Shown piece by piece: positions 1-64,000 of a stretch of DNA of 64,000 nt. Below the pieces are notes generated by a model. That model was not told the origin of the DNA. It worked only from the letters and a program-made list of their open reading frames with translations, and did not search any database. The DNA comes from an uncultured Burkholderiales bacterium (GTDB lineage: Bacteria > Pseudomonadota > Gammaproteobacteria > Burkholderiales > Burkholderiaceae_C), in NCBI GenBank assembly GCA_903828695.1, contig CAIKNE010000133.1, positions 1 to 64,000 on the forward strand, given 5' to 3'. The position numbers were made by a program, and so were the translations under genes. Within the stretch, counting starts at the first letter, position 1; every line of letters starts with the position of its first letter.

Positions 1-158
1 CAAACAATTCATCTTTAACCAGTTTCTTGCAAAATTTTGAACAAAATCTACAAACCAACGGCACGACCGGTAGTTTTATTAACCTGCAGGCGTAAATGGG
101 AATCATCGGATCAAATGGTTAATTAGGAACTTCTTGAATCTCAATACTCTATTAGGGA

Positions 159-195
159 CTCAATTGCATCCCTCAATTGCATCCCTCAATTGAGG
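159..195. repeat. Short tandem direct repeat CTCAATTGCATCC x2 followed by partial third copy CTCAATTGAGG
   Basis: Direct reading: ctcaattgcatcc|ctcaattgcatcc|ctcaattgagg; third copy forms palindrome CCTCAATTGAGG. Confidence 0.85.
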
Positions 196-340
196 AGTCA
201 ATCTCAAAATTATATTTTTTTTAAAATAGGATTGGAGTAATGTATTCACAGATTGAAGTAACCTGGTATCGATATCAGGCTACTTCAACCAGACAAGCTA
301 TCACAGGCAGCACATTGGCGCAGAAGACGTGAGCAACGAC

Positions 341-781
341 TCATGCGGTATCCATATTGTTATTCGAATATTCGTGAACTATTGAACACACCTCAGCGTC
401 TGCCAACACGCGATCTAAATAGTTATTTACGACTATTGTCAAACTCAGGCCATAGGAGTCAGGCAGGAGGTAAATATCGTCTGCAAAGATGAAAATATTA
501 TTAGCAGTGAAATAGGATTTAACAACAAAGGGTTGCCCCTCCCATTTCCCATTCTCGAGGAATCTAATACTATTATTTCTAATAAACTCACCTCTAAATA
601 ACATTGAGGCAGGCCTAATTGTGTGCATAAGTGGGGCACTGTAAATGCTGGCTTTCAATACAGTTTTGGCTGTTGTACTTGGCGCGCGAGTGGTTGAGTT
701 GAGATTATCCTTAAAACTCAATACGATGTCAGATTGATTTTCTTCAGCACATAAAATCATCCTTTCTAAAGAATTTTGCAC
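341..781 (-). CDS. Hypothetical protein (about 140 aa)
   Basis: Isolated ORF in otherwise empty region; start at 781 is GTG, alternative ATG at 760; no recognised family. Confidence 0.4.
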   Translation of the reverse strand: MQNSLERMILCAEENQSDIVLSFKDNLNSTTRAPSTTAKTVLKASIYSAPLMHTIRPASMLFRGEFIRNNSIRFLENGKWEGQPFVVKSYFTANNIFIFADDIYLLPDSYGLSLTIVVNNYLDRVLADAEVCSIVHEYSNNNMDTA

Positions 782-1029
782 TCAAAAATCATCACTATTT
801 AGAAACTGAAGCTAATCTAACTTAGTCATATCTATGTCGGCATTTCGAGATTTACCAGGACCTCAGTTTTTCAGGTTATTTATTAGCTTAATGTTTTCTG
901 GAAATGCGCTTCAGACCGAAAAAATTGGCGTTCTGATCATTTACCCCAAAGTCTAGGTTATTTAAGAAAGAATAATCTAAAAAAATAATCATTGGTGATT
1001 CATAAAATTGCGTCAAACCATCCTCTGAT

Positions 1030-1043
1030 TTGATATATATCAA
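1030..1043. promoter_or_regulatory. FNR/CRP-family binding site
   Basis: TTGATATATATCAA is a perfect match to TTGATNNNNATCAA, about 110 bp upstream of the cytochrome ORF. Confidence 0.7.
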
Positions 1044-1151
1044 ATATAGGTCAATCTCCAAGCTCAACTAGGTATCCCTTGTTATTCATCAATCCCATCA
1101 AAAACTAAAACACTTAGTATGGGACTCATTATTGGATAACAGGGGACAGTC

Positions 1152-2600
1152 ATGAGGCAATATTCATCTATTTCGGGTATTCGATTACTGCTACCTTCTG
1201 AGAAGGCTAGGAACCAATTCCAAAATACGCTATTTTTATTCCTAACCTGCCTCTCATTTTTCGTTACCAATCATGCACAAGCATTACCCACCTTTGCAAG
1301 GCAAACAGGACAGAGTTGCGTAGCCTGTCACGCGGGAGGGCAATTTCCTGAGTTAACCCCCTATGGTCGAATCTTCAAACTCACTGGGTACACCATTGGC
1401 ACCCAAGGAAATCCTTTCTCAGGGTTGGTACTTGCCGAAGTTACGCAAAACAAAAATAACATTGACTCCGCAACGGGAACCATCGTTACTCAAAACAATA
1501 CACCCATTATCCCAACTGGCAGCGTCTTCATAGCGGGCAAGTTAACTGACAACATTGGCGGTTTTGCTCAAATCACTTACAACGTATATGACCACCAAGA
1601 TACAGCATCCCCCCCACAATGGAGAGGTAGACTTGTATCAGACAATACCGATCTGCGCTATGTAAATCGGTCTCTTGATTCCAACAACGATCTTATACTG
1701 GGAATTACGGTCAATAACAATCCTAGTGTTCAAGATGTCTGGAACAGCTCACCGGGTTGGAACTTCCCATATGTATCCTCCTCTGGAGGAGGTACTGCTT
1801 ACAGCTTACCCAAACCCATCCTCGAGCGCGGCTTTGGAAGCCCCGCCGCAGGAGTGGGAGGATACGTTTTTTGGAATAAATCTCTCTACGCCGAGATAAC
1901 TGGATATCAAACAGCAAATGGATTTTGGAAATTCTTAAGTCAAGGTTACAAAATGGGTTCCGCAGCAGAAGCGGGTAGCCCATTGGTATATTCACAAGGT
2001 ATCAGCCCCTACGCCAGAGTCGCATACTCCCATGAATGGAAAGACCAGAATGCGATGATTGGACTGATTGGGATGAATGCGAATATCTATCCAGTTGATT
2101 CAAATAATCTTCCAGCCTTTGGACCTGTTGTTCATTACAACGACAAAGGTATCGATGGTCAGTATCAATACTTGTTAGAACCACATACCTTTACTTCACA
2201 AGTGCGCTATGTCAGAGAAACTATTAATGATGACACTGCTCAGGCATATGCCAACTCTGACACTCTAAACTCAATTTTTACCAAGGTAACTTATGTTTAC
2301 AGAAATCAATACGGTGCAAATATAGCCTACAGAAAAATCACAGGATCTAGTGATTCGGGCGCTTACCCCACATTGCTACAAAATCCAACCGCATCCAGTT
2401 ATTCCACCAGCGCCAGGAATTCTCCCAATACGAAGCTGTGGACGCCTGAGGTATTTTGGTTACCACTTCAAAACCTCCGAATTGGGCTTCAGTACAACCT
2501 ATACACCGAGTACCTGGGCGCTGCAAGCAATTACGACGGATATAAAAGAAATGCATCAGACAACAATTCGGCATATTTATATGCTTGGGTTGCATTTTAA
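1152..2600 (+). CDS. Mono-heme cytochrome c fused to predicted outer-membrane beta-barrel (Cyc2-like fused cytochrome-porin)
   Basis: Signal-peptide-like N-terminus, single CVACH heme motif in PTFARQTGQSCVACHAGGQFPELTPYGRIFKLTGYT, long N/Y/S-rich remainder ending in an aromatic residue (YAWVAF). Confidence 0.7.
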   Translation: MRQYSSISGIRLLLPSEKARNQFQNTLFLFLTCLSFFVTNHAQALPTFARQTGQSCVACHAGGQFPELTPYGRIFKLTGYTIGTQGNPFSGLVLAEVTQNKNNIDSATGTIVTQNNTPIIPTGSVFIAGKLTDNIGGFAQITYNVYDHQDTASPPQWRGRLVSDNTDLRYVNRSLDSNNDLILGITVNNNPSVQDVWNSSPGWNFPYVSSSGGGTAYSLPKPILERGFGSPAAGVGGYVFWNKSLYAEITGYQTANGFWKFLSQGYKMGSAAEAGSPLVYSQGISPYARVAYSHEWKDQNAMIGLIGMNANIYPVDSNNLPAFGPVVHYNDKGIDGQYQYLLEPHTFTSQVRYVRETINDDTAQAYANSDTLNSIFTKVTYVYRNQYGANIAYRKITGSSDSGAYPTLLQNPTASSYSTSARNSPNTKLWTPEVFWLPLQNLRIGLQYNLYTEYLGAASNYDGYKRNASDNNSAYLYAWVAF

Positions 2601-2612
2601 ATAGGAGTCATC

Positions 2613-3263
2613 ATGATTAAAACTAAACTGCACCTTTTAAAAACAACCCTAACCGCATTATTTTGTGCTTCACTTGTCGCTTGTGTAAGTCCAGATAAAG
2701 GTAGAAACTTAAACGATCCAAGCATAAGTGGGGTAGATATTGCTAAGCAGTCCTGCTCTAACTGTCACGGGTTGAATGGACAATCTATTTCTCAACAATT
2801 TCCCAAACTCGCGGGCCAACAATTAGATTACATCAAAGCACAGTTAACGGACTTTAAGGGGCATGTTCGCAAAGATATCAACGGAACTCAGTATATGTGG
2901 GGTATAACGAACCTTACCACCAAGCAAGTTGAAGAACTTGCGGTATATTTTTCTACACAGCCTGCGATGAAAGGCACTGGAGTCCGAGGTCCCGATTTTG
3001 CGTTGGGTGAGTCTATTTTCAAAAACGGATTGCCCTCGCAAGGCGTATTGTCTTGTAACAGTTGTCATGGCCCAGAAGCTTTAGGCGTTGCTGAAATCCC
3101 CAGACTTGCCGGGCAGCACAGTAACTATCTTTATAAACAAATCATGGTGTTTAAGATGACGGATGATCGCCCACGAGGACAAGCGATGAAGCAAATTATT
3201 CACAATATGAACGAAGATCAAGCAAAGGCTGTTGCGAGTTACTTATCTTACCTGGACTTGTAA
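2613..3263 (+). CDS. Di-heme cytochrome c (c4/c553 type), predicted lipoprotein
   Basis: Two heme motifs (CSNCH, CNSCH), GLNGQ...FPKLAGQ and IPRLAGQH repeats typical of c4; lipobox-like SLVAC. Confidence 0.85.
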   Translation: MIKTKLHLLKTTLTALFCASLVACVSPDKGRNLNDPSISGVDIAKQSCSNCHGLNGQSISQQFPKLAGQQLDYIKAQLTDFKGHVRKDINGTQYMWGITNLTTKQVEELAVYFSTQPAMKGTGVRGPDFALGESIFKNGLPSQGVLSCNSCHGPEALGVAEIPRLAGQHSNYLYKQIMVFKMTDDRPRGQAMKQIIHNMNEDQAKAVASYLSYLDL

Positions 3264-3420
3264 GTCTACTTGCTAGCTAGAATTATTTCTATGATACGGT
3301 GACTTCTATCGATGGGTCATGAGTATGAGTATAAAAACCTGAAGTCATGAACTACTTCAAGGAAAAATCAGATGCTTTAAAATCTACTTTTGATTTTTTT
3401 AAAGGTTTTCTAAATACTTG

Positions 3421-4203
3421 ATGGATACAGTTTTTAATTGCACTCAGTGCGGAAAGTGTTGTCACGATTTAAATATACCTCTAACCATCTCAGAAGCTAA
3501 AGATTGGCTACTCAGGGGACATAAGCTCAAAATATTGACCGAAGCCACGCCCTGGATAAATGATGTTCAAAGCACTGATGATTTGTTGCTTCGTAAAAAG
3601 TCATTAACTTTTCAAGCTCAAAGTGGTGCACTCTCAATACGAGTACTTGTATCACTCGTGGGTTATTTTCAAGGTGGATGTCCAAATTTAGACTCGAATC
3701 TAAACTGCACCATCTATAGCGTCAGACCCTTGACCTGTCGTATATACCCCTTTGAGATGAATCCCAAAATCATCTTAAATCCGAAAAATAAACTTTGTCC
3801 TAGCGAAGCATGGCAAACAAATGAAAATACCAGTGCTTTGAATACCGCCAATCAAATCTTCATAATTGACTCATATACCAAGTCCAATATAGAAAAGATA
3901 TACACAACTAGCGTAGATAGTGTTACTGCCAAGATGTTAATTTGCAAAGAACTTGGTATCTGTACAAGCTCCTTATCCAATGACGGCTACCTGTTTCATT
4001 TCCCTGATCAGGAAAAGCTGTCGGGTATTTTAGATAAGTTTTCCTTAAGGGACGCTTCATCGGCCCCCAATGCACCAGATGATGTTGACTGGATTATCTA
4101 TACCCAAAAAGCAGTTACCCTTAATGATCTGCAAGCGATAGGCTCCAATGCCGCCTACCCCAATCAGCACAGCATAAGTCCAGAAGAATTCATAACCCTA
4201 TGA
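3421..4203 (+). CDS. YkgJ family cysteine-cluster protein
   Basis: CTQCGKCCHDL N-terminus, CPNLDSNLNCTIYSVRPLTCRIYPFE motif; ATG at 3421 preferred over TTG at 3418. Confidence 0.75.
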   Translation: MDTVFNCTQCGKCCHDLNIPLTISEAKDWLLRGHKLKILTEATPWINDVQSTDDLLLRKKSLTFQAQSGALSIRVLVSLVGYFQGGCPNLDSNLNCTIYSVRPLTCRIYPFEMNPKIILNPKNKLCPSEAWQTNENTSALNTANQIFIIDSYTKSNIEKIYTTSVDSVTAKMLICKELGICTSSLSNDGYLFHFPDQEKLSGILDKFSLRDASSAPNAPDDVDWIIYTQKAVTLNDLQAIGSNAAYPNQHSISPEEFITL

Positions 4204-4309
4204 CTCATCATCTGGGTCATAGGTCATAGGGCGTAGAAGTAAGTCAGGATTGCATGTCCACTAGAACGATAAAAAACCTCGCCCTATTTCCCTATTTAAA
4301 TGCGACTCT

Positions 4310-5383
4310 TTAAGCTGCAAACGGGTAATCTGTGTACCCTTTTGCATCGCCTGCATAAAAGGTACTCATATCAGGCGACGTCAATGCCACTCCGTCGTGT
4401 AGACGTCTTACGAGGTCAGGGTTGGAGATGAAAGGACGTCCAAAACCAATCAAGTCAGCTCCGTTGGAGCTTAAGGCATTTTCAGCTGATTCCTTTTCGA
4501 ATCCTCCCGCCAGAATAAACGGCCCTTTGAAGGCTTGACGAAGTTTGAGTTTGTAATCTTGTGGAACTGCGGGTGCGCCCATCGCAGAATGATCTAAAAC
4601 ATGCAAATACAGTAAACCGCACTGAGAGGCGTGTGTAACCAAGTCCAGGAATTGCTCCTCAACACCCGGGTACTCTCCCGTATTATTAAATGCACCAAAC
4701 GGGGAGATGCGAATACCGGTTTTATCAGCACCGATAGCTTTGATGATTGAATCTATGATTTCAATGGCGAATTTATTTCTTCCAGCGCTTGAGCCGCCGT
4801 AAGCATCCGTTCGTTTGTTTACGTTTGCGTTTAAAAACTGCTCAATTAAGTATCCATTGGCTGCGTGAATTTCAACCCCATCAAAACCAGCTGCTATCGC
4901 GTTGACCGCGGCTTGAGTGTATTCTTTGACTGCGTTGGTGATATCAGCCTGTGTCATCGCTTTGGGAGTGCTGTGAGGCTGCATCCCTTTCGTATCCGAG
5001 TAAATCTCGCCAGGACAAACTTCCGCTGTTGGGCTCAAAACCTCGGCACCTGTCGGCAAATTGGAATCGTGCGTGACACGCCCAGTGTGCATGAGTTGAA
5101 TAACTATTTTCCCGCCCTTGTCATGCACCACCTTCGTCACAGCTTTCCAACCATCGATTTGGGCTTGGTTATAGATACCAGGAATCCTTGCATAGCCAAC
5201 CCCATTAGGGGAAGGGGACGTGCCCTCTGTCACAATTAAACCTGCAGAAGCCCTTTGACCATAGTACTCACACATGAGCTCATTGGGGGTATTCGCAACT
5301 ACTGCGCGACTTCTAGTCATCGGGGACATAACGATTCGGTTCTTAAGTACCAAATGACGTGCTGTAAAGGTATCAAATAACAT
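4310..5383 (-). CDS. Alkene reductase / Old Yellow Enzyme family (NemA-like)
   Basis: LKNRIVMSPMTRSRA, GVEIHAANGYLIEQFLN, GFGRPFISNPDLV motifs. Confidence 0.93.
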   Translation of the reverse strand: MLFDTFTARHLVLKNRIVMSPMTRSRAVVANTPNELMCEYYGQRASAGLIVTEGTSPSPNGVGYARIPGIYNQAQIDGWKAVTKVVHDKGGKIVIQLMHTGRVTHDSNLPTGAEVLSPTAEVCPGEIYSDTKGMQPHSTPKAMTQADITNAVKEYTQAAVNAIAAGFDGVEIHAANGYLIEQFLNANVNKRTDAYGGSSAGRNKFAIEIIDSIIKAIGADKTGIRISPFGAFNNTGEYPGVEEQFLDLVTHASQCGLLYLHVLDHSAMGAPAVPQDYKLKLRQAFKGPFILAGGFEKESAENALSSNGADLIGFGRPFISNPDLVRRLHDGVALTSPDMSTFYAGDAKGYTDYPFAA

Positions 5384-5465
5384 TGTTTATTCCTGTGGAA
5401 GAAGATGGCAAACCTAGACTCTATGATCAAAATATTAGTCACATTTTAGATAATTTTACATTTCC

Positions 5466-5508
5466 CCGCCTTGACTAAGGTCACAAGTACGCGACTTAGT
5501 CAAGGCGG
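5466..5508. promoter_or_regulatory. Perfect 14-bp inverted repeat (15-nt spacer) between divergent genes, probable operator
   Basis: CCGCCTTGACTAAG-N15-CTTAGTCAAGGCGG in the divergent OYE/AKR intergenic region. Confidence 0.7.
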
Positions 5509-5576
5509 TTTAAAATGAGTAAGATAGAAAAATACTATCCAAGTTATTTATAAATTTTCAACGGAGTTAAACCATC

Positions 5577-6614
5577 ATGCGTTACAGGTTACTAGGCCAT
5601 ACAGGCTTGTATGTTTCAGAATTGTGTCTGGGTACCATGACTTTTGGTGCTCAAGGTTTCTGGGCTGTCATGGGTGGGTTAAAACAACCAGAGGTTAATG
5701 CTTTAGTCAAGGAGGCTTTTGACAAAGGAATTAACTTCTTTGACACTGCTAATGTTTACTCACTCGGAGAGTCTGAAAGCCTTCTTGGTGAATCCATTAA
5801 AAAGTTGGGGTTACCCAGGGATGAGCTTGTTATTGCGACAAAATCAACCGGAATCATGGACGAAAAACTCCCCAATGCAAGGGGACAATCAAGGGCGCAC
5901 ATTTTCAACGAAGTCAATGCTAGCCTTAAGCGTCTTCAAATTGACCATATCGATCTGTACCAGCTTCATGGCTTTGATCCACTTACGCCTTTCGAGGAGT
6001 CCCTTGGAGCTTTGACGGATCTGGTCAAAGCAGGAAAGATTCGCTACATTGGCCTCTGTAATATGGCCTCTTGGCAGATCATGAAAGCACTGAGTGTATC
6101 TAGACTGAAGGGTCTGGAAGAGTTTAAATCTGTCCAGTCTTACTACTCCATAGCAGGAAGGGACCTGGAGCGGGATGTTATCCCATTGGTCAAAGATCAA
6201 AATCTTGGGCTTATGATTTGGAGTCCGCTGGCTGGGGGCTACCTGTCGGGCAAATTCAGTACGAATGAATCTGCACCTGATAACTCTAGGCGAATGACTT
6301 TTGACTTTCCACCCCTGGATAAAGACCGCGCCAATAAATGCATTGAGATCATGAGACCCATTGCACAAAAACACAACGTCTCCGTAGCTCAAATTGCGCT
6401 TGCCTGGATACTATCGAACAAGTCGGTTTCTACGATCATCGTTGGAGCTCGAAAACTAGAACAACTCAAAGATAATATTAACGCGTCACATCTAACCTTA
6501 GATGATGAGGATTTGAGTTCACTCAGCTCAGCCAGCGCACTGCCCGTCGAATATCCAAATTGGATGATTGCTATGCAAGGTCAGTACCGTGCCAATGCAC
6601 CGGTAAAGGAGTAA
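5577..6614 (+). CDS. Aldo/keto reductase
   Basis: LGLGTMTFG-like start, FFDTANVYSLGESE, IDLYQLH, WSPLAGGYLSGK motifs. Confidence 0.93.
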   Translation: MRYRLLGHTGLYVSELCLGTMTFGAQGFWAVMGGLKQPEVNALVKEAFDKGINFFDTANVYSLGESESLLGESIKKLGLPRDELVIATKSTGIMDEKLPNARGQSRAHIFNEVNASLKRLQIDHIDLYQLHGFDPLTPFEESLGALTDLVKAGKIRYIGLCNMASWQIMKALSVSRLKGLEEFKSVQSYYSIAGRDLERDVIPLVKDQNLGLMIWSPLAGGYLSGKFSTNESAPDNSRRMTFDFPPLDKDRANKCIEIMRPIAQKHNVSVAQIALAWILSNKSVSTIIVGARKLEQLKDNINASHLTLDDEDLSSLSSASALPVEYPNWMIAMQGQYRANAPVKE

Positions 6615-6631
6615 CCGTCTAATCGAACTTC

Positions 6632-6654
6632 CCCCAAGTCGGATAGGCTTGGGG
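6632..6654 (+). terminator. Possible terminator hairpin after aldo/keto reductase
   Basis: CCCCAAG-N9-CTTGGGG followed by a short T-run only. Confidence 0.4.
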
Positions 6655-6866
6655 TTTCACGGTCTTAACACACACCCTCAATTCACTTGCATTTGACTCT
6701 GCATAGGGCCTCACCCAACAAAATCCAAGGCTGGGGCGAATCTGGAGGGAGATCAATTTCAGAGAATGTCCCGTTGAGCACCAATTTAGTGCTCAACTTG
6801 ATCTAATTAACTAGAATATCTTAATTTTTTCTCTTAGAATTAAGCCAAATATTCTTTGCTTAATTA

Positions 6867-7334
6867 ATGACGTATCTAAATTATTTTTCTTTACTAGTAA
6901 TATTAATAGGTACCGCCAACGGATCCTTTAAGGGTTGGTTATCGCAACTTTACTACTTTTTATTCGTAGTCGTTTTTTACGTGTTTTTTAGAAAAATCAG
7001 TCACGGCGATTTTTTATTTGTCATATTGCCTGAATTAGACCCTCAAACTCAAAAAATTGTCCAACTTGAGATCATTTTTGTTTTCTTACTCTTCGTTTTT
7101 TGGGGTGTGAGAAAAATTCACAATGCAATATTTGAGAAAGTTGCTGAGGTACCAGGGCATCAAGTAGCCGGAGCTGTGCTGGGATTCATGATAAGTTACA
7201 TCTTGCTGGTATTTCTAGGCCAGGTTATTGATCTAACCCACTACAGAACGGATGAATGGTGGACCTCGTCCCTAGAGTATGACTGGTCTGTCAAGACGTT
7301 TGACTTCCTTAACTTCGTTATATTTAACGATTAG
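6867..7334 (+). CDS. CvpA-like integral membrane protein
   Basis: Four hydrophobic segments, GSFKGWLSQ start and GAVLGFMISYILL segment resembling CvpA family. Confidence 0.55.
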   Translation: MTYLNYFSLLVILIGTANGSFKGWLSQLYYFLFVVVFYVFFRKISHGDFLFVILPELDPQTQKIVQLEIIFVFLLFVFWGVRKIHNAIFEKVAEVPGHQVAGAVLGFMISYILLVFLGQVIDLTHYRTDEWWTSSLEYDWSVKTFDFLNFVIFND

Positions 7335-7557
7335 TAGTATTCGAATTTGTATTCGTATTAATCTTCGTTGACTCAACCATGTAAACCTGCGCTTTCTTTA
7401 CTGCATTATCAATTACGATCGCAGTATTGCTAACGCCCACAGTCGCCACGAAGACTCCTAAGAAGAAAGCAAAGATATATCCCATAGCATCTAGATTCCG
7501 TGAATTTAGCTTGAGTGCGGCGTTGACTGACAGGTTAATGGTGAAACTGACCCCCAT
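7324..7557 (-). CDS. Small membrane protein, hypothetical (start may be 7485)
   Basis: One hydrophobic segment MGYIFAFFLGVFVATVGVSNTAIVI; convergent with preceding gene. Confidence 0.35.
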   Translation of the reverse strand: MGVSFTINLSVNAALKLNSRNLDAMGYIFAFFLGVFVATVGVSNTAIVIDNAVKKAQVYMVESTKINTNTNSNTTNR

Positions 7558-7987
7558 GGGCCTACAGTTTATGAATCGGAACTAACCTCAAATACTTTAG
7601 CTCCCTATTTATTACAACCACGAATCATTTTTAGGCTTACGCCCTTTGATGTTTCATCTCATATATTCGGCACAACTTAGGTAAACTAGAGAATTACCCG
7701 CATCCTTAGGGGCAAAGACCGAATTGGGCGTACAGGAGTCTGCTAGATACGGTCGCTGCAGGCCAAACGGTGCTTTGACTCCCTCTGTTTTGACCCCGCC
7801 TCCCCCTTACCCTCCCTAGTTCTCCCAGGGGATAGTTGGACGTAGGGAATGGTTTATTTCGCTGGGCTGGCAATGAAAACTGCATGCACATATACTCTGC
7901 TCATGTGAATGAAATGAACAAATACTTGCACAAGCCGACTTAAGTAAAAGACCTGAATTGAGGAGGTTTTGCGGCAATATTGATCCA

Positions 7988-8488
7988 ATGACCATTAAAA
8001 CAGAAATAAATACGGCTGACCTTAGAAAAGCACTAGGCACCTTCGCCACGGGCGTCACGATTGTGACCACTCTGGACAAAGACAAGAACCGGATAGGGGT
8101 CACCGTTAACTCCTTTAGCTCTGTCTCTTTGGAGCCCCCTATAGTTCTTTGGAGCCTAAAGAAATCGTCCCCCAATGTTGCAGCTTTTGATCACAGCGGG
8201 CGTTTTGTTATAAACGTTCTGGCTCAAACACAAGTCAATTTATCCCAAAGATTTGCGAGTTCAATCCAAGATAAATTCAGCTCAGTTGAATTTCGCGAAG
8301 GTTTGGGAGGCTTGCCGATGATAGAAAATTGTGTAGCTAGTTTTCAGTGCATGACTTACCAACGAATTGAAGCAGGAGATCATATTTTGTATCTCGGGGA
8401 GGTTAACGAATATGCACGCGCTGATTACCCAACCCTGATATTTTGCAAGGGTAAATATATGAGCGGACAAGAGATCGAAGCTATTTGA
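7988..8488 (+). CDS. Flavin reductase family protein (FMN-binding split barrel)
   Basis: LRKALGTFATGVTIVTT, GVTVNSFSSVSLEPPIVLWSL, FVINVLAQ motifs; start at 7988 preferred over 7958. Confidence 0.92.
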   Translation: MTIKTEINTADLRKALGTFATGVTIVTTLDKDKNRIGVTVNSFSSVSLEPPIVLWSLKKSSPNVAAFDHSGRFVINVLAQTQVNLSQRFASSIQDKFSSVEFREGLGGLPMIENCVASFQCMTYQRIEAGDHILYLGEVNEYARADYPTLIFCKGKYMSGQEIEAI

Positions 8489-8741
8489 TTTTTTGTAAAA
8501 AAGTCTAAAACCATATTCCAGCCCTAACGCCAAGAAAAATTGCTCCGCGGACGGTAAAGGCATAGCATAAGAACACGCCATTTGAATGCTTATCACTTTG
8601 AAATCGGTAGAATCAGACCAAGATACGCATTTGCTCGACTGACCCGAGGGAGCGATTAATGCAAAATTACGCCGTCTTTAATTGGTATAAAATTACCCAG
8701 TTGAATCGTATAAAATCAATTTTTTTTAAAAAGGACCATCA

Positions 8742-9020
8742 ATGAACAAGACTGAACTGATCGAACACATGGCAGCAGATGCTGATATTTCTAAAGCAGC
8801 AGCTTCTAGAGCACTCGCCTCCTTTATCGAAAATATCGGTAAATCCCTCACCAAAGGTAACTCTGTTACTTTGGTTGGTTTTGGCACTTTTAGCCAAAAG
8901 AAAAGAGCTGCCCGCACAGGCCGTAACCCATCTACTGGTGCAGCGATCAAGATTGCAGCCTCTAAAGTTGTACGATTCAGCGCAGGTAAAACCCTCAAAG
9001 ACCGCGTCAACAAGCGTTAA
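8742..9020 (+). CDS. hupB: HU family DNA-binding protein
   Basis: [25 protein letters not shown]..., [31 protein letters not shown]. Confidence 0.96.
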
Positions 9021-9062
9021 TCGCTCCCTATTCCCGCACCTTACCTAGGTGCGAATTAGATC

Positions 9063-9094
9063 AAAAGCCCAATGCGTTTGCCTTGGGCTTTTTT
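9063..9094 (+). terminator. Rho-independent terminator after HU
   Basis: AAAAGCCCAA-loop-TTGGGCTTTTTT. Confidence 0.85.
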
Positions 9095-9332
9095 GCTGGC
9101 GAACCTAATTCAACAGCACTAAATCTCCCCCCCCCTGGAGCTCATAGTCATAGACCAAAGGTGGTATGAAAAACAGGAGCTAGAACTGGGGTCGCGCCAG
9201 ATATTTGCACCCTCCCCCACGGAATCTAAAATCATTACATCCAACACCATGAGCACTTAAGCCCCCTAATACTCCATGGGTTCTAGGTATGGGGTTAACA
9301 CAAAATTAGCCCACCCTTACATTTGCGGGCAG

Positions 9333-9382
9333 TTTTTACAGCATTTTTATATCCAAATCAATATTTATGCAGGTTTTTTATA
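9333..9382. promoter_or_regulatory. Candidate KdpE operator region: TTTTTACA / TTTTTATA / TTTTTATA repeats
   Basis: Copies start at 9333, 9344 and 9375 (11 and 31 bp spacing), upstream of kdp operon. Confidence 0.5.
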
Positions 9383-9439
9383 TATAGCCCGATACAGTTT
9401 GACCATCGGCAATAATTAATCGCCATTTAGGAGAAATCC

Positions 9440-9544
9440 ATGGACCTTACGTACATTTCCAGCATCTTTGCGCTCTGGCTCTTAACCGCTTGGTTGATCT
9501 CGGGCTTTGACAAACTAACCAGCCCCAATGGAGGTCAATCGTGA
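9440..9544 (+). CDS. Small hydrophobic ORF (34 aa) preceding kdpF
   Basis: [37 protein letters not shown]-like TTTAGGAGAAATCC; stop overlaps GTG start of kdpF (GTGA). Not in the supplied ORF track. Confidence 0.6.
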
Positions 9545-9639
9545 ACGGTCAAGATCTAATGTATTTGATTGGTGGAGTTTGCTCCCTATTTCTTGTGGTT
9601 TACCTAGTTTACGCATTAATCTATGCGGAGGAGTTTTAA
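9541..9639 (+). CDS. kdpF: K+-transporting ATPase subunit F (32 aa)
   Basis: [45 protein letters not shown]-terminus typical of KdpF; TAATG overlap with kdpA. Confidence 0.8.
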
Positions 9640-11438
9640 TGAGTACATCAGCTTGGGGGCAATTAATCCTTTTCTTGGTGGTGCTGTTTTTTACGGCCTC
9701 ACCCCTAGGAGCTTGGATCACCAAAGTCTACAACGGAGAATTACCCAAAGTATTTCTAAAAGTAGAAGATTACATTTACAGGGCATTAGGCACTTCGGTT
9801 GACAAATCGATGAATTGGTCGCATTACGCCTACGCCCTCGTGGCGTTTAATGCAGTGGGTGTTTTATTCGTATACGCCGTTCAGCGCCTGCAGGGTATTT
9901 TGCCATTCAACCCCGCGGGGATGACAGCACCTACTGCTGATCTAGCCTTTGATACTGCAGTTAGTTTTGTGACCAACACAAACTGGCAAAGTTATGTGGG
10001 CGAGGCAACTATGAGCTATCTTACTCAGATGCTTGCGCTGACAGTTCAAAACTTCTTCTCAGCTGCAACCGGCATTGCCGTTGTGTTTGCATTGTTTAGG
10101 GGCTTTACGGGCAAATCAACAAAAAGTCTTGGCAATTTCTGGGTTGATATGACCCGCATTACTGCTTGGATTTTGTTGCCCATGTCGATCGTTTTTGCGG
10201 TCTTTCTCAATAGCCAAGGTGTGATCCAAAATTTTGATGCCTATAAGGAAGCTACGACCATTGAGACTACCATATACCAGGAGCCTAAATTAGGCGCTGA
10301 TGGGCAGCCACTCAAAGATGAGAAAGGCAACCCCATCACCGTGAATGCTAAAACCAATCAACAAGTGATTGCAATGGGACCCGTTGCATCGCAAGAAGCG
10401 ATCAAGATGCTTGGCACTAACGGCGGTGGATTCTTTAACGCCAACTCAGCTCACCCTTTTGAGAACCCAACTGCGCTGACTAACTTTCTTCAGATGATCT
10501 CAATTTTCTTGATCCCAGCAGCTCTGTGCTTTGCCTTTGGATCGGTGGTAGGAGATATGCGCCAAGGAGTAGCAATCTTAGCGGCGATGACGATTATTTT
10601 TGTGGTGGCCGTTGTTGTTACAACGAACGCAGAGCAAGTCGGTAATCCGCTTTTGACGCCCCTTGGTGTGGATCAAACCATGAGCACCTTCCAATCAGGT
10701 GGCAATATGGAGGGTAAGGAGGTCAGATTTGGAGTCAACGCATCTTCACTCTTTGCCGTGATCACTACTTCGGCCTCCTGCGGCGCAGTGAACACCATGC
10801 ACGACTCCTTAACACCCATGGGCGGCCTGGTAACCCTCATCATGATGCAACTCGGAGAGGTAGTCTTCGGTGGAGTCGGCACAGGTCTATACAGTATGCT
10901 GATATTCGCAATCCTTGCGGTATTTATCTCCGGCCTGATGATTGGAAGGACTCCGGAGTACTTGGGCAAGAAAATTGAATCGCATGAAATGAAGTTAACC
11001 TCGATTGCGATTTTGGTTACTCCTATCCTTGTACTAGCAGGAACTGCAATTGCTTTGCTAGCTGACGCAGGAAAAGCGGGGGTTGCAAACCCAGGCGCCC
11101 ACGGTTTCTCTGAAATTCTCTACGCCCTAAGCTCTGCGGGGAACAACAACGGAAGTGCATTTGCGGGACTTTCGGCTAACTCACCCTTTTATAACGTTTT
11201 ACTCGCCGTTGTAATGTGGTTTGGACGCTTTGGAGTCATACTGCCGATCCTTGCAATCGCAGGATCATTGGCGGAGAAAAAACGCCTCACAGTTACCGCT
11301 GGCACGATGCCAACCCATGGACCGCTATTTATTATCCTTTTAGTTGGTACTGTTCTTTTGGTCGGATTACTCAACTATGTGCCTGCACTTGCTCTGGGAC
11401 CCACCGTCGAGCACCTCATGCTTTGGGCCAGTTTGTAA
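9639..11438 (+). CDS. kdpA: K+-transporting ATPase subunit A
   Basis: [37 protein letters not shown]; start MSTSAWGQ rather than ORF-track start. Confidence 0.97.
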
Positions 11439-11463
11439 TTTAATAAATTTACTGAGAACTATT

Positions 11464-13551
11464 ATGAGTAATCAAAAATCACTAACGCTTCTTGACCCAA
11501 ATTTATTAAAGTCATCTTTTGTTGAGTCCTTTAAGAAATTAAGTCCAAAAACTCAATGGAAAAATCCAGTGATGTTTGTGGTTTATCTGGGAAGTATTTT
11601 GACAACTTTCATTGGCTTTATGGTCATGAAAAATCCAGATCAACTCTCCTCCGAGGGGAGCGTCTCTTTTATTTTCCAAATCTCAGCATGGTTGTGGTTT
11701 ACTGTTTTATTTGCCAACTTTGCAGAAAGCTTGGCAGAGGGCAGAAGTAAAGCACAAGCCGCCTCGCTTAGGGGACTAAAGAAAAGTACCATCGCTAAAA
11801 AACTCTCCGCACGAGTGCACTCGTCAAAGTTTGAATCGGTCTTGGCAGAAAATCTTAAAAAAGGCGATGTCGTCCTAGTCGAGACTGGAGATACCATCCC
11901 TTTAGACGGAGAGGTCATTCAAGGGGTTGCGACTGTCGATGAAAGCGCAATTACGGGCGAGTCCGCCCCAGTCGTCAGGGAGTCAGGCGGGGATTTCTCC
12001 TCAGTCACTGGCGGCACCCAGGTCCTATCCGATTGGCTGGTGGTTGAGATTGCAGTAAACCCTGGTGAATCATTTCTCGACAGAATGATCAGTATGGTTG
12101 AGGGTGCTAAGAGACAAAAGACCCCCAACGAAATCGCACTCACCATTTTGCTTGTTGCACTAACCATCGTCTTTCTGATCGTAACTGTTACTTTGTTACC
12201 CTTCTCTGCATTCAGCGTAGAAGTCGCGCAGGCGGGATCCGTCGTTAGCATCACCTCCCTTATTGCTCTTCTCGTATGTCTAATCCCAACTACCATTGGC
12301 GGGCTGCTCTCGGCTGTTGGAGTAGCGGGTATGAGTCGTATGATGCAGGCCAACGTGATTGCTACCTCTGGACGAGCGGTAGAGGCGGCGGGTGACGTAG
12401 ATGTCTTGATGCTGGATAAAACGGGGACGATCACTTTTGGAAACAGACAGGCTGCGGCCTTTATACCCTCCACTGGCGTGTCCGTCATTCAACTTGCTGA
12501 ATGCGCTGTATGGGCCTCGCAAGCAGATGAAACACCTGAGGGGAGAAGTATCGTCGTGCTTGCTCAAAAACTAGGAAATATTCATCCTTTGCAAGGCGAG
12601 ATTTTTGAAGTCCCCTTCACGGCTCAAACCCGTATGAGCGGAATGGATGTAAAGCAAATGGACGGCACAATTCGCTCGCTCAGAAAGGGAGCTGTTGACT
12701 CAGTCAAAAAATATGTGGAGTCCATGGGAAGCATCTTTCCCGCCGATATGGTTCGCATGGCAGATGAGGTGTCTCGTAAAGGTAGCACCCCACTTGCAGT
12801 GATAGACGGCACCACAGCTCTAGGAATCATTGAGCTCAAAGATATCGTAAAGCCCGGCATCAGTGAGCGCTTTGCAGAGCTTAGGAAGATGGGCATTAAA
12901 ACCGTGATGATCACAGGTGATAATAAACTAACTGCAGCCGCAATCGCAGCCGAGGCGGGTGTGGATAGTTTCTTGGCAGAGGCAACACCCGAGCAGAAAT
13001 TAAAGATGATTAGGGATTTCCAAGCTGAGGGCAGGCTGGTTGCAATGACGGGGGACGGTACCAATGACGCGCCTGCACTCGCTCAAGCCGACGTCGCAGT
13101 TGCTATGAACAGCGGAACACAGGCCGCCAAGGAAGCAGGCAACATGGTGGACTTAGATTCCAACCCCACCAAATTGATGGAGATTGTCGAGACAGGTAAA
13201 GCACTGCTGATGACTCGGGGGTCACTAACGACCTTCTCAATTGCCAACGATGTTGCAAAATATTTTGCAATATTACCAGCCATCTTTATCACGACATATC
13301 CCCAGTTGGCCAGCTTAAATGTCATGCATCTGACAAGTCCAAGCTCGGCTATCTTATCGGCCGTTATTTTTAACGCATTGATTATCATCTTCTTAATTCC
13401 TTTAGCGCTGAAGGGTGTTGAGTACAGAGCCGTGGGTGCAGCTGCCCTGCTCAGGCGAAACCTTTTGATTTACGGATTAGGCGGCTTGATCGTTCCATTT
13501 ATTGGTATTAAGGTTATTGATGTGTTGCTTTCCCTAGTGACAACTCTTTAA
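11464..13551 (+). CDS. kdpB: K+-transporting P-type ATPase subunit B
   Basis: [37 protein letters not shown]; start MSNQKSLT. Confidence 0.97.
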
Positions 13552-13580
13552 TAACTTCACCCTAATAACAAAGATATATT

Positions 13581-14153
13581 ATGAAAAACATTATTCGACC
13601 TGTCCTTGTGCTGTTCACCCTGCTTACTGTGTTAACAGGGCTCATTTACCCCTTACTTATCACTGAGATTGGTCAAGTATTCTTTGCCAGCGCCTCCTCG
13701 GGTAGCTTGGTTTACAAAGGGGATCAATTAATTGGATCTGAATTGATCGGTCAAAACTTTGCTGAACCTAAATACTTTTGGTCTAGGCCCTCTGCTACTG
13801 GACCCATGCCCTACAACGCATCTGCCTCTAGTGGATCCAACCTAGGGCCTTTGAACCCAGCGTTAACCGACGCAGTTAAGTCTAGAATAGAGGCCTTAAA
13901 GGCGAGCGACCCCAACAATAAACTCCCCGTCCCCGTGGACTTGATCACTGCATCAGCCAGCGGACTGGATCCTCACATCAGCGCCGCAGCAGCCCTTTAC
14001 CAGGCGCACCGCGTAGCGAAGGCCCGCAAACTCTCGCCTGCAGAAGTCGTGACCCTGGTTGAGCACTCCATTGAGCACCCTTGGGTTCGTTGGTTGGGTG
14101 AGGAAAAAGTAAATGTCCTAAAGCTCAACCTAGCTTTAGATCAGCTTAGATAA
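13581..14153 (+). CDS. kdpC: K+-transporting ATPase subunit C
   Basis: GSELIGQNFAEPKYFWSRPSATGPMPYNASASSGSNLGP. Confidence 0.96.
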   Translation: MKNIIRPVLVLFTLLTVLTGLIYPLLITEIGQVFFASASSGSLVYKGDQLIGSELIGQNFAEPKYFWSRPSATGPMPYNASASSGSNLGPLNPALTDAVKSRIEALKASDPNNKLPVPVDLITASASGLDPHISAAAALYQAHRVAKARKLSPAEVVTLVEHSIEHPWVRWLGEEKVNVLKLNLALDQLR

Positions 14154-14169
14154 CAAGTGAGAGGTACCC

Positions 14170-16932
14170 GTGGCTATTTCTCCTTTTACGAGACCTCAAC
14201 CAGACGCTCTTTTAGAGAAAATAAAGGAGGAGGAGTTAAGGGCTAAAAGGGGAAAACTCAGAATCTACTTCGGTGCAAGTGCTGGCGTAGGTAAGACATT
14301 CGCTATGCTCAACGCGGCTCAGACCGAGCGCCAGCGTCAAAAGCACATCATGATTGGTCTGATCGAGACGCACAACAGGCGTGAGACACAGGCTTTGGTG
14401 AACGGCATTAATAAAATCCCGCTCAAAGAAATAGAGCACAAGGGGCGAATACTCTACGAGTTTGATCTGGACGCAGCACTTCTAGCAAAACCAGACATTA
14501 TCTTAGTCGATGAGCTGGCTCACTCTAACGCCCCGGGTTGTCGTCACCCCAAGCGCTGGCAAGATGTTCAAGAGCTTCTTGATGCTGGAATAGACGTCTG
14601 GACAGCTTTGAATGTTCAACACTTGGAGAGTTTGAACGGAACTATCGGAACCATTACGGGAGTAAGGGTCCATGAGACTGTGCCAGATGTGATTATTGAA
14701 AAAGCAGATGAGGTCATACTGGTTGATGTCACTGCAGATGAGTTGATCAACCGCTTAAAAGCGGGTAAGGTATATATAGCGAAACAGGCTGAACAGGCTG
14801 AAAATAATTTCTTTAAAAAAGGCAATTTAATTGCGCTTAGAGAAATAGCGCTTCGCAAAACAGCTGAACGCGTTGGAGACGATGTACGTAGTTATCGAGT
14901 TGAAAATTCAAGCGCCTCGAACTCCAAGGGCGTCGTGGACGCCCCCTCATGGCACACCTCACAGACCCTTCTGGTCTGCGTAGGCCCTGCCGAGGGAGCT
15001 GAGCACGCAGTCAGAAGCGGTGCACGCTTGGCCGCTCAACTCAGTGTTAAATGGTACGTCGCCTACGTAGAGACGCCTGCCCTACAACGATTACCCTCTA
15101 AGAAGCGCGATAAAGTCCTGACCATCTTAAAGCTTGCCGAGGAGTTAGGTGCAAGCACCTCTGTTTTGACGAGCGATAACATCGCCAGCGCCCTATACGA
15201 GCACGCACACCAACTGAACTGCGCAACTCTTTTGGTCGGACGCCCCGGGGAATATAGATTTGCAAACCTGATCCGAACCTTTAGGCCCACTTTGACGCGT
15301 CAGTTGGCCATCATGGCTCCTGAGATCGATATCATCGAGATCAGCACGCCCAACAGCTCGCGACGCATTAATCCTTACTTAGGCAAAGAGCTCTTAGAAG
15401 AATCAAGCTCTCTTTTTGAAGGCATCCATTGGCCCAAGTACGGTTGGACAGTTGCAACCGGCATATTCACCACATCGATTGCTTATCCATTTTCTAGCAT
15501 TTTCGATCAAGCCAATGTCGTCATGCTCTTTTTGCTCTACGTTGTGATTTGCTCGGTTAAATACGGTAGACGACCCGCAATGGTTGCGGCAGTGCTTGCC
15601 GTATTGTGCTTTGATTTCTTTTTTGTTCCCCCAATATTCTCATTTGCGATATCGGATGCACAGTATTTGTTTACCTTTGCGGTGATGTTAGGTGTTGGGC
15701 TGCTGGTTGGCCAACTCACAGCGAATCTAACTTATTCAGCCCGGATTTCAGCCAGTCGCGAACAAAAAACAAATTACCTATTCGAATTAACGAAAGAGTT
15801 ATCCGCTGCTTTGCATTACAAGGAAGTTATTCAAATTGGTGAGTCAACAATTAGCAGAGTATTTGGTGAAGGCGCAAGAATATTTATCACAGACTTGGAC
15901 AATGTTTTGGACGTAACGCCTCCTGTTCCTGAGGATTTTGATGAAAGCATTGCCGATTGGGCTTTTAACAACAGCAAGTCTGCGGGATTCGCAACCAACA
16001 CACTCTCTGCTTCAAATTGGCACTACGTTCCTTTGGTAGCCCCCATGAACACACGTGGTGTCTTGGCTGTTAAACCATCCAACCCGCGTTGGCTATTGAT
16101 ACCTGAGCAAATCAAACTCCTTGATACGATGGCACGCCAAATATCGATCGCACTTGAGCGGGTTCATTACGTGGAGATCGCTCAACAAACCACAGTTGAG
16201 ATGGAGTCAGAGCATCTGCGCAATACACTGCTCGCGACCATCTCTCATGACTTAAGGACTCCTCTCACCTCACTGATTGGATTTGCGGAGAGCTTGACTC
16301 GTTCTCAGCCCCCACTCAATGTGCAGCAAAGTAGTGCAGCCAAGGCGATTCATGATGAGGCCAAGGGTCTTTTTGCATTAGTCTCTAATTTACTTGAGAT
16401 GGCGAAACTCCAAAGTGGTAAAGTCAATCTTCGAAGGGATTGGTACTCAATAGAGGAGATTGTGGGCACCTCCATTCGTCTTTGCCAGCAATCTTTGGGA
16501 GAGTTTTATGTCTCCAGTCACATCCCAGTCGACCTCCCGCTCATACGCTGTGATGCTGTTTTGATGGAACGCGCATTCGTCAATTTAATTGAAAACGCAG
16601 TCAAATACGCCAAACCCCATAGTGTTGACACGAAGATCGTTATCAATGCGCATATCACTGATGATCATTTCGCCATCTACGTACGTGATTACGGCCCTGG
16701 ACTGTCTGGGCCGAAGAATGCAAAAGATAATTTCTTATTTGAAAAATTCACAAGAGGTCAAACAGAATCTTCAACTCGCGGGGTGGGTCTAGGGTTGTCT
16801 ATCGTTAAAGCCATTGTCGAAGCACACGACGGTACAATCACGGCGAAGAATGCGAGCGATAAGGGTGCTATCTTCACCATCAACCTCCCCCTTGAATCTC
16901 AGCCCAATCCTCCCACTGACCCAACCCATTAG
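14170..16932 (+). CDS. kdpD: Sensor histidine kinase KdpD
   Basis: GKLRIYFGASAGVGKTFAML, VDELAHSNAPG, DLRTPLTSLIGFAESL; GTG start. Confidence 0.97.
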   Translation: MAISPFTRPQPDALLEKIKEEELRAKRGKLRIYFGASAGVGKTFAMLNAAQTERQRQKHIMIGLIETHNRRETQALVNGINKIPLKEIEHKGRILYEFDLDAALLAKPDIILVDELAHSNAPGCRHPKRWQDVQELLDAGIDVWTALNVQHLESLNGTIGTITGVRVHETVPDVIIEKADEVILVDVTADELINRLKAGKVYIAKQAEQAENNFFKKGNLIALREIALRKTAERVGDDVRSYRVENSSASNSKGVVDAPSWHTSQTLLVCVGPAEGAEHAVRSGARLAAQLSVKWYVAYVETPALQRLPSKKRDKVLTILKLAEELGASTSVLTSDNIASALYEHAHQLNCATLLVGRPGEYRFANLIRTFRPTLTRQLAIMAPEIDIIEISTPNSSRRINPYLGKELLEESSSLFEGIHWPKYGWTVATGIFTTSIAYPFSSIFDQANVVMLFLLYVVICSVKYGRRPAMVAAVLAVLCFDFFFVPPIFSFAISDAQYLFTFAVMLGVGLLVGQLTANLTYSARISASREQKTNYLFELTKELSAALHYKEVIQIGESTISRVFGEGARIFITDLDNVLDVTPPVPEDFDESIADWAFNNSKSAGFATNTLSASNWHYVPLVAPMNTRGVLAVKPSNPRWLLIPEQIKLLDTMARQISIALERVHYVEIAQQTTVEMESEHLRNTLLATISHDLRTPLTSLIGFAESLTRSQPPLNVQQSSAAKAIHDEAKGLFALVSNLLEMAKLQSGKVNLRRDWYSIEEIVGTSIRLCQQSLGEFYVSSHIPVDLPLIRCDAVLMERAFVNLIENAVKYAKPHSVDTKIVINAHITDDHFAIYVRDYGPGLSGPKNAKDNFLFEKFTRGQTESSTRGVGLGLSIVKAIVEAHDGTITAKNASDKGAIFTINLPLESQPNPPTDPTH

Positions 16933-16953
16933 TCTTAGGAAGGCCTCCGCACT

Positions 16954-17664
16954 ATGCCTGTAGCACTTCTTGTCGAAGACGATCCACAAATCAGACGACT
17001 GGTCCGTTCAGCTATGGAGAATGAGGGATGGTCTGTGTTTGAGGTGAACACTATGAGACGCGCAGTCATTGATGCAGGCACACGACAACCCGATTTACTC
17101 ATCATTGATTTAGGGTTACCGGACGGCTCGGGCATAAACCTCATCAGGGAAGTTAGGACTTGGTCAGAGGTCCCCATAATTGTTCTCTCGGCAAGAGTCG
17201 ATGAAACTGACAAGATAGAAGCACTTGACGCTGGTGCAGATGACTATATGACCAAGCCTTTTGGGATTGGCGAGTTACTCGCCCGGTCAAGGGCAAATCT
17301 AAGGCGACCCAGAAATCGGGCACAACAAAGTGATTTAAAAAATACGGAGTCTAGCGAGATTGAGAGCACTTTTAAATTTGGAGAGGTCGAGGTTGATTTC
17401 CGTGCTCGGTTTGTGAAAAGAAACGATACCCAGATTCATCTGACACCCATCGAGTACCGACTGCTCACCGTACTGATTCAAAACGTGAGTCGTGTTTTAA
17501 CTCACAAACAAATACTCACTCAGGTTTGGGGCACAGCAGCTTCAGAACAAAGTCATTACCTTAGGATATATATGGGGCATTTGAGACAAAAACTAGAAAT
17601 CGATCCTACCCAACCAAAGCACTTTTTAACGGAAACAGGTGTAGGATACCGAATGGTTAAATAA
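16954..17664 (+). CDS. kdpE: Response regulator KdpE
   Basis: OmpR-family receiver and winged helix; follows kdpD. Confidence 0.96.
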   Translation: MPVALLVEDDPQIRRLVRSAMENEGWSVFEVNTMRRAVIDAGTRQPDLLIIDLGLPDGSGINLIREVRTWSEVPIIVLSARVDETDKIEALDAGADDYMTKPFGIGELLARSRANLRRPRNRAQQSDLKNTESSEIESTFKFGEVEVDFRARFVKRNDTQIHLTPIEYRLLTVLIQNVSRVLTHKQILTQVWGTAASEQSHYLRIYMGHLRQKLEIDPTQPKHFLTETGVGYRMVK

Positions 17665-17683
17665 ACGCAACTAAGCCTCCCGA

Positions 17684-18364
17684 TTAATCGAGCAAATTTG
17701 CGATCTCTTTAAACCCTTTGGCGATATGGTCTGGACTTGAATCCTCTAAGGGTGCGCCCATGTTGTAGCCGTAAGGCATGAGCCAAACCCGCAGACCCGC
17801 ATTTTGAGCCGTCTTCGCATCAACCGATGAGTCACCGATAAAAATAGCCTCCTCGGGCTTTGCGCCTAAAGTCTGTAAGCATAAATTAATTCCTTGTGGA
17901 TCTGGTTTTTTGGTACTCAGCGTATCCCCAGATATAACCACATCAAAATAGTGTTCCAATTGATGCGCATTGATCACGGCCTGCGTGAACCTAGATTCTT
18001 TGTTTGTGACAATAGCCATCTTGATTCCCGCATTTCTTAATTGATTTAGAACGTCAAGCACATCAGGATAGAGATAGCTGCGCTTACCGCAGCGAGCCAA
18101 GTAAAAATCATCAAAGAGTCGGTATACCTCTTGCAATTCAGACCACTCGCGGATTTTTTCGACAGACCATTGCTTTACAAAGACTAAGGCATTAATTAAG
18201 AGCTCTCGCGTTCCGTGCCCGATCAAGTTGCGAACTCTTGACTCGGATACCTCAGCCAGACCCAGAGCTCTGAGCGTGTCGTTGGTCGCATCTGCAATCT
18301 CGCTAACAGTCTCTATTAATGTACCGTCCAGATCAAAGATAATTAATTTTAGTTTAATAGTCAT
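17684..18364 (-). CDS. gph: HAD family hydrolase, phosphoglycolate phosphatase-like
   Basis: LIIFDLDGTLIETVSEI, VTNKESRF, IFIGDSSVDAKTAQNAG. Confidence 0.85.
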   Translation of the reverse strand: MTIKLKLIIFDLDGTLIETVSEIADATNDTLRALGLAEVSESRVRNLIGHGTRELLINALVFVKQWSVEKIREWSELQEVYRLFDDFYLARCGKRSYLYPDVLDVLNQLRNAGIKMAIVTNKESRFTQAVINAHQLEHYFDVVISGDTLSTKKPDPQGINLCLQTLGAKPEEAIFIGDSSVDAKTAQNAGLRVWLMPYGYNMGAPLEDSSPDHIAKGFKEIANLLD

Positions 18365-18470
18365 TTTAGAGGACTGTTTTTTGGGATTCTATAACCCTAT
18401 CAATAAAAGAAACCAAACGATCTTAGTCTACCAACAACCTTGGTGGCGACTCATGCAAAAGTTGAAAGAA

Positions 18471-18522
18471 AAAAGACCTTAACACCACTCCCGTTAATAA
18501 CGGGGAGTAGTGAAGGTCTTTT
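18471..18522 (-). terminator. Strong hairpin terminator, 45 bp downstream of iorB
   Basis: AAAAGACCTTaaCACcACTCCCGTTAATAACGGGGAGTaGTGAAGGTCTTTT; T-run on minus strand. Confidence 0.85.
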
Positions 18523-18566
18523 GCAGATCGCCAGGTGCTTAGCCGTTCTAAGCTTTGGCGACCATA

Positions 18567-20744
18567 TTAAGCGCTTTTGATCGCTCCAGCGGTGATTGGT
18601 AATTGACGAATACGCTTACCAGTCAGAGCCGCTACAGCATTAGCAATAGCGGGGCTAATCAGTGCAGTTGCAGGTTCACCTATGCCACCTGGTTTTTCTG
18701 TGCTCTTAACAAGCGTAATATCAAACTCAGGAGCCTGATTCATGCGTACCAAGGGGAACTGATGGAAGTTGGTCTGCTGAACACGACCGTCTTCTACCGT
18801 AATCTCCTGCAAGAGCGCTGCCCCCATGCCAAAGATGATGCTAGACTGAATCTGCGCTTGCACGGTATCGGGGTTCACCATGTAACCTAAATCAGCAACT
18901 GCAGTGACTTTATGAACCTTAACGTTACCGTCGTCTTGTATAGAGATTTCAGCAACTTGGGCCATAAAGGTGTCATACCCCTCCATCAAAGCTAGACCGA
19001 GTGCGTGACCTTTTGCCAAAGGCTTGCCCCAACCGGCTTTCTCTGCGGCTGTTTTAAGTACATTTGCAAATCTTGGCTTCTCGGTCAGCATTGACAGTCG
19101 ATATGCGAGAGGATCTGCATTTGCGCCTTTAGCAAGCTCATCAATGAAACTCTCGTTTGCAAAAGTATTCATTAAGTGACTCACTGATCGCCAGTAGCCA
19201 ACCCTTAAACCTGCGTCATGTTTAACTTGATCGTATTGCGTTGCAGGAATTTGATACGGAGAAGGAAGAGCCTCTGCCATGAAAGCATCTGCTTCACCTT
19301 CAGGCAATCCAAATAAACGGCCCGTAATGGACTGCGAAGTAACGCGGTGAGTGAGCGCACTGGGTTTACCCTGCGCGTCAATGGCAGCAACTAGGGTGTT
19401 GACTGAGATTGGACGGTAAAAGTCATGCGTCATATCGTCCTCGCGCGTCCAAAGCAATTTAACAGGCTTGTTGACCGCTTTAGAGATTTGCGCTGCTTGA
19501 ACAATAAAGTCCAGATCAAGGCGTCGACCAAATCCACCGCCTAAGAATGTCGTGCGCAAAGAGACGTCCTCTGGCTTGATGCCTAAGGTTGTTGCTACGG
19601 TACCTTGAGCCCCGTCTTGCCACTGGGTTGGACCAATGAGTTGGACTTTGCCGTTTTTGTATGACGCCGTAAAGTTCATCGGCTCTAGGGGAGAATGAGA
19701 CAGTGACTGAGTGGTGTACTCGGCTTTAACAACTTGTTTTGAAGCAGCAATCACTTCAAGTGGTTTACCAACAGATGCCAATCCCAAAGATTTACCGGAT
19801 ACAGACGCCGCACGCGTACCGTCCATCATAGACTTGCTACTGAGTTTTGCGCCAGCTCCCTCGTCCCACACAATACTCAGCACTTTTCTAGCCTTGTTGG
19901 CACGCCACCAAGTATCTGCTACAACTGCTACGCCGTCTGGAATTTGAACGACAGCAACAACTCCAGGCATTTTCTTGGCTGCAGTTGCATCAAAACTCTT
20001 CACAGTACCGCCAATAACGGGACACTGCTCCAGGGCTGCGTAAACCATCCCCGGCAATACAACGTCAATACCAAACTCAGCTGTACCATTTGTTTTGGCA
20101 GGAGTATCAAGGCGGGGCGTGGATTTACCCACAACCTTAAAGTCCTTAGGATCTTTGATGAATGGTTTTTCCGGCACCGGTAGCTTAGAAGCTGCGTCTG
20201 CTAACTGGCCATAAGTAGCGTGTTTACCCCCTGGTCCAGTTACTACTCCGTCGTTGGCTTTTAACTGCGCAACCGGAACATTCCATTTTGCAGCTGCGGC
20301 AGCCAAAAGCATCTCACGAACTTGTGCTCCAGCTATACGCAACTTCTCCCAACCATCCCTAACAGATGTTGACCCGCCAGTTATCTGAACACCCAGTAAA
20401 GAATTGACATAAGCTTTTGTATCAGGGGGAGCAAAGGCAACTTTAATTTTCTTAATATCTACATTAAGCTCTTCTGCGATCAACATAGGCATCGAGGTGT
20501 ATACACCCTGCCCCATCTCTGACCTAGCAGAGATAAGCGTAATTGTATTGTTGTCTGCAATATGTACCCAGGCATTAGGGGTGTGAAGTAGCCCGGCGGC
20601 GTCAGCGCTATTAGAAGCAGACAAGGAGACACCCATTAAGAGTCCCCCAGTCGTTACAACAGAAGCTTTCAATAGATTGCGTCGAGATAGACCAACATTT
20701 GCTACAGTTGAGTCATTCTTAATTTGTGTTGTATTTTGTGTCAT
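18567..20744 (-). CDS. iorB: Molybdopterin-binding hydroxylase large subunit (IorB-like), Tat-exported
   Basis: SRRNLLKASVVTTGGLLMG twin-arginine signal; ISARSEMGQGVYTSMPMLIAEEL; FLGGGFGRRLDLDFIVQA. Confidence 0.92.
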   Translation of the reverse strand: MTQNTTQIKNDSTVANVGLSRRNLLKASVVTTGGLLMGVSLSASNSADAAGLLHTPNAWVHIADNNTITLISARSEMGQGVYTSMPMLIAEELNVDIKKIKVAFAPPDTKAYVNSLLGVQITGGSTSVRDGWEKLRIAGAQVREMLLAAAAAKWNVPVAQLKANDGVVTGPGGKHATYGQLADAASKLPVPEKPFIKDPKDFKVVGKSTPRLDTPAKTNGTAEFGIDVVLPGMVYAALEQCPVIGGTVKSFDATAAKKMPGVVAVVQIPDGVAVVADTWWRANKARKVLSIVWDEGAGAKLSSKSMMDGTRAASVSGKSLGLASVGKPLEVIAASKQVVKAEYTTQSLSHSPLEPMNFTASYKNGKVQLIGPTQWQDGAQGTVATTLGIKPEDVSLRTTFLGGGFGRRLDLDFIVQAAQISKAVNKPVKLLWTREDDMTHDFYRPISVNTLVAAIDAQGKPSALTHRVTSQSITGRLFGLPEGEADAFMAEALPSPYQIPATQYDQVKHDAGLRVGYWRSVSHLMNTFANESFIDELAKGANADPLAYRLSMLTEKPRFANVLKTAAEKAGWGKPLAKGHALGLALMEGYDTFMAQVAEISIQDDGNVKVHKVTAVADLGYMVNPDTVQAQIQSSIIFGMGAALLQEITVEDGRVQQTNFHQFPLVRMNQAPEFDITLVKSTEKPGGIGEPATALISPAIANAVAALTGKRIRQLPITAGAIKSA

Positions 20745-20768
20745 GGTCTTATTCCTTTTACTAAATGT

Positions 20769-21233
20769 TTAGGCGCTACGCATTACTTGAGCTGCTTCTT
20801 TAATTGCAGCTTTAATGCGTGAATAAGTACCGCATCGACATACATTACCACTCATAGCATAATCAATTTCCGCATCTGTTGGATTCTGATTGACTGTTAG
20901 TAGTGCGTGAGCGCTCATCAGTTGACCTGATTGGCAGTAGCCGCATTGAGGAACATCGTGCTTGATCCACGCCACCTGAAGGGGGTGCTTGTTATCAACA
21001 CCTAAGCTTTCAATTGTTGTAACTTTTTGCCCTGCAACTGATGCAAGAGTCGCTTGACAGGAGCGAACCGCTTGCCCGTTGACCTGCACCGTACATGCGC
21101 CGCATAGCGCAGCTCCACAGCCAAATTTCGTACCCGTCAACCCAAGCTCATCCCTGATCACCCACAAAAGTGGAGTATCCGTTTCAGCCTTGGCTGATAC
21201 AGTCTTACCGTTTAACTGAAAAGTTACGCTCAT
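20769..21233 (-). CDS. iorA: (2Fe-2S)-binding subunit of molybdo-hydroxylase (IorA-like)
   Basis: GTKFGCGAALCGACTVQVNG, CGYCQSGQLMSA, GNVCRCGTYSRI; start MSVTFQLNG. Confidence 0.94.
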   Translation of the reverse strand: MSVTFQLNGKTVSAKAETDTPLLWVIRDELGLTGTKFGCGAALCGACTVQVNGQAVRSCQATLASVAGQKVTTIESLGVDNKHPLQVAWIKHDVPQCGYCQSGQLMSAHALLTVNQNPTDAEIDYAMSGNVCRCGTYSRIKAAIKEAAQVMRSA

Positions 21234-21384
21234 GACATCTCCTATAAGTTTGAACAATTTTGTCAGGTTAATTTAACCTAAAAGTGTAAAGCACAGCATG
21301 GGGGTAATTGCTGTAATCAAATTATATTACCACTCTTTTACGAAACATGTATTTTTGTCATTGCAATATCCCGGTAAAGACAGA

Positions 21385-22134
21385 TCAAAGTTCGTAGCCA
21401 AAGGAATGAATAATCTTTTGAGCCTTTTCGGAGTGCAGATACCGTATGAATAAATCAGCAGCCAAATTGTTTTTACCTGTATTCAAAAGAATTGCGTCTT
21501 GCCTAATCATTGAATACAGTGTCGAGGGTACTATCCATGCAGATCCCTCTCGGATCTTACCGTCCTGTATGACCTGAGATAGAGCCACGAAGCCAATAGA
21601 AGCCGCCTGTGAGTCGACATACAAGTACGTTTGACTTATATTTTCTCCCCACACGACTTTGGGTAGCAATTGTTTTTCCAACCCCATTTTTTCAATCGCT
21701 TGCATCGCTGCTAGCCCGTACGGGGCCAACCGAGGATCAGCAATGGCTAAGTGCTCAAAATTCGCCCTCCTCAACACCTCACCACGCTCATCAACTGTAC
21801 CGACTTGCTTACTCCACAACACAAGCTTGCCGATAGCATAGGTGAAGCGGGTTCCCAAAACTGCTAGACCTTCATTCTCAAGGCGCATGGTCGTTTGGTC
21901 ATCCGCAGCCAAAAGCACTTGAAAAGGTGCACCGTTCTTTATTTGAGTGTAGAACTTGCCTGTAGAACCAATAGAAATAATTGCTTTATGCCCGGTATCT
22001 TGTTCAAACGCTAAAGCTATCTTTTGTGCAGGAGCTGCGAAATTAGCGGCTACTGCAACCGAGACCTCCGCGGCTCGGATGCTCACGCTCGTTAATAAGG
22101 CAAGGAACGGTATTAAATATTGACCTAAACGCAC
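21385..22134 (-). CDS. modA: Molybdate ABC transporter substrate-binding protein ModA
   Basis: VSVAVAANFAAPAQKIALAFEQDTGHKAIISIGSTGKFYTQIKNGAPFQVLLAADD; signal peptide. Confidence 0.9.
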   Translation of the reverse strand: MRLGQYLIPFLALLTSVSIRAAEVSVAVAANFAAPAQKIALAFEQDTGHKAIISIGSTGKFYTQIKNGAPFQVLLAADDQTTMRLENEGLAVLGTRFTYAIGKLVLWSKQVGTVDERGEVLRRANFEHLAIADPRLAPYGLAAMQAIEKMGLEKQLLPKVVWGENISQTYLYVDSQAASIGFVALSQVIQDGKIREGSAWIVPSTLYSMIRQDAILLNTGKNNLAADLFIRYLHSEKAQKIIHSFGYEL

Positions 22135-22898
22135 CGAGCACCATCTACTTCAATACACACACCGCTTACAAAAGCTGCTTCCTCACTTGCCAAATAAAGC
22201 GCAGCATTCGCCACATCAAGCGCAGTCGAAAACCTTCCAAGCGGTATCGTCGCAAGGAACTTACTTAATCGATTCTCGTCAAGCGCACCACCAGCGAACT
22301 GCTCAGATAACCCCGTTGCAGGATTAAAAACTGGATTGATACAGTTAACACGAATATTGTCTGGACCCAACTCTGCAGCTAAGGACTTGCTGGTCACGAT
22401 CACGGCCCCCTTAGAGCCGTTGTACCAACTAAGTCCAGGCCTTGGCCTTACCCCTGCTGTGGAGGCAATATTGATGAAGACCCCGCCACCGCGTCTGCGA
22501 AATACGGGCGTAGTATGAACCGTGGTGAGATAAATACTCTTCATATTGACTGCAAAGCATTTGTCGAACTCCTCCTCCGAGACCTCAAGTGCCGGCTTAT
22601 TTTTGTGAGTCCAACCTGCATTGTTAACCATCACACTCAAATCACCAAAATGGCGGACAGTTTCATCCACCAATAACTTGACGGATTCAGAGTTGGTAAC
22701 GTCTGCGCTGATGTAAGTCGCCTCGCCGCCAAGCGCCTTAATCTCGTGTGCGACCCTTTCGCCAGAATCGGCTCGAATATCGTTAACGACTACTTTGGCA
22801 CCCTCCTGAGCCAAGCGTTTAGCAATTCCCTCGCCTATACCGCCCCCAGCGCCCGTCACAACAACGACCTTACCCTCAACTCGTTTAGGCACTTGCAT
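22125..22898 (-). CDS. SDR family oxidoreductase (glucose 1-dehydrogenase-like)
   Basis: VVVTGAGGGIGEGIAKRL, NNAGW, YNGSKGAVIVTSKSLA. Confidence 0.93.
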   Translation of the reverse strand: MQVPKRVEGKVVVVTGAGGGIGEGIAKRLAQEGAKVVVNDIRADSGERVAHEIKALGGEATYISADVTNSESVKLLVDETVRHFGDLSVMVNNAGWTHKNKPALEVSEEEFDKCFAVNMKSIYLTTVHTTPVFRRRGGGVFINIASTAGVRPRPGLSWYNGSKGAVIVTSKSLAAELGPDNIRVNCINPVFNPATGLSEQFAGGALDENRLSKFLATIPLGRFSTALDVANAALYLASEEAAFVSGVCIEVDGARCV

Positions 22899-22983
22899 CG
22901 AAAACTTCCCCCCACTGTTGACTGACTGATTAGTAAAGGCGAGATGTATTAAGGCGCAAAATGCGCCTCAATACATGGGTAAT

Positions 22984-24267
22984 CTATTTTTGATTTGGCT
23001 TTGGAACCAGGAACACCAATAATGCGCCAAGCAACATCATTGCAGCCAGCAAGTAAACCCCTGAGTCGGTTGATTTCGTCGCCTCCTTTATTAACCCCAT
23101 GATGTAGGGGGCACCAAAGCCTGACAAATTACCAATGGAGTTGATTAAGGCAATTCCAGCAGCAGCAGCAGTGCCGGTTAAGAGGGAAGTGGGTAGCGCC
23201 CAAAAAAGAGGTAATGAAGTCATGATACCCATCGTCCCTAGGGTTAATGCAGCCATGGAGAGCACAGTGTTATCGTGGAATACAACGCTTAAACTCAGGC
23301 CAATGGACCCAGCAATACCGGCCCCTATAGCATGCCAACGACGCTCGTTCCTAATGTCTGCACTCTTGGCCGCAAAAAACATTGCGATAACCCCAAAGGT
23401 CCAAGGAATTGCGCTGATGAGTCCTACATCAAAGGTATCTGTAACACCAAAGGCTTTAATGATAGTAGGAAGCCAAAAACTGATGCCGTATAAGCCCGAT
23501 ACGAAGCAAAGATAAATCAAAGCCATGTGCCAAACCGATAGAGATGTTAGTGCTTTAACAATAGAGAACTCTTCCTTGTGTTCTGAATCTTTCTCTATGT
23601 TTCTCGCAACAACGGCGCGCTCTTCATCGGTAAGCCACTTGGCATCTGCTACTCGGTCGTCTAAGCAGAAAAGAATGACAAAACCCATCACTAAACTTGG
23701 AAGTGCTTCTATAACGAAAAGCCACTGCCACCCTTGAAGACCGTAAGAGCCATCAAGACTCTTCATGATCCACCCAGAAACAGGTCCACCGATTATTCCA
23801 GCAAATGCGATTGCCGCTAAAAACATGGAAGTTGCTCGACCACGTCTTTGAGCTGGAAACCAGTAGGTCAAATACAAAATAATGCCGGGGAAAAACCCGG
23901 CCTCAGCTACGCCCAGCAAAAAGCGCATGATATAAAAAGACGTCGCTGAGGTCACAAACATCATGCAACCCGAGAGGACACCCCACGATATCATGATCCT
24001 AAAAATCCATTTGCGAGCCCCAACTTTGTGGAGAAAGATATTGCTAGGAACTTCGAATATAAAGTACCCAAAGAAAAATATTCCAGCACCTAATCCGTAA
24101 ATAGCGTCCGTTAAATTGAGCGCGCTGAGCATTTGCAATTTCGCAAAGCCCACATTTACACGGTCAAGGTAGGCGACGATGTAGGCTAAAAACAGGAGGG
24201 GCATCAACCGAAGGCTGACTTTGCGGTAAATTGCATCTTCAAAAGATGTATTATTTGTATCTGTCAT
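22984..24267 (-). CDS. MFS transporter (anion:cation symporter type)
   Basis: RLMPLLFLAYIVAYLDRVNVGFAKLQM, 12 hydrophobic segments. Confidence 0.92.
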   Translation of the reverse strand: MTDTNNTSFEDAIYRKVSLRLMPLLFLAYIVAYLDRVNVGFAKLQMLSALNLTDAIYGLGAGIFFFGYFIFEVPSNIFLHKVGARKWIFRIMISWGVLSGCMMFVTSATSFYIMRFLLGVAEAGFFPGIILYLTYWFPAQRRGRATSMFLAAIAFAGIIGGPVSGWIMKSLDGSYGLQGWQWLFVIEALPSLVMGFVILFCLDDRVADAKWLTDEERAVVARNIEKDSEHKEEFSIVKALTSLSVWHMALIYLCFVSGLYGISFWLPTIIKAFGVTDTFDVGLISAIPWTFGVIAMFFAAKSADIRNERRWHAIGAGIAGSIGLSLSVVFHDNTVLSMAALTLGTMGIMTSLPLFWALPTSLLTGTAAAAGIALINSIGNLSGFGAPYIMGLIKEATKSTDSGVYLLAAMMLLGALLVFLVPKPNQK

Positions 24268-24518
24268 AGTTATTTTTAAAATTAAAGCAATCGCGGCATT
24301 TTAATACCGTAAAACGATCTAAAACCAGTTCCTTCGGATGCCTGAATCTTAAGTACTAGATCAGCTCCGCACAAAACCAGGGTAAACCCCAGATCAGCTC
24401 TTATTCTTTAATGAATCGCAATTGAATTGAAATGGATAGTCTTTTTAACGCTTTAACCATCATGAGAGAGCGCTTGGATTAGACTAACACTTAAACCCAA
24501 CAAATACCTTTTATTCCA

Positions 24519-25472
24519 ATGCAATTGAACAAACAATTAGACATAGTTGCCTTTGGGGAGGCTATGGTTGAATTCAATCAAACTGGAGAGAACAACGGGC
24601 TAAACTACTTGCAGGGATTCGGCGGAGACACTTCGAATTTTGCGATTGCCAGTGCACGCAGTGGTGCAAAAGTGGCAGTGATTGGAGCGTTAGGAGAGGA
24701 CCCCTATAGCGTCATGATCAGGTCTCTTTGGGACAAAGAGGGGATCAACCACGATGAGGTACTAACAGATAAGAATTCTTACACAGCCATCTACTTTGTC
24801 ACACATGGGCCAAGCGGACATGAGTTTAGTTTTTTCAGGAAGGGATCTGCCGCCAGTCGTATCACACCAAGCGCGTTGCCCACGCGAAGTATCACAACTA
24901 CACGTGTACTGCATCTCTCTGGCATCTCGGTTGCAATCTCCCCGTCAGCTTGCGACAGTGCCAACTCAGCTCTAGAGTTAGCAAAATCAAATGGGGCCTT
25001 GATCAGCTTTGACACGAACCTCCGCTTGAAACTTTGGTCCCTTTCAAGAGCCCGGACAATCATCCTTGACTTCGTATCAAGATCCGATATTTGTTTGCCC
25101 AGTTTTGATGACATATCTGTCTTAACGGGTTTAACAGATCCCAATCAACTGGTGGATTGCTGCCTTAAATTGGGTGCAAAAATAGTCGCCCTCAAACTCG
25201 GTGACAAGGGAGCATTGGTTGCGGACTCAAACCAAAGACATCGCATTGAAGCGTTCCCTTGCCACTCCAGAGACGCAACAGGGGCTGGTGACACATTCGG
25301 GGGGGCGTTTGTAACCCGCTTGTTGGCTGGCGATGACCTGCAAAGTGCGGGGTTATATGCCTGCGCAGCTGCAGCACTCTCGACACAGGGATTTGGAGCT
25401 GTAAATCCAATCCCTTATGCACAAGAAATTAATAAAGCCCTGAGCAAACGAGTCAGGGCTTTTAGTGCTTAG
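24519..25472 (+). CDS. kdgK: PfkB family sugar kinase (2-dehydro-3-deoxygluconokinase-like)
   Basis: FGGDTSNFAIASARSGAKVAVIGALGEDPY, DATGAGDTFGGAFVTRLLAG. Confidence 0.82.
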   Translation: MQLNKQLDIVAFGEAMVEFNQTGENNGLNYLQGFGGDTSNFAIASARSGAKVAVIGALGEDPYSVMIRSLWDKEGINHDEVLTDKNSYTAIYFVTHGPSGHEFSFFRKGSAASRITPSALPTRSITTTRVLHLSGISVAISPSACDSANSALELAKSNGALISFDTNLRLKLWSLSRARTIILDFVSRSDICLPSFDDISVLTGLTDPNQLVDCCLKLGAKIVALKLGDKGALVADSNQRHRIEAFPCHSRDATGAGDTFGGAFVTRLLAGDDLQSAGLYACAAAALSTQGFGAVNPIPYAQEINKALSKRVRAFSA

Positions 25473-25483
25473 AGTTTTTTTAA

Positions 25484-26293
25484 CTAGGGCTTTACTGCGT
25501 GGTTCTTTGCCTGTTCAGCCCATATCTCCCAGGGCCTATCCACAGCACTGTCGATGAAGTTTCCTGAATTAACGCCCTCATCCTTGGTGTAGTAATTTAC
25601 TTTTCCACCCAGCTGAATTGCTTGTAATTGAATTTGTGCATTTCGTTCTGCGTAGACGGCGTGAGAGACGGCAACCTTGATCGATTTACCAACAACAGCC
25701 ATTCCGTGCCCGCGCATCAACACAACGCTTGAATCTCCAAGCTTCTTAGCTAGCGCACTTCCAAGGTCTTTATTTTTAACCAACATATCGGTTGCACCGC
25801 CCCCGGTCTCACGAATCTCGAAAACAGGAATATCCGTAACTAAAAAACCAGCCGTATTTGACAGTGGCCTCAAAGGAACATCGCTCACACTAAAGGGGAT
25901 GACAGCAGGCGAATGGCTATGAATAATAGACTGCACATCAGGTCGAACTTTATAGATTTCGCTATGTATGAAGCGCTCTCCGTAGGGCGCCATCCCGTTT
26001 GGGTTGACGGGGTGATCATCAAGATCGTACTCCAATATGTCTTGAGCCGTGACAGCTGCAGGCGCCCTGGATCGGGACATAAAATAATGATTTGGATTTT
26101 TGACAGAGCGAACGCTAATATGCCCAAAACCATCAACAACACCTTGATCTGCAATGATGTGGTTGGCTAGCACCAGGTCCGCAATTCTTTTCTGATCCTC
26201 TTCCTCAGGCGTTAGCGCAAAACCAGGTAGAGCAAAGTGCATTAGTAAAATGCTCAATAAAACTCTATAGCTTTTTAAAAAAATATTTTTCAT
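25484..26293 (-). CDS. Class II aldolase/adducin family protein with N-terminal signal peptide
   Basis: VDGFGHISVR, IIHSHSPAVIPFS, LMRGHGMAVVG; preceded by VLLSILLMHFALPGFA. Confidence 0.88.
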   Translation of the reverse strand: MKNIFLKSYRVLLSILLMHFALPGFALTPEEEDQKRIADLVLANHIIADQGVVDGFGHISVRSVKNPNHYFMSRSRAPAAVTAQDILEYDLDDHPVNPNGMAPYGERFIHSEIYKVRPDVQSIIHSHSPAVIPFSVSDVPLRPLSNTAGFLVTDIPVFEIRETGGGATDMLVKNKDLGSALAKKLGDSSVVLMRGHGMAVVGKSIKVAVSHAVYAERNAQIQLQAIQLGGKVNYYTKDEGVNSGNFIDSAVDRPWEIWAEQAKNHAVKP

Positions 26294-26473
26294 TTTGATT
26301 CAGATTCCTGAGAGTTATAGCTTAATAGTAAATTGACTTTTTGCACATTAGGCAACACAAACCATTGAGGACCAATCTTTATACAAGATTCACCCGTTTC
26401 GATTTTCTGCAGCGTCTTTTGAATAATAACCTAAATTCAAAAAAAATTAGTAGGTAGTTCTATCGTTCTACAC

Positions 26474-28438
26474 TCAGGCGGGACTGAAAATATAATTGGT
26501 CAGATTAAAAACGATGTAACTGAAAATATAAGCCAAGCCAAAGAGGTAGGTTACAGAGATGATTGGAATTCGCCACCCACCGCTCTCTCGCTTGAGTACT
26601 GCCAGAGTTGATAGACACTGAGGCGCAAAAACAAACCAGGTTAACAATGACAGTGCGGTCGCAAGACTCCACTGCTGACTGATGATGGGGGCCAATGCTG
26701 TAGACAATCCGTCCTCGCCCATAGAAGTGAGGGAATAAACAGTACCCAGTGCGCTGATAGCCACCTCCCTGGCGACCATTCCAGGGATCAAGGAAATACA
26801 GATCTGCCAATTAAAACCGATCGATCCTAAGACCTGACTTAAGTAGCCGCCTAAAATTCCCGCGAATGAATTCTCTATTTGAATGGGCTCTCCGGAGCTT
26901 GGTAATGGGAAGCTGGCTAAGAACCAAATCAAAATAGTCAACAAAAGTATGTTGCCCCCAACTCGTTTAATAAAAATAACAGCTCTTTGTAAAAGACCAA
27001 TTAAGACGTTCCAGGGATTGGGCCACCTGTAGCGCGGTAATTCCATCATGAGGGGGCGAGTCTGTTTACCTGCACGAGTGAGGACTTTGAGCATCCAAGC
27101 CACAAAAAGTGCTGCAAAAATACCGACCAGATAAAGGCCAAACATCACCAACCCTTGGAGCTCAAAGTAACCACCAACGGTGCGTTGCGGGATGAAAGCA
27201 CTAATTAACAAACTGTAAACCGGCAACCTTGCTGAACACGTCATGAGGGGCGCAATGAGCATCGTCACATACCTGTCCCGCATGTTGGGAATGGTTCGCA
27301 TCGCCATAATGCCTGGAATGGCACATGCAAAACTTGAGAGAAGTGGAATGAAGGATCGACCAGAAAGTCCAACAGAGCCCATTAAACGGTCCAAGAGGTA
27401 AGCGGCCCGAGGGAGGTATCCAGATTCTTCGAGGAGGAGGATAAACAAAAACAATATCAGGATCTGAGGTAAAAAAGTAATCACGCCCATCGCGCCGGAT
27501 AAAACTCCGTCAACCACTAAACTTGTCAACCAACCAGCTGCGAAAGTGCTGATGATTTGATCCTTTAAAAATTCATTCAAATCTTTAATCAAATCCATCG
27601 GATAAGTTGACCAAGAAAACATGGCCTGAAAAACCGTAAATAGAATTGACACCAAAACCAGCGGACCGAACACGGGGTGCAACAAAAATGAGTCGAGACG
27701 ATCGCTGCTTGAGTGATGAACGATTTGGTCGAGTCCGAGCTTTTGCAAAATACTTTGAACTCTAGCGTGATCCGTTTCAATTTGTTGCAACTGAATTGCT
27801 GGATCCTGCGGTTGCTGTGGGTGAGGATCGTTGGAAACACCCCCAATTGTTGAAAAATTGTCTTGAGCCGGGGAACTATCAGCTCTTGGTGCAGCTAGAT
27901 CAGCAAATAGAGTGCGCAGTGACTCTCTTAGCAATGCGTCGCCCCCTTTAGCAATCGCAACCGTTGGGACAACCTGCAGACCCAACTCCTTGGAGAGTGC
28001 AGGTATATCAATCTCGATACCCCGACCTTTGGCCTCATCAATCATGTTTAAAGCGACTACGGTTGGAATTCCCGTTCTTTTGATGGCCAAGACAAAGCGC
28101 AAGCACATTCTTAAATTGGTCGCATCGATCACGCAGACCAATAAATCGGGTTTCCTCTCCCCTTTCGCAACTCCGCGCAAAACATCACATGTGACACGTT
28201 CGTCCGGCGTACGGGGATAAAGACTGTAGGTACCGGGGAGATCAAGGACGCGGAGGCTCTTTTGGTGATCGAGTGTTAATTTTCCCTCCTTACGCTCTAC
28301 GGTTACCCCCGCGTAATTAGCAACATGTTGTTTGCCCCCTGTCAACCGATTGAATAGCGCGGTTTTTCCGCAGTTGGGATTTCCAACCAATGCAACCAAT
28401 TTCCCATGGGGATGAAAGTGAATAATGGATTCGGTCAT
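26474..28438 (-). CDS. feoB: Ferrous iron transporter FeoB
   Basis: VALVGNPNCGKTALFNRLTGGKQHVANYAGVTVERKEG; Gate domains. Confidence 0.96.
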   Translation of the reverse strand: MTESIIHFHPHGKLVALVGNPNCGKTALFNRLTGGKQHVANYAGVTVERKEGKLTLDHQKSLRVLDLPGTYSLYPRTPDERVTCDVLRGVAKGERKPDLLVCVIDATNLRMCLRFVLAIKRTGIPTVVALNMIDEAKGRGIEIDIPALSKELGLQVVPTVAIAKGGDALLRESLRTLFADLAAPRADSSPAQDNFSTIGGVSNDPHPQQPQDPAIQLQQIETDHARVQSILQKLGLDQIVHHSSSDRLDSFLLHPVFGPLVLVSILFTVFQAMFSWSTYPMDLIKDLNEFLKDQIISTFAAGWLTSLVVDGVLSGAMGVITFLPQILILFLFILLLEESGYLPRAAYLLDRLMGSVGLSGRSFIPLLSSFACAIPGIMAMRTIPNMRDRYVTMLIAPLMTCSARLPVYSLLISAFIPQRTVGGYFELQGLVMFGLYLVGIFAALFVAWMLKVLTRAGKQTRPLMMELPRYRWPNPWNVLIGLLQRAVIFIKRVGGNILLLTILIWFLASFPLPSSGEPIQIENSFAGILGGYLSQVLGSIGFNWQICISLIPGMVAREVAISALGTVYSLTSMGEDGLSTALAPIISQQWSLATALSLLTWFVFAPQCLSTLAVLKRESGGWRIPIISVTYLFGLAYIFSYIVFNLTNYIFSPA

Positions 28439-28492
28439 AAGAGATAGAACTGCTGAATATTAAAACTCAGCGTTACGCAGCCAAGGCGTAGT

Positions 28493-28747
28493 TTAAGAAG
28501 TAACCATTTCTACACCAATGGTGCGTGCTTCAGCCCTTCTAAGCGCAAAAGTAGATGACCCTACACGAACAACCATTGGGTCAGAACCCGGCATGGTCCG
28601 CCTTAAGAGCATCACGGACTCACCTTTGATAAACCCCAATTCAAACAATTGACGCATTCTTTCCTGGTCCGAATGGGTGGATTGCTCACAATGGAGTTGC
28701 GATATCCGGTATTTCTGGTTTGCTATCGCATGGTCAAGAGTTAACAT
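28493..28747 (-). CDS. feoA: Ferrous iron transport protein FeoA
   Basis: 84 aa, RMRQLFELGFIKGESVMLLRRTMPGSDPMVVRVGSSTFALRRAEA, upstream of feoB. Confidence 0.93.
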   Translation of the reverse strand: MLTLDHAIANQKYRISQLHCEQSTHSDQERMRQLFELGFIKGESVMLLRRTMPGSDPMVVRVGSSTFALRRAEARTIGVEMVTS

Positions 28748-28799
28748 ACAAATCCTGGACTAAGAGCTTTTAAGTTTTAACACCTGTGAATTAGGCCTA

Positions 28800-28821
28800 A
28801 TTATAAATGAGAATCATTACT
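28800..28821 (-). promoter_or_regulatory. feoAB promoter: TATAAT -10 (28805-28800, minus) overlapped by Fur-box-like ATAAATGAGAATCATTACT
   Basis: About 13/19 match to GATAATGATAATCATTATC; located 56 bp upstream of feoA. Confidence 0.65.
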
Positions 28822-28989
28822 ATTTAGAGCTTTCTGAACCAACAATGCGCGAATATGCACATGACAACGGGGCTCTTAATCGCCGAATGCAAGTTCAGGC
28901 AACTTAATTCTGGATTTGATTTTCCGAAAAATCATGGCCAGCAACTAGGCCGAAGTAAAATCTCGTTTATTTAGCAGGATTTCACCGAA

Positions 28990-31023
28990 ATGACGCAGCC
29001 CCCCTCCCCTGAAATGGCCAAAGATATGGCTAACGCAATTCGTATGTTGGCTGTGGACGCAGTTGAGAAAGCAAAATCGGGGCATCCAGGTGCGCCAATG
29101 GGAATGGCAGATATTTCAGAAGTACTTTGGAATCGGCACCTGCGTCATAACCCAAAAAATCCTCACTGGCCCAACCGTGACCGATTCGTGCTCTCTAACG
29201 GCCACGGATCGATGCTCATTTACGCACTTTTGCACCTCACGGGCTATGACCTATCCATTGATGATTTAAAACAATTCCGGCAACTCCACAGCAAAACCCC
29301 GGGTCATCCTGAGGTTGGAATTACACCAGGAGTTGAGACGACCACTGGCCCACTTGGACAAGGAATTGCAAACGCTGTGGGCATGGCCCTTGCCGAGAAA
29401 CTTCTCAGTGACGAATTTAACGAAGTAGTGGATGGTCAACATTTAAATATCGTGGACCACTTCACTTATGCGTTCTTAGGCGACGGCTGCTTAATGGAGG
29501 GCATCAGTCATGAGGTTTGCTCACTTGCAGGGACACTTAGACTGTCTAAGTTAATCTTCCTTTATGATGACAACGGTATCTCCATCGATGGACACGTTGA
29601 GGGGTGGTTTAATGATGACACGCCTAGACGCTTTGAGGCCTACGGTTGGAACGTGATCCCTCATATTGACGGTCATAACCCCCAGGCGATTGATCAAGCT
29701 ATATTACAAGCACAAAGCCAAGCAAGCCATGACGATGGTCGTCCAACGTTGATTTGTTGTAAGACAGTCATTGGTAAAGGAGCTCCAAACAAAGGAGGAT
29801 CTCATGATGTCCACGGATCTGCACTAGGTGCAGCTGAGGTTGCCGCAACCCGCGCAGCACTTAATTGGCCTCATGAGCCCTTTGTGATCCCCGCACCCAT
29901 CAAAGCCTCTTGGGACGCGACCGAGCGGGGTAAGAATAATGAGGAGCGCTGGCAAAAAGTCATGAATGCCTACCGCACTCATTTCCCGACCAAAGCACTT
30001 GAGTTTGATCGCCGTATGAAGGGCACACTTGGGGATGGATTTGCGGGCAACTTAAAAGCACTTTGCGAAACTATTGCTGCAAAAGCAGATCCCGTTGCTA
30101 CCCGCAAAGCAAGCCAAAATGCGTTAGACCTCCTTGCGCCTATGGTGCCCGAATTCTTCGGCGGAAGCGCAGACCTTACAGGCTCTAACCTCACCAACTT
30201 CAAGGGATGCAAGAGCGCTAAGCGCGATCAGTGGGGAAACCACATGTCCTACGGGGTAAGAGAGTTTGGAATGGCGGGTATTATGAACGGTGTTGCCCTG
30301 CACGGAGGTTACATACCTTACGGAGGTACCTTCCTCACCTTCAGCGATTACAGTCGCAATGCAATCCGCATGGCTGCACTCATGAAGCTTAGAGTCATTC
30401 ATGTGATGACCCATGACTCCATCGGACTAGGGGAAGATGGACCAACACACCAAAGCGTGGAGCATATTCCATCCCTGCGCTTGATACCCGGGCTAGATGT
30501 TTGGAGACCTGCAGATGGACTTGAGACACTGGTAGCTTGGGCAGCATCTGTACAACGACAGGACGGACCCTCACTGTTGGCACTTTCTAGACAAAACTTA
30601 CCACGCTTACTCGATCAAGCCAGCTCTGAGGCTGATATTCGAAAAGGTGGGTACGTTTTAAAAGACATGAAGGACGCGAAAGCAGTGATCATAGCCACTG
30701 GCTCTGAGACATCTATTGCTATTCAAGCACAATCGAATTTGGCCCTGGCCGGCATAGCAACTCGCGTTGTATCCATGCCCTGTACCAATATATTTGATCG
30801 ACAAACTGCGCAGTATCAAAAAAGTGTAATTCCAACCGAATTACCTGCAGTCGCAATAGAGGCAGCGCAGCCAGATTTCTGGCACAAGTATGTTGGCAGA
30901 GCCGGACATGTGATTGGCATATCAACATTTGGTGAGTCCGCACCCGCAGGTGATCTGTATAAACACTTCAAAATAACGGCCTCTGCCGTTGAAGACTCAG
31001 TTAAAACACTGATCGCACTTTAA
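28990..31023 (+). CDS. tkt: Transketolase
   Basis: [42 protein letters not shown]. Confidence 0.97.
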
Positions 31024-31097
31024 AGGCATTATGTGTATTTCCAGGGAGAATCTTTTATTTGATTCACCCTGGAATGGGTAATAGCTGCACTATCGTA

Positions 31098-31712
31098 TCA
31101 GTCAACGCCAAACAACTCCACTTCGAACATCAGTGTTGCATTGGGTGGAATAACACCTCCTGCTCCTCTAGCGCCATACCCCATCTCTGGAGGTATAAGC
31201 AAAGTTCTTTTGCCGCCGATTTTCATGCCTGCAAAACCCTCATCCCAGCCTCGAATAACATGTCCTTGACCCAGTGGGAAATTAAAGGTCTGACCCCTAT
31301 CAACAGAGCTGTCGAACTTTTGCCCTTTTAGATCTGGGGCATTGGTATCTATTAACCAGCCTGTGTAATGAACGCTAACGTCGGCACCAGGAAAGGCCTC
31401 ATTGCCGTGTCCGACGACCGTATCGATCTTATGAAAAAAGTTCAAATCCAGTGAGGAGAGGGTTTGCTCAGAGTTTGAGCCGTGGTGGCTAAGACTATCA
31501 CCGTGAGAGTGATTTTCATGGTGATCGTGGGAGTGATCACCGTGTGAGTCGTGACTCCCTGAGCTAGCATCTTGGCTCAACTGGGTGCTTGATGACTCAT
31601 GATTTGTCTTCCCTTGGAAAAGGGAAGACAAAATCTCAGATACACGGTGAAAAAGGCGTTGAAAAATATTTTGATCCACGGTAAGTTTTCTCGTTAAACA
31701 TAAAGGGATCAT
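31098..31712 (-). CDS. FKBP-type peptidyl-prolyl isomerase with His-rich N-terminal region
   Basis: VSVHYTGWL...FDSSVDRGQTFNFPLGQGHVIRGWDEG...GYGARGAGGVIPPNATLMFEVEL; HDSHGDHSHDHHENHSHGDSLSHH. Confidence 0.9.
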   Translation of the reverse strand: MIPLCLTRKLTVDQNIFQRLFHRVSEILSSLFQGKTNHESSSTQLSQDASSGSHDSHGDHSHDHHENHSHGDSLSHHGSNSEQTLSSLDLNFFHKIDTVVGHGNEAFPGADVSVHYTGWLIDTNAPDLKGQKFDSSVDRGQTFNFPLGQGHVIRGWDEGFAGMKIGGKRTLLIPPEMGYGARGAGGVIPPNATLMFEVELFGVD

Positions 31713-31949
31713 TATAGTTAAGTACGACTGCGCTAGACGCCCAGACGATTAATCGCAAAAGACTAATAAATAAAACAAGGGTTTACAAAATAAATATTCA
31801 AGAGCATTCCTCTTTAACCATTGAATACCTTGAATTTAAAAAATATAAAAACTCAATGAAGAGTATTTGAATATCACTCGCTTCTCAATTGAAATCGGTA
31901 AAAGAGAATTAATTAAATTGCTTGTAGACACAGAACCTATTTTCGTTAT

Positions 31950-32312
31950 ATGATTGGGGGTAATTACCTAGACGGCATGCGCTACCCAAAGATCTTGACG
32001 ACTTACAAGCCCTACCGATCTAGTGATCTAAAAACAAGGAAAGTTATTTTGAACGCGGAACTAGAAAACATCTTAGAAATCACAAGTTCTAACGTATATG
32101 AGGGAATTGAAGTTAACGACACGTCTGATATGCAGCGAAAGTCACAAATCGTAAAAGACCTGATCAAGCTCATCAACGCCAAACAACTCACCCCTGAAGC
32201 GGCAGCTCAATTACTTGAAGTTGATCTGGCCCATCTGTTACGCATCAAACGTGGACAATTCAGAGAAATTAGCGAGACCAAGTTATTAGATATGCTCAAA
32301 AAACTTGGCTAA
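31950..32312 (+). CDS. HTH-domain protein (HigA2/HTH_37-like)
   Basis: KDLIKLINAKQLTPEAAAQLLEVDLAHLLRIKRGQFREISETKLLDML; start uncertain. Confidence 0.65.
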   Translation: MIGGNYLDGMRYPKILTTYKPYRSSDLKTRKVILNAELENILEITSSNVYEGIEVNDTSDMQRKSQIVKDLIKLINAKQLTPEAAAQLLEVDLAHLLRIKRGQFREISETKLLDMLKKLG

Positions 32313-32458
32313 GGTAAGTGAAGCTGCGTGAATTGATTCGTTTGCTGAGATCATTTCCTTATGATTTAAAATCACCGCAACCAGGCCTTGCTTTACCCAG
32401 AAACTCATGGTTAATCGCCCAAACAAGTGGGTCGTAATTAGCAAATCTTAAAGAGTAC

Positions 32459-32974
32459 ATGCAAAAACTAAGATTGATGGCGAATAGACACAAACGCTCA
32501 AGTTGCTCTCAAGCGACTTGGACTGTGTCTGTCCTTGTATTAACATTGTGTTTGTTAGTATCCCAATTTTTAGGATTCTTTCATGAGCTTTATCACCCTG
32601 GGTTCACTCTCGCTCCTACTCAACTTGGCCAACAGGTCAGCACTTCTCTAAGTAGACCCACATTTGAACGCACTAAGCAACACGACTCAGAAAGTTCAAT
32701 TGATCTTCGACATTTATTAGATTCTCATTTTGGTTATTTAGGCTCCGAAGTATGCGGCTCGTCTAATGATTCAAATGCCCAATGCTCGAACCAGGAAAAG
32801 CAAAGCTGTCATTTATTTGATGCATTAATGTATGGTGTTTGCCTTGGTGCAAGTATTTTTATACTTTTACTCGCAAAATATTCCTTTGCACTTACACAAA
32901 CCAGCCCCATTTACTGGGCGCAGCTACTACCCAAGTGGATTTATCAATCCAGAGCTCCCCCAATCTTCAATTAA
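32459..32974 (+). CDS. Small membrane protein with HELYHPG and CHLFDALMYG motifs, upstream of TonB receptor
   Basis: Two hydrophobic segments flanking a Cys/His-containing periplasmic-like region; co-directional with TonB system. Confidence 0.6.
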   Translation: MQKLRLMANRHKRSSCSQATWTVSVLVLTLCLLVSQFLGFFHELYHPGFTLAPTQLGQQVSTSLSRPTFERTKQHDSESSIDLRHLLDSHFGYLGSEVCGSSNDSNAQCSNQEKQSCHLFDALMYGVCLGASIFILLLAKYSFALTQTSPIYWAQLLPKWIYQSRAPPIFN

Positions 32975-33136
32975 AGCAAATTCGCGGATCTGTATTCAAT
33001 CAATTCATAATAATTGATTGAGCTTTTAGAATCTTATTAGATATTTATTTGCTTTTATACATTTCCAATATTTCCCCTAGGTACGCTTGAATCCATACGG
33101 TGAATAAGCGCCGCCCTACCGAAATGAGTATGAATT

Positions 33137-35662
33137 GTGAAGATTGCTAACCCAATTTCGAATGATGTAAATCTACTGCGACTCCTAAAGCATCCTGCTT
33201 TAGTATTGAAACGCTCAATCGCAAGCACCGCAAGCACCTCAAGCACACGCTGCGTAAAAGCGCTGACTTTGTGTAGTCTCTCACTTAGTCTATGGACAGT
33301 ACTTTTAGGTAGCGCATCTGCTGTGGGCATAGAGGGGACTATTCAAGATAGCCTTGGTCGAGCTCTCTCAGATGTCAGAATCGAACTACAAACAGCCCAG
33401 GGGCTCGTCATCTCAAGCACAGCCACCAACGCTCAGGGGCGTTATGCATTCAAAGACTTACCCCAAGGAACTTACGCCATAGCAGCTCAAAAGAAGGGGT
33501 TTTCCGCAGGCATCGGTATCTCGGTTGTTGAGCCGGCTCATCCCGCAACAACCGATATCACTTTGGCATCTGAGGAGGCACTTGAGATTGATTTGTTTGC
33601 AGAGCTAAAGCCTGCTCAAAGAAATGAAGTTTCAGCGAAAACGGGCGGAAGCATTTACCGCATGACGGCTGCAGACATTGAACAACTCCCTCAGGGAGAG
33701 AGCACTCCACTGAACCAAGTACTTTTAGACGCACCGGGGGTCATCAATGACTCATTCGGGCAAATTCACGTGCGCGGAGATCATGCCAACGTTCAGTATC
33801 AGATTAACGGCGTAATACTTCCACAAGGGTTGAGCGGCTTTGGTCAGAGTTTGGATACAAGGCTCGCTCAGAGCGTGGACCTTTTGACTGGAGCCTTACC
33901 AGCCCAGTACGGATTTAACACTGCCGCTGTGGTTGATATCAGGACTAAATCTAAACTGGAGGACGCAGGGTCGTTAAGTCTCATGGCCGGCAATTATGAA
34001 ACCCTTAACCCCAGCTTTCAGTTGGGTGGAACGAAAGAGGAGTTCTCATACTTTGTGACGGGGTCTTTTTTAACGAATAACGTAGGAATTGAAAACCCTA
34101 CGCCCTCTTTAAACCCTGTGCATGACACAACACATCAAGGCAAAGGATTTGGATATCTGTCGTACTTTGTTGACGCAACGACCAAATTCACACTGATGGG
34201 CGGGACTTATTCTGGTACTTACCAAATACCCAACAGCCCAGGCAAGCTTGGGGGCAGCGCTAACCCGCCAACCAACCCCTATTACAGGTTGTATAACGCT
34301 ACAACTCCAAACCCCTATGCGCCCACCATTGATTACAGCGCAAATGCACCCGTAGCGGTCAACTCACTGAACGTAAACGATCAACAAGCTGAGCAAAATG
34401 AGTTCTTAGTACTCTCCCTTGAGCAATCGCTGAGTAGTCGGTTGAGCTATCAGACGTCCATATTCACCAATTACGCGACCAAACATTATCTACCCGACAC
34501 AAGCGGAAATTTGTACTTTAACGCAGTCGCCTCCAACGTCCTTAAAACCAGTTTTACCACTGGGCTACAAACCGATGTCACCTACGCTTTGAATGAATCG
34601 CACACCGTTAAGATGGGTATGGTAGAGCGTCTTGAGAATGTGTCTACAGAGGATTCCTCCCAAGTCTACGCTTTGAACCCTTCGACCGGTGTCGTGACCG
34701 CAAACCCCTATAGTGTGGCCGACAACAGCGCCAGAAACGGCAACTTACAAATAGGCTTTTACGCTCAAGATGCCTGGCAACAAAGCTCTAAGTTGTCCAT
34801 CAATTACGGCCTTCGTTTTGATTATTTTCAAGCTTTTGTGAACGCGAACCAATTAAGTCCTAGGGTTGGAATAGTCTTTAAAGAGTCGGAATCAACTACC
34901 CTTCACGCTGCTTACTCGCATTACTTTACACCGCCTCCGAATGAGTTAGTCTCAACAAGCACTCAGAATACTTTCGCTTACACCACCAATGCAATACCCG
35001 GATTGAACTCTTCGGTGAAAGCGGAGATCGGCGATTATTACGATCTGGGCGTCACGCAAAGGGTGACTCAGAAATATTCAATAGGAATTGATGCTTACCT
35101 TAAAAACACTCAAAACACATTGGATGAGGGGCAATTTGGACCAGCTTTAATATTGACCCCCTTCAATTATGCATACGGACGAATTTACGGAATTGAATGG
35201 ACCAACTCATTCAAAGAAGGTAACTTTAGCGCCTATCTCAATATCAGTGACAACGTTAGCCTTGCAAAGAATATCATCTCAAGTCAATATCTCTTTGATC
35301 AACAAACACTGAATTACGCAGCCAACAACTGGATAAGTGTCGACCATGAGCAAACACACTCGTTATCGGGCGGGACCTCTTATTTATGGTCGGGTACTCG
35401 ATTGAGCGCGAGTATGATTTACGCAAGTGGCTTAAGAGAGGGCTTTGCCAACACAGGCACACTCCCCTCCTATTCGGTATTAAATGTGGGCGCAAGTCGT
35501 ACGATCCGAACCACAGGCATAGGCCCACTTGAGTACAGGCTGGTCATCAACAATGCACTGGACCGCATTTATGAAATCCGCGACGGTAGTGGTATCGGCG
35601 TTTACGCCCCTCAGTACGGACAGCGAAGAGCATTTTATTTTGGCATCAACAAGAAGTTTTAA
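33137..35662 (+). CDS. TonB-dependent receptor with N-terminal carboxypeptidase-regulatory-like domain
   Basis: GTIQDSLGRALSDVRIELQTAQGLVISSTATNAQGRYAFKDLPQGTYAIAAQKKGFS; plug and beta-barrel, ends in FYFGINKKF. Confidence 0.92.
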   Translation: MKIANPISNDVNLLRLLKHPALVLKRSIASTASTSSTRCVKALTLCSLSLSLWTVLLGSASAVGIEGTIQDSLGRALSDVRIELQTAQGLVISSTATNAQGRYAFKDLPQGTYAIAAQKKGFSAGIGISVVEPAHPATTDITLASEEALEIDLFAELKPAQRNEVSAKTGGSIYRMTAADIEQLPQGESTPLNQVLLDAPGVINDSFGQIHVRGDHANVQYQINGVILPQGLSGFGQSLDTRLAQSVDLLTGALPAQYGFNTAAVVDIRTKSKLEDAGSLSLMAGNYETLNPSFQLGGTKEEFSYFVTGSFLTNNVGIENPTPSLNPVHDTTHQGKGFGYLSYFVDATTKFTLMGGTYSGTYQIPNSPGKLGGSANPPTNPYYRLYNATTPNPYAPTIDYSANAPVAVNSLNVNDQQAEQNEFLVLSLEQSLSSRLSYQTSIFTNYATKHYLPDTSGNLYFNAVASNVLKTSFTTGLQTDVTYALNESHTVKMGMVERLENVSTEDSSQVYALNPSTGVVTANPYSVADNSARNGNLQIGFYAQDAWQQSSKLSINYGLRFDYFQAFVNANQLSPRVGIVFKESESTTLHAAYSHYFTPPPNELVSTSTQNTFAYTTNAIPGLNSSVKAEIGDYYDLGVTQRVTQKYSIGIDAYLKNTQNTLDEGQFGPALILTPFNYAYGRIYGIEWTNSFKEGNFSAYLNISDNVSLAKNIISSQYLFDQQTLNYAANNWISVDHEQTHSLSGGTSYLWSGTRLSASMIYASGLREGFANTGTLPSYSVLNVGASRTIRTTGIGPLEYRLVINNALDRIYEIRDGSGIGVYAPQYGQRRAFYFGINKKF

Positions 35663-35704
35663 ATGACGCGTTTCTTGCTCATAGCCATCCTAACTGCACT
35701 CAAT

Positions 35705-35731
35705 GAACAGATCGAACAGATCAAATAGATC
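35705..35731. repeat. 9-bp tandem repeat GAACAGATC x2 + AAATAGATC, noncoding
   Basis: Direct reading. Confidence 0.85.
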
Positions 35732-35779
35732 ATCATTCACACCTAATTACAAATTCAAATACATTTTGGAGTCACTATT

Positions 35780-36433
35780 ATGCAAGACATCTACGAAGCC
35801 TTAGAGACCATTAAAGCAGGAGGAGCGGTGGTTTACCCCCTTTTTCTTCTCGCCATCGTTGCCTTGGTCATTATCTTGGATAAGGTATACGTCTATAACA
35901 GTTTCATGAAAATAACACCCTCTATTGCTGCCTTGATTGAAAACTACGGGTTTGAGTGGAGTGCACTGCATGAGGAAATGAAGCAATTAGGACCGAATAA
36001 TTATTACTATAGATTTATGGATGTGATTGCACAAAACAAATCTCACCCCGCATGGTGGGTCGAGTCCAGAGCCAACGATGAGTCCCAACTCATAGAAAAA
36101 GCTTTGAGCAGGCACCTTTGGGTACTGGAGACCATAGTGACTGCAGCTCCACTGCTCGGATTATTGGGAACCATAACAGGTATGATGCACTCCTTCCAAT
36201 TATTTGGTGGCACTGGACTCGTCGACCCGACTGGCGTCACGGGTGGGGTTGCTCAGGCGCTGATTGCAACTGGGATCGGCTTATTCATTGCAATCATTGC
36301 CCTTTTTGCGTTCAATTATTTCTCTAAGCAGCAAGCACAGGCACTTGATGAATTAGAGCGCTTGGGAACAAGGTTGGTTGACAGCATTCGCATGGCCGAA
36401 GAAAAAGCGCGTATCGTTGCAGGAGGAGTTTGA
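35780..36433 (+). CDS. exbB: MotA/TolQ/ExbB proton channel family protein
   Basis: TAAPLLGLLGTITGMMHSFQLFGG; ALIATGIGLFIAIIAL. Confidence 0.93.
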   Translation: MQDIYEALETIKAGGAVVYPLFLLAIVALVIILDKVYVYNSFMKITPSIAALIENYGFEWSALHEEMKQLGPNNYYYRFMDVIAQNKSHPAWWVESRANDESQLIEKALSRHLWVLETIVTAAPLLGLLGTITGMMHSFQLFGGTGLVDPTGVTGGVAQALIATGIGLFIAIIALFAFNYFSKQQAQALDELERLGTRLVDSIRMAEEKARIVAGGV

Positions 36434-36434
36434 G

Positions 36435-36839
36435 ATGAAAATCAAAAGATCTCGGTCCACCCGTAAAGGCCGCATTGAGATTATTCCCATGATCGATGTG
36501 ATGTTCTTTTTATTAGCAACCTTCATGCTCGCATCGCTTTCAATGCAAAACTTACACTCATTGCCTGTTAATCTGCCTGAGGGGCATGCTGATCCTATGA
36601 AGTCGAAAACTCCCGTGACCCTCACCATCACCAAGGAGAGCGAACTATTTTTGGACAAAAGACATGTAACGCTTGAATCACTCGCGGCGACTTTGAAGCC
36701 CCTATTAGAGAGTAATCAAGCCAGCGTCATCGTCTCTGCTGATAGCGCCGCACCCAACGGGATCACCGTACAAGCTATGTTAAAGGCAAGACAAGCGGGA
36801 GCACAGCACTTCTTAATTGCAGTCAAACATGTCGATTAG
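36435..36839 (+). CDS. exbD: Biopolymer transport protein ExbD
   Basis: RKGRIEIIPMIDVMFFLLATFML; start at 36435 immediately after exbB. Confidence 0.92.
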   Translation: MKIKRSRSTRKGRIEIIPMIDVMFFLLATFMLASLSMQNLHSLPVNLPEGHADPMKSKTPVTLTITKESELFLDKRHVTLESLAATLKPLLESNQASVIVSADSAAPNGITVQAMLKARQAGAQHFLIAVKHVD

Positions 36840-37557
36840 CCAAGACCTGAGTGCCAGCGTACAAATGCTCGGTTTTGATGATCCAACAAAGCGTTTGCTC
36901 TGGACTGTTCCAAGCGCCCTGCTCATCTGGATAATCATAGTTGGGTTGCTCGCAGGTGGTCTTAAGGACTCGACCCCGAGCATTCCCCAACCCAGCGAGA
37001 TGCAAGCAGAGTTGGTTGAGGAAGCGGAGGCACCAAAACCTGCACCCAGATTAGCTGCCGCACAGGCCTCCCCCAAACTTGCGGCAGTAGCAGCGGTATC
37101 ACCCATTACGACCGTTACTCCCGTTACTCCCGCTACGCCACCTGTCCAAGGCCTACCACCTCAAGCTACACCGTCCGTAAAAAGTGCTTCAAGTGCTGAC
37201 TCAGGATTGCCTACCCCCACCCCTACCTCCAAATCGAACTCTGAGCAGTCCGCTAACACAAGCACTTTACCGGGGTCGGGTCTAGGTAATCAAAGCGCTG
37301 CTCGAGCGCTCCTTCAACCGATGCCACACATACCCGAGAGTCTGCGGGAAGAGGCCCTTCAAGCCCAGGCTGTTGCAAGATTTTCGATTGGGGTTGACGG
37401 GGTCGTAACGGTTGAGTGGGTGAAGCCCACTCAGAATACTGTTTTAAACAGATTGTTACTGGATACTTTAAAGAATTGGAAATTCTTTCCTGCAATAAAG
37501 GACGGTAAGCCTATTGCATCAACTCAAGAAATTGTTATCAAAGTAGACCTTAAATAA
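36829..37557 (+). CDS. tonB: Energy transducer TonB
   Basis: N-terminal TM, Pro-rich linker, C-terminal ARFSIGVDGVVTVEWVKPTQNTVLNRLLLDTLKNWKFFPA; overlaps exbD by 11 bp. Confidence 0.9.
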   Translation: MSISQDLSASVQMLGFDDPTKRLLWTVPSALLIWIIIVGLLAGGLKDSTPSIPQPSEMQAELVEEAEAPKPAPRLAAAQASPKLAAVAAVSPITTVTPVTPATPPVQGLPPQATPSVKSASSADSGLPTPTPTSKSNSEQSANTSTLPGSGLGNQSAARALLQPMPHIPESLREEALQAQAVARFSIGVDGVVTVEWVKPTQNTVLNRLLLDTLKNWKFFPAIKDGKPIASTQEIVIKVDLK

Positions 37558-37588
37558 AAAAAACCACCTGCTATTTGAAGCAAGTGGT
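37554..37588 (-). terminator. Hairpin terminator for the minus-strand aldolase gene
   Basis: ACCACcTGC...GCAaGTGGT with A-run to its left (T-run on minus strand). Confidence 0.75.
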
Positions 37589-37661
37589 CTCAAATCTCAA
37601 CCTTGGTAAAAATAGAATCGACACTTGCCGAAATCTCTTTAACCATTGCCGTGATTATTTC

Positions 37662-38420
37662 TTAAAACTCCCTTGCCAACGCTTCTGCGGCCCGCGCGAG
37701 TAGGGCTGCGTCTACGCCAACCGCCGTAAAGGTAGTGCCGCAACGGATGTATTCTTTAACCAGTGGTTTATCCCCGCTTAGTATTCCCGCACCTTTGCCG
37801 CAGGCCCGTATCCGCTTAATCGCATCTTCAATAGTTTGGGTGACGCTCGGGTGATCTTGTTGGCCAGGAAACCCAAGACTGGCGGACAAATCTGCGGGTC
37901 CAATAAATACACCGTCAACGCCATCTACACTGGCGATTGCCTCCAAATGATCAAGGGCGCTTTGAGTTTCAATTTGAACCAATAGACACAATTCATCCTC
38001 ACAGACTTTCATGTAGTCCTTCACTCGCCCAAAATGAGTGGCTCGGGTCACCGAGCTCACGCCCCTAATCCCCCTTGGGGCATAACGCATCGAGCGCACG
38101 GCTTGCTCTGCCTCCTCAGCGGTTTGAACATAAGGCAATAAAAGGGTTTGAGCACCAATATCGAGAAGTCTCTTGATGAGTAGCGGATCGTTCCAGACGG
38201 GTCTAACCACTGCATGAACAGGATAGGCCGCAAGGACTTGCAACTGCGCCAAAATAGTGTCCATCTCGTTGGGCGAGTGTTCCATGTCCAAAAGCATCCA
38301 ATCAAACCCAGCCCCGGCCAAAGCTTCTGTTGAATACGAACTCGCAAGCGTGGTCCACAAGCCTTTTTGATGAACATGTTGGAGCAAAGCTTCTTTGAAT
38401 TTGTTTTTGGGAATTTGCAT
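37662..38420 (-). CDS. hpaI: HpcH/HpaI family aldolase
   Basis: GFDWMLLDMEHSPNEM, VDGVFIGPADLSASLGFPGQ. Confidence 0.9.
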   Translation of the reverse strand: MQIPKNKFKEALLQHVHQKGLWTTLASSYSTEALAGAGFDWMLLDMEHSPNEMDTILAQLQVLAAYPVHAVVRPVWNDPLLIKRLLDIGAQTLLLPYVQTAEEAEQAVRSMRYAPRGIRGVSSVTRATHFGRVKDYMKVCEDELCLLVQIETQSALDHLEAIASVDGVDGVFIGPADLSASLGFPGQQDHPSVTQTIEDAIKRIRACGKGAGILSGDKPLVKEYIRCGTTFTAVGVDAALLARAAEALAREF

Positions 38421-38541
38421 GAGTAGGTATGTAGACGGGTGGAATTAGATGCTCAATAACTGATAGTTAGATCTATTATGGGGTATTTCTAAGATCTTAA
38501 ACCTGAGCACCTAACAAACAGAAATGCAGTTTTAAAAAAGC

Positions 38542-38570
38542 AAAAAAAAATCACAGCCAAAGTCTGTGAT
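38542..38570 (-). terminator. Hairpin terminator on minus strand
   Basis: AAAAAAAAATCACAG-CCAAAGT-CTGTGAT; T-run on minus strand. Confidence 0.75.
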
Positions 38571-38678
38571 TGGGGTGACACGCCTCTTGTGAGGGAATCA
38601 AATTTTAGGCTTCTGGGTAGTTTATTCGTTTCATCTACCTATTCAACGAGCCAGAACAACGTAACAGTTGACAGGATA

Positions 38679-38870
38679 TTAAGCCTTCAAACCTCTCATG
38701 TCGCCGTATATACGCGCAGCAGGGCGGCTCTTTTGTTCGGCCTCTTGAGCGACTTGGGCTCGCAAACGATCAAAGGAGGCTTTGATTTTGGAAGCCTCGT
38801 AAGAGACCTTCAAAAATCGTTGTTCAAATCTCAAAACCAACGAGTCAGCCGATTGTGTGGATTTTTCCAT
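38679..38870 (-). CDS. Small charged/helical protein (63 aa)
   Basis: MEKSTQSADSLVLRFEQRFLKVSYEASKIKASFDRLRAQVAQEAEQKSRPAARIYGDMRGLKA; upstream AAGG RBS; minus-strand terminator downstream. Confidence 0.6.
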   Translation of the reverse strand: MEKSTQSADSLVLRFEQRFLKVSYEASKIKASFDRLRAQVAQEAEQKSRPAARIYGDMRGLKA

Positions 38871-39051
38871 TTTTCTTACCTTAGTAATCAATGGATGTTC
38901 AACGCATCAGGCTTAGAGTTGGTGCACATAAATTTAAAATATTTTCATATAAATTCACAAATAACAATAAATTAATACTAAGTAATTATTTATTTACAAA
39001 AATGAACCAAAAAGGGATCTTAAATAGTTGAAAATTAAGCACCAAAATCGT

Positions 39052-39249
39052 TTATTTCTGCACCTGAACTGGAAAGTTATCCGGTCTTTTCATTTTTAAT
39101 TGGGTGACTGGGCGCTTGTCATCTTTGCTGTGATCTACCTTTTGGGTAAATTGTTTGGCATTCGCATCCCTGACCATATCAAATGCCCAGGACTGACCCG
39201 AAGTGGTCCATAGTGCTGAAATGATGACGATAACTAATTTTGACTTCAT
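39052..39249 (-). CDS. Small secreted protein (65 aa)
   Basis: MKSKLVIVIISALWTTSGQSWAFD signal peptide; hydrophilic remainder. Confidence 0.55.
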   Translation of the reverse strand: MKSKLVIVIISALWTTSGQSWAFDMVRDANAKQFTQKVDHSKDDKRPVTQLKMKRPDNFPVQVQK

Positions 39250-39473
39250 GATTTATACCCTTTAAATGTAAAGACTAACACTTAATAAGCAAAATCAGAA
39301 CCACCCTACTTTGACGATTTTTTGGCGGATTAACCCACGTTGGCCCGTTTTGAGCCGAGTTTGTGATGCTCAAACACTACTCAAACACTGTTATCAGCAG
39401 TAAACAAATACTTCAGTTAGCATTCAGCAGTGATTGCTTTTTGTCATAGCAATCCAATTTTAGGAAAAACACA

Positions 39474-40259
39474 ATGTCTACTGCCCCCTCCAGGCCAATT
39501 CCAAGCCATAGCGCACAACCCTTGACTAAACCCTGGGTTGCACGGGTGATTGCGGGCATTCATTTGGTCGCGTCCTTGATGATGGGCGCTGGTTTTGCTG
39601 CAGCGCAAACCGTGAACAACGAGTGGGACCTTTTATTGCAAAGCCCCCTCAGGCTTGACAAGGATCTGGCTCAAGATCCAACCAGGAAGCCCCTTGAACT
39701 CCTCAGTTTCGCCAAGGTCAAGCCAGGGTGGCGAGTGATGGATGTGTATTCAGGGGGTGGGTACACCGCTCAATTAATGGCACTCGCTGTAACCCCCAGC
39801 GGTAAAGTTTTTGCACAAACAGATAAACCCTCAAAATCATTAGAGGAGAGACTCTCACTTCACCCGCAAAATAATATAGAGCTCCTCCAGCGTCCGATGG
39901 ACGACTTGGCACCACCCAACTCGGAAAAGCTAGATCTCATCACCCTTATTTACTCGTATCACGATATTGCCTATATGCCCATCGATAGGTTGAAGATGGA
40001 CAAATCGATTTACGACGCATTAAAGTACGGCGGACTCTTTGTAATTATTGATCACTCTGCTCAGGAGGGGTCAGGGCTTAGGGATATACGCACCCTCCAC
40101 CGCATTGATAAGAAACTGGTGATACAAGACTTTTTAAGCGTTGGCTTTAAATTGGAGCAAGAGGGTGATTTCTTGCAAAATCAGCTCGATCCTAGAGACC
40201 AAACCTCAGGCAAAATGAATCCGCCGGCAGACGGATTTGTTTTAAGATTTAAAAAATAA
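39474..40259 (+). CDS. Class I SAM-dependent methyltransferase-like protein with signal peptide
   Basis: LELLSFAKVKPGWRVMDVYSGGGYTAQLMALAV; hydrophobic N-terminus ending AAAQ. Confidence 0.82.
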   Translation: MSTAPSRPIPSHSAQPLTKPWVARVIAGIHLVASLMMGAGFAAAQTVNNEWDLLLQSPLRLDKDLAQDPTRKPLELLSFAKVKPGWRVMDVYSGGGYTAQLMALAVTPSGKVFAQTDKPSKSLEERLSLHPQNNIELLQRPMDDLAPPNSEKLDLITLIYSYHDIAYMPIDRLKMDKSIYDALKYGGLFVIIDHSAQEGSGLRDIRTLHRIDKKLVIQDFLSVGFKLEQEGDFLQNQLDPRDQTSGKMNPPADGFVLRFKK

Positions 40260-40262
40260 AAC

Positions 40263-41504
40263 CTATTTTGGTTTAAAAAGATTAGTGACCGCAGACTTCC
40301 AACGGTGATATATGGGGCGGGCTCGCTGCTGTTCACTCTCACCAGGCTCTGAGTGTCGGGGGGCACCCTGCGGAGCGGCTAAACCTTCAATACCCTGCAC
40401 ATTTTGAGCTTGAGTGTATTGATTCATAATTTGTGTGCTCATTTCGGCTATTTGATGTACCGATTCCTCCAAGCTCTTTGAGTCAATGGTTAAGTTCGTA
40501 AAAAGTGGCATTTGCTCGGGATTAACGTCAAGGGACTGCTGCAGCTGCACCTTTTGAGGAACCGTTTCATCGGCGCTCTCCTGCACAATCCTCCTACTCG
40601 GTGAGCCCGGCGCTGATTTAAGCTTAGGCTGGGCAACTGGGGCCGGTTTGATGACGTCGTTAGCAGACACAATTTTGGTTGCAGATCCAGGGGTCATGAT
40701 TTTGGAGATGACAAACTCACACACCAAACCGTTATAAGGGGCCGGATGCTCGACATCAGGAACCTCTAGCACGCTATGGGGGTAAATTTTTTGGAACTCA
40801 TCAACTTGCATTGCAGTACAAATCACCGAGTCCTGAGCATGAATCAAAGAAATGGGGCCCTTGAAGTTTTGAACGATATTTGCAAATCGCATCCCCATCA
40901 AATCGGATTTGTAGGGCAAGTCAAAATGCGCTGGATCTTGCACAGCTCTTACAGCCGCAGGTGAAACGCGCAAAGACCTGGCGATGTCATTGATATCTAA
41001 TGACGCCGCTGTTTTAAATGCTCCTTTGCCCATCGTTCCAAATAGTTTGTAAATGGACCACCACGGCAAGCTCAAGCCTACATCGTTCAAAATAACGGAC
41101 GATACAACGTTGTGAGAGCCCGCGGCTAAATACATAGCCAAGATACCCCCCATACTTGTGCCTAGCAGATGAATTTTGACAGGCTTAGTGAGATGGGTTT
41201 CTTTGATGTGATTGAGAAACAATTCCAAATCACTCAAATAAAGCTTCATGCTATAAATATCAGAGTGCTCAAGGGAGTCTGAGTCCCCTCTTCCGCATAG
41301 GTCAACACTGACCGCTCGACACGTCGCTGCCTCATCCACCTTCTCGAGCAAGGTTGAAAATGTATCCCTTGTCTCTAAGATGCCTGGAATGCAAATGAGT
41401 ATTTGTTCACTGCGCTTATCCCCTACCTCACTATAGGCTAGGCTTCGTTTAACACCGGATTGACCAATGACAAAACGGTGAATCAGTTCAGGTTTAGATG
41501 CCAC
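40263..41504 (-). CDS. Alpha/beta hydrolase with about 150-residue low-complexity C-terminal tail
   Basis: ILICIPGILETRDTFSTLL, VDLCGRGDSD, HLLGTSMGGILAMYLA; Pro/Gln/Ser-rich tail. Confidence 0.82.
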   Translation of the reverse strand: MASKPELIHRFVIGQSGVKRSLAYSEVGDKRSEQILICIPGILETRDTFSTLLEKVDEAATCRAVSVDLCGRGDSDSLEHSDIYSMKLYLSDLELFLNHIKETHLTKPVKIHLLGTSMGGILAMYLAAGSHNVVSSVILNDVGLSLPWWSIYKLFGTMGKGAFKTAASLDINDIARSLRVSPAAVRAVQDPAHFDLPYKSDLMGMRFANIVQNFKGPISLIHAQDSVICTAMQVDEFQKIYPHSVLEVPDVEHPAPYNGLVCEFVISKIMTPGSATKIVSANDVIKPAPVAQPKLKSAPGSPSRRIVQESADETVPQKVQLQQSLDVNPEQMPLFTNLTIDSKSLEESVHQIAEMSTQIMNQYTQAQNVQGIEGLAAPQGAPRHSEPGESEQQRARPIYHRWKSAVTNLFKPK

Positions 41505-41628
41505 AATTTTTTCTCAAAAACGACCCAACCTGCAACGGCCCGGTTACCTCGCTATGAGGCAAACCTGAGGACCAATAAGATGTATGAACGCTATGAAGCC
41601 TGTGCAACGGGTAACAAAAATGGATGAA

Positions 41629-41656
41629 CACTGGATGAAGCGTTTTTCACCCAGTG
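41629..41656. repeat. Imperfect inverted repeat CACTGGATGAA-N6-TTCACCCAGTG
   Basis: 11-bp arms with one mismatch. Confidence 0.75.
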
Positions 41657-41763
41657 CATAACGTTACACTAATTTAGTGCCAACAAAGTGACATAGAACA
41701 TAACTTTGCTAGTCTTTTGGGACGAACCGTGTGAATATGGAACAAAAATGGGCCGGAAGAACT

Positions 41764-41788
41764 TAAATGATCACTGAGTGATCATTTA
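41764..41788. repeat. Perfect 11-bp inverted repeat TAAATGATCAC-TGA-GTGATCATTTA
   Basis: Direct reading; 47 bp beyond the dctA stop. Confidence 0.85.
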
Positions 41789-41834
41789 GTCCTCCTAATT
41801 ACGGAATCGGTTCTTAAACGGCCCAGCATTAGGC

Positions 41835-43085
41835 TTAGCCCTTCATTGCCTGTTCCATTTGCTCGTGATCGAGTTCATTCTCCCATTTAGCAACCACCAT
41901 CGTAGCAACACCGTTACCGATGAAGTTGGTAATGGCGCGGGCTTCAGACATAAAGCGGTCTATCCCCAGTATCAGGGCCAAACCAGCCACAGGGATGGAG
42001 GGGACCACAGCTAAAGTCGCTGCGAGGGTGATGAAACCAGACCCCGTAACACCTGAGGCGCCCTTGGAGGTCAGCATGGCAACCAGCAAAATTGTGATTT
42101 CTTGAGTAGCTGTCAAATCAATATTGAGTGCCTGGGCTACAAATAAAGCTGCCATGGTCATGTAAATGTTGGTACCGTCTAAGTTAAAGGAGTATCCAGA
42201 CGGAATAACTAGGCCAACAACCGACTTGGAGCAACCTAACTTTTCGAGTTTAATCATCAAGGGAACTAGTGCAGATTCAGACGAAGAAGTACCTAGCACT
42301 GTTAAGATTTCATCCTTGATATAGGCAATAAATTTCAGAATATTAAATCCTGTGACTGCAGCAATGAGTCCCAACACAACCAGTACAAAAACAATACAAG
42401 TCAGATAAAAACTTCCCATCAACGCAGCCAACGGCTTAAGGGCACCAATACCGAATTTACCGATCGTAAAGGCCATGGCTCCACCCGCACCAATGGGTGC
42501 AAGTTTCATAATCGAATTCATCATCTTGAAAATTATTTTCGAGAATTCCTCGATCAAGTTGTGGATAGCGTTGCCTGCTTGGCCCAGGCTCACCATGGCG
42601 TAACCGAACAAAATTGCGATCAACAATACCTGAAGCAAGTCGCCGGACCCCGTAAATGCATCGACAAACGTTTTCGGAATAATGTGCAACACAAAATCAA
42701 CAGGTTTTTGGTCCTGTGCGGCTTTTGCGTAGGTTGCCACAGCTTTAGCATCCAAACTCTCTGGATCAACGTTAAAGCCGTCCCCTGGACGCAGGGTATG
42801 CATGACAACTACACCAATCAAAAGCGCAAAAGTAGAAACGACCTCAAAGTACAAAAGAGCTTTGCCCCCTACCCGACCAACCTTGCGCATATCGCCGGCA
42901 CCAACGATACCCATCACAACTGTGCAAAAGATAATCGGACTGATCAACATTTTCACCAGAGCAATGAATCCGTCCCCCAAGGGCTTCAAACTTGCCCCGG
43001 TGGTGGGATCTAAGTAACCGAGTAGGCCACCGCCTAAGATAGCCAACAAAACCCAAAAATAAAGTTGAGAGCTCAAACGTTTCAT
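41835..43085 (-). CDS. dctA: C4-dicarboxylate/H+ symporter DctA
   Basis: [82 protein letters not shown]. Confidence 0.95.
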
Positions 43086-43480
43086 AAAAAGTCCCGTCAA
43101 AAATTACAGTTAACAACTGCTACATGATTATTGAAGTCCCACTTGCTGCGGGTAGTCATGCCCAGATTTAAAAATTAAGACAATAAACGCATGATAGTAC
43201 AAATGGGCTAGTAAATTCGTCTATGTTGATCAGAAAATGAAGAAGAACACCACCATTAAGCGAAAGATGACGTCATATTCACACTGTTGAAATACTGTCC
43301 TGCGCTTTGCAACGTCATTGATTAGGTTTAAGCAGCATTTAATTCAAGGGAAAACCCTGTAATAAATTAACCAATTCCTGAAAGACACCCTGGTCTTGAA
43401 TAAAAAAATGCATGACTAGACAATTAACATCATTTTTAAAATATCATATCACCAGAATTTTTTGTCATAAGGTCTAAGCG

Positions 43481-44521
43481 ATGAACAACACAACTCACAA
43501 TCATCACGAGCATCATCACTCGTCTAACTTTCTTCAACAAGCGTTCACTAATCCAACCAGCAAAGCTTTTAAGCACTGGATAGCAATCATTAATTTCTGG
43601 ATCTATGTATCCTGTATTTCTCTTGCGATGGAAACCCTAGAGCCGTTTGCAACCGCTTATAAATCTTTATTTTGGACGATAGAGCTCGTGGCAGTTGGCT
43701 TCTTTTCTGCTGACTATCTCGGAAATGTATATTTCGCTAAAAGCCGTATCAAATATATTTTTAGTTTTTGGGGCTTAGTGGATCTCATCTCCATTTTGCC
43801 GACTTTCTTGGTCATTTTGGATCTAGGCGCCCTCCAAGGGGCTAAGGTACTGCGTATTTTGCGTGTAGTCAGGGTACTGCGAGTATTGAAGATGGCAAAG
43901 GCGGCATTACAAGAGTTGTCCAACAAGGTCAAATCAAGCAATCCGCTAATCACCAATTTAAGAATCTACTTCATTGCGCTCTTCTCTGTCGTTATGATCT
44001 CAAGTAGTTTGATGTTCTTTGTCGAGGGTGATATGTATTCACCAGAGAATATGGCTATTGGTCAAGCAGCACTTGACGCTGAGTTGAAGATTCACCCTCT
44101 GCCTGCTGGATCCCCGCCAGAGGCCGCAGTGTTTGCACCCCTTGATCCCATAGGCGGAAACAACATCCCCGCTGACAAGCACTTCTTCACCTCTATTCCA
44201 GCCACAATGTGGTGGTGTATGGTGACACTTACAACAACGGGATACGGGGATATGTTCCCGGTTACCTTTGGGGGTAGGCTGATCGCATCAGTCACCATGT
44301 TACTTGGCTTGGTACTCTTTGGTATCTTAATGAACATTGTTGGTAAAACCTTGATGGTTTTCTTGTTCGGCGAGAGCATGCAAGAATCGCAAGACTCTAA
44401 AGCCTCTAAGGAACACGCCATTTCAATGCTTTTATCACTTAAGCTAATTAAGCCAGAAAAAGGCGCACACCTTCTCACCTTGAGTGAAGATCAACTCAAA
44501 GATCACTTAGATAGACTCTAA
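43481..44521 (+). CDS. Voltage-gated (Kv-type) potassium channel / ion transporter
   Basis: S4-like LRILRVVRVLRVLKMAK, selectivity filter TTTGYGD; His-rich N-terminus. Confidence 0.92.
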   Translation: MNNTTHNHHEHHHSSNFLQQAFTNPTSKAFKHWIAIINFWIYVSCISLAMETLEPFATAYKSLFWTIELVAVGFFSADYLGNVYFAKSRIKYIFSFWGLVDLISILPTFLVILDLGALQGAKVLRILRVVRVLRVLKMAKAALQELSNKVKSSNPLITNLRIYFIALFSVVMISSSLMFFVEGDMYSPENMAIGQAALDAELKIHPLPAGSPPEAAVFAPLDPIGGNNIPADKHFFTSIPATMWWCMVTLTTTGYGDMFPVTFGGRLIASVTMLLGLVLFGILMNIVGKTLMVFLFGESMQESQDSKASKEHAISMLLSLKLIKPEKGAHLLTLSEDQLKDHLDRL

Positions 44522-44575
44522 TTTAGGAGTTTATTTAATACGTTTTAAAAAGCGTATTTCTAAAATCAGTCAATC

Positions 44576-44609
44576 AAAGGGCTAATCTTTAAATAGGTTA
44601 GCTCTTTTT
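44576..44609. terminator. Bidirectional terminator between convergent genes
   Basis: AAAGGGCTAA-N12-TTAGCTCTTTTT. Confidence 0.7.
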
Positions 44610-44617
44610 ACTTGAAA

Positions 44618-45466
44618 CTAATAACGATTGACCCACTGTGCACTCTTCACCCATAACTCTGTCGCCAGATTTTGATCAAGGGCGAAGTTGCTGGGCTTTT
44701 TAGCCTTGCAATCAGAGTAGTACTCGCCACTTTCATAAGCGGTTCGAGAAGAAGTAGCACAGTGCAGACTTGTTTTTGCACCTGTTTTATTGGAGATCAT
44801 AAAAAGCTTCATCAACGAACGAATAGGCTCAGGCACCTCTCTCCATAAACTCGAGGCTACGACTCCGGGGTGAACAGCGTAGGAGCTAATGCCAGTTCCC
44901 TTGTATCTTTTAGCGAGTTCTCTTGTGAACAAAATATTGGCAAGCTTTGATGCGCAGTATTCCTTCACCCCGAGTCTTGAGGCGGTAGGCTCGGTGACGC
45001 GATCGAAATCAATCCCTTTGGCATAAAAATGAGCACGGCTAGCCACATTAACGATTCTTGAAGGCGCGCCCGACAAAAGGCTCGGTAACAACTCCTGGGT
45101 GAGAAGGAAATGTCCTAAATGATTAACCCCCATCGTCATCTCAAAACCTTGACGTGTCACGCCCTTTAGTCCTGCAATGCCTGCATTGTTAATGAGCAAG
45201 TGAAGGGGAAGGTTTTTTGACTTGAAGGCGTTGGCGCAGTCTTTTACAGAGTCCAAATCGCTTAAATCCAGACCCAAGTACTCAATCTTGCCAATCATAG
45301 GAAATGTGCTGAATTCATCTATAACAGACTGCGCTTTGTCTTTATCACGACAAGCAATGAACACGTGGGCGCCGTTCCTAGCCAGTTCTAAAGCTGTACT
45401 TCTTCCAATCCCAGCATTACCACCGGTGATCAAGGCTATACGGTTGTTTAAGGAGTTTATGTTCAT
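44618..45466 (-). CDS. SDR family NAD(P)-dependent oxidoreductase (retinol dehydrogenase-like)
   Basis: ALITGGNAGIGRSTALEL, LINNAGIAG, YCASKLANILFTRELAKR. Confidence 0.92.
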   Translation of the reverse strand: MNINSLNNRIALITGGNAGIGRSTALELARNGAHVFIACRDKDKAQSVIDEFSTFPMIGKIEYLGLDLSDLDSVKDCANAFKSKNLPLHLLINNAGIAGLKGVTRQGFEMTMGVNHLGHFLLTQELLPSLLSGAPSRIVNVASRAHFYAKGIDFDRVTEPTASRLGVKEYCASKLANILFTRELAKRYKGTGISSYAVHPGVVASSLWREVPEPIRSLMKLFMISNKTGAKTSLHCATSSRTAYESGEYYSDCKAKKPSNFALDQNLATELWVKSAQWVNRY

Positions 45467-45585
45467 TATTTATTTCTTGAAATCAGATTTAGGCATCTTA
45501 ACCTGTATTACCTATTACCTGTTCAAACCCTGGATGAATATCAGTACAACCCAAATCTTGCAATGAAAGGAGATATCGGGACAGC

Positions 45586-45612
45586 GAGGGCTCTGAGGGC
45601 TCTGAGGGCTTA
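45586..45612. repeat. 9-bp tandem repeat GAGGGCTCT x2 + GAGGGCTTA at the stop codon of the minus-strand CDS
   Basis: Direct reading. Confidence 0.85.
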
Positions 45613-45957
45613 GGGAGACTCAGATAGGATGATCTTGGCGCACAAGTTGGATATTTCAAGTTCAAATCCGGAGGAAGTACTGAACTTACTCCAGCCACCA
45701 ATCTCCATAAAATCGCCAACAGTGAATTGATCGGTCTTGATCAGTTTCTTAAAGTTCTCAGTGTAATGCGCATCATTTTTAAAGCGCTCCACGCACACTG
45801 CGGTTAATGCATTGATAACCGCCCTATCTGATTCCTTTTCAGACTGTGCATTACCCTTGGCCGTGGTCTTCCAATCATAGAATCCAAATCCGACGATTAA
45901 GGTTATACAAGCCCCTAGTAATAGGCCCAACAAAAAAGACTCAAGCGCTTTTGACAT
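45610..45957 (-). CDS. Hypothetical membrane-anchored protein (115 aa)
   Basis: N-terminal TM FLLGLLLGACITLIVGFGFYDW, soluble remainder. Confidence 0.65.
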   Translation of the reverse strand: MSKALESFLLGLLLGACITLIVGFGFYDWKTTAKGNAQSEKESDRAVINALTAVCVERFKNDAHYTENFKKLIKTDQFTVGDFMEIGGWSKFSTSSGFELEISNLCAKIILSESP

Positions 45958-46027
45958 CTTGTTATTTTAACGCGTTCCAACTTAAAATTAGCTACTCGTA
46001 ATTTGCAAGCTTTGATGATCCCAATCC

Positions 46028-48199
46028 TCAATACCTTAGGGCTTTAGCGTAATCAAGGTAGCGATATGTTTTTGTTCCGACTACGAGCTCCTTCATTACA
46101 ACGTTGATGGTGTAAATTCCTCTGTTATGTTTCAAGTTGGGCGTATTCCCAGTAGGATCTACTGGAGATTTAAACTTGAGGTCGTTGGCAATCGTAGCAG
46201 GCACTAGGATGGTTTGTTTGACTCGAATGGGCTCATTGGCCGCGGGCTTGATAAGTCCCTCATTGAGTATCCTACCTTCTGCACCAGGCAGGGATTGCCC
46301 CAACAAGTAAGCTACTGTTGGTGCAACGTCAACATTACCGCTGGGGTTTCCAACAGATTTACCCGCAATGAATGCGGGACCAAAACCGATCAAAGTGTTG
46401 TGAACGTCCATTGGACTGAAACTGCCGTGCATGCCTCTTTGTCCTGCAAAGCTTTCATACTCTGTGCCCAATATGCCTTTGACGCGTTGATTAGAATCCC
46501 AATCAAAACTTGCCACTACATCGGGCTGGCCGTGGTCCTTCCTATCTACGTTCTCTAAGTTAATAAAGTCTAGTGAAAATGTCCCCGCTTGATCTCCGTA
46601 CCTGCTGTCTACAAAAATGGCTCCAAATTCCTCCCTGCTCTGTAAAAACCGAACCAACTCCATAACGGTATTTGCGTCGTGATCGGGAACGTAAAAATAA
46701 TCAGACCCTCCGTTGGGTGCAACGATGACAGCGTGTTCAGGCAACTCCTGCGGTACTTTAAAAGAAGCAACTGGCGTCGTAAGCGTTGCACTAATCGACA
46801 TGTATTTGGTGTTCGGTGTTCCGCAAAGCTCACCCGTGGTGTCAACCTTGGCTGTATAAACCGTAGAGAGATCCCCCTTGATTCCCGCCATGCTAGACGT
46901 TAAACAACCCAGTCCGTCGTATGCTTTGAATCCTGCATAGGTAAGTAAATCGGCTGATCGAACGTCCCCGGAGAAGGAGTATCCGTTCACAAAGTCTGGC
47001 TTTCCCAACTTTGCATCAGAGACACCACCCTGTACCTGCGATGCAGGCTCGATAGCGCGCAGGGGAAATAAACTCGTTGCGCCAGAGACATTGCTTTGCC
47101 CATGATCGGAGACAACAATGATGTTGGTGTAAGGCGCCAGGTGCTGTTGATTCAAGGCCTCCCGCAACTCCCCCAACCTTGCGTCCTGTGAACGAAGAGC
47201 CTTACGGTAGTTGGCGGAACCTAGACCGTAGCCGTGTTGACTGTTATCTGGGGTGCGAAACCAAATGAGCGATAGATCTGGATTTTTTTTGGGCAAAATG
47301 TAATGGGTGAACACATGCATCATGTACTGGTTGGCGCTATCCTCTGGGACACCCTGCGTTTCATCGGTTGCATCCCTTGAGAACACAGTTTCTCCGTACT
47401 CTGTCAGCGGGAACGTGATGTAAGCCTCGCGTTGGGTTGGATTCCCATTTTTAGGATGAAGGACCAACTCACCGGACTTGAAAGCTTTTACAGCATTCAT
47501 AGGTAAAGGGATTTGAGCATTTTGAAGCTCTTTTGCAAACGCGAGGGGCAAAACCGCGTTTTCATCTAAAAAATAGCCTCCACCGTTCATGTCCTGTAAA
47601 AATGCGGGACCCGATTTACCAATGCTTACCGTTACCAATCCAGCCCGCTGCGCGACCTGAAAGAGAGACTTAACCATGATCAAATCATCATAGTGACTAT
47701 TTAGAGTCTGCAAAATTGCATAGTCCTCGGTAAACACAGGTTCACGAAAACTTTGAAGCTGGCCAGTTGCATTGTTACCAGTTGGGACAGGCGGGGGGGT
47801 CCAAAAGGTGTTGCCGTAAAACCCAGACTTTCGTGAGAAGGAGCCAGCCGCCAAGGACGCAGCGTTCATCATCGTAAAGGTCGGATAGGTCGAGTGGTTA
47901 TCAACAAAGTTAACTCCGGCCCTGCGCAGCGCAAAGAGGTTGGGCGTGTCTTCCTGGGTTATGGAGTCTGGCCTTAATCCGTCCCACACCATAATAATGA
48001 CTTTGGGACGTGGCTGCGGTTGATCAATCGCACCGGGCGCTGCGTGCACGTTGGGCACTGTTTTTGGAGCGCTCAGTGATACCTGGCTATGTGCACAGGG
48101 TGCCGTGAAGGCAAACAGCAAAGGCAAACAAGCTCCCGCACAAATTTCGTGAAAGACTTTAATTCCCTTTGATTTAATACTATTAGGCATAATGGGCAA
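46028..48199 (-). CDS. Secreted alkaline-phosphatase superfamily / type I phosphodiesterase-nucleotide pyrophosphatase protein
   Basis: KVIIMVWDGLRPDSITQEDTPNL, HSTYPTFTMMNAASLAAG, IIVVSDHGQSN; signal peptide. Confidence 0.88.
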   Translation of the reverse strand: MPIMPNSIKSKGIKVFHEICAGACLPLLFAFTAPCAHSQVSLSAPKTVPNVHAAPGAIDQPQPRPKVIIMVWDGLRPDSITQEDTPNLFALRRAGVNFVDNHSTYPTFTMMNAASLAAGSFSRKSGFYGNTFWTPPPVPTGNNATGQLQSFREPVFTEDYAILQTLNSHYDDLIMVKSLFQVAQRAGLVTVSIGKSGPAFLQDMNGGGYFLDENAVLPLAFAKELQNAQIPLPMNAVKAFKSGELVLHPKNGNPTQREAYITFPLTEYGETVFSRDATDETQGVPEDSANQYMMHVFTHYILPKKNPDLSLIWFRTPDNSQHGYGLGSANYRKALRSQDARLGELREALNQQHLAPYTNIIVVSDHGQSNVSGATSLFPLRAIEPASQVQGGVSDAKLGKPDFVNGYSFSGDVRSADLLTYAGFKAYDGLGCLTSSMAGIKGDLSTVYTAKVDTTGELCGTPNTKYMSISATLTTPVASFKVPQELPEHAVIVAPNGGSDYFYVPDHDANTVMELVRFLQSREEFGAIFVDSRYGDQAGTFSLDFINLENVDRKDHGQPDVVASFDWDSNQRVKGILGTEYESFAGQRGMHGSFSPMDVHNTLIGFGPAFIAGKSVGNPSGNVDVAPTVAYLLGQSLPGAEGRILNEGLIKPAANEPIRVKQTILVPATIANDLKFKSPVDPTGNTPNLKHNRGIYTINVVMKELVVGTKTYRYLDYAKALRY

Positions 48200-48398
48200 G
48201 AGAGTTAAACTAGGACTGAGTCCTAAGGAAAAAGAGAGATCAAACTGGATAAATTTTTTTATGCTCCAGTCTCAATATCTTAACGGCAATTTGAAACCAT
48301 GATTTTATTTAGACACTCGGGCGCGCAGAAAAGTCCTACTTCTTTTTAACTACCCTTTAAATATCCTGTTTGGACATCAATTGACTCTTAATCCGAAA

Positions 48399-49010
48399 AT
48401 GCAAGTTGCTAGAGATTTAAGAGCCTGCCGATTAGCCCTATTGATGTTGATGCTGTCTGTGCTTTACCAACCATTGGCGATGGGCGCGGATTGGTTTCAC
48501 ATTTACAAGAGTTTACAAAATGAGTCGGACTACTTTGTCGATCAAGACTCTGTTAGCGAGGACGGACGGTTTGCGAAAGCGTGGATCTTGGAGAATCGAA
48601 ATGGGCCAGCATTGGCTGTGCCTACTGAACCAAATGGCTCTAATGGCTCTAATGGCTCTAATGGCTCTAATGGCTCTAATGGCTCTAGTACTCCCTCCCC
48701 TTCTACTCGCTCTGTCTCGCCTCAGATCTCACCCCCTGCAAAGCCGAATCAGGCGGGTCCCACAACACAGTCCCCCCTTGGATACAGTTCGAATGTTTCT
48801 ATGTATGTGGTTGATTGCGAGAGGCAAAACACTGCAATCGTGCGAGGACTCTACTTCTCTAAACAAATGGGCAAAGGCGTTATTCTCTCCTCGTTTATTC
48901 GAGAACTCGACTCACAAAGCCTAAGAGCCATAGAGCCTGAGACGCTGGGAGCTTCAGTGCTTGCATTTTTGTGTGAGCGCCCAGACGCGAGGAGAAGATT
49001 GCAGACTTGA
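48399..49010 (+). CDS. Secreted protein, surface-adhesin-E-like N-terminal domain, (NGS)6 linker
   Basis: Signal peptide; WFHIYKSLQNESDYFVDQDSVSEDGRFAKAWILEN; TTG start at 48381 or ATG at 48399. Confidence 0.65.
   Translation: MQVARDLRACRLALLMLMLSVLYQPLAMGADWFHIYKSLQNESDYFVDQDSVSEDGRFAKAWILENRNGPALAVPTEPNGSNGSNGSNGSNGSNGSSTPSPSTRSVSPQISPPAKPNQAGPTTQSPLGYSSNVSMYVVDCERQNTAIVRGLYFSKQMGKGVILSSFIRELDSQSLRAIEPETLGASVLAFLCERPDARRRLQT
48633..48686 (+). repeat. In-frame 9-bp tandem repeat AATGGCTCT x6
   Basis: Direct reading; encodes (NGS)6. Confidence 0.97.
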
Positions 49011-49122
49011 AGGGATGGGTAACTCCGCGGTCCGGATCAACAATCGCAATCTAAAAAACTTGAACGGGCGCTGTATGACTCAACGCACGTATCAAGCTAA
49101 TCCTTAACTCTCCCTCTCCTCC

Positions 49123-50958
49123 TCAACGCTTAGATGGGGGCAGGTCGGTGCAAGAGCCGTGTGCGACTTCAGCAGCCATACCAATACTCTCACCCAGTGT
49201 TGGATGTGGATGAATGGTTTTACCAATATCAACAGCGTCCGCGCCCATCTCTATGGCGAGTGCCACCTCACCGATCATGTCGCCGGCGTGGGTTCCAACG
49301 ATACCCCCGCCCAGTATTGCGCCGTGTCCATGCGCTTGCTCACGGTCATCGAATAAGAGCTTCGTGAAACCTTCATCTCGACCGTTTGCAATTGCACGCC
49401 CGGAGGCTGTCCAGGGGAATAGACCTTTTTTAACCTTGATTCCCTGCGCTTTGGCTTGATCTTCGGTGAGACCAACCCAAGCGACCTCTGGATCGGTGTA
49501 CGCAACGCTTGGGATGACGCGCGCATTAAATGCACTCTTTGCCAACAAAGTGTCGCCCAAAAGCTCACCCGCAATCACCTCAGCAGCAACGTGCGCTTCG
49601 TGCACGGCCTTGTGCGCAAGCATGGGTTGCCCTACAACGTCCCCAATCGCAAAGATATGACCAACATTGGTGCGCATTTGAATATCTACCGGTACAAAGC
49701 CGCGATCAGTAACTTGAACGCCAGCGTTGGAGGCTCCAATTTTGGCCCCATTGGGGCTGCGGCCCACTGCCTGGAGCACCAGGTCATAAACCTGCGGTTT
49801 TGGAGCGCCCTCGCCCTCAAAGGTAACCTCTATACCCTCGGCCACAGCTTTGGCAGATACGGTCTTAGTTTTTAACATGATGTTGTCAAAACGTGGGGCA
49901 TTCATCTTTTGCCAGACTTTGACTAAATCTCTGTCCGCCCCTTGCATAAGACCGTCCATCATCTCAACGACTTCAAGTCTCGCGCCCAATGACGAGTAAA
50001 CCGTGCCCATCTCTAAGCCAATAATGCCTCCGCCTAAAATCAACATGCGCTTGGGAACCTTTTCCAAGGCCAAAGCGCCCGTGGAATCGACCACTCGAGG
50101 GTCAACGGGCATAAATGGCAGTCGAACAGACTGGGAGCCAGCGGCAATAATACAAGCCTTAAATCCGATGACTTTTTTAACGCCCGTCTTCTCTTGACCT
50201 GATCCAGTTGTCTCCTCTACGCTCATGTGATGAGCGGACAAGAAAGTACCTAAACCACGAACGGTCTGGACTTTGCGCATTTTTGCCATTGCCCCTAAAC
50301 CGCCGGTCAGTTTATCGACTACCTTTTGTTTATGCGTTCTGAGCGCATCTAAGTCAACCTGTGGCTTACCAAACGAAATACCAGCGTGTGAGAGGTGCGT
50401 AGCCTCATCCATCACAGCGGCCACATGCAGGAGTGCTTTGGAGGGAATGCAGCCAACGTTTAAGCACACACCCCCGAGCGTTGAGTAGCGCTCAACCACA
50501 ATCACTTTCAGACCTAAATCAGCTGCCCTAAAAGCGGCTGAGTACCCGCCTGGTCCACCGCCGAGTACCACCAAATCACACTCAAGATCCACGGCTCCAG
50601 CGTAAGAGGCGGCTGAGGCACTTGGTGCATTTGCAAGAACACTAGAAACTGCAGATGAAGGCTTGCCAGCCGCGGGGGGATTGACTGCAGCTGCTTTTGG
50701 GGCCTCAACAGTGGCACCGCTCGCAGCTTCGAGCATGAGCACAAGAGTGCCTTCGCTGACTTTATCTCCAACCTTAACTTTCAACTCTTTGATCACACCC
50801 GCATGCGAGCTGGGTATCTCCATTGACGCCTTGTCGGACTCAACGGTCAACAAGCTTTGATCAACTTTAACGCTGTCGCCGACTTTAACCATCAACTCAA
50901 TAACTGAGACTTCCTTGAAGTCACCGATATCAGGAACTTTTACTTCTAAGAGAGCCAT
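49123..50958 (-). CDS. lpdA: Dihydrolipoyl dehydrogenase with N-terminal lipoyl domain
   Basis: VESDKASMEIPSS lipoyl motif; GGVCLNVGCIPSKALLH. Confidence 0.96.
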   Translation of the reverse strand: MALLEVKVPDIGDFKEVSVIELMVKVGDSVKVDQSLLTVESDKASMEIPSSHAGVIKELKVKVGDKVSEGTLVLMLEAASGATVEAPKAAAVNPPAAGKPSSAVSSVLANAPSASAASYAGAVDLECDLVVLGGGPGGYSAAFRAADLGLKVIVVERYSTLGGVCLNVGCIPSKALLHVAAVMDEATHLSHAGISFGKPQVDLDALRTHKQKVVDKLTGGLGAMAKMRKVQTVRGLGTFLSAHHMSVEETTGSGQEKTGVKKVIGFKACIIAAGSQSVRLPFMPVDPRVVDSTGALALEKVPKRMLILGGGIIGLEMGTVYSSLGARLEVVEMMDGLMQGADRDLVKVWQKMNAPRFDNIMLKTKTVSAKAVAEGIEVTFEGEGAPKPQVYDLVLQAVGRSPNGAKIGASNAGVQVTDRGFVPVDIQMRTNVGHIFAIGDVVGQPMLAHKAVHEAHVAAEVIAGELLGDTLLAKSAFNARVIPSVAYTDPEVAWVGLTEDQAKAQGIKVKKGLFPWTASGRAIANGRDEGFTKLLFDDREQAHGHGAILGGGIVGTHAGDMIGEVALAIEMGADAVDIGKTIHPHPTLGESIGMAAEVAHGSCTDLPPSKR

Positions 50959-50973
50959 AAATATTGTCTCCTT

Positions 50974-52623
50974 TTATAACAAAACACGACGGAAATCAGA
51001 CAATATTTGACCCAAGTGAGCGTTAAAACGAGCAGCTGCTGCGCCGTCAATCACCCTGTGATCCCAGCTAAGTGACATCGGTAACATAAGGCGAGGTGCA
51101 AACTCCTTGCCGTTCCAAACAGGTTGCATCGTGCTCTTGCAAACGCCCAGTATCGAGACTTCAGGTGCATTAATGATGGGGTTGAAATAACGCCCTCCAA
51201 TACCTCCGAGGCTTGATATAGTAAAGGTTGCCCCCGTCATCTCAGCGGGTGAGAGTTTTCCGTCCCTGGCCTTTTTAGCAAGTTCACCCATCTCTTGACT
51301 GATTTGCAAAACGCCTTTTGTATCTGCATTTTTGATCACAGGGACCATGAGTCCATTGGGAGTGTCGGCTGCAAATCCAATGTTGTAATAGGACTTGTAG
51401 ACCAAATCCTCACCGTCCAAGGAGCTGTTAAATTCTGGGAATTTCTTTAAGGCGGAGACACAGGCTTTTATCAAGAAAGCGAGCATGGTGACTTTAACGC
51501 CAGACTTTTCGTTTTCCTTATTCGTGGATACTCTAAAAGCCTCTAACTCAGTGATATCGGCGTCATCATGATTGGTTACGTGAGGAATCATGACCCAGTT
51601 GCGGTGCAAGTTAGCACCACTGATTTTCTTGATCCGGCTCATAGGCTTACGCTCTACAGGACCGAACTTCGCAAAATCAACCACTGGCCAAGGCAGTAAG
51701 CCAAGTGCTGCTCCAGAACCCGACGCGCCAACACCTTTGGACTGCTGTGCTTTGGTGGAAACAGTTCCTTGCATCACAGAGCGACTAAAAGCCTGAACAT
51801 CCTCGTGTGTAATTCTTGCCTTGATACCCGTTCCCCTGACCTCTTCAAGCGGAACACCCAGCTCGCGAGCAAACTTACGAACCGAGGGAGAGGCATGCGG
51901 CACTGAGGCCGCAGAGCTGATAGCTGCACCGGGTTCATGGAGCGGCATCTGAGCTGGAGCCGGCGCACTCGAAACGCTGACAGCACTTGAGACGCTTAGA
52001 GCGGCACCTGATGGCAAGGCATCCGTTGCTTGGGGAGGAACTGTAACTGCAGAATTGGACGCGGCGGCAATGCCTTGGATCAGAGCAATAAAGTCACCGA
52101 TGTTGACCTTGTCTCCTACTTTGACTTTTAGCTCTTTCAATACACCAGCTGCAGAAGAAGGTATCTCCATAGAGGCTTTGTCAGATTCTATTGTGATCAA
52201 GGACTGCTCAACCTGGACCGTATCGCCGGGTTTGACCAAAAGCTCAATCACAGATACATCCTTGAAGTCACCAATATCTGGGACCATGACTTCAATCAGG
52301 GAAGATCCAGAAGCACTTGGAGCTGGCGCTGAGGCTGGTGTCGAGGGTGCTTTTGTGGCACTTGCAGCAGGTGCAGCAATAGAGTCAGTAGCCTCTAGCA
52401 TCAACACCACGCTACCCTCGTGAACCTTATCGCCCAATTTAACTTTTATTTCCTTAACCACCCCACTAGCAGAGCAAGGAATCTCCATAGAAGCCTTATC
52501 GGACTCAACAGTGATTAAAGACTGTTCTTGACTGACAGTATCCCCTACCTTAACCATCACCTCGATCACTGAGACATCCGCGAAGTCGCCGATATCAGGC
52601 ACTTTTATTTCAACTAAAGCCAT
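50974..52623 (-). CDS. aceF: Dihydrolipoyllysine-residue acetyltransferase (E2, two lipoyl domains)
   Basis: Two ESDKASMEIP motifs; PHVTNHDDADITELEAFR; LSWDHRVIDGAAAARF. Confidence 0.96.
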   Translation of the reverse strand: MALVEIKVPDIGDFADVSVIEVMVKVGDTVSQEQSLITVESDKASMEIPCSASGVVKEIKVKLGDKVHEGSVVLMLEATDSIAAPAASATKAPSTPASAPAPSASGSSLIEVMVPDIGDFKDVSVIELLVKPGDTVQVEQSLITIESDKASMEIPSSAAGVLKELKVKVGDKVNIGDFIALIQGIAAASNSAVTVPPQATDALPSGAALSVSSAVSVSSAPAPAQMPLHEPGAAISSAASVPHASPSVRKFARELGVPLEEVRGTGIKARITHEDVQAFSRSVMQGTVSTKAQQSKGVGASGSGAALGLLPWPVVDFAKFGPVERKPMSRIKKISGANLHRNWVMIPHVTNHDDADITELEAFRVSTNKENEKSGVKVTMLAFLIKACVSALKKFPEFNSSLDGEDLVYKSYYNIGFAADTPNGLMVPVIKNADTKGVLQISQEMGELAKKARDGKLSPAEMTGATFTISSLGGIGGRYFNPIINAPEVSILGVCKSTMQPVWNGKEFAPRLMLPMSLSWDHRVIDGAAAARFNAHLGQILSDFRRVLL

Positions 52624-52639
52624 GAGAGTCTCCGTCTTA

Positions 52640-55351
52640 TTATGCGTTTAAGGGATTGATCTTGTCGGTTTTAATCCCGTACTTTTTGATTGCTTCACTA
52701 ACGACGCCAACCTCGATGGTGCCACTCTCAGCGAGCGCTTTAAGCGCTGCGACCACGACAAAATGACGGTTAACCTCAAAGTGCTCACGCAACTTAGACC
52801 TAAAGTCACTGCGACCAAATCCGTCTGTACCCAAGACTTTATAAACTTGGTCTTTAGGTATGAAGGATCTGATCTGATCGGCGTAGGATTTCATGTAATC
52901 CGTGGATGCAATAACTGGCCCAGCATGTGGGGTCAGTTGAGATTCAACAAAAGAGACTTTTTGCTTCTCAGTAGGGTTCAGCAGATTCCAACGCTCTGCG
53001 GCTTGTCCGTCGCGGGCAAGTTCGTTGAAACTTGGGCAACTCCAGACGTTCGCAACGACACCGAAATCCTTCAACAACAACTCCTTGGCCGCAATAGATT
53101 CGCGCAGTATGGTTCCTGAGCCCAATAAATTAACCTTTGGCGCTTTCTTAGGACCTTCACCTTGCTCGAGCAGGTACATGCCTTTGATGATCTCCTCCTC
53201 AGTCCCCGCCTTGAGGCCAGGCATGGGATAGTTCTCATTGAGAAGTGTGATGTAGAAAAAGACGTTCTCTTGTTTTTCCACCATACGCTTTAAACCGTGA
53301 TGAAGGATAACTCCAACCTCATGCGCAAAAGTGGGGTCATAGCTTACGCAATTAGGGATCGTTCCAGCCAAAATATGACTGTGTCCGTCCTCATGCTGAA
53401 GTCCCTCACCGTTCAAAGTAGTACGACCGGATGTACCGCCAAGCAAGAAACCTCTGGCTTGCATATCCCCAGCAGCCCATGCCAAGTCACCAATACGCTG
53501 GAACCCAAACATGGAGTAATAAACGTAGAACGGAACCATGATCCGGTTATTGGTCGAGTAAGAGGTCGCGGCAGCAATCCAACTACTCATTCCACCAGCC
53601 TCATTGATTCCCTCTTGAAGAATCTGACCCGCTACGTCCTCTCTGTAGTACATCACCTGATCTTTGTCTACGGGTGTGTACTGCTGACCAGCTGGGTTGT
53701 AAATACCGATTTGCCGAAAGAGGCCTTCCATACCAAAGGTACGAGCCTCATCCACCAAGATAGGTACGACGCGTGGACCTAGTTCCTTGTCCCGCAGGAG
53801 CTGGGTTAAGAAACGAACATAGGCCTGAGTGGTTGATATCTCGCGGCCCTCAGCGGTCGCCTCAATGACCGATTTGAAAGTATCAATGGGGGGAACTTTG
53901 AAAGCCTCATCCGCTTGTTTGCGTCTGTGGGGTAAGTAACCCCCCAATGCTTTACGCCTTTCATGCAAATATTGCATCTCAGGCGTATCGTCTGCGGGCT
54001 TATAAAAAGGAATGCTTGACAATTCACTGTCAGGAATTGGAATATTAAACCGGTCTCTAAAGGCTTTAATGTCTTCGTCCAATAATTTCTTGGTTTGGTG
54101 AACGGTATTCTTACCTTCACCGACCTTGCCCATACCAAAACCTTTAACGGTTTTAATAAGTAGAACAGACGGTTGTCCTTCATGCTTTACGGCTTTGGCA
54201 TAAGCCGCGTAAACCTTTTGTGGATCATGGCCACCTCTTCGTAAATTCCAAATCTCTTGATCTGACATCTTAGAGACCATCTCAAGTGTCTCTGGGTCAC
54301 GACCAAAGAAGTGCTTGCGAACAAAGGCACCGTCATTGGCTTTAAACGCTTGGTAATCCCCGTCGAGCGTCTCCATCATGATCTTGTGCAGTGATCCGTT
54401 TTTGTCTTTGGCCAAGAGTTGATCCCAATCACTGCCCCAAATGAGTTTAATGACGTTCCAACCGGCACCTCTGAATTCGCCTTCTAATTCTTGTATGATT
54501 TTTCCGTTACCGCGAACTGGACCATCAAGACGCTGAAGGTTGCAGTTGATCACGAAGATCAGGTTGTCTAGCTTCTCACGAGCCGCTAAACCAATTGCCC
54601 CGAGTGACTCAACCTCATCCATCTCCCCGTCACCACAAAAGACCCAGACTTTTCTGTTCTCTGTGTTCGCTATACCCCTAGCGTGCAAGTACTTCAGGAA
54701 ACGAGCTTGGTAAATGGCCATCAAAGGCCCAAGCCCCATGGATACGGTTGGGAACTGCCAGAACTCAGGCATCAACTTGGGATGGGGATAACTTGACAAA
54801 CCTTTCCCGTCAACCTCTTGTCTGAAGTTAAGGAGTTGTTCCTCGGTGAGTCGCCCTTCTAAATAAGCTCTTGCATAAACACCCGGTGAGACGTGTCCTT
54901 GTATGTAGATCAAATCCCCACCGTGGTTCTCACTCTCTGCGTGCCAGAAATGATTAAATCCTGCCCCAAACATATGTGCAAGTGAAGCGAATGAGCCAAT
55001 ATGCCCACCTAAGTCTCCACCGTCCACGGGGTGATGACGATTGGCTTTGACAACCATCGCCATTGCATTCCAGCGCATGTATGCTCGCAAACGCTCCTCT
55101 ATCTCAATATTTCCAGGGCAGCGCTCTTCTTCGCCAGGAGCGATGGTGTTGAGGTAGGCGGTGTTGCCAGAAAAAGGCATATCGATACTATTTTCACGAG
55201 CATGAGCTAGCAACTGCTCAAGTAAAAAATGGGCTCGCTCTGTACCCTGGGCTTGAATGACCGCGGATAGCGCGTCCTTCCACTCCTTGGTCTCCAAGCT
55301 GTCTAAATCTTGATCAGTTAAACCGTTCAGTGTATGAAATTGCTCTGACAT
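52640..55351 (-). CDS. aceE: Pyruvate dehydrogenase E1 component, homodimeric type
   Basis: GHIGSFASLAHMFGAGFNHFW, VFCGDGEMDEVESLGAIGLAARE. Confidence 0.97.
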   Translation of the reverse strand: MSEQFHTLNGLTDQDLDSLETKEWKDALSAVIQAQGTERAHFLLEQLLAHARENSIDMPFSGNTAYLNTIAPGEEERCPGNIEIEERLRAYMRWNAMAMVVKANRHHPVDGGDLGGHIGSFASLAHMFGAGFNHFWHAESENHGGDLIYIQGHVSPGVYARAYLEGRLTEEQLLNFRQEVDGKGLSSYPHPKLMPEFWQFPTVSMGLGPLMAIYQARFLKYLHARGIANTENRKVWVFCGDGEMDEVESLGAIGLAAREKLDNLIFVINCNLQRLDGPVRGNGKIIQELEGEFRGAGWNVIKLIWGSDWDQLLAKDKNGSLHKIMMETLDGDYQAFKANDGAFVRKHFFGRDPETLEMVSKMSDQEIWNLRRGGHDPQKVYAAYAKAVKHEGQPSVLLIKTVKGFGMGKVGEGKNTVHQTKKLLDEDIKAFRDRFNIPIPDSELSSIPFYKPADDTPEMQYLHERRKALGGYLPHRRKQADEAFKVPPIDTFKSVIEATAEGREISTTQAYVRFLTQLLRDKELGPRVVPILVDEARTFGMEGLFRQIGIYNPAGQQYTPVDKDQVMYYREDVAGQILQEGINEAGGMSSWIAAATSYSTNNRIMVPFYVYYSMFGFQRIGDLAWAAGDMQARGFLLGGTSGRTTLNGEGLQHEDGHSHILAGTIPNCVSYDPTFAHEVGVILHHGLKRMVEKQENVFFYITLLNENYPMPGLKAGTEEEIIKGMYLLEQGEGPKKAPKVNLLGSGTILRESIAAKELLLKDFGVVANVWSCPSFNELARDGQAAERWNLLNPTEKQKVSFVESQLTPHAGPVIASTDYMKSYADQIRSFIPKDQVYKVLGTDGFGRSDFRSKLREHFEVNRHFVVVAALKALAESGTIEVGVVSEAIKKYGIKTDKINPLNA

Positions 55352-55570
55352 TTTGTCTCCCCTCGTTTTTATTATTACTATTTAATCATTTTTTTAACTT
55401 AACAGAAAATATTTTCTCATATATTTATGATTATTTCAAATAGTGCGAATCGTTTTTATATTATGAAATTATTTTGACGGCATTTATCCAAAATGACCAA
55501 GTTGAAAGAATTTCAAGCTCTATGAGGGACGCATACATAAACTGCAGAATTAAATTAAACTCACAGAGTA

Positions 55571-58189
55571 ATGTCAGAATCCACTCAACACCCCTCTATT
55601 TTCAAGAAATTATCCGCACATTGGCTTTTGTGGTGGCGAAGTCAAAGCCCTTTGCATCAAGACAGACTGGCACTCTTTGCCCCGCTCACAGCAGTTGTTT
55701 TATTTTTAGCCGCTATATTTGCTGCATTCACTTACCTTCGGTACGAAGAAATTGAGCGTGAACAAGAAATCGTAAGAAGCGATGTTGAATACACCCAACA
55801 ACGCGTGCGCCTTAGGGTGTTGGAGCGTCAAGAACAATCCATGCAAATTGCCGGTGAGTTGTACAAAGGCAATATTGGCCCAGAAGAGCTACGCAGCTTA
55901 TCCAACGGCATTATTAAGAACTTTCCCGAGGTCACGACTATTGCTTGGATTTCAACAGATTTGAAATTGCAGATGAGCACTGTATCTCCAAATATTGATG
56001 GATACATGCAGCCTAAAGTAGGTGACACCCTTAAAAATCCAATATCCCTATACACGTTCAACTTAGCTAAAGACTTGCATCAATCTGTCTACTCACAGCC
56101 GATCAACGCAAAAGAGAAAAACAATCCTCAAAATAGTACTGGCAACTCCAGCAACCCCGGAAATATTGGCACCAACGGCAATAGCAGTAATAGCGCCAAC
56201 AACAATGATTTAATTCAGCTGTTTATTCCGCTCTACAAAAAGGGCCAGTTCACCGGCGCCTTGATGACCGAGTTTGACGTTGAAGGGTTGCTCCGCTATA
56301 GCGTCCCTACCGAGGTGAACTCACGCAATGCCATCACAATCGTGCAGGCTGATGGAAAATTCATTGCCGGTCGTGAGCCCTCCATCCAAAGATCAATTCT
56401 CCCCCCCATGCCCTGGTCTTCGCCGCCTTATGAAACCACCGTTCCTTTGTCTCCCTTTGGAAACAGTTTGTACATCAAGGCAGTGAATTACAAAACGTCT
56501 CAAGGCATGATCGGTAACGGCCTCATTCGTCTGGTAGCTGCGCTGAGTATTTTGACCGCTTGGATGTTAATAGGGACCTGGAGGCATACTCAAAAAAGGG
56601 TGAAAGCCCAAGAGGCATTGATGTCGGAGACTAACTTTCGCCGAGCCATGGAAAACTCCATGTTGACAGGCATGCGGGCTATGGACATGAAGGGTAAGAT
56701 TACCTACGTTAACGCTGCATTTTGTCAAATGACGGGTTGGAGTGAACAAGAGTTGGTTGGCGGCTCTCCACCCTTCCCTTATTGGCCCAAAGAATACGCC
56801 TCATCCTTGGCCATAATGCTTCGCAACGAGCTCCTTGGATTAACTCCCGGGGGGGGCTATCAAGTCAAGGTTCAACACCGCTCTGGGCGTATATTTGATG
56901 CCCGGCTTTATGTCTCACCCTTGGTCGATGCCTACGGCGTCCAAACAGGTTGGATGACCTCAATGACTGACATCACCGAACCCAACAGAATTCGCGATCA
57001 ACTCTCGGCCGCGCATCTTCGGTTCACAACGGTTTTGGAGGCGCTTGATGCGTCCGTCTCCGTCACACCCTTGGGTAGCGCTGAACTTTTATTCACCAAT
57101 AAGCTCTATAGACTCTGGTTTAACAACGAGAGCGAGGGACATCTGTCGATGGTACAGCGTGCTGGTATGCCTAAGAATCAATCAGACAAAGGCAGTGATG
57201 AAGTCGATAACTTAGCAGGATTTCCCTCAGAGGGGCTGGCAGATGCGAGCTCTGAGCACGCCGAGATCTTTGTAGCCTCGTTAGGCAAATGGCTAGAGGT
57301 CAGAGCCCGGTATTTGAACTGGGTCGATGGACGATTGGCACAAATGGTGATCGCAACCGATATTACAGCCAGACATCAAGCACGCGAGCAAGCCCAGTTA
57401 CAAGAAGAACGTGCGCAAGCATCCAGCAGATTGATCACGATGGGCGAGATGGCCTCCAGCGTTGCCCACGAACTCAACCAACCTTTGACCGCGATCACGA
57501 ATTATTGCAAAGGCATGATGAGCCGCATCAACGATCACCGCATCGTGGAGTCTGAGCTCTTAATTGCGCTTGAGAAAACGGCCAACCAGGCCCAAAGAGC
57601 CGGGCAGATCATTCAAAGGATTAAAAATTTCGTCAAACGCAGTGAACCCAACCAAGTGATATCGGATGTGATCACCACCACGATGGAGGCGATTGAGTTG
57701 GCTGAGATTGAGCTGAAGAGGCGACGGGTTCGATTCACACATTATTTCGGCCCCAGGCTCCCACTCATCAAAGTGGACAGAATCTTAATCCAACAAGTTT
57801 TGATCAATTTACTCAAAAATGCAGCCGAATCTATCGACCATGCAGAGCGAGAGAACGCGCACCGAAATGTTGAGCTAAACGTTAATTTAGTTGAAGTTGA
57901 GGGCCAACAGGTGGTCGAATTTGCCGTCAAAGACACGGGGGGGGGCCTAGCACCCCAAGTCTTAGAGCATTTGTTCGAAGCATTCTTCTCCACGAAATCA
58001 GAAGGGCTTGGAATAGGACTCAATTTATGCCGCAGCATTGTCGAATCACACCAAGGACGCATGAAGGCGGAGAACCTTTACAATGGCCCGGACATTGTGG
58101 GATGCTGTTTCTCATTTTGGTTGCCCGCTATGGAGACTAGAATAGTCTCTGACGAAAATCTTTCTATTGAATCACGGAGTTACTCATGA
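55571..58189 (+). CDS. PAS-domain sensor histidine kinase (FixL/DctB-like)
   Basis: N-terminal TM + extracytoplasmic domain, PAS (ITYVNAAFCQMTGWSEQELVG), HELNQPLTAITNYCKGMM, GLGIGLNLCRSIVESHQG. Confidence 0.93.
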   Translation: MSESTQHPSIFKKLSAHWLLWWRSQSPLHQDRLALFAPLTAVVLFLAAIFAAFTYLRYEEIEREQEIVRSDVEYTQQRVRLRVLERQEQSMQIAGELYKGNIGPEELRSLSNGIIKNFPEVTTIAWISTDLKLQMSTVSPNIDGYMQPKVGDTLKNPISLYTFNLAKDLHQSVYSQPINAKEKNNPQNSTGNSSNPGNIGTNGNSSNSANNNDLIQLFIPLYKKGQFTGALMTEFDVEGLLRYSVPTEVNSRNAITIVQADGKFIAGREPSIQRSILPPMPWSSPPYETTVPLSPFGNSLYIKAVNYKTSQGMIGNGLIRLVAALSILTAWMLIGTWRHTQKRVKAQEALMSETNFRRAMENSMLTGMRAMDMKGKITYVNAAFCQMTGWSEQELVGGSPPFPYWPKEYASSLAIMLRNELLGLTPGGGYQVKVQHRSGRIFDARLYVSPLVDAYGVQTGWMTSMTDITEPNRIRDQLSAAHLRFTTVLEALDASVSVTPLGSAELLFTNKLYRLWFNNESEGHLSMVQRAGMPKNQSDKGSDEVDNLAGFPSEGLADASSEHAEIFVASLGKWLEVRARYLNWVDGRLAQMVIATDITARHQAREQAQLQEERAQASSRLITMGEMASSVAHELNQPLTAITNYCKGMMSRINDHRIVESELLIALEKTANQAQRAGQIIQRIKNFVKRSEPNQVISDVITTTMEAIELAEIELKRRRVRFTHYFGPRLPLIKVDRILIQQVLINLLKNAAESIDHAERENAHRNVELNVNLVEVEGQQVVEFAVKDTGGGLAPQVLEHLFEAFFSTKSEGLGIGLNLCRSIVESHQGRMKAENLYNGPDIVGCCFSFWLPAMETRIVSDENLSIESRSYS

Positions 58190-58815
58190 GTTTAATACCC
58201 AAAAAAGGGACTGTATATGTAGTGGATGATGATGAGGCAGTGCGCGATTCGCTTCAGTGGCTCTTAGAGGGTAAGGACTACCGTGTTCGCTGTTTTGACT
58301 CTGGCGAGACTTTTCTGGGTCGTTACGATCCTAAAGAGGTAGCCTGTGTATTGGTTGACATTCGTATGGCGGGTATGACGGGCCTTGAGTTACAGGACCG
58401 TTTGATTGAGCGAAATTCTCCTCTGCCGATTGTGTTCATTACAGGCCATGGTGATGTACCCATGGCAGTAGACACCATGAAAAAAGGTGCCCTTGATTTC
58501 ATCCAAAAGCCCTTTGATGAAGAAAAACTCGTAAGCGTTGTGGAGCGCATGCTCGCTGCTGCAAAGGATTCTTTTGCTGAAAGCCTCCAGGCAGCTTCCA
58601 GACATGCATTAATCTCCAAACTCACCACCCGCGAATCACAAGTTCTAGAGCGTATCGTAGCGGGTCGTTTGAACAAACAAATTGCAGATGACTTAGGCAT
58701 TAGTATAAAAACCGTTGAAGCCCACAGGGCTAACATCATGGAAAAACTAAATGCAAATACAGTTGCTGACTTACTGAAGATAGCCCTGGGTCAAACGTCC
58801 CCCAAACCTGCTTAA
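58186..58815 (+). CDS. FixJ/NarL-type response regulator
   Basis: VYVVDDDEAVRDSLQWLLE, FITGHGDVPMAVDTMKKGALDFIQKPFDE, LuxR-type HTH; ATGA overlap with kinase. Confidence 0.94.
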   Translation: MSLIPKKGTVYVVDDDEAVRDSLQWLLEGKDYRVRCFDSGETFLGRYDPKEVACVLVDIRMAGMTGLELQDRLIERNSPLPIVFITGHGDVPMAVDTMKKGALDFIQKPFDEEKLVSVVERMLAAAKDSFAESLQAASRHALISKLTTRESQVLERIVAGRLNKQIADDLGISIKTVEAHRANIMEKLNANTVADLLKIALGQTSPKPA

Positions 58816-58978
58816 AGCGACCCTAGGGATTCCCAAGGGGCTTTACGGGGGCCGTTCTCTAGAGCGTTTGGTTTTTCTCTCCTCCACTGTTGGCTTCAAC
58901 TGATTTTTGCTATAAGCAATATTGAGTTGGAGCTTAATTTTTTGTAATTACGAATTAAAAACTTTATTTGAATCATTT

Positions 58979-59833
58979 ATGAGCGCAAATCTAATCAGTG
59001 GCACTGAGCTATCCAAATCCATTCGAGCCAGCGTGACCGAGCGGGTCAAGGAGTTAAGCGCCAAAGGAATCACCCCAGGCTTAGCAGTCATTGTGGTCGG
59101 TGATAACCCAGCCAGTCAGGTCTACGTGCGCAACAAAGTAAAAGCGTGCGAAGAGGTAGGATTTTTCTCGAGCCTAGACGCCTACCCCGCGAGCATCAGC
59201 GAGAAAGATCTATTAGGACATATCCAGGCACTGAACAAAAACCCAAAGATTCATGGCATCTTAGTTCAACTCCCCTTACCCGATCACATCGACTCAAGTC
59301 GTGTCATTGAGGCCATTGATCCAAGCAAAGATGTCGATGGATTTCATATCTCAAGCGCCGGCGCACTTGTTAAAGGACTTCCCGGCTTTTGGCCGTGTAC
59401 ACCCTTTGGGTGTATGAAAATGCTTGAAAGCATCAACTACGACTTAAAAGGTAAATACGCCGTCGTGATAGGTCGCTCTCATATTGTTGGCAAGCCAATG
59501 GCATTGATGCTTTTAGATAAAAACGCTACGGTGACCATCTGTCACAGTGCTACCGTGAATTTAAAAGCCATCACCTTGACGGCTGATGTGATTGTGGTTG
59601 CTGTTGGCAAACGAAATGTGTTAACCGCTGACATGGTCAAACCAGGTGTAGTGGTCATTGATGTCGGTATGAACCGAGATGAGAACGGCAAACTTTGCGG
59701 AGATGTTGACTTTGAAGGACTCAAAGCAGTCGCATCCCACATCACTCCCGTACCCGGTGGTGTAGGGCCGATGACCATCACCATGCTTTTACAAAATACT
59801 CTTGATGCAGCCCAAAACACGCACCCCGCGTGA
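58979..59833 (+). CDS. folD: Methylenetetrahydrofolate dehydrogenase / cyclohydrolase
   Basis: [55 protein letters not shown]; start MSANLISG. Confidence 0.96.
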
Positions 59834-59876
59834 GGTTCTAAATCATAACTCAATCTATTCACCCCACATAAGCGCT

Positions 59877-61946
59877 ATGAACTCAACTGCATTGCTTAAC
59901 TTTGACGATCTCCCCCTCTTTGACCAAATCACTCCAAGCCAAGTTGCCCCAAGCCTGGACCGCCTCATCGCCGACGCTCAAAGAGCTTTAGAGGAAGTAA
60001 CTGCAGATGCCTACCCAGCAGACTGGACACGCATTGCCCAGGTCCTGGATGTGAGTACCGAGAGACTTGGACGCGCGTGGGGGGCTATTAACCACCTCAA
60101 CAGCGTTGCAGACAATCCCGAATTAAGAGCAGCCTACAACGATGCATTGCCCAAGGTCACGGAGTTTTGGACAAACTTAGGCAGCTGCGAGGCCTTATAC
60201 AAGAAGTACAAAGCCATTGACCCTCAGTCCTTGAAAGCTGTTCAAGCGGAGGCTCTGCGCAAAGCGCTTAAGGGCTTCAAGCTCTCAGGCGCAGAACTCA
60301 AGGGGGCTGAGAAAGAAAGGTTTACTCAAATTCAGTCACGCCTGTCTGAGTTGTCTCAAAAATTTAGTGAAAATGTTTTAGACGCCACAGACAGTTGGTC
60401 GTATACGGCGAGCGAAGAAGAAATGCTGGGCGTCCCGCAGGACCTTAAAACCAGCGCCTCCATCGCGGCGCAGCAAAAGGGTTTAACGGGCTACTTACTC
60501 AGCCTAAAAATGCCTTGCTACTTCCCCGTCATGCAATACGCTGTTTCTAGCTCTCTAAGAGAGCGGATCTACAGGGCCTTCGTCACCCGGGCCTCTGACC
60601 AAAGCGATGAGAATGCTCGCGCATTTGACAACACTCAAATTATTATTGAAACCCTCAAGTTACGGGCTGAGGAGGCGCGCTTGCTTGGATTTAACAATTA
60701 CGCTGAGTTATCCCTTGCAACCAAAATGGCTGAATCCCCATCTCAGGTGATTGAGTTTTTATATACGCTTGCTAACAGAGCAAGACCTTACGCGCTCAAA
60801 GATGTGCAAGAGTTAAGGACATTTGCCAAAGAAGTTTTGCATATTGAAAATCCAAGCCCTTGGGACTGGACCTTCATTTCTGAAAAGCTAAAGGAAGCGC
60901 GCTATTCATTTAGCGAGCAAGAGCTTAAAGCTTATTTTCCTGCGCCGAAAGTGCTGAGCGGGCTGTTCAAAATTGTTGAAAAGCTTTTTGAGGTCAGTAT
61001 CCAATCAGACGTCGCGCCAACTTGGCATCAAGGGGTTGAGTTTTACAAAATCGAGCGTGCAGGCAAATTAGTCGGTCAGTTCTACTTAGACCCAAGCGCC
61101 CGCGCGGGCAAGCGCGGCGGAGCTTGGATGGATGACGTGAGAGCTCGGTGGTTAAGACCCGACAACCACCACCTTCAAACACCCGTTGCACACTTGGTTT
61201 GCAACTTTGCAGAAGGCGTGAACGGCGCCCCACCACTTCTAACGCACGATGATGTGATCACCTTGTTCCACGAGTTCGGCCATGGACTGCATCACCTCTT
61301 GACCCAGATTGATGAGCGCGATGTCTCTGGTATCTCCGGTGTGGAGTGGGATGCGGTGGAGTTGCCCAGTCAATTCATGGAGAATTTTTGTTGGGAGTGG
61401 TCCGTTTTGCAAGACCTAACCCAGCACGTTCAAACCGGAGAACCACTCCCGCGCGCACTCTTTGACAAAATGATTGCAGCTAAGAATTTCCAAAGCGGGA
61501 TGCAAACCCTGCGTCAAGTTGAGTTCTCCCTCTTTGACATGAAACTGCATTCCAACCTTGATACGGGTAGTAGCATTAATAACGAGCCAAGCTCATTCAT
61601 GAAAGTCTTGAACGATCTCAGAGCGGAGATTGCTGTGCTGCCCAGTCCTGAATGGAGTAGAACTGCGCACAGCTTTAGTCATATCTTTGCGGGTGGTTAC
61701 GCTGCGGGCTATTACAGCTACAAGTGGGCTGAGGTGTTAAGCGCTGACGCTTACGCTGCCTTTGAGGAAACCGCTCTCAGCAACGGCGAGGCCAACGTAG
61801 AGACAGGCAGAAAGTACAGAATCAACATCCTCGAAGTCGGTAGTTCACGACCCGCTATCGAGTCCTTTAAAGCTTTTAGAGGCCGCGAACCTGATCTAGA
61901 TGCTTTGATGCGCCACCAAGGAATGTTAGACACTCAGGAACATTAA
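59877..61946 (+). CDS. prlC: M3 family oligopeptidase A
   Basis: HEFGHGLHHLLT zinc motif; start MNSTALLNFDDLPLFDQI. Confidence 0.95.
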   Translation: MNSTALLNFDDLPLFDQITPSQVAPSLDRLIADAQRALEEVTADAYPADWTRIAQVLDVSTERLGRAWGAINHLNSVADNPELRAAYNDALPKVTEFWTNLGSCEALYKKYKAIDPQSLKAVQAEALRKALKGFKLSGAELKGAEKERFTQIQSRLSELSQKFSENVLDATDSWSYTASEEEMLGVPQDLKTSASIAAQQKGLTGYLLSLKMPCYFPVMQYAVSSSLRERIYRAFVTRASDQSDENARAFDNTQIIIETLKLRAEEARLLGFNNYAELSLATKMAESPSQVIEFLYTLANRARPYALKDVQELRTFAKEVLHIENPSPWDWTFISEKLKEARYSFSEQELKAYFPAPKVLSGLFKIVEKLFEVSIQSDVAPTWHQGVEFYKIERAGKLVGQFYLDPSARAGKRGGAWMDDVRARWLRPDNHHLQTPVAHLVCNFAEGVNGAPPLLTHDDVITLFHEFGHGLHHLLTQIDERDVSGISGVEWDAVELPSQFMENFCWEWSVLQDLTQHVQTGEPLPRALFDKMIAAKNFQSGMQTLRQVEFSLFDMKLHSNLDTGSSINNEPSSFMKVLNDLRAEIAVLPSPEWSRTAHSFSHIFAGGYAAGYYSYKWAEVLSADAYAAFEETALSNGEANVETGRKYRINILEVGSSRPAIESFKAFRGREPDLDALMRHQGMLDTQEH

Positions 61947-62737
61947 TCCCCGGCCCTCGAACCAAGGACCTCATTAAACTTCAGTGTTTTAACACCTTGC
62001 GTAGTCGCGAGCAAACAAAGCGTTGCTTGTTGATAAGCAAATACGCCCACAGTCACCACGCCCGCCCATTGGCTGACTAAACTCTCGAAGGCCATGGGCT
62101 CTTTAATCTGTAGTCCACTGACATCCAAAATATGCTGTCCGTTATCCGTGACCAGTGGTGCCCCTCCTTTGAGTCTGAGTTTGGCGCTGCCTCCCAACTC
62201 CTCGAAGCGGTGCATCAACTGCGTTGCTGCCATCGGTATGATCTCAACCGGCAAGGGGAAACGACCCAGCGTATTCACAAGCTTTGACTCGTCTGCAATA
62301 CAAATGAAGGACTTTGCCAAAGAGGCAACAATTTTTTCCCGCGTCAGTGCAGCCCCGCCCCCTTTGATCATGTAACCGCCGTGATCAATCTCATCTGCAC
62401 CGTCAATGTAGATAGACAGCCCATCAACCAAGGAAGCATCCAAAACCGAAATACCGAGCTCACGCAGCAAAGCTGTCGTCGCCTCTGAACTGGAGACGGC
62501 CCCCTTTAAGCCCTTAAGCAAGGCCTCATTGGCGCCAAGAGCTTTGATGAAATGGTTGACTGTTGATCCAGTGCCCACACCAATGATGTCCCCGGCTTTG
62601 ACATACTTCAATGCCTCCAGACCCACGAGGGCTTTGAGCTCTTCTTGGGAGAGCACGGAAGCAACTGTAACAGCGGAAGCATTATTACCAACTCCAGTGC
62701 TGGCTTGAGTGTTGGTGGAGGGGTTTTGGGTTGACAT
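61943..62737 (-). CDS. rpiA: Ribose-5-phosphate isomerase A
   Basis: IGVGTGSTVNHFI, IDGADEID, MIKGGGAALTREKIVA. Confidence 0.95.
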   Translation of the reverse strand: MSTQNPSTNTQASTGVGNNASAVTVASVLSQEELKALVGLEALKYVKAGDIIGVGTGSTVNHFIKALGANEALLKGLKGAVSSSEATTALLRELGISVLDASLVDGLSIYIDGADEIDHGGYMIKGGGAALTREKIVASLAKSFICIADESKLVNTLGRFPLPVEIIPMAATQLMHRFEELGGSAKLRLKGGAPLVTDNGQHILDVSGLQIKEPMAFESLVSQWAGVVTVGVFAYQQATLCLLATTQGVKTLKFNEVLGSRAGD

Positions 62738-62804
62738 GATGGGACGAGGTCTTTCTAAGATCTGAGAGAATTAGGGGATATATATCAAACACCTGCATTA
62801 TCCA

Positions 62805-63962
62805 ATGTTATCAACTTCCGTTCAAAACTTTTTCTATCTCCGCCTGATTCGCCCTATCCTCTTCGCTCTAGATGCTGAGCGCGCGCATGATTTGACAATG
62901 GCCTTTCTAAGACACACGCAAAACACATTGCTCAGCGTACTTTACGCTCAGACAACAACGTATGACCCCGTGGAGATTTTGGGCTTGAAATTCCCAAACA
63001 AAGTTGGCCTGGCCGCAGGCTTGGACAAAAATGCAGCCTGTATAGACGCGTTTAACGCGATGGGGTTTGGTTTCGTGGAGGTGGGCACCGTAACGCCGCT
63101 TGCACAAAGTGGCAATCCCATGCCTCGTATGTTTCGCATCCCCGAGCAAGCGGCCCTCATCAACAGACTGGGTTTCAATAATTTGGGCACTCAAACTTTT
63201 ATTGATAATGTCAAAGTTGCAAGGTACAAGCACTCAAGACAAGCTTCTAAAAACGCAGCGAACGTGCCCCACTCTCATGCAGCTCAGATGGTACTGGGAT
63301 TAAATATTGGTAAAAATGCACTCACTCCTATCGAAAATGCTGCAGCTGATTACTTGATTTGTTTAAGAGATGTTTATCCTTTCGCTGACTATGTAACCGT
63401 CAACATCTCCAGTCCCAACACAAAAAATCTGCGCTCCCTCCAAAATGATGAGACCCTTGAGCAACTACTCATAACCCTGGAGCATGAGCGAGTGCGGCTT
63501 CAAAATGAGCACAACAAACATGTCCCACTCTTTCTTAAAATAGCCCCCGATTTGGATGATGTTCAAATGCAGGTGATCGCAAGTGCTCTGATCAAAATAA
63601 GAGACATGCACGTGCGGGATGAGGTGAGCCCTCGGCGCCAATCATGGGGTTTGATTGCAACGAACACCACTCTCGCGCGCGACGCCGTGCAGGGCCATGC
63701 GCACGCAGCACAGACGGGGGGATTGTCGGGTGCTCCGGTGTTTCAATCGAGCAACCGAGTCATCAAATCGATGCGAGAGCGCCTGGGGCCAGATTTTGCG
63801 ATCATCGGGGTTGGGGGTATTTGCTGCGCAGCAGATGCCAGGGAGAAAATGGATGCTGGTGCTAATTTGGTTCAAATTTATACAGGACTGATCTACAAAG
63901 GACCAGGTTTGGTGGCTGAAGTTGCACAAGCCCTGAAAGGGAGGGCTGCCGCTGGGACTTAA
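62805..63962 (+). CDS. pyrD: Dihydroorotate dehydrogenase (quinone)
   Basis: [51 protein letters not shown]. Confidence 0.96.
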
Positions 63963-64000
63963 GCGCCCACCCGAACTTTAAAAAAGTCTTTGTATGACTT

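Follow-up and report, generated by a model that had tools for sequence, protein, structure and literature searches.

The rus operon of Acidithiobacillus opens with cyc2 and cyc1 (PMC10654088), which encode a Cluster 2 Cyc2 and a diheme c4-type cytochrome, and continues with cup, coxBACD and rus. Both Acidithiobacillus proteins were connected to Burkholderiales homologues by Li et al. (PMC10654088), and genomes of the Leptothrix-Sphaerotilus group, except that of L. ochracea, contain only Cluster 2 cyc2 (PMC11412304). The motif AXPXFAR[QK][TY] was termed unique to Cyc2 by Keffer et al., who also warn that it is uncertain what Cyc2 relatives do when they lie outside Cluster 1 (PMC8406198). For Cluster 1 (Mariprofundus PV-1, Gallionellaceae), the measured potential of PV-1 Cyc2, 208 mV, is consistent with reduction of the protein by Fe(II) at neutral pH, and the barrel of Cyc2 proper is itself a prediction. 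The MtoAB, PioAB and MtrCAB systems resemble Cyc2 in their working, as a porin and heme conduit across the outer membrane, but are built from a separate porin and a decaheme protein.

A cyc2-like gene followed by a cyc1-like gene is present in a 64,000-nucleotide stretch of DNA (the window) from an uncultured Burkholderiales bacterium, starting at base 1 of its contig (C133) in a 3.0 Mb genome of 98% completeness. The features of the pair and of the gene behind it are as follows.

1152..2600, forward strand: cyc2-like gene, 482-aa ORF, assigned from its motif, full-length alignment and tree position
~residues 25-44 of the cyc2-like product: signal peptide
Remainder of the cyc2-like product: monoheme cytochrome segment, then a C-terminal part of ~400 residues, expected to be an outer-membrane barrel
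1317..1331, forward strand: CVACH heme-binding motif, at residue 56 of the cyc2-like product
1332..1355, forward strand: AGGQF loop and PEL, with a 5-residue spacer that marks the clade
2613..3263, forward strand: cyc1-like gene, 216 aa, c4-type diheme cytochrome with a predicted lipid anchor
2673..2684, forward strand: lipobox LVAC, in which the residue after Cys is Val, not Asp
3418..4203, forward strand: CxxCxxCC gene (PF03692, putative zinc- or iron-chelating)

An earlier note on this DNA had given the two ORFs, CVACH at nt 1317-1331 and a gap of 12 nt from the cyc2-like stop to the cyc1-like start, all of which proved right when re-read base for base, and had counted exactly one CXXCH in the 482-aa protein, where CVACH is indeed the only one. 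The N-terminus of this protein, ALPTFARQTGQSCVACHAGGQFPEL, contains both AXPXFAR[QK][TY] and PXL: ALPTFARQT occupies residues 44-52, just before the heme site, and PEL (residues 66-68) follows CXXCH. The length of 482 aa lies within the range used for Cyc2 (>=365 aa), a single CXXCH is likewise expected of Cyc2, and the last residue is F, the aromatic terminus remarked on earlier. Across homologous loci the heme segment is nearly invariant. Searches of Pfam, NCBIfam and PDB sequences with the 482-aa protein gave no match, and a 30-sequence family profile matched no PDB chain or Pfam family.

A functional reference was sought by searching the class for rusticyanin and reading the neighbourhood of a strong match (L144), where the gene row is cyc2, a cupredoxin-like gene, coxB, coxA, coxC, ctaA, ctaB and rus, the names being taken from the translations and not from model matches. 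Residues 29 to 480 of the window protein align with the L144 Cyc2-like protein at 29% identity with an E value of 1e-57 (the blastp threshold for Cyc2 is 1e-5 or better), and the alignment takes in the C-terminal GASSNYDG..RNASDNN segment. The Cyc2 motif and this end-to-end homology support the Cyc2-family fused cytochrome-porin proposed in the earlier note, and judged by them the 482-aa protein belongs to the family. The L144 locus itself (G1255:C3, 9056-17848) is a rus-type operon apparently without cyc1 between cyc2 and cup.

By homology with Cyc2, the C-terminal ~400 residues would form an outer-membrane barrel. AlphaFold, run on an alignment of six sequences (the window protein, L003-L006 and a partial L129), returned a model whose pLDDT of 33 is too low for it to count as evidence, although residues 122-481 contain ~15 modelled strands (a 16-strand barrel being the expectation for Cyc2). 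The alternation of hydrophobicity over the clade exceeds that of shuffled sequences (z ~2), which supports a barrel weakly.

The 216-aa product of the second gene contains two CXXCH, at residues 48 and 148, and matches Pfam Cytochrom_C (2.2e-17). Its best solved relative is cytochrome c-552 (PDB 1H1O, 3.5e-29), the Cyc1 of A. ferrooxidans, with other c4 chains trailing (6e-24, 5.5e-21). The alignment with 1H1O extends over both c-type domains and takes in the YMW region and the QAM Met; each domain has the CXXCH and distal Met expected of Cyc1. The NGTQYMWG of the window partner matches NGEIYMW of 1H1O; the two share this unusual D.NG..YMW stretch, which the c4 chain 6Q2U does not have. Where Cyc1 is a non-lipidated soluble carrier with a cleaved signal, the signal of the 216-aa protein contains the predicted lipobox LVAC, and the partner thus appears lipid-anchored, bearing out the two-heme c4-like lipoprotein of the earlier note. 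In E. coli, lipoproteins without Asp at position +2 are sorted to the outer membrane, and by this rule the window partner would be sorted there as well. A limited search of the open-access literature found no mention of a lipid-anchored Cyc1 adjoining Cyc2.

Since the Acidithiobacillus rus operon begins with cyc2-cyc1, the pairing of cyc2 with a c4 gene is not new in kind, and the window shares with it the gene order, the Cyc2 motif and the YMW stretch of Cyc1. It differs in that the pair is followed by other genes, no PF00127 copper protein was found in the genome at the thresholds used, and the partner has a predicted lipobox, unlike Acidithiobacillus Cyc1. The spacer between CH and PxL also differs, with 5 residues in the window, 3 in the rus-operon protein read (L144) and 4 (FQHF) in Cluster 1-like loci, showing that this spacing varies within the Cyc2 family; the earlier remark that the loop departs from the classical CHFQHFP type was therefore correct.

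In a maximum-likelihood tree of 98 rows, midpoint-rooted so that its deepest branch gives a split and not a direction, the deepest split (100/100) separates proteins with four-residue CH loops (FQHF, FQSF, AQHF) from the rest. The window protein falls on the same side as the rus-operon protein, and the window pair thus lies with the latter and not on the CHFQHFP (Cluster 1-like) side. This would make its placement Cluster 2-like, in agreement with PMC10654088 and PMC11412304. Cluster 1 was compared through the FQHF/FQSF-type loci, taken to be Cluster 1, which resemble the window protein in their signal, FARQT..CXXCH..PxL segment and length, but have the 4-residue loop, are set off by the deepest branch, are similar only over ~120 N-terminal residues, and are mostly without an adjacent Cyc1. 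The four-residue-loop types were found in groups f25, f38 and f79, and in nearly all f79 genomes, as in many of f25 and f38, the family profile also recognises FQHF-type Cyc2-like proteins by their cytochrome segment. An FQSF-type Cyc2-like protein is present in nearly every sampled f79 genome, many having a second, distant copy, a pattern that fits Zetaproteobacteria, which f79 probably represents.

Rows with the loop [AVL]GG[QHEM][FY]P[EQ]L (GG-loop) make up one side of a branch with moderate support (82/89), so that the divergent clade suggested by the earlier note is supported, AGGQF-type spacing marking it across many families. At GG-loop loci, the signal of each adjacent diheme partner ends in a lipobox-like xx[GAS]C, followed by S, A, T, V or I, and never by D. 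Within the non-redundant tree set, diheme partners have the lipobox in 36/36 GG-loop cases versus 0/13 for other loop types, L022 and L095 (Cys in the signal) having been classed by hand as ordinary signals, debatably for L095. Because the GG-loop rows fall on one side of one branch, a single evolutionary event, the lipobox is regarded as a clade trait and not a repeated correlation; when loop type and lipobox were compared by an independent-pairs test, a single independent pair was available, and no statistical correlation is therefore claimed. No diheme partner was detected immediately downstream in 4/40 GG-loop rows (L011, L012 at a contig end, L026 and L099). The motif [YFHM]MWG occurs in nearly all GG-loop diheme partners and most short-loop partners, and is missing from the two partners adjoining four-residue-loop proteins. 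As far as sequence comparison goes, the two window genes encode a Cyc2-Cyc1 pair from a clade that has received little study, distinguished by the predicted lipid anchor found consistently on the partner; the Cyc1-like nature of the partner and the apparent tie of lipidation to the AGGQF-type clade had been missed earlier.

Related loci outside the clade differ in partner. At three-residue-loop loci the signals of the diheme partners are of the ordinary kind. In Caballeronia sp. SBC1, for example, the two-gene layout is the same and the partner is of Cyc1 type, with a HiPIP gene upstream, but the loop is VSF and the partner has an ordinary, cleavable signal with no clear lipobox. FGPQL-loop Cyc2-like proteins are homologous to the window protein over their full length, barrel part included, but have no diheme partner, being followed by a monoheme ORF or by no cytochrome. 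Among cultured bacteria, Ideonella dechloratans fits the GG-loop pattern (AGGQF, then c4 with LAGC), and Paraburkholderia phytofirmans OLGA172 is an exception, with the c4 gene upstream of the AGGQF gene, apart from it and without a lipobox. The OLGA172 AGGQF gene is on plasmid pOLGA1 (L148), with the c4 gene and an ArsR-family regulator gene upstream and a hemerythrin-domain gene downstream.

Homologues of the 482-aa protein were found in 38/301 genomes of the family sample, 83/349 of the order sample and 89/399 of the phylum sample. The two genes stay adjacent in most clade loci, across many families of the order, and the conservation of heme segment and adjacency exceeds chance. The pair was absent from the three other sampled genomes of the genus, as was the trailing CxxCxxCC gene, suggesting that the unit was gained or lost within the genus. 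The CxxCxxCC gene follows the pair in L003 and L006 only and was rejected as a third module member, being missing in L004, L005 and distant loci. The GC content of the pair is slightly low but ordinary, and a direct search for near-identical DNA on plasmids found none. One contig matched in a search of viral contigs: L129 (IMGVR_UViG_3300029955_001365), filed as viral, ends in an FGPQL-type Cyc2-like gene, and may be prophage host flank or a misfiled contig. Rhodoferax MIZ03 was considered as a cultured, Cyc2-bearing iron oxidiser of the family, and was rejected as it is without Cyc2 (PMC8552755).

The host genome contains two heme-copper oxidases, one of the aa3 type, with its large subunit adjoining a subunit II that carries a c-type domain, and one of the CcoN type (cbb3), together with cytochrome c1, so that electrons have a route to oxygen. 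Three further, distant c4-like proteins are also encoded. Neither RuBisCO, nor MtrB/PioB, nor PF00127 copper proteins were found at the thresholds used in this 98% complete genome, where a missed gene is possible. The host is a probable freshwater heterotroph and, with no RuBisCO found, iron oxidation would be an auxiliary electron supply.

We consider it rather probable that the genes form a two-gene Cyc2-Cyc1 unit, in which electrons of Fe(II) pass inward through an outer-membrane heme porin to a lipid-anchored diheme carrier. The first protein would be exported, with one heme c attached near its N-terminus, and would form an outer-membrane porin plugged on its periplasmic side by the heme domain. 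On entering the pore, Fe(II), dissolved or chelated, would reduce the plug heme. The c4-type diheme lipoprotein, probably on the inner leaflet of the outer membrane, would accept the electron and pass it to the aa3-type or cbb3-type oxidase, either directly or by way of further c-type cytochromes of the periplasm, giving a heterotroph supplementary energy or electrons. The outer-membrane electron-transfer pair of the earlier note is thus plausible, supported by the Cyc2 family membership and the Cyc1-like c4 partner. Several points count against the preferred reading: the warning of Keffer et al. on function outside Cluster 1, the low-confidence structure model, an amphipathicity of only z ~2, the lack of a matching solved structure or Pfam family even for the profile, the absence of the gene from the three other sampled genomes of the genus, and the report that in Sideroxydans CL21 iron oxidation is not mirrored by cyc2 expression (PMC12442390).

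The same conduit may serve another substrate or direction (reduced humic quinones, Fe(II)-organic complexes, another metal, or electron export), which we think unlikely, though less so than the other alternatives. The host, with no RuBisCO found, is probably not a lithoautotroph, the heme loop differs from that of Cluster 1, and the nearest named MAG relatives, uncultured Burkholderiales, have isolate names that we take to denote boreal lake samples. Many Cyc2-like genes are also present in a humic bog (PMC6344600). However, the window genes match the Fe(II)-oxidising Cyc2-Cyc1 pair, the rus-operon lineage included, in both homology and gene order, and a pore plugged by one heme is well matched to a donor that is small and dissolved. 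Fe(II) might also be handled mainly for purposes other than energy, for instance to detoxify or sense it at the surface, with the electrons draining into the c4 protein. The heterotrophic look of the genome, the chelating CxxCxxCC gene behind the pair in close relatives, and an Fe(II)-sensor role proposed for Cyc2 (PMC12442390) all point that way, but L004, L005 and more distant loci do not have the CxxCxxCC gene, and sensing needs no dedicated Cyc1-type carrier, which leaves this improbable. A third alternative is that the heme has a structural role, in a porin or periplasmic protein that lies beside an unrelated c4 cytochrome and conducts no electrons. This would suit the failure of AlphaFold to give a confident barrel or heme-pocket model; it is very hard to reconcile with an invariant heme segment and persistent adjacency to a Cyc1-type cytochrome across many families.

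Under the preferred Cyc2-Cyc1 iron-oxidation reading, the GG-loop clade bears on the question of Cyc2 function outside Cluster 1 (PMC8406198), having a dedicated and apparently membrane-fixed partner. A more tentative idea, which we would not expect to hold, is that this clade made the Cyc1 shuttle an outer-membrane lipoprotein, giving heterotrophs a fixed two-protein conduit whose preferred donor might be humics or Fe(II) in organic complexes and not free Fe(II). The clade is found in genomes of many families of the order, with at least one carrier a likely heterotroph, and if active the unit would extend iron-dependent energy gain far beyond the recognised iron oxidisers. It is testable in named cultured carriers, Ideonella dechloratans for the full pair and Paraburkholderia phytofirmans OLGA172 for the first gene.

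The host genome of the window contains a second, divergent Cyc2-like gene (G000:C74:15809-17224, L002; L065 6774-8237; 34% identity), with a CH-LNV-GEL loop in which the Pro of PXL is missing. It is followed immediately by an acyl-carrier-protein-like ORF and by no c4 gene, and nearby (L065 10371-12548) is a gene whose secreted product of 725 aa has a single CXXCH (CQSCH). Within the window, an ORF read by eye only as a FeoB-like ferrous iron transporter (26474-28438, reverse strand) lies ~23 kb from the pair, and ORFs at 9528-16932 read as kdpA, kdpB and kdpD, an ordinary potassium uptake set.
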